Source: Siphonodentalium dalli (Eukaryota > Mollusca > Scaphopoda > Gadilida > Siphonodentaliidae). From it: a DNA stretch of 64,000 bases. Where the stretch lies: assembly GCA_032622095.1 (NCBI GenBank), contig CP136061.1, forward strand, positions 55,873,762 to 55,937,761, given 5' to 3'. Shown piece by piece: positions 1 to 64,000 of the stretch; the stretch's first letter is position 1, and every line of letters starts with the position of its first letter. Position numbers and translations under genes: made by a program. The notes under the pieces were generated by a model. The model worked only from the letters and a program-made list of their open reading frames with translations. It was not told where the DNA came from and ran no database searches.

Positions 1-101
1 ATGACCCTTCTCATTCATTATGACTCGCCCAAAGTCAGTAATTTTGAACCCATAAGTGAATAGTTATGAAATGATCCTAAGCTAAATCAAATATATTGAT
101 A

Positions 102-314
102 CAGTAATGCCCTAAATAATTGACTCCTTAACCACAGCAGAATTATGGTTAACTTTTCAGGATTTAGTCGGAAATATGGCTTGTTGCCATTCATCGGAAA
201 GCTCTCACTGAGAACTTTCCGATGAATGGCAACAAGCCATATTTCCGACTAAATCCTGATAAGTTAACCATAATTCTGCTGTGGTTAAGGAGTCAATTAT
301 TTAGGACATTTCTG
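102..314. mobile_element. Family A palindromic MITE, complete copy
   Basis: Near-perfect inverted repeat of about 213 bp. Each arm runs from CAGTAATGC at the end to GGAAAGCTCTC at the centre. It is flanked by TA at 100-101 and 315-316. TA duplication plus a CAGT start fits a non-autonomous Tc1/mariner-like element. It has no coding capacity. A transcript crossing it would fold into a ~100-bp double-stranded hairpin. The left arm here reads GTTAACTTTTC where other copies have GGGTAACTTTTC. Confidence 0.85.
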
Positions 315-316
315 TA

Positions 317-648
317 GGCTATGAGTGGAAACCCCTCAATTCAAGAACAAATTTTGGCAATATACAAACGGCAATGATTCCGCCAAAAAAAATTACAAGA
401 TATATTTCACATACAGGTATAAGAATTACGTTGATTGTTACTAACTTGGTTATAAAATTTATCAAAATAACTACATGTACTTTGTGTATTTTTGGGTTTC
501 TCACAAGAAGGCAATATCATGGGGATGTGGATTGCAATGAAGTGGATCGCAGATATTATTTGTCAAACTCAACAGGTTTGGCAATACTGGGTATTGTGAT
601 AGTGGGTAGTCATTGTTGAGAATTTAGACTTCCAAAGTAGTCTGGCCG
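317..648. other. No gene recognised
   Basis: AT-rich stretch between two MITEs. A plus-strand open frame at 374-619 (81 codons) has no recognisable motif and no clear exon boundaries, so I do not call it a gene. Confidence 0.5.
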
Positions 649-906
649 CAAGCCTTGAAATAGGGTGTCTGTCATTTGCAGAATGAGGTTCCCAGAGGGT
701 GAATTTAGTGATGCTACCCCGCATAGCGGGCTAGCATCACCAAATTCACCCTCTGGGAACCTCATTCTGCATGCTTACACCTCAGCAGAATGAGGTTCCC
801 AGAGGGTGAATTTGGTGATGCTAGCCCGCTATGCGGGGTAGCATCACTAAATTCACCCTCTGGGAACCTCATTCTGCAAATGACAGACACACTATTTCAA
901 GGCTTG
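649..906. mobile_element. Family B bipartite MITE, short form
   Basis: Terminal inverted repeats CAAGCCTTGAAATAG and CTATTTCAAGGCTTG enclose two inverted-repeat arms built on GAATGAGGTTCCCAGAGG and its complement. The arms meet at GCTTACACCTCAGC without the ~200-bp spacer of longer copies, so this is a spacer-less or deleted form. Flanks GTCTGGCCG and GTCCGGCGC look like a decayed 8-9 bp target duplication. Intact duplications in other copies indicate an 8-bp class (hAT, P or Merlin-like). No coding capacity. Confidence 0.8.
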
Positions 907-1378
907 GTCCGGCGCCGATAGTGCATTGTTCAATCAGTGTGCTAATAGCTACCAGCATTAATTCGCACACCTTTGTGTTCCACATGACGAAACCATTATT
1001 CTTTATTGTGTAAGAAGTTCATAGTTTCATTTACCAAATGGACCAGAGGACATGGTATATAGACAATAAACAATATACAGGCTTATTTTATGTAAATTGA
1101 TTATGTTTCGTCTGGCCTCCCCATGTGTTTTTATTACACACATTATACGACATGGCAAAAATACAGTACTGATGTCCGAGCAGAATCATAAACCAACGAG
1201 CAAAATTGTGTAAGTATCTCTTTTGGGTAGCCATGCCCTCTGAGGATGATTTTTAGTTTAATGGGGATGATTGAAGCAAATAATTCCCAGAAAAAGTTAA
1301 ATTCTCATAGTTTCATGACTATATGATTCAGAATAAGTAATAATATCATCGGATGTTAATTCAGTCTGTATATATACA

Positions 1379-1380
<2 letters not shown>
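907..1380. other. No gene recognised
   Basis: AT-rich unique-looking DNA. A weak plus-strand acceptor/donor pair surrounds 1171-1211, but it is too short and weak to call an exon. Confidence 0.4.

Positions 1381-1381
<1 letters not shown>

Positions 1382-1417
<36 letters not shown>
1382..1417. repeat. (AG)n microsatellite
   Basis: About 18 uninterrupted AG dinucleotides. On the minus strand it directly follows an AATAAA-containing 3' end, so it may be the simple-repeat tail of a retroelement. Confidence 0.9.
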
Positions 1418-1420
<3 letters not shown>

Positions 1421-1680
1421 TTTATTGACAAAGAGCAACTCCAACAAAATATGCACAAATAATAATGAAGATGATAAAGTTAATACAGATTAAAAGAAAA
1501 TACAACAAAATCTATGCTAACCCATCTGGGATAACTATCCACCAGATGGGCTGAGTGCTCCTTGCCTGGGGAGGGCATATCCAATAATTCTTACTTAAGT
1601 CTTACTGCCCACCCCAACTAGTCATTATAATAACACTCTGCTCTGTCTGGAAGCTGCGTGGACCATGGTATATTATATAG
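1418..1680 (-). mobile_element. Putative LINE/SINE 3' end (minus strand)
   Basis: Read on the minus strand, this stretch ends with CAATAAATTA followed by (TC)n. That is a polyadenylation signal next to a simple-repeat tail, as at the clear LINE 3' end near 53.7 kb. A short inverted repeat (CCATCTGG / CCAGATGG) lies inside. No coding sequence is recognisable, so the class is inferred only from the tail structure. Confidence 0.35.
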
Positions 1681-2124
1681 AATAACTGTGGTCAATTATA
1701 AAATATACAATTTGTGTATAGAATCATTTAGAAATGAATTAGAAATGCACAAGCCCTGAAATTTCTTAACATCTGAAATATTGACATTATTAAAATAAAT
1801 AAGAGTGTTTGTCCTTACTATCCATCCACCAAAGTAGTCTCAATTCGTTGGCTCTTGATTTAGTGGTTCAGCCATATCACGAAATGAATGAATAATAGAC
1901 ACATCATGAATTAAATGATTTTACAGTATACCCACATATCCCACATCTGACCTAGAGCTATCAATATATTTGATTTAGCTTATGATCATTTCATAACTAT
2001 TATTCACTTTTGGGTTCAAAATTGCTGACTTTGGGCCAGTCATAATGAACGAGAAAGATCATGACAGATCTCATATTGTAATTTTGAAAACATTGGGATG
2101 GTATCACCCAGATAGGAGCATCCA
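1681..2124. other. No gene recognised
   Basis: AT-rich sequence without a convincing exon. The segment 1960-2050 closely resembles the first 100 bases of the window (CATTTCATAACTATTATTCA and GGGCCAGTCATAATGAACGA in inverse orientation), so it is itself a repeat. Confidence 0.4.
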
Positions 2125-2129
2125 ACTTG

Positions 2130-2276
2130 GAACTTTTCATGACTGGAGCTTCCTGAAATTTTTCAAAAATCCTATGCCAATGCATTATCTTAAATTATGC
2201 AAGTCTCCCAGAGACTCACATATATAAGAAAAGGCACTGGCACGTGATCTTTAATGCAGCTCCTGTCATGAAAGGG
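2130..2276. mobile_element. Family E TTAA element, left-truncated
   Basis: Contains CATGACTGGAGCTTCCTGAA at the left, a decayed GCCAATGCATT hairpin core, and the right end CATGAAAGGG followed by TTAA (2277-2280). The left TTAA is lost. It is piggyBac-like by TTAA target and CCCTTT terminus, and non-coding. Confidence 0.6.
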
Positions 2277-2577
2277 TTAAGTCATTGATTCTATCACCAC
2301 ATCATTCACACAAGCGGCAACACATTAGATATTCACTCAAAGAGACATAACTCTATTTTCCAGAATATCTACATCAGTTTGAAGATAAAGCAATTGCTGC
2401 TGGAGTTGTCTATCTCTTAACATAATTCAAGACTCAGTAATATCTGTCTGCTAAATAATTTACAATTATCTGGAACTAATGGTCACTCTGGTGAATACAG
2501 GTACACTGTTTTGTCTGTATGGCTATATGTCCTCCCTGGTATGTCATTTATATAACAAGGGACTTAACCCTTTCCAT

Positions 2578-2940
2578 ACTAAACACTCATAGCAAATGTT
2601 CAGATAAAAAGTTCAACAAATGATGTATAGTTGTTTGTTGAACTTATTATCTAAACATTTCCCTCAATAAATAGGACTCCTTCTGAATTTCTATTATCTG
2701 TTGTCTGCTTATATTACCTCTAATATAAGCAAAGATAAAGATTTATTAAAACAAACCATAAAACAGTGGTGTCTGTCGTAACATAATATATATACAATAT
2801 ATATCTGAGAAAGAAATCATATATTTGGTGACTATAAATTGACTATAATAGGTGAAACTGTACATCCCTCCTAATGAATAATAGACTATTCCATGTTCAC
2901 TTTTTATCTTGGTGGGAGAATCCATTTAGTATTGAAAGGA
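2578..2940. mobile_element. Family D TTAA element
   Basis: Starts after TTAA (2574-2577) with CCCTTTCCATACTAAACACT and ends before TTAA (2941-2944) with TTTAGTATTGAAAGG. An internal inverted repeat GTTCAACAAA / TTTGTTGAAC is characteristic of the family. The size fits a non-autonomous piggyBac-like element. Its right TTAA is also the left boundary of a family F fragment. Confidence 0.75.
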
Positions 2941-2944
2941 TTAA

Positions 2945-3010
2945 AGTGATGTGAAACACTTTGCTGGGGTGTTCAAACGAAAGAAGAACTGACGGGCAAA
3001 GGGGTACAAT
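2945..3010. mobile_element. Family F terminal fragment
   Basis: TTAA followed by AGTGATGTGAAACACT, the left terminus of the element complete at 38.05 kb. It is cut off by the family B element that starts at 3011. Confidence 0.5.
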
Positions 3011-3274
3011 CAAGCCTTGAAATAGTGTGTCTGTCATTTGCAGAATGATGTTCCCAGAGGGTGAATTTAGTGACACAATTCTGCTTAGTCCTCAACCTCA
3101 AACTGAGACCTAGGATCAGAGACTATAGAAACTTCCCAGAAGATGAGGTCTAAGCAGAATTGGGTCCCCAGAGTGTGAATTTAGTGATGATAGCCTGCTG
3201 TGCTGGGTTGCATCACTAAATTCACCCTCTGGGACCTCAATCTGCAAATGACAGACACACCATTTGAAGGCTTG
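3011..3274. mobile_element. Family B bipartite MITE
   Basis: Termini CAAGCCTTGAAATAG and GAAGGCTTG. The left arm is shortened by a deletion near 3070-3085 and the spacer is reduced to about 75 bp. Flanks GGTACAAT and GGCACATC (6 of 8 identical) look like a decayed 8-bp duplication. Confidence 0.7.
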
Positions 3275-3399
3275 GGCACATCGTTCAGAAGGAAACTTTT
3301 CCCATTTGGAAATGTTGGACTTGTGTCAGTCAAGGGCATAGGGGGCTGAAGACCCTATATGCCACACTGCTCTGCCTCCCCTGTTTAAATGCACTTAGC

Positions 3400-3925
3400 A
3401 CATAATTTTGCTCAATGCTGCTCAACACAGATATTTTCATATAATTTGTACACAAATAAAAGGTCGCAGGGGTATGTATAACTCCATCAAAAATCATCGA
3501 ACTGTAGCCTGCGTCTTCCCAAATGTGAACCACATACAAATTTCAAGAAATTGTGTTGAATATTATCATCCGAACAACCCAAAAATCAACAGATCATGAC
3601 CAAATGTTGAATTTGGCCTGTTTCTTCTCAAATGAGAATCATGCACATACCAAATATAGAGAAATTCTGTTGAATAACAAACCAAAAACTGTAATTTCTA
3701 ACTTAAAAATAGGTGCATAACTCCATCGAACTTGACCTCAATAATGTGATGATAATATTCCTCATATTTATTTTCATTTCAACTGAATAATTTTAACTGA
3801 AGTTAACGTCCGGACAAGGAATGGGACAGACTCACGGACACCATGAAGCACAGACAGACCGACACGGCTGATTACTATAGTTCTCTGAAAATTTTGGGGG
3901 AACAATTGGCAGAACAAACTCATTA
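3400..3925 (+). mobile_element. Degenerate pearl-like (Helitron-like) element
   Basis: Two to three diverged ~165-bp segments repeat the phrases 'cataactccatc...aatc' and 'acataccaaat...gaaattctgttgaata'. They are followed by a GGAC/CGGAC-rich stretch (3810-3865) and a terminal AAAATTTTGGGGGAACAATT block. The order core repeats, GGAC tail, terminal hairpin matches the better-preserved element at 34121-35381. Small open frames here are chance. Confidence 0.4.
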
Positions 3926-4073
3926 ATACTACCTGCCCCATTGTGTTTCACAAAATGCTGTATTACAATATATAAGATGATCTTTGTGTCTAATTTTAAA
4001 TAGTTATCAAACATAATAAAACACAAAATAAATTAATTTCATTAAATAAAATAATATAATATACAGTAATGCT

Positions 4074-4574
4074 CTAATTAATCGACCCCTTAACCACAAC
4101 ATAATTATGGGTAACTTTTCAGGATTTAGTCGGAAATATGGCTTGTTGCCATTCATCGGAAAGCTCTCCCAGAGAGCTTTCCGGTGAATGGCAACAATGG
4201 TAACTTTTGGCAACAATGGCAACAATGCTAACTTTTCAGGATTTAGTCAGAAATATGGCTTGTTTCCGATGAATGGCAACAATGGTAACTTTTGGCAACA
4301 ATGGCAACAATGGTAACTTTTCAGGATTTAGTCGGAAATATGGCTTGTTGCCATTCATCAGAAAGCTCTCCCAGAGAGCTTTCCGATGAATGGCAACAAG
4401 CCATATTTCCGAAAATAATTTATTTTGTGTTTTATTATGTTTGATAACTATTTCCGGAAAGCTCTCCCAGAGAGCTTTCCGATGAATGGCAACAAGCCAT
4501 ATTTCCGACTAAATCCTGAAAAGTTACGCATAATTCTGCTGTGGTTAAGGAGTCGATTAATTAGAGCATTACTG
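4074..4574. mobile_element. Family A, rearranged complex copy
   Basis: Has the normal CAGTAATGC start and CATTACTG end with flanking TA, but is 501 bp instead of 213. The centre holds repeated GGCAACAATGGTAAC segments, three copies of the hairpin tip (GGAAAGCTCTCCCAGAGAGC), and at 4415-4451 a 37-bp exact inverted copy of flanking DNA at 3999-4035. This suggests template switching or foldback repair during replication. Confidence 0.8.
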
Positions 4575-4731
4575 TACATCATGATTCGATTAGCACTATG
4601 GATGCAAACTGATATTTAGCATGTGGGGGTCCTCGAAGATAAGCCCAGTACCATGTATTTTGTGTCAGAAATTTCACGGGCCTCTTTAAACCTTTTATTT
4701 ACTAAATCCTAGTAGTTCCCTGTAACCCATG

Positions 4732-4898
4732 TGTTGAACTTATTATCTGAACATCTTACAAGTGAAAAGGAATCCTTTCGCACTTCCATTATCCTTCATC
4801 TACTTATATGGCTGAACAACCCTCCAGATGAATAATGGACCATTACAATGTGTACTTTTATAACTGAACATGGGAATGCATTAAGTAATGAATGAGTT
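4732..4898. mobile_element. Family D fragment
   Basis: Matches the inner part and right end of family D (TGTTGAACTTATTATCTGAA, later CCTCCAGATGAATAATGGAC). No TTAA boundary with a CCCTTT terminus is kept on either side. Confidence 0.45.
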
Positions 4899-5405
4899 AA
4901 TATATCTTGAAGAATCTCCTGCAATATAAGTGCATACTGGAAGATACATGTGCATGTACATGCATGACAATACTTGGATATAGATAGTCATTACTCATAA
5001 ATATTCTCCCATTCAGTCCTAAATGTAGGGTCTGACGCCCGTCTATATTAATGTAATGGTCTTGTTCACTATCTGATTGGATGTTTAGATAATACAAGCA
5101 AACAAAGAGAGAAAATACACTGGATAATCATTGAATGATTTGCAGTGATGTTCTGATAATAAGTTAAAAAATAAGCTTGTTAACTGAATATCACTATAAA
5201 CCAAAGACTGAAAATCAAGTAAATACTCACGAGTGAGTACCAAGTTATCGAAGGCCAAAGAAAACTAAATGTATAACTTACATGTCAGAAAAAACGAGAT
5301 GTTGCACCACGATTGCTGGGATGGGTATTGAAAATTGAAATATGCGCAGTTCAGAAACCAAATTGTGAAAAAAAGTGTGATGAACAAACAAATTACTTGA
5401 CAATT
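4899..5405. other. No gene recognised
   Basis: AT-rich. A minus-strand acceptor/donor pair at 5285-5318 encloses only 34 bp and is not convincing on its own. Confidence 0.4.
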
Positions 5406-5945
5406 CTAACAAATGACAGACATTTTCAGATAAATAAAGGATAACTCTTGAACGGAAAATGTAAACAACCTCTTTTGAAAGTTATCATATTACCAAACCT
5501 ACATACCAAATTTCATTGAGATCCGATAACCCATGGTTGAGATATAAGAGCAGACGGACGGAAATCCAACATTTTCAAATAAACAAAGAGGGATAACTCT
5601 TGAACGAAAAATGGGAACAATATCAATGAAACCTGTTTTAAAAGCCCTCCTGATGCCAAACATGCATACCAAATTTCATCGAGATCCGATAACCCATGGT
5701 TGAGATATATGAGCAGACGGACAGAAATCCAACATTTTCAGATAAACATGGATAACTCTTGAATGGAAAATGTGAACATATGAGTGAACGTCAATGAACC
5801 CTCTTTTAAAAGCCCTCCTGATACCAAACCTGCATACCAAATTTAATTGAGATCTGATCACCCATGGTTGAGATATATGAGCGGCTGGACGGTCGGACGG
5901 CTGGACGGACACATGTAATCCAGTATCCCCCCCCCCATCTTTTGG
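5405..5945 (+). mobile_element. Pearl-like (Helitron-like) element, three core units
   Basis: Three tandem units of about 150-165 bp begin near 5421, 5570 and 5733 (CATTTTCAGATAAA...GGATAACTCTTGAA) and share ACCAAATTTCATTGAGATCC. They are followed by a GGAC/CGGAC tail (5882-5910) and a C-run (5926-5936). A tandem core followed by a GGAC-type tail is the organisation described for bivalve pearl elements, now usually treated as non-autonomous Helitron relatives. That family link is from general knowledge, not a search. Not protein-coding. Confidence 0.6.
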
Positions 5946-5984
5946 AATGGGAGTGTAATTAGGTTTGGATGGTACAGTAAGGCC

Positions 5985-6455
5985 GATGGGGTCATTGTCA
6001 CAAGGCTCCGGTCACATTTGTAGCCAGCTTTTTAAATGGATCACAAATGTAGCCATCTTTTCACCGGCGATCACATTCGTAGCCAGCTTTTCTAATTCCA
6101 TGCTTTATATGGCGCGAAATATGACATCATCACATTCATGATTAAAATGTCGACGTCGTGCTCCAGAAATGACTTCGTTTATCAACTTGTATTGGATTAT
6201 AATTCGAGCATTCTAACGATATTGATCGGAAATCTCAGGTTATAAATGAACTATAATATAACATTAAAATTCAAGTTGTTTTTCATCCATCAACTCAAAA
6301 AAATTAGATTAACCTTAAATCTTGTACATTGAGGCTCGCATGAATATGAAAAGCTGGCTACGAATGTGATCGCCATAGAAAAGTTGGCTACATTTGAGAT
6401 CGATGTAAAAAGCTGGCTAGGAATGTGATCGATGCCTTGTGACAATGACCCCATC
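5985..6455. mobile_element. MITE with long terminal inverted repeats
   Basis: Left end GATGGGGTCATTGTCACAAG is exactly inverted at the right end (CTTGTGACAATGACCCCATC). Inner arms repeat TAGCCAGCTTTT / AAAAGCTGGCTA several times. Total is 471 bp with no coding capacity. CAGTAAG occurs just outside both ends, but a clean target duplication could not be defined, so the superfamily is unassigned. Confidence 0.75.
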
Positions 6456-6510
6456 AGCTGCAGTAAGTGAAGACTGTGATAAGCGCAACACTGTGACGAC
6501 CACACTAAGC

Positions 6511-6557
6511 CCACGGTGGATCACCAGGATTTACAGTGATTTTATTTTTTATGGTGA
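6511..6557. repeat. Short inverted repeat
   Basis: CACGGTGGATCACCA and TGGTGATCCACGGTG form near-perfect 15-bp arms around a 17-bp AT-rich loop. This hairpin lies immediately left of the hAT-like insertion. Confidence 0.7.
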
Positions 6558-6580
6558 TCCACGGTGAACTTGCAGGAGCG

Positions 6581-6952
6581 CAGGTGCGCCAGAAGAGGGG
6601 GGGCAGAGGGGGCAGCTGACCCCCTGCCCTTGACCAAGGGGGGCGGGCGGGGGCAGGACTTGCCCTTTTTCTGGAGACAGAAAATGCTTTTTGTGTGTTT
6701 AATCTCGTTTTTATAGCAAGATGTGACTGTTTTGGTCCAAATACCACCAATTTCACAAGGAATATAAATTTTTTGTCAATTTTATCACAAAACGGCCATA
6801 AAAACCGACAAATACCATTAAAATAGGGATTTTTGCCACAATGAATTTATGGTTATTTTCCCTAGTTTGCGGAGAAAATGCCCTTTTTTTGCGGAAAAGT
6901 GCCCTTTTTGTAGGCTCTGCCCCCCTGCCCTTGGATGCTTCCGGCGCCCCTG
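6581..6952. mobile_element. hAT-like MITE with 8-bp target duplication
   Basis: Left terminus CAGGTGCGCCAGAAG and right terminus CTTCCGGCGCCCCTG are imperfect inverted repeats. Both sides carry the exact 8-mer CAGGAGCG (6573-6580, 6953-6960). An 8-bp duplication with CAGG-starting ends is the hAT signature. The 372-bp body is unusually GC-rich at both ends and has no transposase. The small minus-strand open frames at 6505-6756 and 6818-7003 are by-products. Confidence 0.8.
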
Positions 6953-7136
6953 CAGGAGCGGATTAATATGAATCAACAGAAATTCTGGAGACCATGCAAC
7001 CAAGGCTCACCAAGAATTACCGTGAACCACTGAGAATTTAATCTCTGAATAACTGCCACACTTCATGTTGATTACACGATAAGGCTCACTAATCCAATAT
7101 TCGCCATTCAAGCTTTCGATGCTGAGTGGGACACCG

Positions 7137-7242
7137 TGAGAGCTTTCCGATGAATGGCAACAAGCCATATTTCCGACTAAATCCTGAAAAGTTACCCATA
7201 ATTCTGCTGTGGTTAAGGAGTCGATTACTTAGGGCATTACTG
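7137..7242. mobile_element. Family A half copy (right arm)
   Basis: GAGAGCTTTCCGATGAATGG through GGGCATTACTG, then TA. Of the left arm only an eroded scrap remains (CGCCATTCAAGCTTTCGATG, from 7102). Confidence 0.75.
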
Positions 7243-7244
7243 TA

Positions 7245-7944
7245 GCTTTACATACTGTATGCTAAAAATATTGTTTAAAATAATTTTAAAAAGATATATC
7301 ATGGCTTTCTTTTCTCCCTTGAAATTTAATGATAGCATTGGACTGAGAACATTTTGAATTGCTTTCTGTAAACATTTAGCTAAATACTTTGACTAAGAAA
7401 TCAACAGATTTTTTAACATTGGAGGGTATATTTTTTCTCGTTTGTTATTTGTTATTGACATATTGTAATGAAAATTTCAAGAGATTTTAGTTGTGTACCA
7501 TGAACAAAATGTTTTGGCCTGAGGGTCAATTGACATAACACAGAGTGACAGCAAGTGACAGCAAGCAACAGCCCAAAAAAACATTACATCAAAAGCGGAA
7601 TTTAACAGACCAACAAGTACAAAAATGTCCTTTCTATACTGGGAGTGACATAATGTACTTTTTATTCTATTCATTTAGACTTTCCATCAAAAGCTGAACC
7701 AGGGCATGTTATTGACCTGAATATTTTGAGTAAACATCCTCAGACAGTGACAGTGTAGTTCTGAGTTTAGAGTTATCTTTCATTGTATGGATACAACCAC
7801 TTCATATGCCTTGAGAAATGCTTTTAACAAATTCATCATTTCCATGAGCCATTTGACAAGGTGTGTAGGATAGGGGATTAATCCTACTAATTTCTGAGAT
7901 TCAGACGAACATTCCCTCGATAATTGGTCACTTGAACTCATCAT
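7245..7944. other. No gene recognised
   Basis: About 700 bp of AT-rich sequence with no recognised repeat end or coding segment. A minus-strand open frame at 7477-7674 has no motif or splice support. Confidence 0.4.
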
Positions 7945-7948
7945 TTAA

Positions 7949-8101
7949 TCCTTTCTATACTAAATACTCATTGACGAGTAGTTCCCTATAAACTTCCCTT
8001 AGGAATATGTTGAAATAATAAGTTCAATAAATGAAAGGCCGTTTATTGAACGTATTATATGAACATTTCCCACAATGAATAGGAACCCCGTCATGAAAGG
8101 G
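7949..8101. mobile_element. Family D TTAA element, short
   Basis: Flanked by TTAA (7945-7948 and 8102-8105). The left end TCCTTTCTATACTAAATACT has lost one C. The right end is ATGAAAGGG. The internal GTTCAATAAA / TTTATTGAAC inverted repeat is present. 153 bp, non-coding. Confidence 0.7.
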
Positions 8102-8105
8102 TTAA

Positions 8106-8979
8106 CTGTTTGCTTATATCTCATGTTACATTCATAAAATGGTTCATGCATATGATTATATGTACAGACAGTATATTATGCCTTTGTAAGACTTTAAAGG
8201 GACATGACTCATTCGAACCATAAAATTTATACATAATTCGGGAAGAGTGGCTCAAAACATACATATGTAAACTATATATTCCCGAGCACTAAAAACGTGT
8301 TTTGTTTGTTACATTTTTGCATAAATTTGATATCGTTTTGTTGTTCCGATTAAAATGTTCTAATCAGCTGATCTTCCGTGATGCTGGCAGCATTCGTGCG
8401 TTTTTGGAAATAAGTGCATTTTCGATACCACCATGTTTGTGACGTATTTTGTTTCCAAGGTTCCCCAGCTTCTCTATCATTTTAGGTATGCGATAAGATG
8501 TATCTGTTGGATCTTATTTGTCCATGCGAGAATAATAGTCTCTGTTGACAAGGATGTAATGACGGAACGCTTTTCCAGTTTGTTACACAATGTCAAAATG
8601 GATTTTAGTCATTTACATTGATCCATGGAACACATTCATTTTTCTCAAATTTCAATTTTGTATAGTCAATAACAGTTCAGCATGGCCCTATATATATGTT
8701 TGGTTGATGAACTCCAGTTAGTTCAATTCTGTAGTTCTTTTTAACTACCCACCAGTGACACAGCGAAGGCACGTGGGTGGGTGATAGCAATCTTGAAAAC
8801 AATAGTTGAAATAAATAAATAAAAAATATTCTGATATTTAAATTAAAGGTACATTATCCGATTCGATGGTTTCCCTACCATCAGATTCCAACAACAGCAA
8901 CATTTCTTCAAAAGAAGCTTTGTTATCAGAATATATTAATTACCACTTGTCGATTATTTGCTAGGCTGCAAGACATTCC
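8106..8979. other. Repeat-like DNA, no gene recognised
   Basis: Around 8196 the text TTAAAGGGACATGACTCATT resembles a TTAA-flanked terminus, but no matching right end was found. A 62-codon plus-strand frame (8433-8621) has no supporting feature. Confidence 0.3.
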
Positions 8980-8987
8980 AGTCCAGG

Positions 8988-9558
8988 CAGGGTCCGCGCT
9001 GGACCGAAATTAACTTTTGCCAAATAATTTGCCAAAATGAAAATATTTTTTGCCAAATTATTTTAGCAATTGCCAAATGCTATCCCCGATAGTATAATTT
9101 TCTGCAACCTTAAGTCTTATGTTTCGACACTTTTGAGCCACTTTTGATATCGATAGAAAATCAGTTAGTTAATAATTAATTATACTCGCATATCTATTTT
9201 TGGTTTATCATACAACAATAAGCCGATCACCGAACAATACAATGGTAGAAGGGTTTCTCCAACAGAATGGCACATAACAGGAGGATTAGTAATCCTACAA
9301 CCACCAGTACTAATGCTATGAGATTAACTGCATCTTAATAGAGGTGTTAACCTTTCCCAAACCTTATAAAAACACCACTAATATAATTATGTTGTAAGAG
9401 TTTCCTGAAATTAATGGTATTGATTGACCAGTATTTTTCAAATTTCTTGAGGAATTAAAAAGTGAATTGCCAAAACTTTTGCCAAATGAAAATATTTTTT
9501 GCCAATTTTGAATTATTTTTGCCATTGGCAAATTTGGCAAGTGGCAGCGCGAACCCTG
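8988..9558. mobile_element. hAT-like MITE with 8-bp target duplication
   Basis: Ends CAGGGTCCGCGCTG and CAGCGCGAACCCTG are inverted repeats. The flanking 8-mer AGTCCAGG is exact on both sides (8980-8987, 9559-9566). Sub-terminal tracts repeat TTTTGCCAAAT in both orientations. 571 bp with no transposase; assigned to hAT on duplication length and CAGGG ends. Confidence 0.85.
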
Positions 9559-9566
9559 AGTCCAGG

Positions 9567-10244
9567 TGGTGAAAAATAACAGATTTCAAAAGAAAATAAT
9601 AATCATATCCTCTATAACATATCCAAAGTCTGAAAAAAAATTCTTGGAGCAAAATGTTCTATTCAAAATGGCGTCCATGATGTCAATTGGCATCGAAAAA
9701 TGCTGACTTTCTGTGATAGGTGCACAAACTATCGACAAATTAGTAATAAAATAAAATATACACAAACAATGCTTAGTCGTAAACCATATAATTATGCAGA
9801 ATGTCTGTCCCAACATGTCCATAACACACCTATTACCCCATTTGATATTGGAATAGTTAGAAAATAGACATGGAAAAATAACACAGAAACAGCATCTTCA
9901 CCATAGGTTTCAGTAGTAGAATAGGATTAAATTTGTTTTAAATTGTTTTTCCTCAAAATGTGTCTACAATCTGTTCCCATAGTAATGACACCACTTTCAA
10001 ATTTTACAGCAGTGCAGAACATAAAGCTCACATCATCTACTTTTATATGATATCTAATTTTTTCATGTGTTAAAAAAAATGTAGTCAAAACCGCTCATCT
10101 AAGTAGATAATTAACACAGTTCCAATGCTACGTGAGTGTGTACGCACTCTCCCCACCTGTCTATCTTGTTTCCAGTTGCCTTTCATATAAAAACATGCAA
10201 TGAATGGATATACCTAAATTGTGATAAACTATATGGACACTTAG
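9567..10244. other. No gene recognised
   Basis: AT-rich. A minus-strand open frame at 9586-9822 partly overlaps the MITE end and shows no motif. Confidence 0.4.
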
Positions 10245-10790
10245 CTAGATCATCATATCATGAATCTCTACCCTGGCTACGCCCATAGAGATAATTCTAC
10301 ACCAGTTCAAATAATGTGAGCTTTTTCATGTTCAGACAGGGAAATTTATAACATAAAACAAAAAAAACAGTGCAGCTAATATACGTCTTAGTTAATATCG
10401 TTCCTCAGAAAATACAGTTCCACAGTGTACGTAGGACATGAAGATCCCAGCTCGATGTTGCATGAAATACGTCACTTTGTTGAGTCGAGTTTGATTGGCA
10501 CCTTTTACAATCATGAAATTTCTCAGGGGTAATCAATTCAATCTTTATTTCGATGTTGACTCACGAAAGTCACAGACAAATCATGCAATCTGAAGTTGTG
10601 ACCATGCACCCCTATTGTGAAATATATTATTAAGGAACCAGAATTAAGAAAGAAATATAGTCACTGTGTTAATTGTTTGTTCTTCAATGCTATAAAGTTT
10701 TCCATCAGAATATTAAAAAGTTCCCATATGTTGAACGGATTGAATATGATCTCTACGGTAGCCAGAGTATAGATTCATAACATGATCTAA
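10245..10790. mobile_element. Family H foldback element, copy 1
   Basis: Arms of ~80 bp: CTAGATCATCATATCATGAA with CTACCCTGGCTACG on the left, and CGGTAGCCAGAGTATAGATT with ATAACATGATCTAA on the right. The same arms occur at 38.9-39.3 kb. The interior (~380 bp) is non-coding. Confidence 0.55.
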
Positions 10791-10950
10791 TACTTGGCGA
10801 TCCATTCCTATATTCTACAAGAAAGAAATATATGTAGAATATACTGCCAATCATGCAATTCACTACCATAATGATGTTGGGTTGAAATTTAAATACAAAT
10901 GCATCTTAACATACCGGTAGGCTACATTGTTAGAGATAGCTGGTATTTAA

Positions 10951-11333
10951 CCCTTTACCCAACAGAACGACCCTGTGCCAATGCATTCTCTTATATATGC
11001 GAGTCGACCATAGGTCGCCTCGCATATATAAGAGAATGCATTGGCTTAACACATTAAAAATTATAAAATTGTTAAAGAATGTAAGAAAAAATGGTAAAAA
11101 GAAGATTTTTTATAGGCCAATGCATTCTCTTATATATGTGAGGCGACCTATGGTCGACTCGCATATATAAGAGAATGCATTGGCACAGGGCATAACTGTA
11201 ACTATCACAATGTGGTCAAGGAGCCGGTTCCAGTGATATCCATATTTGTATGGTTCTATTGAGACAGACCGAAGATATTTTAGGCTGTTGAAGCTTTATT
11301 TGGCCGGTTTTGGCCGGTTTGTTGGGTAAAGGG
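10951..11333. mobile_element. Family C TTAA element (two internal hairpins)
   Basis: Flanked by TTAA (10947-10950, 11334-11337) with inverted ends CCCTTTACCCAACA and TGTTGGGTAAAGGG. Inside are two perfect or near-perfect hairpins (about 10978-11044 and 11117-11184) built on GCCAATGCATTCTCTTATAT, joined by an A/T-rich spacer. The right third carries GGAGCCGGTTCCAGTGATAT. TTAA duplication and CCC-starting ends fit a non-autonomous piggyBac-like element. Confidence 0.85.
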
Positions 11334-11337
11334 TTAA

Positions 11338-12593
11338 AACCGGGAATTTGGCTATGGACATATCAGTCTCTTTGAAAAGCCCATGAAAATCCTATATGGA
11401 ATTACGTCTCTAGAACTCTCTATTAAAATTAGGTTCTGTATTGAAGCGATTCCTTGGTTTATGGCATAGCAGATCACATCAGAGATCAGAGGTCAATGAT
11501 ATGTTGACAATTTTCCCATGCATTGTCAAACTCAACTATTGTTGGAAGACTGAATGCAGGTGATATATCCAAAATTCATTTTACTCAACGCCATATAGGA
11601 GACATCATCTTCGAGTTTTTTTTATCCATCAACGATATTCATGACTGATTATTCTTTCGCATCTAGTTGTATTTGTAACTATTTCTAAATACGATTCTCA
11701 CAAACATTTACTATGCCAGGAATTCACTCCATATTTGGAAACGGTTTAATACGAAATGTTGGGTATACCTCGTCGTCGCAGAAATTAAATATTATGGACA
11801 CTTCTGGAGAAGTAATTCCGATATAGGATTTTCTTCGGCTTTTCAAAGAGACTGTGGACATATAAACCTAAAAATGAGGCTAAAACTCAAGTCAGCCCAA
11901 AGGTTTATAACAATTCTTGCAAAATGGATGTTCACAATTTTCCAGCACATACATGTACCTAACATAATGTTGAGATTCTTGAAGCAGTATATTGAACTTA
12001 ATTAAATTGCCATTCAAGCCGATTACTTTTTATGGAGTTATTCAGTTCCACTCAATTTGTAATACTTGCTGAGAAATCTCTTCTCAAAATTTCCCTTCTA
12101 AAACTATGATTAAAGTAATGTTTTTGACATTTTGATTGTTATACAGCATGTATAATATGCTTGATGTGGTCTTCATATAACAGATTCCTTCATGTGGTGT
12201 ACAAGCTTAACAATTAAGTATAGTTTAATTTATGTGTAGGTCCATCTAAACTTTCCACCTCCTGACAGAGTTCAGGCGGAGAAAACCCCTTAAGCCTTAA
12301 AACCACCACAAGCCTTTAAGCTAAACAAGCAAACCGTATTATATTTCAATGTTGCTTTTATTGAGGATAAATGTTGGAAACATGATGTATTGGATATATG
12401 CTGGTCGTCACACTATTGTTAACTCTATCTGACATGACCTACTATCAGGTTATACTATCAAAGGATGTACCTAAACAAGAAAAGTTAAGAATATACTATT
12501 TCAAGTGTGCTTGACAAGCCTAATACATACTTAATAATTAACCACACTGAGGTATAGCAGTCTATATTTAAATGATAAGTATAAGAGACTTAC
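11338..12593. other. No gene recognised
   Basis: Over 1.2 kb of AT-rich DNA without a repeat end or coding segment that I can support. If the small exon at 12594-12646 is real, this would be its downstream intron. Confidence 0.35.
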
Positions 12594-12646
12594 TCGCTGT
12601 CTTCATCGGTGGCAGTAAACACATTATCTTCTAGGTTTGCATCCAT
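12594..12646 (-). CDS. Candidate first coding exon (unknown protein)
   Basis: On the minus strand an ATG (12644-12646) opens 17 codons reading MDANLEDNVFTATDEDS, followed by GA and the strong donor GTAAGT (12593-12588). The peptide is acidic, like many disordered N-termini, and matches no family I recognise. Support is only the start codon plus consensus donor; the frame stays open for 16 codons upstream. The overlapping plus-strand frame (12609-12941) has no features and is a shadow. Low confidence without transcripts. Confidence 0.3.
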
Positions 12647-12649
12647 ATT

Positions 12650-13252
12650 TGAGAAGATTAGAATCCCATTAAAACATAACGCATTGAAAACACAACTAGG
12701 AAGCAAAAATATACCTATATTTGTTCAGTCACGGTCCAGTACTCACATTGATGTGTTCATATACCACGAGGGCCAAAATAAATATCCATTATTTGAACGG
12801 GTGTCATATTTAAAACATTTAATTACGAAGGTGTATAGGGAATTGCATGCCTGGACGGACAAACAGAAGGGATGGATATTGGTAATGTGTTATCTTATTG
12901 GGGATTTATATATCAGAATCAATATGTACATTCTGAGGTAGAAGTAGGTGAGATATCTCAGCGATGACGGAATCTCAGGAAAAAATCTTTAAAAGGATTA
13001 CAAACATGTTTCGATTTTTGTGATTCACAATTAGTGCTAAAAAACGCGAAGTACATGTATATCATCTCTAGTAAAGACAGGAATAAAAAGAAATTTGAGG
13101 TGGGTTGTCCCAATGGGACTAAGGATACCTCCCTCCCTTGGCAGTCAAGAAAAATTGCAAACAAAATTGCCCAATCGGCCTCTGCCAAGTGAAAACAAAA
13201 TATGATCGGAAAATGTAGGAATACAAGCTCGGACAAAGTTCTGTATGTTGAA
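12650..13252. other. No gene recognised
   Basis: The stretch 12975-13215 shares spaced words with 16305-16540 (AATCTTTAAA, ATTACAAA, GTGAAAACAA), suggesting an old dispersed repeat. Confidence 0.3.
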
Positions 13253-13804
13253 AGTCGAAAAGGGGGATAAGTCTAAGTCGAAAGGGTTAATAATTCCGTA
13301 AAGAAATAATTTTTCCGTCATCTATATACATGTTGCACATCTTCAATATGTGGGTAACAATACTCTGAAGTTTCAAATATCTATGATCAAATCTGTAGGA
13401 GGAGTTGATTACACCATGAAGGTACCCTCATACAGAAAATTATAAAAAATGTTTTTCAAAGTCGAAAGGCGCATAACTCTGGGAAAAATCATTGGATCAA
13501 ACTCAAATTCGAACTTGATCTGTATTTTGATATGAGCGACCCACAAAAATTCCAATTAAACAATCCAAACTTGAGTTATCATCTGGAAACCAAAGAAAAA
13601 ACAAGGAAAATTGAATTTTCTAAGTCGAAAAGCCCATATCTCTGAGAAAAATCATCGGATCAAACTCAAATTCAAACTTGACCTGTATTTTGATATCAAT
13701 GACTTTTCAATTGAACAGTCCAAACTTGAGTTATATCATCCGGAAACAAAAGAAAAAAGAAGAAACTCTAGGAAAAATCATCGGATCAAACTCAAATTTG
13801 AACT
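13253..13804 (+). mobile_element. Pearl-like (Helitron-like) element, left part
   Basis: Tandem core units start near 13253, 13461, 13623 and 13765, sharing AGTCGAAA, CTCTG(G/A)GAAAAATCAT and CAAACTTGAGTTAT. The element is interrupted at 13805 by another transposon and resumes at 14649, where TTTGAACTCAACCTGTATCT continues the core phrase. An ORF at 13611-13871 is only the repeat read in one frame. Confidence 0.55.
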
Positions 13805-14648
13805 CAGTCTAACAAAACTCAGACCGTGTTTCATTTCAATCAACTTACGGTCTGAAGACTCTCATGGTTAAAATTATTTCAAACGAGAGAAATCTAGCCA
13901 ATTCGCAGCAAGCGATGCGTTGGTTGACCAATGAATAGGTTCTTGCAAATTCAATTAACATTCACTATTTCATACAAGCCACACCCGCGACATTTGCCTG
14001 CAATCTCATGAAGTTATCATATAAACGACACGTTAGTGTCGCGTATCTTAACTGATCAAACGTCGTATGTCCAAAATCACAACTAACGTACGTTTATTCA
14101 TAATTGGGAAATGTTCAGACAGAACAAGTATACATGACAGAATTGTATTTGCAAAGATATTAAAAAAAATACTATTTTCTCCTAACCTACGGATATTACG
14201 TCACGTGCCAAATAAGGATAAATTTACAACTTCGTAGTAAATTCCAAGGTCGTATTGTAAACAAGGAGATGACGCAACATGACTGCGGTACAGCTCAATA
14301 AAATTTATATAGCGTGCTTATCGCTATAGCCTATATTGTCATTACATTGTTCTTTATTATATAGCATCTGAATTGCTAAACTTGTATTCTGCATGTACAG
14401 TGACGCAATTAACATTGAGAGCATTTTATTGCACGGAAGAAGAGTGACAACTCTTAAATGTTTACATGACCTCGGGCGCACGTGTGTAGATCTATGTGTG
14501 TATCGCAATGATAAACACTGCCGTATGAATATTAATGAGTTTTCACAAAAAAGGGAATATCCCCTTTATCTCTGAAATCAGATTCCGTGCGAGTGTCGTC
14601 AGACGTATTTGAAAGTAATGAGACGGAGTCTGGATATATATCAGACTG
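13805..14648. mobile_element. DNA transposon with 9-bp target duplication
   Basis: Inserted inside the pearl-like element. Left end CAGTCTAACAAAACTCAGAC and the complement of the right end CAGTCTGATATATATCCAGA are imperfect inverted repeats of about 35 bp. The 9-mer ATTTGAACT flanks both sides (13796-13804, 14649-14657). The 844-bp interior has no transposase. A 9-bp duplication is commonest in Mutator-like elements; an 8-bp hAT event with one matching neighbour base is also possible. Confidence 0.65.
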
Positions 14649-15003
14649 ATTTGAACTCAACCTGTATCTTGATATGACTGATCCACATAAAATGGTATTT
14701 GCAATTAAAGGATCCAAACTTGAGATATCATCCGGAAACCGAAAAAGTGAGAAATTTTCCAAGTAAAAAAAAAGTTGAAAAAAGGGAAATAACTCCATAA
14801 AAGAACAATCGGATCAAACCCAGATTTGCAGAGCACCTGTGTTCTTGATTGATACACCTACATACCAAGTTTCAATCAAATAGCATGATCATTACTGGAG
14901 TTATAACTCTGGACGGATGCATTGACGGACACACGGACGGACAGGGCTGATTACAATAGCCCCCCAAAAATAAATTTTTCAGGGGACAATTATGTCAACT
15001 GTA
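14649..15003 (+). mobile_element. Pearl-like element, right part with GGAC tail
   Basis: Continuation of the element at 13253. One more core unit, then CGGATGCATTGACGGACACA and CGGACGGACAGGGC (14910-14960), and a terminal hairpin CCCCCC...AGGGG around AAAATAAATTTTT (14965-14990). Tail plus 3' hairpin is the expected right end of a pearl/Helitron-like unit. Confidence 0.6.
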
Positions 15004-15014
15004 GTGGAATAATA

Positions 15015-15227
15015 CAGTAATGCCCTAAATAATCGACTCCTTAACCACAGCAGAATTATGGGTAACTGTTCAGGATTTAGTCGGAAATATGGCTTGTTGC
15101 CATTCATCAGAAAGCTCTCAGTGAGAGCTTTCTGATGAATGGCAACAAGTCATATTTCCGACTAAATCCTGAAAAGTTACCCATAATTCTGCTGTGGTTA
15201 AGGAGTCGATTATTTAGGGCATTACTG
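15015..15227. mobile_element. Family A palindromic MITE, complete copy
   Basis: Flanked by TA on each side (15013-15014, 15228-15229). Arms are near identical and centre on AGCTCTCAGTGAGAGCT. Lies 11 bp past the pearl-like element's end. Confidence 0.85.
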
Positions 15228-15425
15228 TATTTAACATGTCTAAATATCAGATATGTGTATTCGGACAGTTGGTGCCAAGAAAAGGTGTCCAAATTCATAA
15301 CAAGCCAGAAAGGGCTGCTAAATTCAGGAAAAAGAGGTGCTATATTCAAGCCATTATGGGCCCAAATTTAAGGCAAGCAGCGGCACCCAAGAGTTTGTGT
15401 GTGAACTCCGCTATAGGAGAGTAAT

Positions 15426-15865
15426 CAAGTCTGCAAATAATTTGTCAGTCATTTGCAGAATGAGGTCCCCAGAGGGTGAATCTAGTGATGCTATCCCACA
15501 TGGTGGGCTAACATCACAAAGATCACCCTCTGGGAACCTCATTCTGCTTAGGCCTCAATCGCTATGGGAGACCTAGAATCAGATTGAAGTTCTCCAGTTA
15601 AAGTTGGTGATGTTCACCCATTAGTCATTAGTCATGCATTTTATCTTCTGCAAATTAGGAGATATAGAAACTTCCCACAAGAGGAAAATTAACTGAAAAT
15701 GATGTTAATTTGAGACTATAGATACTTCCCAGAAGATGAGGCCTAAGCAGAATGAGGTCCCAGAGGGTGAATTTGGTATGCTAGCCCACTGCACAAGATA
15801 GCATCACTAGATTCACCCTCTGGGGACCTCTTCTGAAAATGACAGACACACTATTTCCAGACTTG
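15426..15865. mobile_element. Family B, long form with exact 8-bp duplication
   Basis: Ends CAAGTCTGCAAATAA and TTTCCAGACTTG. AGAGTAAT flanks both sides exactly (15418-15425, 15866-15873). Two palindromic arms enclose a ~170-bp spacer (GCCTCAATCGCTATGGGAGA ... CCCAGAAGATGAGGCC). The clean duplication sets the target-site length of the family at 8 bp. Confidence 0.85.
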
Positions 15866-15920
15866 AGAGTAATGGAATGAATCTTGCAGAATCTAGAACC
15901 GATATAACAAGTTGGTTTAA

Positions 15921-16156
15921 CCATTTCTATACTAAATCTCCCAATCAGTTTTAAAAGTATACATAGAAAGGTATATTGTTCATCTGGAGGGGTTTTCAGG
16001 AAACATAAGCAGACAACAGATAATAAAAGTGCAAAATAAGTCCAATTTATTGGAGGCAAATGTTCAGATTATAAGTTCAACAGACGTTTGTTGAACTATT
16101 TTCTGAACATTTCCTATGGATAACTACTTATCAATGAGTATTTAGTAGAGCAAGGG
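15921..16156. mobile_element. Family D TTAA element
   Basis: TTAA at 15917-15920 and 16157-16160. Left end CCATTTCTATACTAAAT, right end TTTAGTAGAGCAAGGG. The internal hairpin GTTCAACAGACGTTTGTTGAAC-type is present around 16074-16096. Confidence 0.75.
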
Positions 16157-16160
16157 TTAA

Positions 16161-17176
16161 GTCAAAGGAAAATTGGAGTACTGGGATACATGTTGGATCA
16201 TGTTGGATCATGTTGGACCTCATGTGCTGACAGAGCACATCACTGCAAACTAATTCTCATATATTTGATTAAAATCTTTTGAAGCGGAAGAGATGATAAA
16301 TCGGCAGAAGAAATCTTTAAATCAATTACAAAAGTGCTTCGTTTTTATGATTGATCATTGGGTGTGAGTCTGCATATTTGTACAGTGCTGTCATATTTTC
16401 TAACACAGCCAAGATGAAGAAGACAAATCTCCAGCAGACAAAAAAAGAGGTAATCAGACAGCCAAAAGGGAGACAAACATCAGCACGAGATAGGATGTAA
16501 TCAAACAGTGAAAACAAGTGCATCGCTTGAACTTGGCTTAATACGCCTGTAATGGCAGGTTTTGAAGTAACACCAGTTTTTGAAGTAACTGACAAATTTT
16601 GACAAACTATTTTTTTTTAAAGAAAAATATTGATTAAATAACAGAAATGAAAAAAAAAAAAAATAACAAAATTTAAAGAGAGTTTTTTTAAAGAGTTTTT
16701 TCAGAAGAAGAAGTTATTTTAAAGGGCCATTTGTATTGACATAAAACTATTTAAAAACTTCATACACTGCTTTCTCTTCATTTTATAATCATCAAAATTA
16801 TGTAGAACCAATGTACCATCAAACCAATGTACAATCAACCTGTCAGAGCTATTAAAGATAGCTCTAGATTTTCCCCATTGTAAGGCGGATTTGGTGTTTG
16901 GTGAATTAGTGGTTGAGCGGTCTGTGGATCAATTGACCCAACTGGGTTATAAATCTTATCTCTGTATTGGATCTGGATTCTTGAATATTCTTCTATCTCT
17001 ATCCTGGCGATGATGCACTAATGGGTCCAGGGTATCATGATGTGAGTAATTACTAGTAACACTTGGTAAAAGTTCACAATCCGATTTATTTGGTATCAGA
17101 TACTGACAAGCATCTTATTCATAATGGTGATATATATGATGACGTGAATATTGATTCATGAATTGTGCTCTAAGAT
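16161..17176. other. No gene recognised; short direct repeats
   Basis: Contains ATGTTGGATC in three near-tandem copies (16190-16220) and A/T homopolymer tracts near 16610-16670. The minus-strand open frame 16326-16595 has no recognised motif. Confidence 0.35.
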
Positions 17177-17177
17177 A

Positions 17178-17390
17178 CAGTAATGCCCTAAGTAATCGAC
17201 TCCTTAACCACAGCAGAATTATGGGTAACTTTTCAGGATTTAGTCGGAAATATGGCTTGTTGCCACTCATCGGAAAGCTCTCGGCGAGAGCTTTCCGATG
17301 AATGGCAACAAGCCATATTTCCGACTAAATCCTGAAAAGTTACCCATAATTCTGCTGTGGTTAAGGAGTCGATTACTTAGGGCATTACTG
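17178..17390. mobile_element. Family A palindromic MITE, complete copy
   Basis: Flanked by TA. Arms match the family closely, apart from CCACTCATCGG where others read CCATTCATCGG. Centre is AGCTCTCGGCGAGAGCT. Confidence 0.85.
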
Positions 17391-17449
17391 TAAGCTCTTA
17401 TAACCAATGACAGGCTCAAATACTATTAACTTACTTTATTACATTCCTA

Positions 17450-17775
17450 TGTGTGATTTACCTTTATTTCTCGAGTGATTATAAATGATAATTTCACTGG
17501 TGAATAATGTCACTTTAACTGGCACATTATGTATTCATACGCTCTATAAAAATGTGTGCGTCATGGGTATAACAGAGGTATTATTCAGATATCTGGTAAA
17601 TCAAATGTTTATAGTGGAATATAATAAACAGAATAATCACTTGATTGAGCTGGTGACATGAAATAATTCATTTGCGGCAGGGACTATTTTGTCATATACA
17701 ATGTATGTACAACATTCCCTGCCTCTCATGAATTATTTCACCAGTTCAATCAAGTTCAATCAAAACATTATTACT
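17450..17775 (+). mobile_element. Family G dispersed repeat, copy 1
   Basis: Matches 43890-44130 in opposite orientation (shared words: AATTTCACT, TGTATTCAT, GTGGAATATAATAAAC, GGCAGGGACTATTTTGT). At 17646-17760 there is an internal inverted repeat (GCGGCAGGGA / TCCCTGCC with TGAAATAATTCAT / ATGAATTATTTCA). Class unknown; non-coding. Confidence 0.5.
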
Positions 17776-18286
17776 CTCTATGTTGTGTTGAAAACATCAA
17801 TACTTTCTCATTTGAGCTATGTAATAAAATCCCATTAATTAACCCTCATAAATTATTCTTTTATGCTATTGGGTCAGGTCTTGTACAATGTCTCATTATG
17901 GTTGCAAATATCTTTAGAATCTTATTAAATAGTATCTATCTATATGAAAGCCAAGTGTTTGTAAGTGTGTGTGTCTGTCTGTAACTCTGTCACAATTTTG
18001 GCATATTTAAAAATATATGACCCTCATGTCTGATTGTGGCTAAATTTTGACCATGTCCAGCTGCACGTCTTATAATACGACACACAAAATTGCAGGCGGA
18101 TCGGTTAAAGAGGACCTGAGATATAGCATGTTTTCCAAGGGTAATAAAAGCAATATTTTACCTGTAATCATAGGCTTCATAGCGTGGTGTACTAGGATAA
18201 ATTGAATTAAGTCGCTTGGATCAGGTGGACACAATTTAGTGCCCGTATCGATATTAATGCCATCGTTGAAATCCATCATATTTGAT

Positions 18287-19118
18287 GGGCAATCCCCTAC
18301 TATATACATGTATTATATAAGAAGACCTCAGTATAGCTCTGTGATAGACTGACAGTAAGAAGTTTGGATCTGGTCGTGGGCAATCCCCTACTATATACAT
18401 GTATTATACATGTATATGAAGACTTCAGTAGCTCTGTGATAGACTGACAGTAAGAAGTTTGGATCTGGTCGTACGTGGGCAATCCCCTACTATATACATG
18501 TATTATATATGAAGACTTCAGTAGCTCTGTGATAGACTGACAGTAAGAAGTTTGGATCTGGTCGTGGGCAATCCCCTACTATATACATGTATTATATATG
18601 GAGACTTCAGTAGCTCTGTGATAGACTGACAGTAAGAAGTTTGGTACTGGTCGTGGGCAATCCCCTACTACATGTATATACATGTATTATATATGAAGAC
18701 TTCAGTAGCTCTGTGATAGACTGACAGTAAGAAGTTTGGATCTGGTTGTGGGCAATCCCCTACTATATACATGTATTATATATGAAGACCTCAGTAGCTC
18801 TGTGATAGACTGACAGTAAGAAGTTTGGATCTGGTCGTACGTGGGCAATCCCCTACTATATACATGTATTATATATGAAGACTTCAGTAGCTCTGTGATA
18901 GACTGACATTAAGAAGTTTGGATCTGGTAGTGGGCAATCCCCTACTATATACATGTGTTACATGTATATATGAAGACTTCAGTAGCTCTGTGATAGACTG
19001 ACAGTAAGAAGTTTGGATCTGGTGGTGGGCAATCCCCTACTATATACATGTGTTACATGTATATATGAAGACTTCAGTAGCTCTGCGATAGACTGACAGT
19101 AAGAAGTTTGGATCTGGT
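18287..19118 (+). repeat. ~92-bp tandem repeat array, nine units
   Basis: Units start with GGGCAATCCCCTACTATATA at 18287, 18378, 18477, 18566, 18655, 18750, 18843, 18932 and 19027 (spacing 89-99 bp). Length variation comes mainly from TACATGTA insertions and a TACG duplication next to GGTCG. The conserved second half reads CTCTGTGATAGACTGACAGT. Open frames across it are artefacts of the repeat. Confidence 0.9.
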
Positions 19119-19475
19119 GTCACAGTTGTGTTGGGTCGCATTAGTTTAAATACCAAGGCAACCCTTTCCCAGGATGTAACACAAAATGACCCAATAACGC
19201 AACCTGATAACATGACCCAGTGAAACAAAACACACATATTTTGACAAATATATCAACGATATTGTTCAGAAATCTTCCGTTTAAGTATGTTTTGAGATAA
19301 CTCCTACCAAATTATGTAAACATAATTTTGGGGTCGAACAATCAATTTAACCAAATTCCGAACTGTGCCATATTTTCGAATATGGTAAAACCACAATTTG
19401 CAGTTATTGCTGGAGTGCTGACCTCTCGGATTGAAACATTAAATTAAATGCACAATTCAGTGTTATTATTTTAAA
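19119..19475. other. No gene recognised
   Basis: AT-rich. An open frame on the minus strand begins in this stretch and runs into the array; no motif. Confidence 0.4.
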
Positions 19476-19763
19476 GTGCGAATCACTCCGGTAGGGTGAT
19501 CACAAATTGAGAAAAATCTTGTTCAAAGTTATTATTTATTCAAATATTTGAGTAATAGTTGAGTCCCGAATCGAGATGAAAATTATATATTACAATTGAC
19601 CATAGTGCAGATGATGTTTTCTTTGGAGTGGTAATGGTTGATTTCTTTGAAAATTTCGACAATTTTAGTAGAATGCTACATTCCCCAGGTTGGCATAGCG
19701 CCAGAGTACTAACTTATCAGTTTCAAGCACTCAAACAAGTCCATAATATGACTTTAATATAAT
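19476..19763 (+). mobile_element. Family F element, diverged copy
   Basis: Parallels 38048-38415 throughout: GTGCGAATCACTCC, TTTTCTTTGGAGTGGT, TTAGTAGAATGCTACAT, AGTTTCAAGCACTCAAACAA, GTCCATAATATGACTTTAA. Its termini are eroded. No coding frame survives. Confidence 0.55.
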
Positions 19764-20550
19764 CCATGAAAATTATCTTATGATCTATTAATTAGATTCG
19801 AATCAAATGTAGTTAATTAACACCATGGAAGCAGTTGTCAAACATACACTAAAGCACCATGTAACATGCACTGGTACACCATGTAAATATGCACCGGAAC
19901 CATGTGGGGTCTTTGCACATCATCTTGAGCTCATAATATATTTTCTGAAGTAGCTTGCAATTAACATGGACCAGCATTTGAATTTGGAAAGAAGCCGAAT
20001 TCTCTTGAATCCTACCGTAGGTACACCTGTCGTTAGAGGAAGATGGTGCCAGTTTCCTGACAGAAAGCGTATGAATAATGTAATATGGCTAAGGGAACCT
20101 AAGTTCTAATTAATCAGTAAATGTTTGTGAGAATTAACATCAATCGATTGACAGCCTATAAACAGGCGCCATATTTATATCCATCCTGACTTACATAGAG
20201 ACTCATTATTATTAAAGATGATTTATCTCTTCCTTACAGCCCTTCATAACAACAGAATTAAATTTATATCAAACTCTTTTGAAGACATGCACAGTTGCAT
20301 TATTATTCAGATATATTTACATACTAAGTGTGATTATCACTAAATCCAGCATTCTGATTGGTCGGCGCCCACGTGGCTAGTTGCAATTATTTCTCGGTGA
20401 ACGCGCAACAGCTCATAACTGCAGCCTCATAATTACATCGACGCGTCATAGGTTTGGGAAAGACGAACGCGTAATATTTTGGGTGCATTTGGACTCGCGC
20501 AGGATTGACTTAATAAATCATTGGGTTTCAATATAAAGAGAAATTGTTCC
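19764..20550. other. No gene recognised
   Basis: AT-rich sequence with a modestly GC-richer patch at 20370-20510. No motif-bearing open frame. Confidence 0.35.
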
Positions 20551-20671
20551 TGTTAATTTTTCAGGATTTAGTCGGTAATATGGCTTGTTGCCATTCATCG
20601 GAAAGCTCTGTGAGAAAAATTACCCACAATTCTGATGTGGTTAAGGAGTCGATTATTTAGGGCATTACTCT
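20551..20671. mobile_element. Family A truncated copy
   Basis: Keeps part of the left arm (TTTTCAGGATTTAGTCGG to GGAAAGCTCT) joined directly to the outer right arm (ATTCTGATGTGGTTAAGGAG to CATTACTC). The middle of the right arm is missing. Confidence 0.7.
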
Positions 20672-20944
20672 GTGTCCAAATTGAGTTCAGGCCTTTTATG
20701 TATCCAGCAATCTCAGCCTGTCAAGATAGGTTTCAAGCACTCAAACCTGAGTGTGTTGGAAATAGATGTGAGGTTTCATATAATAGCCTGCATCTGTGAT
20801 CGGTATACGACGATGCCCATAACATCAGTGAATCAGCATATGACCTCATTTAGAAGCAAGTACGTTAATTTGTTTTCTGCTGGTATCAGATGGATTATAG
20901 TGCATTGAAAGCAAGGATTAGGAATTGTGGTGAAACCGCGACTA

Positions 20945-21070
20945 ATGAATAACCGGGAGCTCGGTGGTTCATTGGTTAGATTGGTCGGTTTATCATAGGT
21001 GTCAACACAGCGTTGTGATCTCGTCCACTAGACAATTAGTTACTTTCCTGGCTGTGGTTGGTTTCGAGTT
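20945..21070 (+). mobile_element. Possible tRNA-derived SINE fragment
   Basis: GCTCGGTGGTTCATTGGTTA resembles a tRNA A box (TRGCnnAGTGG) and is followed by structured GC-richer sequence. A B box is not clearly intact and no cloverleaf can be drawn. Weak call. Confidence 0.2.
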
Positions 21071-21089
21071 AATAACTGACTGCTGAGTC

Positions 21090-21350
21090 GTACGTTCGAA
21101 CTTGACCTGTATTATGGACTAGTGAACTCACATACCAAATTTCATACTATTCAGTTCAGACTTACTAATGCTATCTTTCGGAAATGAAAATTGAGTTCAA
21201 ATTTCAACAAAAAGGGCCATAACTGGTGAAAATTCGTGGGCGGAACCCGAATCGAATGTGTATCAACCGGAAATAAAAAGGGAATGGATAGATGGAGGGA
21301 CCAATAGCATAATACGTCCTGTCCGTTTTTTCAAAACAGGTGTATAAAAA
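21090..21350 (+). mobile_element. Pearl-like element fragment
   Basis: Contains the phrases GAACTTGACCTGTATTATGG, ACATACCAAATTTCAT and GGGCCATAACTGGTGAAAAT, as in the other pearl-like copies. Then AGATGGAGGGACCAATAGCA and a terminal hairpin CCTGT...AACAGG. Close relative of 55848-56098. Confidence 0.45.
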
Positions 21351-21484
21351 GGACAGAGAAGTCCCTTCATCCTAGAACAGAATTAGAGAGATGGATCGAT
21401 CGAAGGGAAACATTTTTTTGAAGACAATATCTCCCATGTCTTCCTCAAGAATGATCTCCGAAAAGGTGTGTGGATGTGCATGTA

Positions 21485-21701
21485 CAGTAATGCCCTAAAT
21501 AATCGACTCCTTAACCACAGCAGAATTATGGGAAATTTTTCAGGATGCCATTCAACGGAAAGCTCTCACTGATGAGCTTTCCGATGAGCTCTCACTGAGT
21601 GCTTTCCAATGAATGGCAACAAGCCATATTTCCGACTAAATCCTGAAAAATAACACATAATTCTGATGTGGTTAAGGAGTCGATTATTTAGGGCATTACT
21701 G
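21485..21701. mobile_element. Family A palindromic MITE, rearranged centre
   Basis: Flanked by TA. The left arm lacks the TTTAGTCGG...CTTGTTG portion, and the hairpin tip is partly duplicated (GAGCTTTCCGATGAGCTCTC). The right arm is complete. Confidence 0.8.
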
Positions 21702-21845
21702 TACATATCACCGCTCTAATAAAGTGTCAGTATGGCAGCGTGAGTGACTTCTCAACAATTGGGGTAATAATACCAATGTTGAAATGTTGGCCTAAAAAAT
21801 GGTGCTGAAGCTGAAGAGCAGCAGAAACTGTAAAACTATTGTCAA

Positions 21846-22734
21846 CAAGCCTGAATTTAAATTTTAGTCTGACATTTGCCGAATGAGAGCCCCAGAGGGT
21901 GAATTTAGTGACGCTATCCCGCATAGCGGGTTAACATCACCAAATTCACCATCTGGGGACCTCATTCTGCTAAGGCCCAAAAAAATATATACCTGTGTTT
22001 CTGGTGACATGCAAGAAAAAAATAGGGGGGGGGGAGGTGGCTTTTCATTTTATTTTATTTTTTCATTTTATTTTCAACTTTGCGCAAAATAAATATGAAT
22101 ACCCCGAACTTCTTCTCCTTGTTTGTAATGTACAATAAATTTCAAAAACAAAGTACATAATATTAGAATATAGTGTAATTTATAGTTTTATTAAATAAAA
22201 CATGAATTTTTTTTTTTATTCGGCATGTTAGATTCAGCTGTGACCTAATTGAAGTGTGGTATAATTTCCAGTTTAACAGTACATGTGATGTGTCCGTTTT
22301 ATACAGAAATGAATCAGTTTACACGGAAAATAAAATCAGATGCGTACTAATTTTGCAAAATCAATAAAATGAAAACGGTCAGGGTGCCGGAATAGGGGCG
22401 GGTGGGTCACCAGAAACACAGGTCTTTTTTTTTTTGGCCTAACACCTCATCTTCTGGAAAGTAACTCTAGTCATATAAACATTGTTTTTAGTAACTTTTT
22501 CCCTTTTGTTGAGTTTCTATATCTTCTGATTTTCATTTGCAGAAGATAAAATGCATAATCAAGGTGACTAACTGGGGAACTTCAATCTGATCCTAGGTCT
22601 CACATAGCAGTTGAGGCCTCAGCAGAATGAGGTTCCCAGAGGGTGAATCTGGTGATGCTAGCCCACCGTCGTCACTAAATTCACCCTCTGGGGACCTCAT
22701 TCTGCAAATGACAGACACACTATTTCAAGGTTTG
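21846..22734. mobile_element. Family B, long form, minus orientation, with insert
   Basis: Ends CAAGCCTGAATTTAAA and TTTCAAGGTTTG. The spacer reads in the opposite sense (CACCTCATCTTCTGGAAAGT ... GGTCTCACATAGCAGTTGAG), so the whole element is inverted relative to the 15.4 kb copy. Its left arm/spacer junction is split by another MITE at 21977-22440. Confidence 0.75.
21977..22440. mobile_element. MITE nested in family B
   Basis: Inverted ends: CCTGTGTTTCTGGTGAC (21992-22008) and GTCACCAGAAACACAGG (22406-22422), each preceded outward by an A/T homopolymer (A-run left, T-run right). A G-run lies near 22025. Interrupts family B beside GGCC. No target duplication could be fixed because of the homopolymers; non-coding. 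Confidence 0.6.
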
Positions 22735-22817
22735 TCACTATTATAAATCCTGAAGTAGTAATCAGTCTTGTGAGACCCTGACATGCAACTGGAGTCAATG
22801 ATAATAAAAGTGATATA

Positions 22818-23030
22818 CAGTAATGCTCAGAGTAGTCGACTTCTTAACCACAGCAGAATTATGGGTAACTTTTCAGGATTTAGTCGGAAATATGGCTTGT
22901 TGCCATTCATCGGAAAGCTCTCAGCAAGAACATTCCAATGAATGGCAACAAGCCATATTTCCGACTAAATCCTGAAAAGTTACCCATAATTCTGCTGTAG
23001 TTAAGGAGTCAATTATTTAGAGCATTACTG
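22818..23030. mobile_element. Family A palindromic MITE, complete copy
   Basis: Flanked by TA. The right half of the hairpin tip is mutated (AGCAAGAACATTCCAATG), otherwise typical. Carries the TAATGCTC variant terminus. Confidence 0.85.
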
Positions 23031-23689
23031 TATGTCCTCACAAATAAATAAAACTTTGATCTATTGATCTACTAGTTCTAGCATTCATAAACCTACACTT
23101 GTAAAAACTAAAGGTGTAACTTTCCTTGTGGAACTGATAATATACCCCACATCCCCTCATCCAAAACTGCCCCTCCTCATTTGGGCAAGTCATTTTAAAG
23201 GTCGTAGTCAGGAAACAGTAAGTTATTTGAACATCCCAGCAAAAGAAAAATAGACAATTCCAATGTATACTTTTAGAACTCAAACATTGGAAGGTCTATT
23301 CTTTATTTTCAGGAATGTTCAGATGACATTCATGTAACCATGGATTACTGTTCATTCATTTGAAGGAATATCCAGATAATACTAATAGGCTCAAATCTGT
23401 CTGCAGAACTTAATAAATAGAAGATATTTAGTGTTTTTGAGTGGATACTGGAAATTATGTCATAAGAGATAAACAAATAAATAAATTCACGAATGACATA
23501 ATTATCTTTTTATTATATGCGTTTCCAAAGAAATTTGCCATTTACGATGATAAATGTTCTCACAATCGCCTTCTCGCTGCCTGTTCACTTCACCATCCGC
23601 AGAATAGAAAATATTCTTCTGTTTATTTCCCCCATAATTGTGTCGAATTTCAACATAATATGTTTATTACAATTATAATAATAACAGGA
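23031..23689. other. No gene recognised
   Basis: AT-rich. 23215-23290 resembles part of family D (AACATCCCAGC...CAATGTATACTTTTAGAAC). The 113-codon plus-strand frame at 23441-23782 has no motif or splice support. Confidence 0.35.
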
Positions 23690-24065
23690 AAGGATAACTA
23701 TGACATAATTACCCTGAACACAGATGCAAATGGTGATAACTGTGGACAGGCATGGCATAGCAAAGTCAACTACTGGATATAGAATGATTTATAGGATAAT
23801 AGTTTGTGTTTTGCAATGATTTGCATCCTTATTTTCATTTGAAAATGGATTACCTGAGTGGCCGAAAAACTGGCCAGTGGTAATGACATCGGAAATCAAT
23901 GACGTAATTTTTTCAAACAAACGCGACTTAATATAATAATTAACTTTGGGCAGGTATGGCTGTGATCGCATAGCGATGTCGACTGCTAGATATACCGTAG
24001 ACTGGTTTATATGATAAATGTTCATGGTTTCTAATTGACTGCATCTCTATCTTATGAATAGAATT
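23690..24065 (+). repeat. Diverged tandem duplication, ~215 bp period
   Basis: GGACAGGCATGGCATAGC...CAACTACTGGATATAG at 23742-23780 is echoed by GGGCAGGTATGGCTGTGATC...GACTGCTAGATATACC at 23948-23996. Following words (TTTGCATCC / ACTGCATCT) are also parallel. It looks like an old local duplication; no function seen. Confidence 0.45.
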
Positions 24066-24169
24066 ACATTTACATGATTCTATTGTATTATGTTTTAGAT
24101 ATAATTCTAAAAATAAATAAGACTTCCCTTGGTAAGGTGAAGTTCATTTTGAATTATATGAGACATCAA

Positions 24170-24345
24170 TCACAGAGGGCTTGAATATGGGGAGCTACGT
24201 CTGGTACAGATGGTGAAAATGGATGACTGATGCTCATTGCAGAACCGAAACCATTTCTTAATATAAACTGAGTACTGGAACTTCGTTGATGGTCTCCAGG
24301 AACACATGAGGATTTCGGTAGCGTTTGCTGAAAATCCTGAATTTT
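24170..24345 (-). pseudogene. Tyrosine recombinase N-terminus, truncated (DIRS)
   Basis: The minus-strand frame ending at 24170 contains SWRPSTKFQYSVYIKKWFRF, the usual opening of DIRS-type tyrosine recombinases (core-binding domain). About 40 codons later the homology stops. The catalytic R...HxxR...Y residues, which would lie ~200 residues further on, are absent. The preceding stretch (LMACQISGVSSKIQDFQQ, 24285-24375) is in another frame, showing a frameshift right at the junction. A functional recombinase would be needed for integration. Confidence 0.75.
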
Positions 24346-24414
24346 GGAACTGACTCCTGAGATTTGGCAAGCCATCAGCTGAAGATGCGGAAACAAAGGA
24401 TGTAATGTCAGTTT

Positions 24415-26214
24415 TCACGGAAGCCTCAACAGGTCTGCACGGATTGGTAGTAGACATGGATGGCTGGTCAAACTCAGCATCAACATCGAGAACCATGGTT
24501 GTGTGGGCCACACCGGTAGGATGATAAGACCGGTGGCCTGATCTTGTGTAATCTTTCGTATGCAGCGAGCGATTAAACTGAAAGGAGGAAACAGATAGCA
24601 TAACTTATAGTTTCCCCAATGTATTGTAAATGCATCAATGTGGCTGGCTCCCGGGTCTCTTTCCCAGGAGCAGTATGCCACCACCTTTGTGGTCAGGTGT
24701 GAAGCAAAGAGGTCAATTGTGGGGGAACCCCAAAGATTACAAATGTCAGTGAATACTTTGTCATTCAACTGCCAATCTAAGCGGTCATTAAATTGCCGTG
24801 AAGGTAGATCCGCCACATTAGTTGACCCAGGTATGTGTGAACTTGATAACCAGATGCCATGGGACTGACATAGTTCCCAAATTTGTATACTAATGTTATT
24901 GCACAGATATGATTTTACACCCCCCATGTTCTTGACATAGGTCATAGTTGTTGTACTATGTTAACACTAGAATGTGTTTTCCTATCAAATCGGAAATAAA
25001 GGCTTGGAGGCAAATTTTATTGCTAGGAGTTCCAGGCTATTTATGTTCATGCCACTCTCCTGTACGGACCAGCAGCCGCCAACAGAAACACCAGAAAGGA
25101 CAGCACCCCAGCTACTCATGCTGCTGTCTGTGTAAATTGTGATGTCGGGTGTCCTGTGTTCGATGCGACGCACTTGGGTCGCCACATTAGTTGTCCACCA
25201 TTGTAATTCGACCTTCATTGGGTCTGTGACAGCCATTTTAGCATCAAAATTGCCACATTTGTGCTGAAGGGCTTGTATTTTGTTTATTTCAAGCTGACGA
25301 TAATGTAGTTTTCCATACTCAACGGCTGAGAAGGTAGAAATTATCAGCCCAATAACTCCAGCCACAGCTCGGATTGGGGCATGATTGAACTTTAAAAGGT
25401 CAGAACAGGCCTGTTGTACCTTCAGCTTTTTCTCAGGTGGCAAATAAACGGTCATGGTGGCCGTATTGATAACATTACCAAGGTAAGTTATCTCCTGCGT
25501 GGGGATTGTTACAGACTTAGTTGGATGGATAACAAACCCCAGGCTAGTGAATAAGGAGCGAGTGGCATGAACATTTTCGATGCACAGTGACCTGGTGACC
25601 CCTACCAAGAGGGTGTCATCTATAAAACTTCTATTAGTGTAACCATCTGATCTCAACGTAGAAAAAACCAGGTTTTAACAGTTTTGTAAATATAACCTAG
25701 GTGCCGCCGCGTATCCATTAGCGAGTCAAGTATATTGATAAACTAGTTCCTTCCAGCGGAACCGAAAATATTTTTGATGTTGTTCAGCAAGATTCACGGA
25801 ATAATAAGCATGACGAATATCTATGGACGCCATGTACATGCGTGGTTTAATGAGAGACAGAGCAGACTCAAATGTCTCCATTTTAAAATAATGGTATGGC
25901 ACACATACTCATTGAATTTTTTCTAATTTAAAATCAGCCGAACTTCATTAGTTCCTGGCTTGGGCCGGTTGAATATTGGTGAAATAAATTGACCTGGAGT
26001 TTCGGGGACACTGATTATCACCCCTTGCCGTGCGAGCTTTTCAAGTTCAAGCTCAACCAGGTCAATCTCAGATGTTTTAACTTGATTTTGAACGTAATGC
26101 CCAATTTCCTGTGTTGGTGGGCCACACGCTCATCAAATTCAAGGTGACAATGCTGAACAACATCTAAAATAAATGGGTCACGTGTCAATAATTTCCAATT
26201 TTGACTCAAACAAC
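24415..26214 (-). pseudogene. Reverse transcriptase / RNase H of DIRS-like element
   Basis: Copies RNA to DNA in an intact element. On the minus strand the reading starts near 26214 with WKLLTRDPFILDVVQHCHLEF, then shifts frame to FISPIFNRPKPGTNEVRLIL (RT motif). Next come YHYFKMETFESALSLI and MASIDIRHAYYSVNL (first catalytic Asp, 25800-25830) and RFRWKELVYQYT followed by a stop. The 25656-24985 segment holds the FIDD box (residues 11-14, in place of YxDD), then RNase H with ITIYTDSSMSSWG (Asp 177) and NSLELLA (Glu 209). A further shift leads to HIPGSTNVADLPSR, supplying the last RNase H Asp. At least two in-frame stops and three frameshifts make it non-functional. Confidence 0.85.
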
Positions 26215-26272
26215 CTGCAAAAACTCTTCATTTTTACAGTGATCAGAAATACATGTATATAGTTCACATACC
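26215..26272 (-). other. Probable 58-bp spliceosomal intron in the DIRS element
   Basis: Minus-strand donor CAG|GTATGT at 26272 and acceptor TTTTTGCAG| at 26215. Without these 58 bases, a short upstream frame starting ATGTTCAACTCAG joins in phase to the start of the RT region (…GCLSQNWKLL…), the expected N-terminus. Introns have been reported in DIRS-like elements in general. The boundaries are inferred from splice consensus and reading frame only. Confidence 0.55.
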
Positions 26273-26291
26273 TGAGTTGAACATAGTGGAT

Positions 26292-27415
26292 CTATCTGCG
26301 AGCTGGGCCCTTGTGGCTCCCACGCCTGGAGTTTTTTCGCTCCTTTGGATACACGTATGGATGTGTTGAACTCGAACTTTGTCTTGAGTATTGGTGCATC
26401 TGCCCTGAGTGCCCTCTCATTCGTCCACCACAGACGCGGCCACGTGATGAGAAGTTTTGACGACCATAACCACTAGAACCCATCTTGCTTCCAAGTTTTG
26501 AGGTATCATCAATTTCCCGCGCCGTTTTTGATGCATCATCACCAAAGAGGAAATTTGTGTATGGTCTGGAATGTGTGCACATTTGTGCATATTCAGAGTT
26601 CAGATCCGGTTTCAACAGGTCGCGCCGGAACATGTTGAGTTGAAAATTGCCATGGCCGAGAACTGCCAACGCATCATTTATCTGGTCAATAACAGGACCA
26701 ACAGATGGGCAGTCAGTTTCCAACTGGGCAGCCGAATCTGTCACTTTTGCCAGTATAACGGCAGCCTTGATAACTGATGTTTCCACATTTTGGAGCTTAA
26801 CATCATGTGTGCGAACTGAAGGCGACAATAAGTCCCAAACAAGTTGATTTATTCGCACCATTTGGAGGCCTTCACAATTTTCAGGACGAGGATTTGTTTT
26901 GTCACGAGTCAGAGAAAGATATTGTTCTTCATCGATGCCTTTGCGAAACATATCAGTTAAAGATTCAGCAAGAACTGGCTCAATATTGGGGCCCAAAGCC
27001 TCCGGAGCCTCCCTCGATAGGGTCATCAACATGAACAATCGAGTCATCGGTGAATTCCGACCCATTACCATAGTATTCAGCGTCGCCCGAATATTCAAAT
27101 GTTTGGAAATTTTCCACAGTAACTAAACGATGGGCGATGTCGACTATTTTAGTTCCCTGTTCACTTTGGGTAGCCATAATCTGCTTTAAGTTGCGTAGAA
27201 TTTCTGCGCTCTGCGAGTCACTAGTTTTTTTTTCGGTTTTCCAATTTCGAGGCAACCGGTACCAAAGTGGCTTTCTGCTTTCCCTTTAATGGGTTGGCAG
27301 ATGAGTTTCCCTTCTTTAATGAAGGCAGAACATTGTCGGGAGCTGGTCTTATTTTGCCAACTGTGTTGGCATCAGCTTTTTCTAATGACGTAATTATTTT
27401 TTGAGAAAACACCAC
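26292..27415 (-). pseudogene. gag-like ORF of DIRS-like element, frameshifted
   Basis: Would encode the structural protein. Three minus-strand frames follow in order: 27415-27221 (lysine-rich start, MVFSQKIITSLEKADANTV), 27255-26980 (LRNLKQIMATQSEQGTKIV, acidic end), and 27098-26292. The last contains EPVLAESLTDMFRKG, NQLVWDLLSPSVRTHD and an R/G/S-rich tail (SSRGRVCGGRMRGHSGQ). The tail is a likely RNA-binding region; no CCHC zinc knuckle is seen. Two frameshifts, near 27230 and 27015, join the three parts. It is followed by stop TAG at 26292, then the short intron and RT. Its identity as gag rests on position and composition. Confidence 0.7.
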
Positions 27416-27471
27416 ATGTTTACCAATAATTATTTTTCGCGGCTGTCAAGCACAACTGAGGAGGTCTTAGT

Positions 27472-27520
27472 CCGCGCATGCGCAGCACTCCCCATATTCA
27501 AGGCCGATAGTGATTGGCTA
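27472..27520 (-). promoter_or_regulatory. Promoter-like motifs upstream of the DIRS gag
   Basis: CGCGCATGCGCA (27473-27484) matches the palindromic NRF-1 consensus YGCGCAYGCGCR exactly. ATTGG (27513-27517; CCAAT on the minus strand) lies ~30 bp further upstream. Both are just 5' of the gag start on the minus strand, so they could drive the element or be remnants of a host promoter. Sequence match only. Confidence 0.35.
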
Positions 27521-27745
27521 TCGAAATATAATTTGAAATATATTCCAATTTTGTCACACATGTACAACCCAGGGAATGTGGCGTTTTAAATGTACATGTA
27601 GATATCCAGGCTTTGAAGGGTTAAGGATTGTTCTTCATTAGGATGATTTCGGCGTCTGGGTAAGGTACATGTAGAATTTGGGCCAATCTTTAGTAGTTTA
27701 TAGCAAAGTTGTAAAATTTTGTAGAGAACAGTTACATGTACTTAC

Positions 27746-27908
27746 CTATAGGATGTCTGTTTCCGGATGGAAAAATGTCCAAATTTATCCAGAACTTCCT
27801 CGCCATCATCACTGTCCGACTTGGGGTCGGCGAAATCAACACGAAACTGCGGTGCTTCAGCCATGCTGGCATTAGTTGGAACATTGAAATGAAGGTTTTT
27901 CAGCTCAT
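27746..27908 (-). CDS. Candidate internal exon of an unidentified host gene
   Basis: Minus strand: acceptor TTTATCATTTCAG, then a 163-bp segment open in one frame, then donor GTAAG. It starts with 2 nt of a split codon, has 53 full codons and ends with AG of the next codon. The peptide begins ELKNLHFNVPTNASMAEAPQ, continues with an acidic stretch (DPKSDSDDGEEVL) and ends DKFGHFSIRKQTSY. Mixed charged and hydrophobic content, consensus splice sites at both ends and no repeat match make this the best host-coding candidate. An internal ATG could instead make it a first coding exon. No family recognised. The DIRS element lies in the downstream intron in the sense direction. Confidence 0.55.
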
Positions 27909-29461
27909 CTGAAATGATAAAATAAGGTGTGGTTCATGGTCATTCAGTCACAAAGTGCATGGCCATGTCATAATAATTTTAGGCCCTGTGAATTGGGGAA
28001 TTACAATCAAATCGAATCTTGAATCAAACAATGGGTGAGATTCTCGAAAATCAAAACAAATATCCAATTGGACATATACATGCATAAAACTTCGTTATCA
28101 AAATACGGTACCAGTTTCAGCGAACCTGGGTAACATAATGCCTGTTTTGTGAACATGCATTGAGAAAATAAGGTGAGTTCATGCTAAATTCAGTCACAAA
28201 GAGGCCATCATGATTATCATTGTATTGCCAATATTGGTACAGGAAAGACATCAAAGAGGGTTTCACAGGGAAATCACTCCACAGTACTTGCTATAGACTC
28301 ACTACAAGATAGATATATATCAGATATAGAGGATTCCAACCAGTTTTGTTGGGATATAAGATTTTATGAAACGAGTTTGATAAATTTGATTCACAACTAG
28401 AGCTTTTTAACAATCAAAATCTTTAAATGAAGCTGAAAAAAGCATGTAAAATGCAGACATGCATGCCATTGGCTGAGACGCTTCACAACCGTATACGACA
28501 GTATTGCATGCTCTGCCTTGCGACGAAACATATAGTCCCCCAATTTGCCTCTTTGTTTTTCTGCCTATTTTCGTTAGTGCAATGAAGTTGGACAATAATT
28601 TAACTTTAATAAAGTTAAACAAAGCAATTATTTTGCAATGTCTGGTATTGGTGTCATGTGCGGCATTTCTCAATATAATTAATCTGTGCCAAGTATCCCA
28701 GGGAAGCATGTAGCGATTACTCACTAGTGAGAGATAAGAAAATATCTAATGGATTTTTCAATGATATTATAGGGGTTTCAGCAAACCTGGTAACAAAAAA
28801 ACGGTTTTGTGAACCTTGGAAATTTAGTACCCAAAACTATGGGATAAAGACCGATTCAGTAGCAATACTATGTGCACTGAGGTAAATGAGGTATGCAATT
28901 ACAAGGGCATCTAATGGGTGATGGAGTGTGTTACAATGTAAAAGACCCATGAACTGCTGGAAGTTTCAGGTCCAAAAACATGTTCTCATCTCCATATTAT
29001 AAAAGTTTGTGTTTCGAAAATCAAGAACATTGTTTAATGAGGATTGTTCCCACTCGTTTCCAATATATCCAATGACTCGATTCCTACATTTGCGTGATCC
29101 GGTGAGAAATACACTGTATTACTGCCATGTTGATGGTAGATACTGATATGGTCCAAATAATTGCCGCAAGGCACCACTATGAGTATATATACTAATACAT
29201 ATTCATAGTGGTGGTATCGCACCAGGGGACCTGTGGACAAAAGTAGCGAGTTAGCCTAAAATTTCAGGCATTATTCTAAATGGACAATTAGTGAAACTTT
29301 GAACAAGGCATCTTCAACCTCGTGTTCTTTTTCACACACACAAGAATGCCAAGAATGGGGATTCAAAAATATTATCTCGAAGATTAGCAGGACCCTATCT
29401 CAAAGTCAGAACAAATTCTTTATGAATGTCTTCTGTTGTGTTGTCAGTGAAGCATACTGTC
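27909..29461. other. Probable intronic DNA with local repeats
   Basis: Related segments recur: AAAATAAGGTG...ATTCAGTCACAAAG near 27918 and 28165, and GTTTCAGC(G/A)AACCTGG near 28110 and 28775. No further exon found. The minus-strand 105-codon frame at 28407-28724 lacks motifs and splice sites. Confidence 0.35.
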
Positions 29462-29844
29462 CAAGTCTGGATATAGTGTGTTTGACATTAGCAGAATGAG
29501 GTCCCCAGAGGGTGAATTTAGTGACGCTATTCTGCATAACCTAGCATCACCAAATTCACCTTCTGGGAACCTAATTCTGTTTAGGCCTCAACTGCTATGG
29601 GAAACCTAGGATCAGATTGAAGTTCCCCATGGGGGATTTGAAGTTGGTGATGTTCACCCATTTGTTACCTCGATTATGTAATTTATCGTCTGCAAATTAG
29701 GGGATATTGAAACTGAACAGAAGGGAAGATGTAACTAAAACAATGTTTCTATAGATAGCTAGCCCACTGTGCGGGGTAGCATCACTAAATTCACCCTCTG
29801 GGGACCTCATTCTGCAAATGACAGATAAACTATTTCAAGGCTTG
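29462..29844. mobile_element. Family B, long form
   Basis: Ends CAAGTCTGGATATAG and TTTCAAGGCTTG. Two arms; the right arm lacks its outer half and starts at TAGCCCACTGTGCGGG. Flanks ATACTGTC and ATGTTGTC (6 of 8) are a decayed 8-bp duplication. Confidence 0.75.
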
Positions 29845-30097
29845 ATGTTGTCCGTTTTAAAGGTGGATGAAAAATCGTGCAGGGGTTTAATTTCAAATGG
29901 AAATCACTCTACTGCATAAAACCACCTGCCCCATGAAACAACTGGCAAACTATCCCAGACCCTTGCACCAGGTTACCTTCACTGTGCGCTGATGACAAGT
30001 CAGTGCCTATCGGGATACGACTTAGTAGCTTTGTATTTGCGAGACGGCTCATATTGGGCTAATGTGCTATGTACCTTAGCAACTGAGCAATCTAGGT

Positions 30098-30215
30098 CCA
30101 AGCATCACTAAATTCACCCTCTGAGGACCCCTAGGATCAGATTGAAGTCCCCCAGTTGAAGTAGGTGATGTTCACCGATTATATAGTCACCTCAATTATG
30201 CAATTTATTTTCTTC
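30098..30215. mobile_element. Family B fragment
   Basis: One arm piece (ATCACTAAATTCACCCTCTG) followed directly by spacer sequence (CTAGGATCAGATTGAAGT...). Both termini are missing. Confidence 0.6.
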
Positions 30216-30363
30216 ACATTCCATAAAGTTTAGATGAAGAAATTCCAACATTTTCCAGTGATAATTAGCAGATATGGAGGGGTCTCAACTATGGTGAACA
30301 AAGACAGATTCTTGATGCTTAAAGTCCTTCCGCTATCCTCAAAGTAATTGACTTGAAAAAAAG

Positions 30364-31011
30364 GGTGATACCCTGGTAATGACTGCGGTATTACCGGTAG
30401 TATACAGTATCCACAGCGGTAACAAGATGGTCACTACAATGGAGTTACAGTACCATGTGGGTATGATACTGCAGTCTATTAGCGGGTCGTCACACCATAA
30501 GTTGAAAAATGAATACGTCCACGAGGATCTCGTTAAGTTAACAGGTATAAAAAGAATCACTGCACTTGATGTTCAAACCTGCATGTGTAATGCCAATCAA
30601 TGCGGCCTGACACCAGGTGATGGGTGGAGTTTATAATTTGACAGCTGAAACAATTTGTCGGCAACTTCAAAGTGGCATAAAGTTCACGGTGTGCTACATT
30701 GTGGGGTACTCAGCTGGAAGATTACAATGAAGGGCAACTTCAAAGTCACATAAAGTTCATGGTGTGCTACATTGTGGGGTACTCAGCTGGAAGATTACAA
30801 TGAAGGGCAATCATATGTCCAATCATGTCACATTCACAAAAGTGCACAAGATTATTTATGTGTTTACTGTTGTAATTGTGACATTTCTATTTGAAATTTT
30901 GCTTTTAATTGTTTTAAATCCCGGTTGCATCGCAATTTAGAAATGGTAACCTATATGCGGTGAAGGTGGTTAACACAGTATATGTCACTGCGGTATTACC
31001 GGGGTGACACC
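30364..31011. mobile_element. Family J element, copy 1
   Basis: Ends GGTGATACCCTGGTAAT and ATTACCGGGGTGACACC are inverted repeats. Interior words (ACCGGTAGTATA, GTGTGCTACATT, CAGCTG) recur in inverse order at 60.40-60.88 kb. Contains a two-copy tandem duplication at 30660-30807. Open frame 30379-30636 is not supported as a gene. Confidence 0.6.
30660..30807 (+). repeat. 72-73-bp tandem duplication
   Basis: GGCAACTTCAAAGT...GGAAGATTACAATGAA is present twice in tandem with about three differences. It is a recent duplication inside the family J element. Confidence 0.85.
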
Positions 31012-31285
31012 ACGTTATATGTGGTCAATTACGTTATAGGTGGACAATTACTAAGTATAGATGTACATGATGGCTCATAAAATATCATCGTAATCGGCAC
31101 TGGTTCTGAAAATCCATTATGTATTATTAATGTTTATTTACATTATGTACCATCAAGGGGTTCCTAGTAAACTGATCAGAATATGCAGACAAGTTTGATG
31201 AATTGAAGAGATAAGAAGAAAATATGAGCATTCTCATCAGGTGATTATGTGTGGTGACTGGAATGTGTCTCTGGTGCTGATATTA

Positions 31286-31516
31286 ACTTCTGCAAATCAG
31301 GGGCTATAGAAACTGAACAAAAGGGAAAAAGTAACTAAAAAATTGTTAATTTGAGACAATAGGTTACCTCCCAGAAGAAGAAGCCTAAGCAGAATGAGGT
31401 CCGCAGAGGGTGAATTTGGTGTCCGCTAGTCCGCTGTGCGGGATAGCGTCACTAAATTCACCATCTGGGGACCTCATTCTGCAAATGTCAAACACACTTT
31501 ACTTTACCCAGGCTTG
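31286..31516. mobile_element. Family B, right half
   Basis: Spacer (TTCTGCAAATCAGGGGCTAT) and complete right arm ending CAGGCTTG. The left arm is absent, so the element is 5'-truncated or recombined. Confidence 0.65.
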
Positions 31517-31938
31517 ATCCTATCACTGTCCTTGACCATGTTTTACCGACATAAAGCAGTAACCTGAGAATGATGACGCGTCACTATTTATGTGAGATAT
31601 GGTCATAAAATGGATTTATAGCTGGATGTTCAATTGTGGTCAAAGGCTTTTAATGCAGAAACAATTATGGCCTCTCCCATATCCTCTTGTTTATATGATG
31701 GGAACTTCCTGAATGGAACTATCAATGAGGCACAATGCTAACATTCTACCTATATTTACATGTATGGTACAACAAGTGTTGTGAGATAATTAATTTTGCC
31801 AAGAAAAACAAGATAAACATGCTGAAATAGTTCCACCCAGGAGTGCACTCAAAATAATCTACAAAAGAATGATTTATTTTGGCTGGAGGAGAAAGTAATT
31901 ACGGTATGATGAGTAAGAGTATTGTCATTTTCATGGTC
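31517..31938. other. No gene recognised
   Basis: AT-rich DNA; nothing supportable on either strand. Confidence 0.4.
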
Positions 31939-31942
31939 TTAA

Positions 31943-32333
31943 CCCTTTACCCAACAGAAGGGCCCGGTGCCAATGCATTCTCTTATATATGCGAGTCGAC
32001 CATAGGTCGCCTCGCATATATAAGAGAATGCATTGGCTTAACACATTAAAAATTATAAAATTGTTAAAGAATGTAAGAAAAAATGGTAAAAAGTGTTAAA
32101 AAAAGATTTTGTTTAGGCCAATGCATTCTCTTATATATGCGAGGCGACCTATGGTCGACTCGCATATATAAGAGAATGCATTGGCACAGGGTTAACTGTA
32201 ACTATCACAATGTGGTCAAGGAGCCGGTTCCAATGATATCCATATTTGTATGGTTCTATTGAGACAGACCGAAGATATTTTAGGCTGTTGAAGCTTTATT
32301 TGGCCGGTTTTGGCCGTTCTGTTGGGTAAAGGG
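31943..32333. mobile_element. Family C TTAA element
   Basis: TTAA at 31939-31942 and 32334-32337. Ends CCCTTTACCCAACAG and CTGTTGGGTAAAGGG. Two hairpins, near 31970-32037 and 32116-32183, are essentially identical in sequence to the 10.95 kb copy, suggesting recent amplification. Confidence 0.85.
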
Positions 32334-32608
32334 TTAAACAGACATATGGCAGAGGTATCTCAAAACATACCCACGCGAAAGAGTTCCAAACAAACCCGTT
32401 GATATAGTGCTAAAAATGTGCATCCTGTTTCTTATATTTTTTGGTAAATTTAATTAAGATCATTTTGTTTTTGTCAGTTAAAATTTTCAATCAACAGTTC
32501 TGTTGCATAAAAATTGCATCTGATGACTATGGTAAGACCATCTAGAGCTGCACATGTCGTCCCTCTGAAAAGTTTATGGTACTACATGTACATAATTCTA
32601 ATGTTTAA

Positions 32609-33057
32609 CCCTTTCAGTGCCAAGTCCGATTTTTGTATCAACCCATATACCCTGTGCCAATGCATTCTCTTATATATGCGAGTCGACCATAGGTCGCCTC
32701 GCATATATAAGAGAATGCATTGGCCTAACAATTTTTCATCATTTGTTATTATTTTTTACAATTTTTTACAATTTTAATATTTTGTTCTTATATTCTTTAA
32801 CAGACTTATTTTGTAGGTTTAGTGCCAGGGAATCTTACGTTTTTCATGGGCATCAAACTTATTACTATGAATACTTGGTGATAGTTTTGAGTTATAACAT
32901 ACCCCTAAGGTTTTATCCACTTTGTTTTTAAAATCGCCATAGCATGCTTAAGCATACCCAAAAAAATTCAACCCCAAAAAAAAAATAAAAAATTTTAGGG
33001 CCGATTTTACAGACCATAAATTTGGGCCGATGAGATCGGCCCCTGGCACTGAAAGGG
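32609..33057. mobile_element. Family C' TTAA element (single hairpin)
   Basis: TTAA at 32605-32608 and 33058-33061. Inverted ends CCCTTTCAGTGCCA and TGGCACTGAAAGGG. One copy of the GCCAATGCATTCTCTTATAT hairpin (near 32657-32725) sits at the left. The rest is AT-rich, with GGGCCGATGAGATCGGCCCC near the right end. The termini differ from family C, yet the hairpin core is the same. Confidence 0.8.
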
Positions 33058-33195
33058 TTAAAATGAAGAGAAAGCAGTACGTGAAGTTAAATCAGTTTCC
33101 AATTATAGATAACGCAATACCGGTATACATTAATTTCTGGGCAGTCACACATTATTCTGATTTATATGGTAACATGATTCATGTATCTGGGCAAG

Positions 33196-34120
33196 TCCCA
33201 GAATACTGAACCAAATCACAATAATACTGAGATTGTAATATGGCCTAGCAGCTGAAAGGAAGCTAAAACCCAGAATACTGAACCAAATCACAATAATACT
33301 GACATTGTAATATGGCCTAGCAGCTGAAAGGAAGCTAAAACCCAGAATACTGAACCAAATCACAATAATACTGACATTGTAATATGGCCTAGCAGCTGAA
33401 AGAAAGTTAAAACCAATAATACTGAACCAAATCACAATAATACTGACATTGTAATATGGCCTAGCAGCTGATAGGAAGCTAAAACCCAGAATACTGAACC
33501 AAATCACAATAATACTGACATTGTAATATGGCCTAGCAGCTGAAAGGAAGCTAAAACCCAGAATACTGACATTGTAATATGGCCTAGCAGCTGAAAGGAA
33601 GCTAAAACCCAGAATACTGACATTGTAATATGGCCTAGCAGCTGAAAGGAAGCTAAAACCCAGAATACTGACATTGTAATATGGTCTAGCAGCTGAAAGG
33701 AAGCTAAAACCAATAATACTGACATTGTAATATGGTCTAGCAGCTGAAAGGAAGCTAAAACCCAGAATACTGACATTGTAATATGGTCTAGCAGCTGAAA
33801 GGAAGCTAAAACCCAGAATACTGACATTGTAATATGGCCTAGCAGCTGAAAGGAAGCTAAAACCAATAATACTGACATTGTAATATGGTCTAGCAGCTGA
33901 AAGGAAGCTAAAACCAATAATACTGACATTGTAATATGGTCTAGCAGCTGAAAGGAAGCTAAAACCCAGAATACTGACATTGTAATATGGCCTAGCAGCT
34001 GAAAGGAAGCTAAAACCAATAATACTGACATTGTAATATGGCCTAGCAGCTGAAAGTAAGCTAAAACCAATAATACTGACATTGTAATATGGCCTAGCAG
34101 CTGAAAGGAAGCTAAAACCA
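33196..34120 (-). repeat. Minisatellite array, part 1 (72- and 51-bp units)
   Basis: About five 72-bp units (51-bp unit plus ACTGAACCAAATCACAATA) are followed by about eleven 51-bp units (ACTGACATTGTAATATGG...AGCTGAAAGGAAGCTAAAAC). Both lengths are multiples of 3 and the minus strand lacks stops. This makes long open frames at 33145-34239 and 33504-34148, which are not genes. Confidence 0.9.
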
Positions 34121-35381
34121 ACAAGAGATGGACTGTCGTCCGGTGCATACCCCCTCATGGCATACCGCCTAGTGTGGGCACATCTATAACTTATGATGGC
34201 TATACTCAGACATATGGACCCAGAAATCAGCATTTTCATATAAACAAAGATGAATAACTATAGAACAAAAAACCAAAACAAACATTTGAATGTGCCATTA
34301 ACTGTCCTCATAGTGGTGAACATCCATACAAAATTTCATTGAGATCCGAGCATTACTGTTCAAGTTATGAGCTGAACAGACATCGGATGGATCAAACAAC
34401 CAACATTTCCAGATAAACAAAGATGAATTACTCTAGAATGGAAAAGCAGAACAGAACAATGGAACCCCCTATTGAATGTCCTCATAGCAGTGAACATCTA
34501 TACCAAATTCCATTGAGATCCCAGCACAACTGTTGAAGTTACGACATGAAGACACCAGACGGACCAAAAAGCCAACATTTATTTCCAGATGAACAAAGAT
34601 GAGTAACTCTAGAATGGAAAAGCGGAACAAAACGATGGAACCCTCTTTTTAATGTCCTCATAGTAGTGAACATCCATACCAAATCCCATTGAGATCCCAG
34701 TACAACTGTCGAAGTTACAATATGAACAGACACCAGACGAACCAAAAAGCCAACATTTCCAGATGAACAAAGATGTATAACTCTAGAATGGAAAATCCGA
34801 ACAAAACGATGGAACCCTCTATTGAATGCCCTCATAGTAGTGAACATCCATACAAAATTTCATTGAGATCCGAGCACTACTGTTCAGGTTATGACATGAA
34901 CAGACACCAGATGGACCAAAACTCCAACATTTCAAGATAAACAAAGATGAATAACTCTAGAATGGAAAATCGGAACAAAACGATGGAACCCTCTATTTAA
35001 TGTCCTCATAGTTGTGAACATCCACACCAAATTTGGTTGAGATCCCAGCACAACTGTTGAAGTTACGACATGAACAGACACCAGACGTACCAAAAAGCCA
35101 CTATTTCCAGATAAACAAAGATGAATAACTCTAGAATGGAAAATCCAAACAAAACGATGGAACCCTCTATTAAATGTCCTCATAATAGTGAACATCCATA
35201 CCTAATTTCATTGAGATCCGAGCACTACTGTTCAAGTTATGACACGAACAGACATCGGACGGACGTACGGACGCACGCACGGACACACGCACGGACGGAC
35301 GCACAGACGGACGCACGGACGGACGGACGGACGGACAGGTGCAAAACAGTATACCCCCCTTTTTTTTAAAAAGGGGGTATA
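34121..35381 (+). mobile_element. Pearl-like (Helitron-like) element inserted in the array
   Basis: Six core units start near 34229, 34401, 34573, 34751, 34925 and 35099 (~174 bp each; ACATTTCCAGATAAACAAAG). They are followed by a GGAC/ACGC-rich tail (35256-35335) and a terminal hairpin ATACCCCCC...GGGGGTAT (35351-35380). Removing these 1261 bp restores a perfect repeat unit (ACCA|ATAATACTG), so insertion made no duplication longer than 2 bp, as expected for Helitron-like rolling-circle elements. No coding capacity. Confidence 0.75.
35256..35336 (+). repeat. GGAC/CGCA-rich microsatellite tail
   Basis: Runs of GGACGGAC and ACGCACGG. It marks the right part of the pearl-like element, and microsatellites in this position are characteristic of that family. 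Confidence 0.85.
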
Positions 35382-37335
35382 ATAATACTGACATTGTAAT
35401 ATGGCCTAGCAGCTGAAAGGAAGCTAAAACCAATAATACTGACATTGTAATATGGCCTAGCAGCTGAAAGGAAGCTAAAACCAATAATACTGACATTGTA
35501 ATATGGCCTAGCAGCTGAAAGGAAGCTAAAACCAATAATATTGACATTGTAATATGGCCTAGCAGCTGAAAGGAAGCTAAAATCAATAATACTGACATTG
35601 TAATATGGCCTAGCAGCTGAAAGGAAGCTAAAACCAATAATACTGACATTGTAATATGGCCTAGCAGCTGAAAGGAAGCTAAAACCAATAATACTGACAT
35701 TGTAATATGGCCTAGCAGATGAAAGGAAGCTAAAACCAATAATACTGACATTGCAATATGGCCTAGCAGATGAAAGGAAGCTAAAACCAATAATACTGAC
35801 ATTGTAATATGGCCTAGCAGCTGAAAGGAAGCTAAAACCAATAATACTGACATTGTAATATGGCCTAGCAGCTGAAAGGAAGCTAAAACCAATAATACTG
35901 ACATTGTAATATGGCCTAGCAGCTGAAAGGAAGCTAAAACCCAGAATACTGACATTGTAATATGGCCTAGCAGCTGAAAGGAAGCTAAAACCCAGAATAC
36001 TGACATTGTAATATGGCCTAGCAGCTGAAAGGAAGCTAAAACCCAGAATACTGACATTGTAATATGGTCTAGCAGCTGAAAGGAAGCTAAAACCAATAAT
36101 ACTGACATTGTAATATGGTCTAGCAGCTGAAAGGAAGCTAAAACCCAGAATACTGACATTGTAATATGGTCTAGCAGCTGAAAGGAAGCTAAAACCCAGA
36201 ATACTGACATTGTAATATGGCCTAGCAGCTGAAAGGAAGCTAAAACCAATAATACTGACATTGTAATATGGTCTAGCAGCTGAAAGGAAGCTAAAACCAA
36301 TAATACTGACATTGTAATATGGTCTAGCAGCTGAAAGGAAGCTAAAACCCAGAATACTGACATTGTAATATGGCCTAGCAGCTGAAAGGAAGCTAAAACC
36401 AATAATACTGACATTGTAATATGGCCTAGCAGCTGAAAGTAAGCTAAAACCAATAATACTGACATTGTAATATGGCCTAGCAGCTGAAAGGAAGCTAAAA
36501 CCAATAATACTGACATTGTAATATGGCCAAGCAGCTGAAAGGAAGCTAAAACCAATAATACTGACATTGTAATATGGCCTAGCAGCTGAAAGGAAGCTAA
36601 AACCAATAATACTGACATTGTAATATGGCCTAGCAGCTGAAAGGAAGCTAAAACCAATAATATTGACATTGTAATATGGCCTAGCAGCTGAAAGGAAGCT
36701 AAAATCAATAATACTGACATTGTAATATGGCCTAGCAGCTGAAAGGAAGCTAAAACCAATAATACTGACATTGTAATATGGCCTAGCAGCTGAAAGGAAG
36801 CTAAAACCAATAATACTGACATTGTAATATGGCCTAGCAGATGAAAGGAAGCTAAAACCAATAATACTGACATTGCAATATGGCCTAGCAGATGAAAGGA
36901 AGCTAAAACCAATAATACTGACATTGTAATATGGCCTAGCAGCTGAAAGGAAGCTAAAACCAATAATACTGACATTGTAATATGGCCTAGCAGCTGAAAG
37001 GAAGCTAAAACCAATAATACTGACATTGTAATATGGCCTAGCAGCTGAAAGGAAGCTAAAACCAATAATACTGACATTGTAATATGGCCTAGCAGATGAA
37101 AGGAAGCTAAAACCAATAATACTGACATTGTAATATGGCCTAGCAGCTGAAAGGAAGCTAAAACCAATAATACTGACATTGTAATATGGCCTAGCAGCTG
37201 AAAGGAAGCTAAAACCCAGAATACTGACATTGTAATATGGCCTAGCAGCTGAAAGGAAGCTAAAACCCAGAATACTGACATTGTAATATGGCCTAGCAGC
37301 TGAAAGGAAGCTAAAACCCAGAATACTGAATCAAA
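35382..37335 (-). repeat. Minisatellite array, part 2 (51-bp units, higher order)
   Basis: About 38 units of 51 bp. Marker variants (TTGCAATATGG at 35751 and 36873; AGCAGATG neighbours; AATATTGAC; AAAATCAATAAT) recur exactly 1122 bp apart = 22 units, a higher-order repeat. The marker GAAAGTAAGC at 34053 recurs at 36436, i.e. 1122 bp plus the 1261-bp insertion. The minus-strand 703-codon frame (35170-37281) is a product of the 51-bp period, not a protein gene. Confidence 0.92.
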
Positions 37336-38043
37336 CCAGAGACAGTTGCAGAGCAGGCTCGTAACACAGAATTAATATCAGATATTGATAGAATAATTAG
37401 AGAACAGGTGCAAATATTCAAATCAATTTACCTGTGTATCCCACCTGCACCAGTCTGTGATTGATACCCTATTGACAGATGTTTTGTAATACACATATCA
37501 TATTTAGCGTCACTAGCACACAGTTAGGAATGGGGCTAGTGCTGTACCGTTAGTAGATAGATTTCCCCGATAAATCTATAGCAGGAGGCTGGCGGTGATG
37601 GGAGCGCAGGTAAAAGCCATCAATAACAGCGAAATAACGATAATGTCTTAAAAGCACATGATGCCAACTGGGTATAACAAACACACCGAGAAACGATAAT
37701 GTCCATATAAACATGTATTATTTTTCCATTTAAAAAGATGTATAGTCATGCTGCTATTCTGATCAGATAAAAAGAAATGACAAAGGAAGACCGTATATAA
37801 GCAGATATTACATGACATTAGCAATCAGACCTGTCAGTTATAAATATGTTTAGATACATGTACACTGTACTAGCATACTCTAATTTTAAAGAGGTAGAGC
37901 TATAGCTATAGGTGACTAAAAGTCTTTCTTATTCAAGCCTACAGTCACAAGCCTGATTATAATTTTCTGAACGGGTTAGGTCAAAATTACCTACACAATG
38001 ATGATTGACTAGTAGGCGAAAATACTTGGAAATTCTCAGAAGC
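37336..38043. other. No gene recognised
   Basis: AT-rich; no repeat end or exon that I can support. Confidence 0.4.
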
Positions 38044-38047
38044 TTAA

Positions 38048-38415
38048 AGTGATGTGAAACACTCCAGTTGGGTGATCCTATAGAAATGGAGAATAATCTT
38101 GCTCAAATTAGTTATTTTTATGAATATTAACCCAAATTTATTATACACACAGTCAGTCTTATATATTTATTAAATGCAATGAGTATCGATGACGAAATCA
38201 TTTGTGTTAGTTTATCGCCGCTTGTTGTGTCCGAATCAAGATGTAAATATTTAAAATTGAGCGTAGTTCAGACTGTGTTTTCTTCGGAGTTGTATGGTCG
38301 ATTTCTTTGAGATTTTGGGCGATGTTAGTAGAATGCTACATGCCCCCAGTTGGCATAGCACCTGGGTACTATAGTTTATCAGTTTCTCGCACCCGAACAA
38401 GTCCATAATATGTCT
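38048..38415 (+). mobile_element. Family F element, best copy
   Basis: TTAA at 38044-38047 and 38416-38419. Left end AGTGATGTGAAACACTCC. Interior ATGTAAATATTTAAAATTGA and TTAGTAGAATGCTACATGCC match the 19.5 kb copy. The right end ATAATATGTC does not obviously invert the left, so the class is unsure. Non-coding. Confidence 0.5.
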
Positions 38416-38499
38416 TTAACTCACCAAATAAACAATATTTTAAGGACAAATTTGTCACTTTAATATATGTGTATCGCTAGTCTGATGCATTGCGTTTAA

Positions 38500-38720
38500 C
38501 ACTTCCATGACTGGAGCTTCCTGAATTTTGCAAAAACACTGTGCCAATGCATTCTTTTATATATATGCGAGTCTCACATAGGGAGCCTTGCATATATAAG
38601 TGAATGCATTGGCCTAACAATATTTACAGTGCATTCTATGACATGCATATATGTGAGACTCCCTATCGGAGACTGGCATACATAAGAGAATGCACTGGCA
38701 CAGGAACTTTAATGCCAATC
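38500..38720. mobile_element. Family E TTAA element, right end lost
   Basis: TTAA at 38496-38499, then CACTTCCATGACTGGAGCTT. Two GTGCCAATGCATTC-type hairpins with the CATATAAG core (38541-38613, 38633-38705). The expected right terminus near 38720 is missing. Confidence 0.6.
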
Positions 38721-38903
38721 CAAACTTTTCCACTCAAAACTTCCCATACAGGCAGATCTGGGGAGTCTTTTAGCTATTATAGTCTACTTCTAATACCTGG
38801 CCATGCATTTTTGGTAATTTTAGTTAGGTCTTGTAAGTTACTTAACAATGAATGGTGAGAATACACAATACTAAAAATGATTAAGTGGTTCATCTAGTTT
38901 TCA

Positions 38904-39270
38904 CATAATGTACTAGTAGAGCATGCCATGAATCTCTACTCTGGAAAACTAATGCCTATTGAGATCATATTCCACCAGTACAAAACCAATTTCGCAATAA
39001 ACATTGAATTAATTAGACAGGAGAAATTCCATAATTGTAAGCGACACAAAGCAAAATATCTCAAACGTCACTTAAATCGCCATAAAATCAGGAAATTGCA
39101 AGTTGGAACCTTCACGTACAGTGATAATAACTGAGAAATATATTCCCTGAATTATTTTTTCGACTTTCTAAGTTTCCCTGTCAAAACTTCAAAAATTTAC
39201 CAGGTTTTGTACTGGTGGAATATGATCTCTATGTGTGTTAGCCAGAGTAGATATTCATGGCATGATCTAG
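38904..39270. mobile_element. Family H foldback element, copy 2
   Basis: Left arm GCATGCCATGAATCTCTACT...TTCCACCAGTACAAAA is inverted at the right (TTTTGTACTGGTGGAATATG...GGCATGATCTAG). CTAGTTTTCACA lies at both borders (38893-38904, 39267-39278), a probable target duplication. The interior plus-strand frame 38928-39134 is not supported as a gene. Confidence 0.6.
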
Positions 39271-39278
39271 TTTTCACA

Positions 39279-40401
39279 GCCATCATTTGCCAAAAATTTG
39301 CATTGTGATGCGCTTCGCATCTTGACAGTAAAATCGCGATTCACACCGCATCATGAAGTTCTGAATTGTTGCAGCCTCTCCTTAGCTACTAACTAGAATC
39401 CATTATTAATCCTCGCTGATACAAAATCCATATTGAACAGCTGCATGATGATTGGCTGACTGACATAATATTATCCTGCAATAGTTGTAATCAACTAGTG
39501 TTTGTACATGTATATTAGAAGCAGCTCCAAGGATTGATAAATGATGCGTTCACGGTTTCAGACCTCCAGTTACAACAACAACAACATGAAAAAATATTGA
39601 AAACCAAATATGATATATTAACTACATGTAGACCTATAGATACCAAAGAATATAATTTTGTTATTAAGAAATTCTTGTTCCAAACATGGTACAGGATATA
39701 TATTTATTACATGATCCTGCCCTTATTCCATTCAATAAACCCATTCTATAAATTGTGATATTAAACGTTCACTTAATAACAGGAAATAGTGCCAGGTGAC
39801 CTTTGAATTCCGTTTTTTTCGTCTGTTTACATTCCGTACACTATATATAGCTACATCTCAAAATACTATGGCTTCCAATATTTTTCCAACAAACTATAAT
39901 GAATGAAGAGTTTGAAAAGTTATGCCACTAAATATATGCCATTAAATATGCCAAAGAGTCTTTATTTAACTGGGACTATTTCTTTATGTGGGAAAACAAT
40001 GCATAGTTACGTGAAATGTCATTGCATGCCTTATATAAGCAGATGTTAGTTTCACATCCCATCTGTTAATTTAAGTATGTTTTGTCAAGGTTTTGGATCG
40101 ATATGTAATAAATAGAATCTCGTCCCCCGTTTATAGCGTAATTTACAAAACTTGCCCAGTAAATATAGGTCTGGACATAATTTTTGGACTTGTTTTGTAA
40201 ATTCCACTATAAACTGTGGACACGTTGTAGATCCTTTCAATATATATATATACATGTATATTCTATAAAATCTAAATAATAAGTTAAATAGATTTCGTAC
40301 AATTTGTCCTGGAACCCTGAATGCATCTTTAATATTTAACTCCTTTCAAACTTTGGGTGGAGGTTGGAACAGGAGAGAGTGTGGCATCACCTTGAAAGGG
40401 C
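39279..40401. other. No gene recognised
   Basis: AT-rich. A plus-strand frame at 39534-39758 has a CAA-repeat (LQLQQQQHEK) but no consensus splice sites or family motif. Confidence 0.35.
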
Positions 40402-40405
40402 TTAA

Positions 40406-40647
40406 CCCATTCTATACTAAATACTCATTGATGAGTAGTTCCCTTTTGAAATGTTCAGATAATAAGTTCAACAAACGACCGTACATGCATGTCTTTTGTT
40501 GAACTTATCATCTGAACATTTCCCACCAAAGAATTTGTATTATATTTTCGTCTGTCTGTCTTCTGCTTTTATAACCTGAACATCCCTCCATTCCAATGTA
40601 CATATATACCTTTATATTGCTGATGGGAGAATAAATTTAGTAAAGGG
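40406..40647. mobile_element. Family D TTAA element
   Basis: TTAA at 40402-40405 and 40648-40651. Left CCCATTCTATACTAAATACT, right AAATTTAGTAAAGGG. Hairpin GTTCAACAAACGACC...TTTTGTTGAAC at 40466-40505. Confidence 0.8.
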
Positions 40648-40754
40648 TTAATTGCCATGTGGTTCAAGGTGAAGGTGCGTGGCTTTGCCTTTGGTTGCCT
40701 CAAGTGACAATTGACTTGGTGACCACTGTGTTTATATATAAGAATACCAAAGTA

Positions 40755-41172
40755 CAGTAATGGCTTGTTGCCATTCATCCGAAAGCTCTCAGTGCACAGG
40801 GGGCTAGCATCAACAACTTCATCACCTGGAAACCTCATTCAGCATGGCCTCATCTGCTGTGGGAGACCTAGACAGATTTACCGTAAGTTAGCAGATGGTG
40901 ATGTGCACCCATTGGGCACCTCAATTATGCAAATCTGTCAATTTGGGGGATATAGAAAAATTCAACTAAAAAAGAAAAAGAAACTTTCTAAAGAGACTAA
41001 AGAAACTGTTAATTTGATCATAAAGATATTTTCTAGAGAAGATGAAGCCAAAGCAGAATGAAGGCCCCGGAATGTGAATTTAGTGAAGCTAGCTTGATGT
41101 GCAGGGTAGAGTCACAAAATTCACCTTCTGTGGATCTCATTCTGTAAATGTCCGGCACCATATTTTCAGGAA
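40755..41172. mobile_element. Family A/B chimera
   Basis: Begins TACAGTAAT then jumps to GGCTTGTTGCCATTCATC (family A with a deletion). At about 40793 it turns directly into the family B arm (GGGGCTAGCATCAACAAC), spacer and right arm. It ends with the variant B terminus CCGGCACCATATTTTCAG. Family A probably inserted into B and the junction was then lost by deletion. Confidence 0.65.
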
Positions 41173-41249
41173 TGATGATGAGATGTACATGTAGTTTACT
41201 TTTGACATACATCACAAAATTAGCAGTCAGTCTATAAACTATTCGTTAA

Positions 41250-41440
41250 ACCCCTACATGACTGGAGCTTCCTGAAATTTTGCGAAAACACTGTGCCACT
41301 GCATTCTGTTATATATGCGAGTCTCCCATACATAAGAGAATACATTGGCCTAACAATATTCAACTTGACCTTGTAAAGCAGTGCATTCTCTTATATATAC
41401 ATGTATGCGTGCACATGATCTTAAATGCTGCACCAGCGCT
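41250..41440. mobile_element. Family E TTAA element, degenerate
   Basis: TTAA (41246-41249) followed by ACCCCTACATGACTGGAGCT. One eroded TGCATTCT hairpin core; GTGCACATGATCTTAAATGC near the right. No right TTAA. Confidence 0.5.
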
Positions 41441-41785
41441 GCTACCATAAGTAATAATAATTATTACCAGTTTTATATAGCGATTAACCAATTACTTGCT
41501 CTAACACATTTTTAAACATTACAATATTACCCCAGTCATTTGTACAAACCATGCAACCAATGAACCGGCTGCAGCCAATACAGGCGCTGCTCCAGTTTGA
41601 TCAGAACATGCTCTGAAACTCATCAGTATGACAAGCTGAATTTTGTACTCCTTTAACGCATGAGTGATGCGAAGCGGACACAGTACGAGTAACCTTGCTC
41701 AAGGGTCACAACTTGGTGAAAGATTTGAAACAGTGAGCAATTGCACGTCGCTCAAAGCGGCCAGGTCACTGCTGTGTGAAGACTC

Positions 41786-41892
41786 ACAAGAGCTTTCCGA
41801 TGAATGGCAACAAGCCATATTTCCGACTAAATCGTGAAAAGTTACCCATAATTCTGCTGTGGTTAAGAAGTCGATTACTTAGAGCATTACTG
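41786..41892. mobile_element. Family A half copy (right arm)
   Basis: Runs AGAGCTTTCCGATGAATGGC to GAGCATTACTG and then TA. The left arm is absent. Confidence 0.75.
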
Positions 41893-42535
41893 TATGCTAA
41901 AATAAGAAATTAACCCTTTCAAGAATGAATGCATTCTCCTGTTCGATTTACTGATTCAATACTAGATGTTCTCACTAAAGTGGTAGTGTACGAATCTAGA
42001 CCAAAGTCCCCAAAGGTTGATAATAACTAATGTTTGGTTGTAAGGTATAATGCACCTTTCAGACTGAGTCACCGGGGCTACTCCCCTAAGGTTGATAGTT
42101 AAAGAAAGGATGTTTCGCTGTAAGGTATAATGAACTATTCACCTTCCAGACTGAGTCACCACCCTCTTCCCTTAACCCTTAAGGTTTATAGAAACTGTTA
42201 GCTAAATGATGTTTTGTTGTTTGGTATATCATTGCCCAGTGAGTACACGTTTTCTGCCCAAATAAAGCTTTTCCAATATGTGCATCCTGACTAGAAGCAC
42301 TTACTCTAGTTCAGCTGGGGTAGCCTGCAGGCACAATTATTCTTCAGATTGGCAGAGTAGGTTTTTATCACAATCTATAAGATGATATTCAAAGACTGCA
42401 GTATTGATTCAAGGTGCACTGACTCTCACCTGGTTATAACAGTAGGAGATGAGTTCATTTGTACTACACAAGGGCCTGTGTGCATCTGGTTAGGCTAGTT
42501 CATGCACTGTATCCAAGTACCAGCCCAAGCCTTAT
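41893..42535. repeat. Local duplication, no gene recognised
   Basis: GTTGTAAGGTATAATG, GCTGTAAGGTATAATG and TTGTTTGGTATATCAT (42037, 42117, 42215), each preceded by AAGGTTGATAG/AAGGTTTATAG, show a diverged ~85-bp tandem triplication. No coding frame. Confidence 0.45.
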
Positions 42536-42537
42536 AT

Positions 42538-42680
42538 TGTTAGGCCAATGCATGCTCTTATATGTGAGACTCCCTATGGGAGACTAACATATACATGTAC
42601 ATGTATAAGAGAATGCATTGGCACATGGTTTTTGAAATATTTCAGGAAGTTCCAGTCATGAAACATGATGAAAGAGTTAT
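42538..42680. mobile_element. Family E fragment
   Basis: One hairpin (GGCCAATGCATGCTCTTATA...ATAAGAGAATGCATTGGC) and the inverted CAGGAAGTTCCAGTCATG terminus, without TTAA borders. Confidence 0.55.
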
Positions 42681-42696
42681 AAGAACTGAACTGAGA

Positions 42697-43274
42697 CAAG
42701 CTTGAATTTAGTGTGTCTGACATTAGCAGAATGAGGTCCCCAGAGGGTGAATTTAGTTACCAAATGCACCCTCTGGGGACATCATTCTGCTTAGGCCTCA
42801 ACTAGTATGGGAGACCTATGATCAGATTGAAGTCCCCCAGTTGAAGTTGGTGATGTTCACCTGTTAGTCACCTCGATAATGCAATTTATCATCTGCAAAT
42901 TAGGGGATATAGACACTGAACAGAAGGGAAAAAGAAACTAAAAACACTGTTAAAATGAGACTATACATACAGTAATGCTCTAATTAATCGACTCCTTAAC
43001 CACAGCAGAATTATGGGTAACTTTTCAGGATTTCGTTGGAAATATGGCTTGTTGCCATTCATCAGAAAGCTCTCGCCGAGAGCTTTCCAATGAATGGCAA
43101 CAAGCCATATTTCCTGTGGTTAAGGAGTTGATTAATTTGAGCATTACTGTATGTGTAGATACTGCCAGAAGATGAGGATCAAACAGAATGAGGTCCCCAG
43201 AGAATGAATTTGGTAATGCTAACCCGCTATGGGACCTCATTCTGTGAATGTCAGACATGATAAAATCAGACTTG
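42697..43274. mobile_element. Family B, long form with nested family A
   Basis: Ends CAAGCTTGAATTTAG and TCAGACTTG. The spacer is interrupted by a family A copy at 42970-43149. Flanks AACTGAGA and AACTCGGG are at best a decayed duplication. Confidence 0.75.
42970..43149. mobile_element. Family A copy nested in family B
   Basis: Flanked by TA (42968-42969, 43150-43151). The right arm lacks the segment between CATATTTCC and TGTGGTTAAGG, giving 180 bp. Confidence 0.8.
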
Positions 43275-43889
43275 AACTCGGGACTCAATTCAGGAGCGAT
43301 GAGTTAAATTAACTTAAAGGGACTCCTGGCCTTCGAAGTTGGTTTATGAAAAATAACAGTAAAGTCTGTAAAATAATTATCATCAACAAGTACATGGAAA
43401 AATTAGATTGTCTTATTTTCACTATTAGTAACTCTCCAATGATGAGATTTCGCATGTCAAAACCATTGTTATATAAACATTACTGTTACAGTGGAATTAA
43501 CACTAAAACTTCAATTAGTCATATAAGATACATGTACCACAGTTCAATCAAAACAATGATGGTAAACATTGGAAAATGTCAAAGCATTGAAAAATATTCT
43601 GAAAATAATATTCAAACTAAAATATTGGAACTTACTACCTGATAAGCGATATTTGTTGACAAATCACTTTAACAGATTTGTCATATAATACATAAAAATG
43701 GTTTCAACGTGTGAAATTACATTATCGGAGAATTATCAATAATGAATATAGGAACGAAGTTGATCTAATTCTCCATGTTCTTCTTGGTGGCGATTTTTTT
43801 TACAGACATTTATAGATTTTGCAGATTTACCCACTGCAAGTGCCTAGGATATTTTTGAACAAATATGAGAGCGCATTGCGCTTGAATGT
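43275..43889. other. No gene recognised
   Basis: AT-rich. The 98-codon plus-strand frame 43346-43642 is of biased composition (N, K, I, S) with no family motif; I do not support it as a gene. Confidence 0.4.
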
Positions 43890-44290
43890 TTTACAAAATA
43901 GTCCCTGACTCGAATAAATTATTTCACATCACCAGTTCAATCAAGTGATTACAATGTTTATTATATTCCACTATAACATCTGACTTTCAAGAAATCTGAA
44001 TAATACTGCCATTATACCCATGACACATTAACTTTTGACAGCATGTATGAATACATAAGCCGCAAGTTAAAGTGACATAATTCATTAGTGAAATTATCAT
44101 TTACAATTCACTCATAAATCACACATAGAAATGTAATAAAAATATTTATTATATACTTTCCCATGAATTATAAGGTTTTAGCAGTGAGATATAAGTGATA
44201 TCCCACTAGTGAGTGATATCAGCTTGAAATTACTGATGTATTGACATTCATTGGGGGCCATAGGCAATTAACTAAAGTATATAATAAACA
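43890..44290 (-). mobile_element. Family G dispersed repeat, copy 2
   Basis: Reverse-oriented relative of 17450-17775 (AAAATAGTCCCTGACTCG, CACCAGTTCAATCAAGTGAT, GTTTATTATATTCCACTATA, TGAATACATAAGCCGC). Confidence 0.5.
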
Positions 44291-44618
44291 GAATATCCAC
44301 ACTTTTTCGTGATGACAAAACATTTGAATTTCCAATCGTGGCTTTATCCTCTATATATCTATATTCCACCTGTCAGAAACCACGTTGTCGATTGGTCAGA
44401 GAGCCACTCAACATATCCCATGTTTACATCTCGAGCTGTCAACATAAAGGAAACCAAGACAACTGTTTCATCGTCTCTTGCTGGCCTGCTTTTTCATGAC
44501 ATCATTTACTTTGAAATCGAGAGATTTTGACATTTTCTGCTGATCATTCTTGGAATAAATGTAAAATTTCTAAGAATGACCAGGGCTGTCAGCAGAACAT
44601 ATACATTATTAATGTTGA

Positions 44619-44719
44619 TTGACGGTAACATGGTGTGACATTGATGGCTTAATTGGAGCTTATGTTCAACCTCGTCGCTCAGTTGAACATAAACTCCAAG
44701 CCATCAATGTCACACCATG
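44619..44719. repeat. 101-bp near-perfect palindrome
   Basis: Left arm TTGACGGTAACATGGTGTGA...GTTCAAC pairs with GTTGAAC...TCACACCATGCTACCGTCAA. Arms are ~47 bp with few mismatches around a 7-9 bp loop. It is unrelated to the other families in the window. Confidence 0.85.
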
Positions 44720-44734
44720 CTACCGTCAAACCAC

Positions 44735-44852
44735 CACAATAACTTATAATGTTATAAATACATGTACATGTACATGTATATTGTATTTAATATTCTGTTC
44801 ACATCATCAGTGGATGGTGGTCAATCAATAAACCATTCTGAATCTGACTTGG
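44735..44852 (+). mobile_element. Putative LINE 3' end
   Basis: Contains TACATGTACATGTATATTG, also found in the 3' region of the LINE at 53.6 kb. It ends AATAAACCATTCTGAATCTG, resembling the ATTCTG-type tails of CR1-like LINEs. No coding sequence. Confidence 0.35.
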
Positions 44853-45032
44853 AAGAGCCACTTGAACTCAAGGGTCTCTAAGTACTTCCATGAATAGAAT
44901 AACATGGTATTAGACATGGTCAATATAACATCAATATGGAATGAAAGGTGTATGGAATATCTCCATCAAATGCAATCAAAGCACTTAGAAATTTCATGTC
45001 TGACTACAACAAAGTTGAAAATGTCAGACCAG

Positions 45033-45137
45033 TGAGAGCTTTCTGATGAATGGCAACAAGCCATATTTCCGACTAAATCCTGAAAAATTACCATAATTCT
45101 GCTGTGGTTAAGAAGTCGATTATTTAGGGCATTACTG
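45033..45137. mobile_element. Family A half copy (right arm)
   Basis: GTGAGAGCTTTCTGATGAAT to GGGCATTACTG, then TA. The left arm is absent. Confidence 0.75.
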
Positions 45138-45217
45138 TACACACCCCACTGGAGACCCTCTAACCTAAACATTGGGAGGAAGTTCTAGATACCTCCTCTA
45201 GATACCTCAAATAAAAG

Positions 45218-45264
45218 TCAGGTCATATAAAGTATACATACTTGTAGGTAAAGTATACATACTT
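45218..45264 (+). repeat. 21-bp tandem duplication
   Basis: AAAGTATACATACTTGTAGG occurs twice in tandem. Confidence 0.7.
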
Positions 45265-45331
45265 GTAGGTCATATCATACTTTCAAAAAATACTGGTAAT
45301 AAAGTATCCACACACCGTAGGTCAATAGAAG

Positions 45332-45571
45332 CAAGCCTTGAAATAGGGTGTCTGTCATTTGCTGAATGAGGTCCCCAGAGGGTGAATTTAGTGATGCTAC
45401 CCCGCATAGCAGGCTAGCATCATCAAATTCACCCTCTGGGGACCTCATTCTGCTGAGTTGTTCCCAGAGGGTGAATTTGGTGATGCTAGCCCACTATGCG
45501 GGGTAGCATCACTAAATTCATCCTCTGGGGACCTCATTCTGCAAATGACAGATACCCTATTTCAAGGCTTG
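45332..45571. mobile_element. Family B short form with exact 8-bp duplication
   Basis: Ends CAAGCCTTGAAATAGGG and CCCTATTTCAAGGCTTG. AATAGAAG is exact on both sides (45324-45331, 45572-45579). The two arms meet without a spacer, as in the 649-906 copy. Confidence 0.88.
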
Positions 45572-45631
45572 AATAGAAGTTCAGCAGGTAATGTTTGAAC
45601 TAACGTAAAAGTATTAAAAATTATAACTTAA

Positions 45632-46021
45632 CCCTTTACCCAACAGAAGGGCCCTGTGCCAATGCATTCTCTTATATATGCGAGTCGACCATAGGTCGCC
45701 TCGCATATATAAGAGAATGCATTGGCTTAACACATTAAAAATTATAAAATTGTTAAAGAATGTAAGAAAAAATGGTAAAAAGTGTTAAAAAAAAAATTTT
45801 TTAGGCCAATGCATTCTCTTATATATGCGAGGCGACCTATGGTCCACTCGCATATATAAGAGAATGCATTGGCACAGGGCTAACTGTAACTATCACAATG
45901 TGGTCAAGGAGCCGGTTCCAATGATATCCATATGTGTATGGTTCTATTGAGACAGACCGAAGATATTTTAGGCTGTTGAAGCTTTATTTGGCCGGTTTTG
46001 GCCGGTTTGTTGGGTAAAGGG
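45632..46021. mobile_element. Family C TTAA element
   Basis: TTAA at 45628-45631 and 46022-46025; inverted ends CCCTTTACCCAACA and TGTTGGGTAAAGGG. Two hairpins near 45659-45726 and 45805-45872. The second has one break (GGTCCACTC for GGTCGACTC). Confidence 0.85.
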
Positions 46022-46025
46022 TTAA

Positions 46026-46480
46026 ATCAGCGACATGTATATTTTAGTCCATGTAATTGTTTTGTCAACATAAAATTTAAGTTTTAAGCAGGGGTGATGC
46101 CAGGGCTATAGCAACCCGGAAGCTACCGGGCTGATCATTGCAGATTTCCCCAACAGGGTAGTGGGCACTAACACTGCTAAACAGGGGGTCTATAGCCCCC
46201 CTGCCCAATCCCTCTCTGGTGCCACCCCAGACCGAAGGTTAAAAATTCATGTTATTTCATTTATATCTTGCCTTTCAAGAACCATCATAATATAATAATA
46301 CAATCCACAGATGACACTTGAGTATGGTCACAAAACAATGGTCCAAACAAATAATTTTTATTCAAGAATGAAGTTTGGTGCAAATCATTTCCAATAGTTG
46401 ATAATTAGTGCATGCTGCTTTTCTACATGTATCTTGCCTAGAATGGAAGTTAACTCTATAGGCAATATTTTTGTATACAA
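46026..46480. other. GC-richer patch, possible small hAT-like MITE
   Basis: CAGGGGTGATGCCAG (46089) and TGGTGCCACCCCAG (46218-46231) could be inverted ends around ~140 bp with internal GGGCTATAG / CTATAGCCC. No matching target duplication, so it is only a suggestion. Confidence 0.25.
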
Positions 46481-46483
46481 ACA

Positions 46484-46491
46484 ATGACGTC
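46484..46491. promoter_or_regulatory. CRE-like palindrome TGACGTCA
   Basis: A perfect cAMP-response-element octamer within a non-repeat stretch, 210 bp upstream of the possible plus-strand exon at 46700. Match only; function unknown. Confidence 0.2.
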
Positions 46492-46699
46492 ACAGCGACC
46501 ACGTGTGTTTGCAGCTGGTAGGCAAAAGCCATCAAAACAACGGCCAGCTGTGTATAGATTAGCACATAAACACGCCTTCTCCAAAACATGCTATACTTTC
46601 ATCTTATACATGAAATATTTATTGTAAATTTCTTACATTGACACAAGATCATATTACATTATTTATTTGGGGAAAAAACTGACGCGGATATGATCATAA

Positions 46700-46905
46700 G
46701 ATACGATTAATAGTGACAATTTGGAGGATTGTCTGACACGTGGTCTGAATATTACTGCGGTTGTTATTGTTTTGTATTTGGTGAATTCGCTCGGACAATC
46801 CAATATATACGAACCAAGCATCATCAAGTTTACGTATTCAGTTGTCTTCATTGTAATTGTGCCCATGTACATTGTCGAATTCATCATTTATATGCATTTA
46901 AAGTA
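46700..46905 (+). CDS. Possible exon of a membrane protein (unknown)
   Basis: Plus-strand frame open from GAT at 46700 to the last codon before TAA. It encodes a short polar start (SDNLEDCLTRG), a hydrophobic helix (LNITAVVIVLYLVNSLG), a polar link (QSNIYEPSIIKF) and a second helix (TYSVVFIVIVPMYIVEFIIY), then MHLK. Two helices suggest a membrane protein. The end could be the stop or a weak donor (AA|GTAAAA). An acceptor (CATAAG) is poor. Composition is more protein-like than other short frames here, but AT-rich DNA can yield hydrophobic frames by chance. Confidence 0.2.
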
Positions 46906-46909
46906 AAAT

Positions 46910-48530
46910 TAATTCGCACAACGCCGAATATAATTTTGATATGATTGATAATGAAAATGAGCCAAATATATGACATGGCTCATGCATGAGCGGCAAGTAC
47001 CCCATGTTTATTTTTTCGATTGAGGCCTAGTTTAATTAACCTATAGTACCGTTTGAACATCCAAAGCATGTATATGTAATTTCAAAGGAGATATAAGACA
47101 CGTCGGCAAAAAAAAACGAATAGCCAATCCACAGTATTATGTAGGCCTATATATCTATACTCTGGGGACAAAAGTTAGCAATTTTCCATTTCGTTTTCAC
47201 ACAAAAAAGTAAGATAAACGCTCTTTATTCATTCGATATCCAGCGATATCGGTAATATACTAACAACGTTCAACGCTCTTTGTTGTTCCATACTTGAAAA
47301 AATTACTTTAGTAAGTCTCTTTGTGGCAAGTACATTTGTTTATTGGTTTCAAAGGTGAAATTATTTATAATACTATTTGAATATTCTAGTACCGGTACGG
47401 TAACTTATTTGATTGAACAGCAAGTGGGGCAAAGGGAACATTTACTCAATTTCTCAATTCATAGACTATTTTAACTCTATGAACAAAATAGTTGTTACTA
47501 AAATATTATTTGACTGATTAGTCGTTATCTTTTGGTCTGTGATTTATGCTTCACCGAAGGATCTGAAATATGCCATGGGCATGAAAACTTGCAATGCCGC
47601 ACCCGTTTTCCCTCGGTTGAATGTCTTGGCGCCCTTTGCTATTGAGAAATGGGAGTAAAACTCAACGATCACTTTATTTTATATATTTCCCTTATATACG
47701 CCTTATTTGAGCTGTTCGGTATCATATACGGTAGTTATAGCCGCCATCTCGCTGAACTCTAGCTTATGCGCCGACGGCGTAAAAGTACATAAAACTATCA
47801 TTAACGTAACTTTTAATTGCCCAAATTCTTCAAACTTCACATATCACTCGCTTACATATGCACACATCCCAACACACTTTAATTCTTATATTTCCGTCTT
47901 AAACCCCTTATTTTAACTTGTTTCGGTTATGTTCGGTATTCATAGTGACCAAATAAATATAGTAGCAACAACATTTACAAACGAAAATAGACAAAGCCAG
48001 CTCTATATAAAAGAATTTACAGCGGTGCTACAGTGGAAATGATAGAAGTTCAATAATTTCAAAGTATGAAACAAATTTGGGAAAGATTGTAATTATCACA
48101 CCATTTTGCGATAAAATTTAAACTTTCGATCTTTTATTCTTTGGTTATAATTTCATATATCCGTCGATCACAATATTTCTGCGTATTATATATTTGCTAT
48201 CCAATCCTATCTTATTCTGAACATGTTCGAGTCTATTTGGAACATCCAATAACACAACAACTATTTCCTGATTTTTTTTTTACTGTTTTACTTTGGTTTT
48301 TATTCATAGATTATCAAACGCGCGATCATATCTTCTAAGAGAATGCACTGCGATTCCATCTTTCTGCCTACCAGCTGGTTTGTTGATGTTTTGACGCGTG
48401 ATTTGTGACGTAACCAAAATATCGCCTATTCCGAATGTTTTTCAAGGATTGGAATATTTAGTCCAAAATCTTTAAAGTTTGTCAATTATCACATATATCC
48501 TGTGTTTGCGTTGAATGCACTGTGAGAGTT
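46910..48530. other. No gene recognised
   Basis: 1.6 kb apparently free of the window's repeat families. Short open frames (47707-47916, 48141-48338) have no motif or splice support. Confidence 0.35.
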
Positions 48531-48536
48531 CTTTAA

Positions 48537-48734
48537 CCCTTTCATTGCCGCATTGAAGACCCTTTGCCAGAGCATTAAAAAATCTCTTATATATATATAC
48601 GAGTCTCCCATAGGGCACCTCACATATATAAGAGATTGCACTGGCTTACAAGATCAGAATAAATATTGTTAGGCCAATCCATTGGCACCGTGTTAAATTT
48701 TGCAAAAAATGAGGAAGCTCCAGTCATCAAAGTG
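48537..48734. mobile_element. Family E TTAA element
   Basis: TTAA at 48533-48536 and 48735-48738. Left CCCTTTCATTGCCGC. The right part GAGGAAGCTCCAGTCATC is typical of E. A single hairpin with TCTCTTATATATATATACGA is degenerate. Confidence 0.6.
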
Positions 48735-48738
48735 TTAA

Positions 48739-49468
48739 GTTTAAATTGCCATACAAACCACTGTGTGTTGTAGAGTTGATGATAATCACTACCCAGAGAA
48801 TCACACCTCCACAATATTCTTGTACTCATCTGGGAATCAGCTAACAGCTCCTACCTCACCCTATGCTTTCTGGATGAATAGCTGATTGGGGTAATTACCA
48901 GTTGATTACAGTGGTACAACATGCTCCAGTGTTAGACAACACAAAGTCCTCATCATTAGCCCCCAGTGATTATACATGGGTAATTATCTCCCCCTCAGGG
49001 CCAACAACTGGCAGACACTTTCCCCAATATATAACAGGGCTGGTTAATTCTCATGCAACAACATTTACCCTGTGATAAAAAATGCAGGGATGTGTTAAGT
49101 AAAATAAGCTATTATGTGGAATCCTTTTTTCTATAGACAAATTTCTAGATGAAGACATTTTTTTATCGAAGTTTTGGTGACAGAGGCGGGTATGTTTCAC
49201 CCCACTGCATACCCACATGTACTCCCAATACGAGATTAAAAGGCCAACATTTCAGCAGTAAAAATTTCAAGCCTGTCCTAAACACCAAGAGCTAGAAATT
49301 TCGGACTGGAAATGCGGTAGTTTGAGACCGTTCTGATATCTTAATTTTCCAACTAATATTCTATGTCTTAAGGAAAAGTAAAAGATATGGTTTTAGACGA
49401 AAAGTTGATTACACAGACAGAACACAATACGCATCTTAATCGATCGCCTTTTATTGAATGAGTTGCAG
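48739..49468. other. No gene recognised
   Basis: Unique-looking DNA, somewhat less AT-rich at 48830-49030. No open frame with motif. Confidence 0.35.
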
Positions 49469-49571
49469 ACGGCGCAAGGATATATTTCATGAGAGCAGAG
49501 CTCGAATTTCATAAAAGATTTGAGATTATTATGCACATTGTGTTCTGTATTTATTCCATACTGTTGTTTTG
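49469..49571 (+). CDS. Candidate internal exon, membrane-segment coding
   Basis: Acceptor CTTTTATTGAATGAGTTGCAG and donor TTTTG|GTAAGT enclose 103 bp open in one frame: 2 nt, 33 codons, 2 nt. The peptide reads GARIYFMRAELEFHKRF and then a hydrophobic stretch EIIMHIVFCIYSILLF. The pattern is a charged loop entering a transmembrane helix. Donor is full consensus; the acceptor has a fair pyrimidine tract. I do not recognise the family, and phase does not join directly to the possible exon at 46.7 kb. The minus-strand frame 49393-49581 is its shadow. Confidence 0.4.
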
Positions 49572-49609
49572 GTAAGTTCAAACCTTGACTGCCACTTCAT
49601 TGACACTAT

Positions 49610-49822
49610 ATGTTATGCTCTAATTAATCGACTCCTTAAACACAGCAGAATTATGGGTAACTTTTCAGGATTTAGTCGGAAATATGGCTTGTTGCCATTC
49701 ATCGGAAAGCTCTCCCCGAGAGCTTTCCGATGAATGGCAACAAGCCATATTTCCGACTAAATCCTGAAAAGTTACCCATAATTCTGCTGTGTTTAAGGAG
49801 TCGATTAATTAGAGCATTACTG
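49610..49822. mobile_element. Family A palindromic MITE
   Basis: The left terminus is mutated (TGTTATGCTC for CAGTAATGCTC) and the right is intact with TA. Arms otherwise near perfect, centre AGCTCTCCCCGAGAGCT. It sits 38 bp after the candidate exon's donor, i.e. in its intron. Confidence 0.82.
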
Positions 49823-49985
49823 TATATGTACCATAATTGCGATTTACTTCTGATTAAAAACCAGCAGTTATCAGGCATCAACCAAAAGCAGAATGCTGAT
49901 GTAAAGTACATGTAAGTTATTGCCCTTGACGACAATGTCAACGTGAATTAGTTCTGGTAAGTATTCAACATGTGGTATACAATAG

Positions 49986-50108
49986 TGAATTATGGGTAAT
50001 TTTTCAGGATTTAGTCGGAAATATGGCTTGTTGCCATTCATCGGAAAGCTCTCACTGAGAATGGCAATTATGCTGTGGTTATGGAGTCGATTATTTAGGG
50101 CATTACTG
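49986..50108. mobile_element. Family A truncated copy
   Basis: Left arm from GAATTATGGGTAATTTTTC to AAGCTCTCACTGAGA, joined to the outer right arm (TTATGCTGTGGTTATGGAGT...GGCATTACTG). Most of the right arm is deleted. Confidence 0.7.
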
Positions 50109-50234
50109 TATATGACCATTACTGTTTTGTGAATTTGATAAAAGAGGAATAATCAAAAATCAAAAATATATTTTACACAAATTATTCAAAATCAGCATCG
50201 CTCTAATTCGTTATGTTTTGTCCAGGAGAATGAT

Positions 50235-50515
50235 TAATCATGACGGCATTGGCCCCTCTTTTGAAAGCAGTCATAATGGCGAAACTCTATTCTAAATTTC
50301 ATTCTGATCTGATAAACTGTTGGCGAGATCTGTCCAGACATACAGAAAGTTACTATTTCCAGAAGAACAAAGAAGGATAGCTCTAGAAAGGAAAACAACA
50401 TCATTGTGCCCTCTTTTGAAAGTACTCCCATTGCCAGACAGCCATGCCAAATTTCATTCAGTTACACCGGTATATACCCCCAATTTGTCTTATAAAGGTA
50501 ATGGTATAATAAAAT
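50235..50515 (+). mobile_element. Pearl-like element fragment
   Basis: One and a half core units (TTTCCAGAAGAACAAAGAAG, CCTCTTTTGAAAG, CCAAATTTCATTCAGTTACA) followed by TATATACCCCCAATT and ATAAAGGTAATGGTATA. Related to the 5.4 and 34.1 kb copies but without the GGAC tail. Confidence 0.4.
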
Positions 50516-50523
50516 ACCCAATA

Positions 50524-50618
50524 CAGTAATGCTCTAAATAATCGACTCCTTAACCACAGCAGAATTATGGGTAACTTTTCAGGATTTAGTCGAAAATATG
50601 GCTTTGTTTACATTACTG
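50524..50618. mobile_element. Family A internal-deletion derivative
   Basis: Both termini are present (CAGTAATGCTC ... CATTACTG with TA on each side), but nearly the whole right arm is gone. Confidence 0.75.
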
Positions 50619-50657
50619 TAGGACATTCGAAGATGGACATCCTGCCAATTATCCATT

Positions 50658-51104
50658 CAAGCCTGAGTTTAGTGTGTCTGACATCCGCAGAATGAGGTCC
50701 TGAGAGGGTGAATTTAGTGACGCTATCCCGCTCGGCGGGTTAACATCACCAAATACACCCTCTGGAAATCTCATTCTGCTAAGGCCTCAACTGCTATGGG
50801 AGACCTAGGAGATCAGATTGAAGTTCCCCAGTTGAAGTTGGTGATGTTCACTCATTAAATTACCTCCATTATGCGTTTTATCTTCTGCAAATTATGGGAT
50901 ATAGAAACATACCAGAAGTGAAAAAGTAACTAAAACAGTGTTAAATTGAGACTATAGATACTTCCCAGAAGATGAGGCCTAAGCAGAATGAGGTGCCCAG
51001 AAGGTGAATTTGATGATGCTGGCCTGCTGTGCGGGATAGCATCACTAAATTCACCCTCTGGGGACCTCATTCAGCAAAAGACAGACACACTAAACTCAGA
51101 CTTG
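50658..51104. mobile_element. Family B, long form
   Basis: Ends CAAGCCTGAGTTTAG and CTAAACTCAGACTTG. Two arms and a forward spacer (CCTCAACTGCTATGGGAGAC). Flanks TATCCATT and GATCCATT match at 7 of 8. Confidence 0.85.
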
Positions 51105-51461
51105 GATCCATTGCGATCCTCTACCCACGTCCCTGAATCAGTGTTAGTTTTAACCATAGTGTACATATTGGCCATATATTCATTCATTATCAGCATTTTT
51201 GATTGATTTCCGCCACATATGCTTCCTTTTTAATGCGAGTTGGTGTTGTGTTTCATAAAAATCGATAAGACTTGACATAACTGCAACCTTAAGATGCCTC
51301 AGGTGCCTAAATTTATCTGAATGATGTGCTATAACAGGGATGTGGTGAGATAAAATCAATCTTTAACTGTCAGAGATTTCATAAAAACGTTTACAAATAA
51401 GTGATACTAGTATAATAAGACTGAAGGAGTCATTCTCTCTAGAAGAGATGGGAAAGGTTAA
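51105..51461. other. No gene recognised
   Basis: AT-rich DNA without a supportable feature. Confidence 0.4.
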
Positions 51462-51918
51462 CCCTTTCATGAGGGTAGCTTCCTGAATTTTTGCGAAAAA
51501 CCCTGTGCCAATGCATTCTCTTATATATGCGAGTTGACCATAGGTTGCCTTGCAAATATAAGAGAATGCATTGGCCTAACAAATTTTATATTATTTTTAT
51601 AACTGTTAAAAAAATGAACAAAATAATAAAAAATTGTTACAGAATGTAAGAAATAATGATAAAAATTGTTAAAGATTGTAAGAAAAAAATTATAAAAATT
51701 GGTAGATAAATGTAAGAAAAAAGTTATAAAATTGTTAAAGAACATAAGAAAAAATGAATATTTTTATTTTAGAATGTAAGAAAAAATTATAAAAATTGAT
51801 GAAAATGTAAGACAAAATGATTAAAAATTGTTAAAGAATGCAAGAAAGATTGATAAAAATGATAAAAATTGTTAGGCCATAGTATTCTCTTATATACATG
51901 TATGCAAGCGACCCATGT
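51462..51918. mobile_element. Family E TTAA element with expanded A-rich interior
   Basis: TTAA at 51458-51461, left CCCTTTCATGAGGGTAGCTT, hairpin at 51509-51576. The interior (51590-51870) is a run of about eight diverged ~35-bp repeats of the type AAAAATTGTTAAAGAATGTA. The second hairpin is partial (GGCCATAGTATTCTCTTATA), and the right end is replaced by a family B fragment. Confidence 0.65.
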
Positions 51919-51976
51919 GGCCTAAGCAGAATGAGGTCCTCAGAGGGTGAGTTTTGTGATGCTAAATTCACCCTCT
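51919..51976. mobile_element. Family B arm fragment
   Basis: GGCCTAAGCAGAATGAGGTC...AAATTCACCCTCTT: a single reduced arm fused directly to the family E interior. Confidence 0.6.
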
Positions 51977-52790
51977 TTGTCGAAATCGGATATTAATGTT
52001 TATGTTTTTATTTCTCAATATCTGTCTGTGTGGTGCACATAGAATTTTCCAGATTTGTAAATTTTGGTTTGGTCCTAAGGGGAGGTGCAGTTAGAAATTC
52101 CAAGCTGGACACATCCCAATGGGGATCCTCTAGCCAAGTCCCTGTCCGAGGACCCTTGCAGGCATTATTCTCCTGGCTAGGTAATTAAGTACCTCTTATG
52201 GGAGATATATTGGTACATCTTGTTCAGCAGATTGTCCAATTGACAATTACATATTGACCATTATTAAATGACCAATAGACGAATGTGAATGGTCGTTAGT
52301 TAAGATTCGCCTGCCACACACTGAGCTGATCATAGCCGCCATTGATGGAATTTCCTATGTAGCACTTAGCAAAGTGTCAGGAAAAGAAATGACCACATAA
52401 AATGGATTTAAACAGGGCCTTTAATCTGAATGCCCAGACAGTATAATTAATGTTTTTGCTGTTGCATCCGACATTGAGTAACAAATCACATAGAATCGCA
52501 CATTATCGCAGTATATTGCATAGCAATTGATGATCTTCGGATGTACTAGGGTATTTTACAATTTCCATGGACCAGCCCTGAGGTCCCAAACAGAGGGGTC
52601 ACTGATATTTACCAGTAATAGCAAGAAGAGGAAACTGCATGGTAGTTATCATTGAGAAGTCATAAAATCCTCACTTACAATACATACCCAATGATCTGGT
52701 TGATTGATTGTGTTGAGATTAGTTAGAAATCAGCACCCTTCTTGAGTGTGCTAATATTATGTCTAACTAATCTGATTATCAGCTGTTGTT
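51977..52790. other. No gene recognised
   Basis: Mixed-composition DNA to the left of the LINE. No exon found. The in-frame codons from 52742 to about 52800 are not LINE-like and probably lie outside it. Confidence 0.4.
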
Positions 52791-52799
52791 CTATGTTTA

Positions 52800-53566
52800 T
52801 TGCACATCTCATACTTAAAACTGCAACAAATGTAGCCGCACTTGCGGAGCTGGGGAGATTTCCAATAAGACTAGATATCCTGAGAGATATGGTAAAATTT
52901 TGGCTCCGTCTAGAAAATATGGACACGAATAGACTGCCGGCCAAATGTCTGGCAGAAATGAAAACATGGACTAATTGCACATGGCTTAACTGTGTCCGGA
53001 AAATCATGGTTACATATGGCTTTCAAAACGTATATGAAAACCCGCGTAATATAGACCGACAAACGTTTTCCAACAATTTTCTCCAAACCATGAAAGAAAA
53101 ATATGCCAGTTCATGGAAAGTCAGTGATATTTATGGAAAACCCACTGAGAATATTAAGGTAAAATTCATATCCAAATTAAAACCGGCTGACACATACGAG
53201 CTATCAAATTACCTCAGAAATTTACCGCGAGGTGGCCGTAAAGTGATCTCTAAATTAGTGACCAGCTGCCATAATCTAGAAATTGAACGCGGCCGATACA
53301 CTAAGCCTATTACCCTCAGACTGGACCGTGTATGTAAACAGTGTCATACAGGCGTCGTTGAGGACGAGGAACATTTTATAATACACTGTCCTCGATATAA
53401 TATCCAACGGATATTGCTATATGAAACAATGGAACAAATTACAACAAATTTCATGGAACTTGACGCTAACGCCAAACTACGTATACTTTTTGCAGTTGAT
53501 GATCGACTTTGTAATAGGGCCCTCAGTAATTTTATTCAGACAGCTTCTTATTTAAGACGCGAATAA
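52800..53566 (+). pseudogene. LINE ORF2 C-terminal region, 5'-truncated
   Basis: C-terminal part of a non-LTR retrotransposon polyprotein. The open frame runs from 52742 to the stop at 53566 with no break; LINE-like sequence starts around NVAALAELGRFPI (residues 30-42 counted from 52742). Then follow ILRDMVKFWLRLENM and GKPTENIKVKFISKL. Near the end is a CCHC motif: C198-x2-C201-x9-H211-x4-C216 within CKQCHTGVVEDEEHF...HCPRY. Such motifs follow the reverse transcriptase in many LINEs. The endonuclease and RT catalytic domains are missing upstream, as usual for 5'-truncated insertions. The clade is not assignable by eye (Jockey/CR1/I-like groups all possible). Confidence 0.75.
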
Positions 53567-53722
53567 TGTGACAATAACGGGCCAATGCTAGACAATAACC
53601 ATACCATGTTATATGTTTGTTTTCTTTATTTTCTGTATGTGTACATGTACATGTATATTGCCATACCCAAATGTATTTGTTTGTGGTCGCGCAATAAAGA
53701 TCTATCTATCTATCTATCTACT
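53567..53722 (+). mobile_element. LINE 3' UTR and tail
   Basis: Short 3' region following the LINE stop, with TACATGTACATGTATATTG, the poly(A) signal AATAAA at 53693-53698 and the tail (ATCT)5-type repeat at 53700-53720. A simple-repeat tail instead of poly(A) is common in several LINE clades. Confidence 0.75.
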
Positions 53723-54851
53723 TAATTCACTGGCTTTATAACTGGTTAAATTCTGACAGTTGAAGAATTTTGGATATAGTGCCAGTGGCTCTGTTTGAAA
53801 CTCAAGCTGGCCTTACATCAAGTGTATGCAGAAGGGAATACATATTTTTGTGGCTTGTTTATCCATGCACGGAAGTTCAGTTCCCTGAAAATGATTGTAC
53901 AAGCGTGTGCGTGTGTATATAAATTCATTTATCGTGTCTTATACAATTTCATTCATGCAAAATCAGGTTATACGATGCTGAAACGTGTTATAAAGCTGCT
54001 ACGAGACCATTCGTAGTGGGCACCTGGAACTGAATTTACCAGTGTTCATCGCTGTAGATATTAATGTTCGCGATGACTTAGATAACGTAGTGTACCAATG
54101 TTTATACATAAATTCTTTTACCATGTCTTATACATGTTATGCTTGCAACTACATGTAGCTGTATAGCACTCTAAGTCATCTAAGTTGTCAAAAACGTAAT
54201 ATTTATTTACCTACGAGATAACTCATAACTGGCATCAGTGACAGTCAGTGATGAAATTTAACACTGGTAAATTCCGTCCCAGATGCCAACTACAAGTCAT
54301 CTCTTTGTAGCCTTACAACATGTGTTTCAGTATCATATCACTCGATATTGGTCGATTCATCATTCCCACATACATGTACTATCGGCAAAACATGCAATCC
54401 TATGTTAATAGTCCTCACCATAATGATATATAATGAATGCATTTATATTGCACACTGCAGTCAATAAGTTTCAATGGGCTCAACATTACTTGACACCTTC
54501 AGATGTCACCCACGCACGCCCACACACTGAAACGCTGTCATTCGTTTACCAGTAGATACTAGTATCTGGATGTCTGTTAAGCGCTATCTGGACTAAGTTT
54601 GTATCTCATTGTCTGAACAGCATGGTTACATATAGTATAACTATGAGACAATATGGGACGTCAATGGGACCTTGGGGCCAGACTTTATATATCTTAACAC
54701 CGCTACAAATTAAATTAAGGAAATCCATAGGGTATATCTCTGCCAGTTGTCAGCTGGCATTACTAGAAGTTGAGAACATACATGTGCCTACCATCGCAAT
54801 GTCTAGAGTCTACATTTAGAACTGAATAGGAGATAATCACTTCATTAGCGA
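53723..54851. other. Diverged inverted duplication, no gene recognised
   Basis: GTGGGCACCTGGAACTGAAT (54017) and ACTGGTAAATTCCGTCCCAG (54263) with TTACCAGTGTTCATCGCTG / CAGTGATGAAATTTAACACTGG form arms around 54015-54290, a further weak foldback. No exon is supported. Confidence 0.35.
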
Positions 54852-54859
54852 CTAGTGAG

Positions 54860-55751
54860 TAGTATTCACGCTGGGACGAAAAATATTTTGGCCAATTTTG
54901 TGCCCAATTCTGATATTTTTTGGCCAAATTAATTTTTGTTTGCCAAATTAAATCCTCATTTTCTGGTCTCCGTTACAATTAATACAATTAATAGATGTTA
55001 ACATTCTATATCATTTTGTCCATACTTACAAATACCGTGTCTGGACTTCTTTAACCCCACCATTGTTATTTGACAATATACCACTACAAAGGATTCATTA
55101 GGGTTAATCATTGTTACTGTTTTATTGCATTTGGTGGCCCATTATTTGATAGTGCACAGCCATGAGTGTCTTTTGTTACCCATTAAGCTGTATCACATAA
55201 TCAATTAGCAGATGATCATACTTTAAATTTGATTCTCATGTCACTCCCATTACAAAATCAATTTGGGTTTTGAATTAGATTTCTAATTTTAGGGTAAAAA
55301 AAACTTTGGCCAAAAAAAACTTTGTGGCCATTTTCGAAAAAATATTGGCTATTGGCCAATTCGGCCTATAACCCTTTACCCAACAAAACGGCCAAAACGG
55401 GCCAAATAAAGCTTCAACAGCCTAAAATATCTTCGGTCTGTCTCAATAGAACCATACAAATATGGATATCATTGGAACCGGCTCCTTGACCACATTGTGA
55501 TAGTTACAGTTATGCCCTGTGCCAATGCATTCTCTTATATATGCGAGTCGACCATAGGTCGCCTCGCATATATAAGAGAATGCATTGGCCATTTTTTCTT
55601 ACATTCTTTAACAATTTTATAATTTTTAATGTGTTAAGCCAATGCATTCTCTTATATATGCGAGGCGACCTATGGTCGACTCGCATATATAAGAGAATGC
55701 ATTGGCACAGGGCCCTTTGGGTAAAGTAAAGGGTTAACAGCAAGAACCCTG
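54860..55751. mobile_element. hAT-like element with nested family C insertion
   Basis: Left end TAGTATTCACGCTG and right end CAGCAAGAACCCTG are inverted repeats of the type CAGGGTTC..GCTG. Flanking 8-mers CTAGTGAG (54852-54859) and GTAGTGAG (55752-55759) match at 7 of 8. Sub-terminal tracts repeat TTGGCCAA, parallel to the 8988-9558 element. A family C element (55372-55733) sits near its right end. Confidence 0.7.
55372..55733. mobile_element. Family C element nested in hAT-like element
   Basis: Reverse orientation relative to the other C copies (GGAACCGGCTCC on the left). Ends CCCTTTACCCAACAAAAC and GGGTAAAGTAAAGGG. The right TTAA is intact (55734-55737); the left is mutated to ATAA. Two hairpins at 55518-55588 and 55640-55706. 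Confidence 0.8.
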
Positions 55752-55767
55752 GTAGTGAGTAGATTAA

Positions 55768-56187
55768 CCCTTTCTATACTCAATAGATTCCATCCGTGAA
55801 AGTATACATTGGAATGGTCTGTCAATCATTTGGAGGGGTGTTAACAGAGAAACCACAAGAGCATCGCGAGGGCACAGCAAAATACGCCAATGGTAATTCC
55901 AACAAAGGGCCATAACTCTGGTGAAAATTGACAGGCGGAACCCAAATTTTGTGCTAAAAAACCCACACAGCAAATTTTCATTTCATTCAGTTGAGTCTAT
56001 ACCTAAAGTTATCATCTGTAAACCAAAAGCGAATGGAAGGACGGACAAACGGAGACTAATAACATAATACGTCACATTTTTTAAATACAAGTGCAGAAGA
56101 ATTACTATTCGTTGGGGGATATGTTCAGATAATAAGTTCAACAAACAACAATAACTTCTCATTGATGAGTCTTTAGTGAAGAAAGGG
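55768..56187. mobile_element. Family D element split by a pearl-like insertion
   Basis: TTAA at 55764-55767 and 56188-56191. Ends CCCTTTCTATACTCAATA and GAAGAAAGGG. The middle is interrupted at about 55848-56098. The usual GTTCAACAAAC...hairpin half remains at 56137. It abuts the hAT-like element (4-12 bp away). Confidence 0.7.
55848..56098 (+). mobile_element. Pearl-like element nested in family D
   Basis: Starts ACCACAAGAGCATCGCGAGG. Contains AAAGGGCCATAACTCTGGTG and GCGGAACCCAAATTTTGTG, then GAAGGACGGACAAACGGAGA and CATAATACGTCAC, the same right end as 21.3 kb. Single core unit, non-coding. Confidence 0.5.
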
Positions 56188-56249
56188 TTAACTACATGTA
56201 AAAAAAATTTGCTGTCAGAGGTTGCCATTAGAGTCAGATGTACACGATA

Positions 56250-56725
56250 TACTTTCCAAAGTCGGCTTAAGGAGGAGGTCAAGCGTAAAATTTTGAATGG
56301 GGATATTTCCATGCAAATCTGCAGAGCAAAAGTTACAGAGTTACACATTCTTCTGAGTGTGACTTGGTGAGGTATTGGAAACAACAGGTATTTATCTGGC
56401 GGGTCAGCAAGGAACTTGTTTCATTATAATATTGGTGTATTTATTTTTTAATTTTATACTGATTTTTCAAATGTAGGTCACGTGATGTTATTCCAGAAAA
56501 CAAAATTCAAAAATATATTTATTGCAAAATTTTATAATTTACCTAGCGCACCTGCCAGTTAAATATTATGTCTGTTCAATGATATGCCTCACGCAGCTTT
56601 GGTTTCCGGTCGACTGCTTCATAACATAACTTTTGCTCTGGAGATTTGCATGGAAATCCCAATTCAAAATTGCTCACTTGAACTCCCCATCGAGTCGCCA
56701 GCAGTCTTGATGAAAAAGTTAAGTT
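56250..56725. mobile_element. Foldback element
   Basis: CAAATCTGCAGAGCAAAAGTT with AAAATTTTGAATGGGGATAT (56290-56345) is inverted at 56630-56690 (AACTTTTGCTCTGGAGATTT, GGAAATCCCAATTCAAAATT). Arms ~90 bp, loop ~280 bp. Termini not defined. The short open frames on either arm are shadows. Confidence 0.5.
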
Positions 56726-57405
56726 ACTCCTGTAAATCTGGTATAATAGCCATGATTAGCTGGATTTAGTCTGCTCATCAATCTGCCATGTCATTGCTGT
56801 CCAGAGAAATACCAGTGACAACAAAATCTGGCATATTTCAGCAACCGCCATTGGTTAATGAAGGTCACGCAATGTCCTTATTTACTTTTATCAGGCACGT
56901 GTTTTTCTTCTAAAAATAACATGCAAATTGCTAATGTTTTCAAGATACTTATACAATAATAATAATAAATCTTATAATAATTCACACAGTGCATTATACA
57001 GTTAATAAGTTTCAATGCAATTTATACAACAAATACCATCTCAATCACAGGTAAATGTACTATGACACCATCTCCATTCCAAATCCTCCAATGAGAAAGA
57101 AAACCCATTTATAAGATAAATTTGTGACATCAGGATCAGCATTCTGGCAAGAACTATCAACTTCCCCCTGTATATGGTCTTAACACTGAGTGGTGACAAT
57201 AGCAGTTGGAAATTTCATGCTTTAAAATAGGTTCAGATTGTTCTGGTATTGTTTGAATATTCAACCAGTCATTTACTGTAAAGTAATTAGTTTTTAGGCT
57301 GAAAATCAAATTGTGTTTTCATCGATTCAGTAAAAAAAAAAAAAATTCTCTCAGACAGTTAGGGAATTTCCACCCATGAAGGGGGAGAATGTTAGGTTTT
57401 GAGGT
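56726..57405. other. No gene recognised
   Basis: AT-rich sequence with an A-run near 57335. Nothing supportable. Confidence 0.4.
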
Positions 57406-57604
57406 ACATAGTAATGCCCTATATAATCAACTCCTTAACCACAGCAGAATTATGGCTTATAAATATAGCTTGTTGCCATTCATCGGAAAGCTCTCAGTGA
57501 GAGCTTTCCGATGAATGGCAACAAGCCATATTTCCAACTAAATACAGAAAAGTTACCCATAATTCTGCTGTGGTTAAGGAGTTGATTATTTACGGGCATT
57601 ACTG
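57406..57604. mobile_element. Family A palindromic MITE, diverged
   Basis: The left arm lacks GTAACTTTTCAGGATTTAGTCG. Centre AGCTCTCAGTGAGAGCT. Termini CATAGTAATGCC and GGGCATTACTG are slightly altered. Confidence 0.78.
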
Positions 57605-57626
57605 ATATCAGTTGGAAAATTCTAAC

Positions 57627-58171
57627 CAGGCCTGATAATAATATGGTGCTGGACATTTGCATAATGAGGTCCCCAGAAGTTGAATTTAGTAACGCTACCC
57701 CACACAATGGGGTAGCATCACTAAATTCACCTTCTGGGGACCTCATTATGGATAGGCCTCATCTTCTATAAAAAGTATCTTTCTTATCAAATTAACAAGT
57801 TTTAAGTTTCTTCAGAAAGTTTGTTTTTCTTTTTTAGTTTAGTTTTTCTATATCCCCCAATTGGCAGGCGACACAATGCATAATCAAGATGCCTAATGCG
57901 TGCACATCATCTGGGAACTTAAATCTGTGCCTATAGGTCTCCCATAGCAGATGAGGCCATGCAGAATGAGGGCCCCAGAGGATGAATTTGGTGATGCTTA
58001 TAAGACCGCTGTGCAGGGTAGCATCACTATAAATTCACCCTCTGGGTACATGTACAGTAATGCTCTAATCCTGAAAAGTTACCCATAATTCTGCTGTGGT
58101 TAAGGAGTCCATTAATTAGAGCATTAATGTACCTCATTCTGCAAATGTCCGGCACCATATTTTGAGGCTGG
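57627..58171. mobile_element. Family B variant terminus, minus orientation
   Basis: Ends CAGGCCTGATAATAATATGG and CCATATTTTGAGGCTG plus G. Flanks ATTCTAAC (57619-57626) and ACTCTAAC (58172-58179) match at 7 of 8. The spacer is inverted relative to the 15.4 kb copy. Carries a nested family A derivative at 58055-58129 in its right arm. Confidence 0.75.
58055..58129. mobile_element. Family A deletion derivative nested in family B
   Basis: CAGTAATGCTCTAAT joined directly to CCTGAAAAGTTACCCATAAT...GAGCATTAATG, with TA on both sides. Most of the left arm and the hairpin tip are lost. Confidence 0.75.
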
Positions 58172-58495
58172 ACTCTAACCCACATGGAGGGGATATACAA
58201 AATTTTCCCGCACTTCAATTCACATTGTATATTTTTTCTCTTGCTCAATCTCAATTAAGTCCAGTCAGGATTAAAATCATTTTTGTCCACATTATTTCCT
58301 CTTATTTAACACTCTTTAACCATGTCCCTAGCTACAAAAATCAAAGCTAATAATAGGGTAGAAACGTTAATTCATACATGTAACATTCCCAGTATTATAT
58401 AGAAATCTTACACTTTATTCAATTGCAGTGACAACATGAGGTATACTCCCACAGTGCTAAATTGGAACTAGGTCAGTACGGAAGTCAAATGTTAA

Positions 58496-58992
58496 AGGCC
58501 CACTATATTTTCGTACCCCAGATCACATTAAATAAAATATATGCCATAATACATGTATATACCATTTGAAAGAGGAAGCTCCAAAACATTGTATTTTCAA
58601 CTTATTCGATGTACATGTAATAAAATGTGAACATGTTGTTTTTGTGCAGTTATACCGACGTCAGTTCTATGTTAAAGTTTCTGCAAAAAGTCTATTATTT
58701 TCAATGGAAGGGGAATAACTCTATATATTTAGATATACAGTTATTCCCCTTCCATTAAAAAAAAGCTATAGTTTGAATTCTGTTGCATTCTGGTAGCCAT
58801 AATGGGGGAAATGATTTTATGATTTCAGCTATTTTCTATTACTCTATGGGCACCTTCTGAGACACAGACGTTCCAAATGGTGATGGACTACATTATTTTA
58901 ATTATATTTTATGGCATAGAGTGTTATTTAAACCGTATACATCAAGGCACTATAAAAAACATTATTTCGTGACTTGAAAATTAAGTGGGCCT
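58496..58992. mobile_element. TTAA-flanked MITE with internal hairpin
   Basis: TTAA at 58492-58495 and 58993-58996. Inverted ends AGGCCCACTATATTTTC and GAAAATTAAGTGGGCCT. Contains a 17-bp perfect hairpin ATGGAAGGGGAATAACT / AGTTATTCCCCTTCCAT (58704-58755). Non-coding, piggyBac-like target site; unlike the C-E families it does not start CCC. Confidence 0.75.
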
Positions 58993-58996
58993 TTAA

Positions 58997-60000
58997 ACCA
59001 AATAAAAGGGGAAATTCATGCTTAGAATAAATCTTATGATGTCACATGCTAATGGTACCAAAGCACACAAATTTATAATTTTTTTCAAAACTGAAGATTG
59101 CAGTACATAAAGACCTATTGATTAATTTTAACAATAACAACCTGTATTAAAAAGGAAGCATATGTGGTGAAAATCAATCAAAGTGCTGATATGAATGAAT
59201 CTGGAAACACGCTGTGATTAAAACAAACACTCAATGCAACTCAAAGAGAGAAGATTATAAAGAGCCAGCAAAGCTTAGGGTAGTTGTCTGAAAGTGCAGG
59301 TATTCCCATAATTATATAGCAATGTGGCGTGTCGTTCAAACACAACCACTCCAAGTAGGGCCCTGCGAAGCTCCGAAGATTTGATTCGGTGTCGACAACA
59401 ACAATCTGATTCAGGATCCATACAGAATCCGAGAGCCAATTCGTATTTTTCGAATCTGTTTACTCCTGTTCTTTAATGAGGTTTTTTATCTTTAGTTGTG
59501 ATATTAGTTATGGTATCAATATCCAAATTTGTGGAGAATTATCAGACAGATTTCCAATATTCAGCTACATGTATATGGATTTTTATGTTACGTGCTGTTC
59601 CAGATTCGATTTGATTTCAATTTTTTATATCGGTCACACAATTTGATTTGGTTGCTCAATACCCGATTAGCAGGGTCCAATGGCAAGGATGGGCAGGGCA
59701 TATATTAGGGCAGGCATTATCTGAGTTGGCGGTTCAGAAATCCCAAAAATTGCCAAGAAGAAAAAACTGAGCTGTTCAAACTTTATTTGTCCATGGTTTC
59801 ACAGGGATCAAGCTTATAGCAACCCATTCATTAATGAATGAACTCTCCTGTTCAGTTCTAGAAATACTAGAAATGTACTAGTACATGTACCTGTATACAT
59901 TAAAATTCCTATTTTTCGGTCGTATGGATAATCATCCAACATGTAAATTCTAAGGATTCAATAATATGGATGTTTTAATAGCTAGCTGCAATACATGTAC
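58997..60000. other. No gene recognised; possible hAT-like remnant
   Basis: 59357-59690 starts TAGGGCCCTGCGAAGCTCCG and contains mirrored GATTCG/CGAATC and ATTTGATTTGG words typical of hAT-like MITEs. The ends and target duplication do not match convincingly. Confidence 0.25.
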
Positions 60001-60004
60001 TCTT

Positions 60005-60180
60005 AGGCTCTTAGGTGCCTGATAATAGTGTCAGCACGATTATTAATTTTGGAGAAACTTCCCAAAGAACACTATTATTTGACATTGAGACATAGAGTAA
60101 GATTGCCATTTCTATTATTAATTTCAGCCTAAATCCCCAGCCATCACGATTATTAGGCACCTGAGAGTAAGCTCAGCTAA
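60005..60180. repeat. Inverted repeat (foldback)
   Basis: CTCTTAGGTGCCTGATAATA on the left pairs with TATTAGGCACCTGAGAG on the right; GCACGATTATTAATTTTGG and TATTATTAATTTCAGCC extend the similarity. About 110 bp of loop. Confidence 0.6.
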
Positions 60181-60401
60181 CAGCCCCTGAACATACCGAC
60201 TAGTTCTAGTACACATGAATAAATAGAAATCAAGTAATTACTCATCATTATATAAGTATTCGTGAGTTATCAAAGAGTAGGAATGCCAGTTGTTGAAAAA
60301 ATATTTCACCATATTGGGGGTGAACCTAATCTTGTCTGTCTGAAATACTTAAGGTATTAGTAAGTACAGCTATACTCAAAGTAATTAATCACCTCCAACA
60401 T

Positions 60402-60880
60402 GGTATCACCCTGGTAATAATGTGGTATTATAGAGTATTAACCTCCAACACCGAAAGTATGGTTACCGCTTATAAGCCTTATTACCATTTCAACACCATG
60501 CAAACCACGGTTACACCACAATGCATGCGATCACGGTTCGCGATACCAGGAAGATTTTTACGGACAATATACTATGCAGGCCTGGCATTATTTATAATTC
60601 CACGGACTAATTTTTTCCTAAGACTAAGTCAAGCCCTGTTCCATGTGAGAGGTAGATAATACATTTGTTCATAGTGCTCCAACTATAGGACATGAGAAAG
60701 CTCGATAGAAAATGTGTACATATGGGGTTAATGTAGCACGCCCTGAACTTTACGCAACATTGAAGTTGTCAACATTTTTTCAGCTGTCAATTTACCGTAG
60801 CTCCACCGCAGTGACCATCTCGATACCGCGGTGGATACCATATACTACCGGTAATACAGCCAGTAACGATCAGGATAGCA
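60402..60880. mobile_element. Family J element, copy 2 (inverted)
   Basis: Starts GGTATCACCCTGGTAAT. AATGTAGCACGCCCTGAACT, GTTGTCAACA, TACCGTAGCTCC and TACTACCGGTAATA correspond in reverse to the 30.36 kb copy. Open frames 60420-60659 and 60712-60957 read through this element and are not supported as genes. Confidence 0.5.
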
Positions 60881-61521
60881 GTAAGTTTAGGCGATTCAAA
60901 TTGAAATTCCCCAGTCGGGAATTTGGTCTAGTTCATAGGTGGGGGTGCATTTGGTAATTTGAAATTAAATACCCTCCCCAATGAAACGCTCTAGCCACAT
61001 CCCTGATCAGATACATGTATGTACGAAAGTATACTTCAATCGTCAGCCAGATGAGGACAGATTTCATTCATCTGCAAGTAAATTCAATGTTAATAGTATA
61101 CCCTAATGGTATGTTCTCATAATTCATAGCCACATTTGACAGGGATGGTGTAAATGTCTGGCCAGTTAGGAGTCATTGCCAAATCAATTATAACTGAGGA
61201 AAGAAGCCAAAACCCAGACATAAGAAGCACGATTACAGGATGTGAGCCAAAATGCAGTCATATGAAAACATGGTAGGAGACCCAATTATCGCCAATAAAT
61301 AATGAATAAAAACTGGTTGAACTGGGATCAATCGTCTGAATAATGACAGTACAAATCGATTTCCTGAATCAAAAGAAAACAATATGTGGCATCATGCCCA
61401 AATTCAGAACAACCCCCAGGCCTCAGACTCCGTGGGAAGATATCATTTATCTCTCCGCATTATATGAATACAATTGAAGAGAGGCAACCGCACCTTTGTA
61501 AATCTGATGCACATACTCGCC
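60881..61521. other. No gene recognised
   Basis: Moderately AT-rich, no open frame with motif and no repeat match within the window. Confidence 0.35.
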
Positions 61522-61934
61522 CATGCCTGCAAAAAGTGTGTCTGTCATTTGCAGAATGAGGCCCCCCAGAGGGTTAATTTTGTGACGCAATCTTGCATGG
61601 ATGGCTAGCATCACCAACCACATTCACACTCTGGAAACCTCATTCTACTTAGGCCTCAACTGCTATGGGAGACCTACAATCAGATTGAAGTTCCCCCAAT
61701 TGAAAATGGTGATGTTCACCCATTGGTCACCTAGATTGTGCATTTTTCTTCTGCAAATTTGGGGATATAGAAACTGAACAGAAGTAACTAAAAACAATGT
61801 TATTTTGAGACTATAGATACTATGCAGAAAATGAGGTCTAAGCAGAATGAGGTTCCCAGAGGGTGAATTTGGTGATGCTAACCTAATATGGGGACTGCAT
61901 TCTGCAAATGACAAAAACACTATTTGCAGGCTTG
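61522..61934. mobile_element. Family B, long form with exact 8-bp duplication
   Basis: Ends CATGCCTGCAAAAAG and TTTGCAGGCTTG. TACTCGCC is exact on both sides (61514-61521, 61935-61942). The right arm is shortened after GTGATGCTAACC. Confidence 0.88.
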
Positions 61935-62012
61935 TACTCGCCCTACTTTTTAAATGCAAAGGTATGGACGAAATCTACAACTAACCATCAATACACCAAA
62001 CAGGGTCCTTAA

Positions 62013-62435
62013 CCCTTTCAGTGCCAGGTCCGATTTTTGTATCAACCCATATACCCTGTGCCAAAGCATTCTCTTATATATGCGAGTCGACCACATGTCG
62101 CCTCGCATATATAAGAGAATGCATTGGCCTAACAATTTTTCATCATTTGTTATTATTTTTTACAATTTTAATAATTTTTTCTTATATTCTTTAACAGACT
62201 TATTTTGTAGGTTTAGTGCCAGGGAATCTTACGTTTTTCATAGGCATCAAAATTATTACTATGAATACTTGGTGATAGTTTTGAGTTATAACATGCCCCT
62301 AAGGTTTTATCCAGTTTGTTTTTAAATTCGCTATAGCATGCTTAATTCAACCCAAAAAATCTAAATGTTTTTTTAGGGACGATTTTACAGACCGTAAATT
62401 AGGGCCGATGAAATCGGCCCCTGGCACTGAAAGGG
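62013..62435. mobile_element. Family C' TTAA element, copy 2
   Basis: TTAA at 62009-62012 and 62436-62439. Ends CCCTTTCAGTGCCAGG and CCTGGCACTGAAAGGG. Its interior is nearly identical to 32609-33057. The hairpin has GGCAAAG-type and CACATG changes. Confidence 0.85.
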
Positions 62436-62439
62436 TTAA

Positions 62440-63090
62440 ATGATTCGGACAAGAAAATTAGGCTAAATGTTAGGCTGCCTCTTGTTACAAATTTCACTCG
62501 TTTTAATGATATATTGTGGACTTAATTATTTTATTGAATAAAACCAATCTGTTAGTATCCAAACATTATCTCCATTGGAGGAATGTAGCAATGAACTAAT
62601 ACTGTCGAAAATTCCAACCACATCGACTGTATGAGTTCAGAGAACAACAAAGCTTGAACTACACAAAAATGTAAATATTTACTAATTTATTCAGGATGCT
62701 TTATTGGACATAAACATTACGGCAATGATTGCGTCAATAAATAGTCACTGTGTATAATTTGTTTATAACATTGACGCTGTTTGCTGACTATTTGGATGTC
62801 AAATTTAGGAAAATAACTTATTTTTGGCATTAATTATTTGTTATTTCATTCTAAATACCTGATCGGAGTGTTTCACATCAATTTAAGACCTGATATACAG
62901 CATTTATTTATACTAATCAACTACAGGTATCTTGGGAAGTAATTTAATTTTATTGCATATTATTACACTGCCTTCTAATTTACAAGTACATTTATGTACT
63001 TTTGTTGAAAAGATATGAGAGAAAATAAACTATTTCAAATATAAACTAGAAATAGGTGTGAGAATCGATAGCCTACCGGGACTAGCTCAC
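62440..63090. other. No gene recognised; family F end at 62868-62885
   Basis: AT-rich. GGAGTGTTTCACATCAATTTAA near 62866 is the inverted terminus of family F, an isolated remnant. Confidence 0.35.
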
Positions 63091-63255
63091 TCTGAGCTTC
63101 TAGGAATACCCGGTATATAATTCTTGATATTGAGATCAGTGGCATAGATCATTACTGCAAGTATAGCATACCATCTGTCAAGGTTTGTTTTAATGGAATT
63201 TATTACTGATTCCGCCTCCCATATCGCAAAGCCAGCTACTGTACATGTAGTATTA
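63091..63255 (-). CDS. Candidate internal exon (unknown protein)
   Basis: Minus strand: acceptor CATGTCTTCTTTCACCAG with a good pyrimidine tract, 165 bp open in one frame (1 nt, 54 codons, 2 nt), then donor GA|GTGAGC. The peptide contains TVAGFAIWEAESVINSIK, TNLDRWYAILAVMIYATD and LNIKNYIPGIPRSS. Balanced composition with W, D, E and N residues is more protein-like than most frames here, and a mild hydrophobic stretch (YAILAVMIYA) may be a helix. A tandem stop follows the donor. Not recognised. An ATG just upstream in frame could instead start translation (61 codons to the TGA at 63087). Confidence 0.35.
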
Positions 63256-63608
63256 CTGGTGAAAGAAGACATGACAGAGGTTAGCTAGAAAACACCGGGA
63301 AATCAAGGTCCAAATTTTCATGTAGTTTCTTATAGGCACAATTTAATTTGTTTCATCTTACTGAAATCTAATGTATTTATGGGAGGCATTAAAGTTGCCA
63401 TACATGTAGCTGGTTACAGGTTGTCACTATACATGTATAGGCAGAGTGTTAATTTCATTAACAACTTATAGAATTTTGTAGATGTTTAATGGATGAGAGA
63501 CTGGACAATCTGAAAATAGAAGGGTCGAGCTCAAGTGCGGGATCTTCTAGTTTCCGAATATCCAGTCACGAGTCAATTAACTGACTTAAAATACAGTTTT
63601 GAAATATA

Positions 63609-63718
63609 CAGTGAGAGCTTTCCGATGAATGGCAACAAGCCATATTTCCGACTAAATCCTGAAAAATTATCCATAATGCTGCTATGGTTAAGGAGTCAAT
63701 TATTTAGAGCATTACTCT
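63609..63718. mobile_element. Family A half copy, part of an inverted duplication
   Basis: Right arm only (GTGAGAGCTTTCCGATGAAT to GAGCATTACT), followed immediately by an inverted copy of the left flanking DNA. See 63741-63888. Confidence 0.8.
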
Positions 63719-63740
63719 ATATTTCAAAACTGTATTTTAA
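63719..63740 (-). repeat. Inverted copy of flank captured between family A copies
   Basis: ATATTTCAAAACTGTATTTTAAG is the exact complement of CTTAAAATACAGTTTTGAAATAT at 63585-63607, just left of the half copy. Confidence 0.85.
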
Positions 63741-63888
63741 GTCGGAAATATGGCTTGTTGCCATTCATTGGAAAGCTCTCAGTGAGAGCTTTCCGATGAA
63801 TGGCAACAAGCCATATTTCCAACTAAATCCTGAAAACTTACCAACATTTCTGCTGTGGTTAAGGAGTCGATTATTTAGAGCATTACTG
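63741..63888. mobile_element. Family A copy lacking outer left arm
   Basis: GTCGGAAATATGGCTTGTTG through the centre AGCTCTCAGTGAGAGCT to CATTACTG and TA. The outer ~65 bp of the left arm are replaced by the inverted flank. Confidence 0.8.
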
Positions 63889-64000
63889 TACTAGGATTAA
63901 CTACTTCCATACCAATGAACAATTCCAAAATTTCTCGACAAACAAAACATATAAGAATGTTCGCTGTATAAAAGATAGTCCTTGACTAAGAATAAACCAC

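Follow-up and report, generated by a model that had tools for sequence, protein, structure and literature searches.

We identified the 1,261-bp element at positions 34121-35381 of the window, the 64,000-bp stretch of DNA analysed here (G000:C1:55873762-55937761), as what is very probably a HINE (a non-autonomous Helentron) on the minus strand: an internal-deletion derivative of a Helentron that would be moved in trans by the Rep of that Helentron. This assignment is based on ends shared with an autonomous Helentron, one copy of which has an open ORF, on empty sites of HINE and Helentron alike that show no duplication, and on a target consensus and recent amplification.

The Element Interrupts a Minisatellite That Holds Its Own Empty Site

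The element is flanked by a host minisatellite which, by unit spacing on the plus strand, consists of 72-bp and then 51-bp units on the left (33197-34120) and of 51-bp units on the right (35382-37329). Removal of 34121-35381 (1,261 bp) makes the 51-bp array intact again, the unit spacings being 72 four times and thereafter 51 without interruption. A comparison of the array with itself, with the insert excised, gave 99.1% identity over 1380 bp at an offset of 1122 bp (22 units), compared to at most 97.4% at the other offsets tried, and over 614 bp to the left of the junction the second 22-unit block was matched without a single difference. In this second block (36474-36533, plus strand) the insertion site is unbroken at junction 36503/36504, with an identical 30 bp on the left and an identical first 25 bp on the right, and the array therefore holds its own empty site. 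Most simply, the insertion is younger than the 22-unit (1122-bp) duplication. The near-identical copies of this higher-order duplication extend over window positions 33507-35850.

The insertion flanks read ..AAAACCA(A) on the left and (A)ATAATACTG.. on the right, and the array unit is AAAACCAATAATACTG. Flanks and array unit overlap by AA at most, and the target duplication at this site is therefore 0 bp, or no more than two ambiguous bases. The original prediction had stated that the pre-insertion site is readable from the array, that the marker distance of 2383 equals 1122 + 1261 and that any target duplication is limited to 2 bp (AA). The comparison of the array with its second block bore out the first statement, the marker distance holds, and the comparison of flanks and unit confirmed the third. 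The two halves, on whose contiguity the prediction depended, are continuous at 51-bp spacing once the insert is excised.

Organization of the Element

Read along the minus strand, the element consists of a hairpin TATACCCCCTTTTT / AAAAAAAAGGGGGGTATA (35381-35350), a (GTCC)n tract, 174-bp repeats, AGGGGGTATGCACC, GGACGACAGTCC and ..ATCTCTTGT. This reading fits the published order of parts in HINEs, which is 5' subTIR, complementary IR, microsatellite, central repeats, 3' subTIR and palindrome (PMC4067079, PMC7492417), and the terminal hairpin is therefore the 5' end. Judged by this organization the element is on the minus strand, with its 5' end at 35381 and its 3' end at 34121.

The 5' subTIR and its complementary IR (TATACCCCCTTTTTAAAAAAAAGGGGGGTATA; 35350-35381, minus strand) form a hairpin that folds better than 200 out of 200 shuffled sequences (z -3.07) and is identical in the Helentron described below. 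Tandem Repeats Finder detected a (GTCC)n-type microsatellite adjoining the 5' end (35256-35336, minus strand), which has the same position in the Helentron and in the published Cg_HINEs (GTCY), and, in the center, a tandem array of 5.9 units of 174 bp (34231-35264, minus strand); of the same unit the Helentron has 6.8 copies that are about 86% alike. The 3' terminal segment of 99 bp (34121-34219, minus strand) is common to both elements and 89.9% identical in blastn. Direct reading of this copy-conserved end located the 3' subTIR AGGGGGTATGCACC (34142-34155, minus strand) and, 9 bp from the 3' terminus, the palindrome GGACGACAGTCC (34130-34141, minus strand), which is identical in the Helentron, so that the element ends as ..AGGGGGTATGCACC-GGACGACAGTCC-ATCTCTTGT|T at 34121. 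The palindrome has a 4-bp stem, and its folding by itself is not exceptional compared to shuffled sequences. The perfect subTIR match to the 5' end, ATACCCCCT, measures 9 bp in the HINE and 10 bp in the Helentron, compared to a commonly reported length of 11-15 bp.

The GGAC-rich tail and the C6T/AG5-type terminal hairpin of the original prediction are both real (35256-35336 and 35350-35381), but the hairpin marks the 5' end and not the 3' end. The rolling-circle (Helitron/Helentron) origin that had been proposed is supported by the autonomous Helentron and by the duplication-free empty sites, although the argument from a 3' hairpin was made at the wrong end. The term 'pearl-like' is borne out for the architecture.

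Two other HINE sequences are present in the window. Positions 5420-5958 (minus strand) contain an older remnant whose repeats are 66-72% similar; it has a tract of the GTCC type, and its 5' end (TACACTCCCATTCC..GGGGGATACTGG), which is preceded by TAAT, is related. A further HINE fragment is located at 50334-50461.

Other Copies Share Both Ends and Are Inserted Without Target Duplication

The genome searched comprises 2.23 Gb in nine contigs. From 5,757 first-look candidates, 40 matches to the element at 96.6-100% identity were obtained, and 38 of these, the window copy included, are full-length copies with exactly the same two ends. Among the 38 full-length copies, neither TTAA nor any constant direct repeat of more than one ambiguous base was found at the borders, so that the comparison of copy borders proposed in the original prediction came out in its favor. 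At four loci (L005, L022, L029, and L032) the host sequence is a tandem or simple repeat, from which the longer chance repeats at the borders are derived. The ends do not recur by chance. The 38-bp end opposite the hairpin has 722 exact copies in the genome and the 34-bp 3' end occurs 2,663 times when up to three mismatches are allowed, while the reversed control patterns gave 0 occurrences in both searches; for one form of the 5' end, 798 occurrences were counted.

With the microsatellite end excluded, the mean divergence of the 38 copies from their consensus is 0.23%, and that of the window copy 0.09%; because the copies were selected for similarity to the window copy, this estimate is biased downwards and is a lower bound for the divergence of the whole family. 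Judging by these values, the copies show a recent amplification burst of the HINE. A single HINE insertion, flanks included, is present twice, in L004 (C1) and in L013 (C6), probably as the result of an inter-chromosomal duplication.

In element orientation the flanks of the 38 copies follow the pattern TWAT|element|T. A T was present at position -4 in 38/38 copies, T or A at -3 in 37/38, A at -2 in 37/38, T at -1 in 38/38 and T at +1 in 34/38. At the window copy, the 5' junction reads ATTAT|T.. (35381-35386, minus strand), matching the target consensus TWAT|T, and the 3' junction, defined by the copy borders and the flanks, reads ..CTCTTGT|T (34120-34121, minus strand). Genome-wide, TTAT (338) or TAAT (233) stands before 571 of the 798 5' ends (71.6%). 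When the flanks of the insertion at L031 were joined, dozens of unbroken occurrences of the resulting sequence were found, 16 or more of them at 100% identity over 125 bp, and three of these empty sites that were read matched at 119/119 bases each. Further empty sites in tandem flanks were found for L005, L022 and L032. T-flanked insertion without target-site duplication, by which HINEs are recognized, was thus found both in the 38 copies and at the empty sites.

These data bear on two alternative origins. Pearl-type elements were first classed as cut-and-paste MITEs, which would be accompanied by a TA, TTAA or longer duplication, and the short inverted motif between the ends, the small size and the high copy number are in line with such an element. 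A MITE is nevertheless extremely improbable here: a constant duplication is absent in the 38 copies, the empty sites are restored exactly with an overlap of 0-2 bp, which we count as already refuting it, and the inverted motif is asymmetric, being terminal at the 5' end and located about 21 bp inside at the 3' end. In addition, the coding relative of the element is a Rep/helicase. A retroposon, or a satellite fragment that expanded passively, would agree with the central satellite-like repeats, but has virtually no chance of being correct given the exact 5' and 3' ends in 38/38 full-length copies, the precise empty sites and the absence of both a poly-A tail and a duplication.

An Autonomous Helentron Has the Same Termini

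A search for an autonomous Rep/helicase element with the same termini, as suggested in the original prediction, was successful. The relative is a 14,383-bp Helentron on the minus strand of G000:C1:61516717-61531099 (C1:61.5 Mb). It contains a stop-free ORF of 2,347 amino acids (L059:2240-9280, minus strand) with Pfam matches to Helitron_like_N (1.6e-29), PIF1 (6e-26) and, at the C-terminus, Exo_endo_phos (7.2e-6), and the helicase matches Helraiser in the PDB. Motif 2 of the Rep, IEFQLRGSPHVH, agrees with the signature published for Helentrons, (V/I)ExQxRG(S/L)(P/L)HxH (PMC4067079), including the Helentron-type S. As in the autonomous Helentron class, a Rep, a PIF1 helicase and a C-terminal AP-type endonuclease are encoded in one ORF, together with a Helentron-type motif 2. 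The partner differs from this class in its 5' 174-bp satellite-like array and in an in-frame N-terminal array of a 23-amino acid repeat. The latter array, within the protein of L059:2240-9280 (minus strand), consists of about 16 copies of a charged repeat encoded by 69-bp units.

The 5' end of the Helentron, in L082, reads GTTAT|TATACCCCCTTTTTAAAAAAAAGGGGGGTATACTGTTTTGCACCTGTCC.. and is followed by the GTCC tract and the 6.8 repeats of 174 bp. This true end was found further upstream by walking past a homology break near A index 1341; the break itself and the repeated starts (L076-L081) had been considered as the 5' end and were rejected, as they belong to another dispersed family and to a truncated copy. 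Ten loci (L063-L072) terminate at the 3' base of the Helentron. Their flanks are for the most part unrelated, with L064-L066 having one flank in common and L069-L070 another, and always start with T. The empty site of the Helentron was found unbroken in three paralogues, at 120/120 bases each, and the whole 14,383-bp unit was therefore inserted in one piece without duplication. The Helentron is inserted in a repeat with an adjacent frame that encodes a retrotransposon-type integrase, and the three paralogues are copies of this repeat site. An open ORF is present in only one copy found of this Helentron subfamily; the other copies scored are broken, those on C5 by stops. L064-L066 are broken Helentron copies on C5 (223.98-224.45 Mb) with the same 3' flank and represent a local segmental duplication.

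The protein and the termini also speak to a derivation from a canonical Helitron or from Helitron2 instead of a Helentron. Canonical Helitron Reps appear abundant in the same genome, in which the Helitron_like_N matches form two groups. ORFs reach about 1,700 amino acids in the high-scoring group, which is regarded as canonical Helitrons, and are longer in the group with lower scores. The element resembles Helitron2 in having a palindrome at each end and an inverted repeat that is asymmetric. Such a derivation is nonetheless very unlikely, as the element ends in TATACC..CTTGT with T|T, in contrast to the TC..CTRR with A|T of canonical Helitrons, and as the partner has a C-terminal endonuclease and the Helentron-type motif 2, whereas Helitron2 has a Rep/helicase without endonuclease.

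The HINE Appears to Be an Internal-Deletion Derivative of the Helentron

Comparison of the window HINE with the Helentron showed identity at 60/60 positions over the first 60 bp and at 137/140 over the first 140 bp. At the 3' end, 57/60 positions (95%) of the last 60 bp are identical, where at least 80% was used to define the same subfamily, and both ends are thus shared. The HINE aligns to Helentron positions 1-1173 and 14285-14383, the two alignments overlapping by 3 bp where the break lies, and about 13 kb, including the Rep-helicase-endonuclease gene, is missing. From these alignments the window element appears to be an internal-deletion derivative of the C1:61.5 Mb Helentron or of a close relative. 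The divergence between the two is about 14% in the 5' parts with the repeats and 10% in the 3' 99 bp, and the exact parent may therefore be a sister copy. Since the 174-bp repeats are present in the autonomous copy, their capture by the HINE is not required. L069 and L072 represent a second kind of deletion derivative, with the same 5' end and repeats and with about 430-520 bp of Helentron 3' sequence, which in L069 begins immediately past the ORF stop.

On the basis of the shared ends, the C1:61.5 Mb Helentron probably moves the HINE. That this would be another Helentron family, the C1:61.5 Mb element being a mere relative with similar ends, was considered because many Helentron-like proteins with long open ORFs are present in the genome and because another HINE family (L081) also ends in ..CTCTTGT|T. 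Among six long-ORF loci surveyed over 18 kb, two had a match to the HINE 3' end (C1:214 Mb and C1:61.5 Mb). The match at C1:214 Mb (L054) was rejected as that locus's own end, because both HINE ends are found there 1.2 kb apart, and it represents an inserted HINE, while the match at C1:61.5 Mb is the end of the Helentron itself. None of the five other long-ORF loci (18 kb each) owns these ends, which, together with the identity of the first 60 bp to the C1:61.5 Mb element, makes another family an unlikely source. L081 itself belongs to at least one more HINE/Helentron family, with the 3' end GGGGGTATGCTAGCACTCGAGTGCACACCTCTTGT|T and a palindrome that differs; a 5' end TATACCCCCACTTTCGAAGAAAATGGGGGGTATAC in L075 may be of this family or of another.

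We infer mobilization in trans by the C1:61.5 Mb Helentron or its recent sisters; for the C1:61.5 Mb copy this is based on the shared ends, because only one open-ORF copy was found. The HINE retains the Helentron 5' end (subTIR, IR hairpin, GTCC microsatellite and 174-bp repeats) and the last 99 bp (3' subTIR, palindrome and ..CTCTTGT), and the Rep of the autonomous Helentron would act on it in trans. By analogy to HUH transposases, the Helentron protein is expected to use a single-strand rolling-circle chemistry. Its HUH/tyrosine domain would nick one strand at the 5' end and, aided by the 3' palindrome, at the 3' end past TTGT, after which the helicase would displace the cut strand and the displaced strand would be joined into a TWAT|T target without duplication.

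A tentative extension of this model, which we consider possible but doubtful, is that the Helentron Rep reads a single rule, TNNT|T, at all cut sites. Both TTGT|T at the 3' terminus and TWAT|T at the donor 5' end and the target fit this rule, which suggests, without proving it, that recognition is the same at each of them.

Comparison With Known Elements and Significance

HINEs, their Helentron partners and bivalve HINEs with central repeats were already known. HINE/DINE-1 elements (Thomas et al., 2014; PMC4067079) have the same parts as the window family, with a 5' subTIR and IR, a microsatellite, central repeats and a 3' subTIR with palindrome, show the same T-flanked insertion without duplication and have ends in common with an endonuclease-bearing Rep/helicase element. 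The window family differs from these in its subTIR match of 9-10 bp and in a strict TWAT|T target compared to one that is merely T-rich. Cg_HINEs of Crassostrea gigas (Vojvoda Zeljko et al., 2020; PMC7492417) have the same order of subTIR, IR and GTCY microsatellite on the left, followed by satellite-like repeats of 140-180 bp and by a 3' subTIR with palindrome, and are also inserted without duplication and with a preference for TT. The authors were unable to relate any autonomous Helentron to the Cg_HINEs (PMC7492417), whereas for the window family an autonomous relative was found that is itself repeat-bearing. Pearl elements of bivalves (Gaffney et al., 2003), as far as they are described in PMC7492417, have central repeats of about 160 bp in up to six copies and resemble the window element in architecture; according to that account, Pearl was later reclassified as a non-autonomous Helentron. 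A text search of the literature with words from the repeat sequence of the element returned nothing relevant.

What is new is that a HINE with central repeats and an autonomous Helentron matching it were found in the same genome, a link that was reported as unresolved for the oyster (PMC7492417), and that the target consensus is strict (TWAT|T), where the literature gave T-richness only. Under the extended TNNT|T model, a target would be chosen for its similarity to the site of cleavage, in the manner of IS91/IS608-type HUH transposases, and the 174-bp array would be a cis-acting part and not a captured passenger. With young copies and exact empty sites available for this HINE-Helentron pair, both cross-mobilization and the origin of the satellite-like arrays become directly testable.
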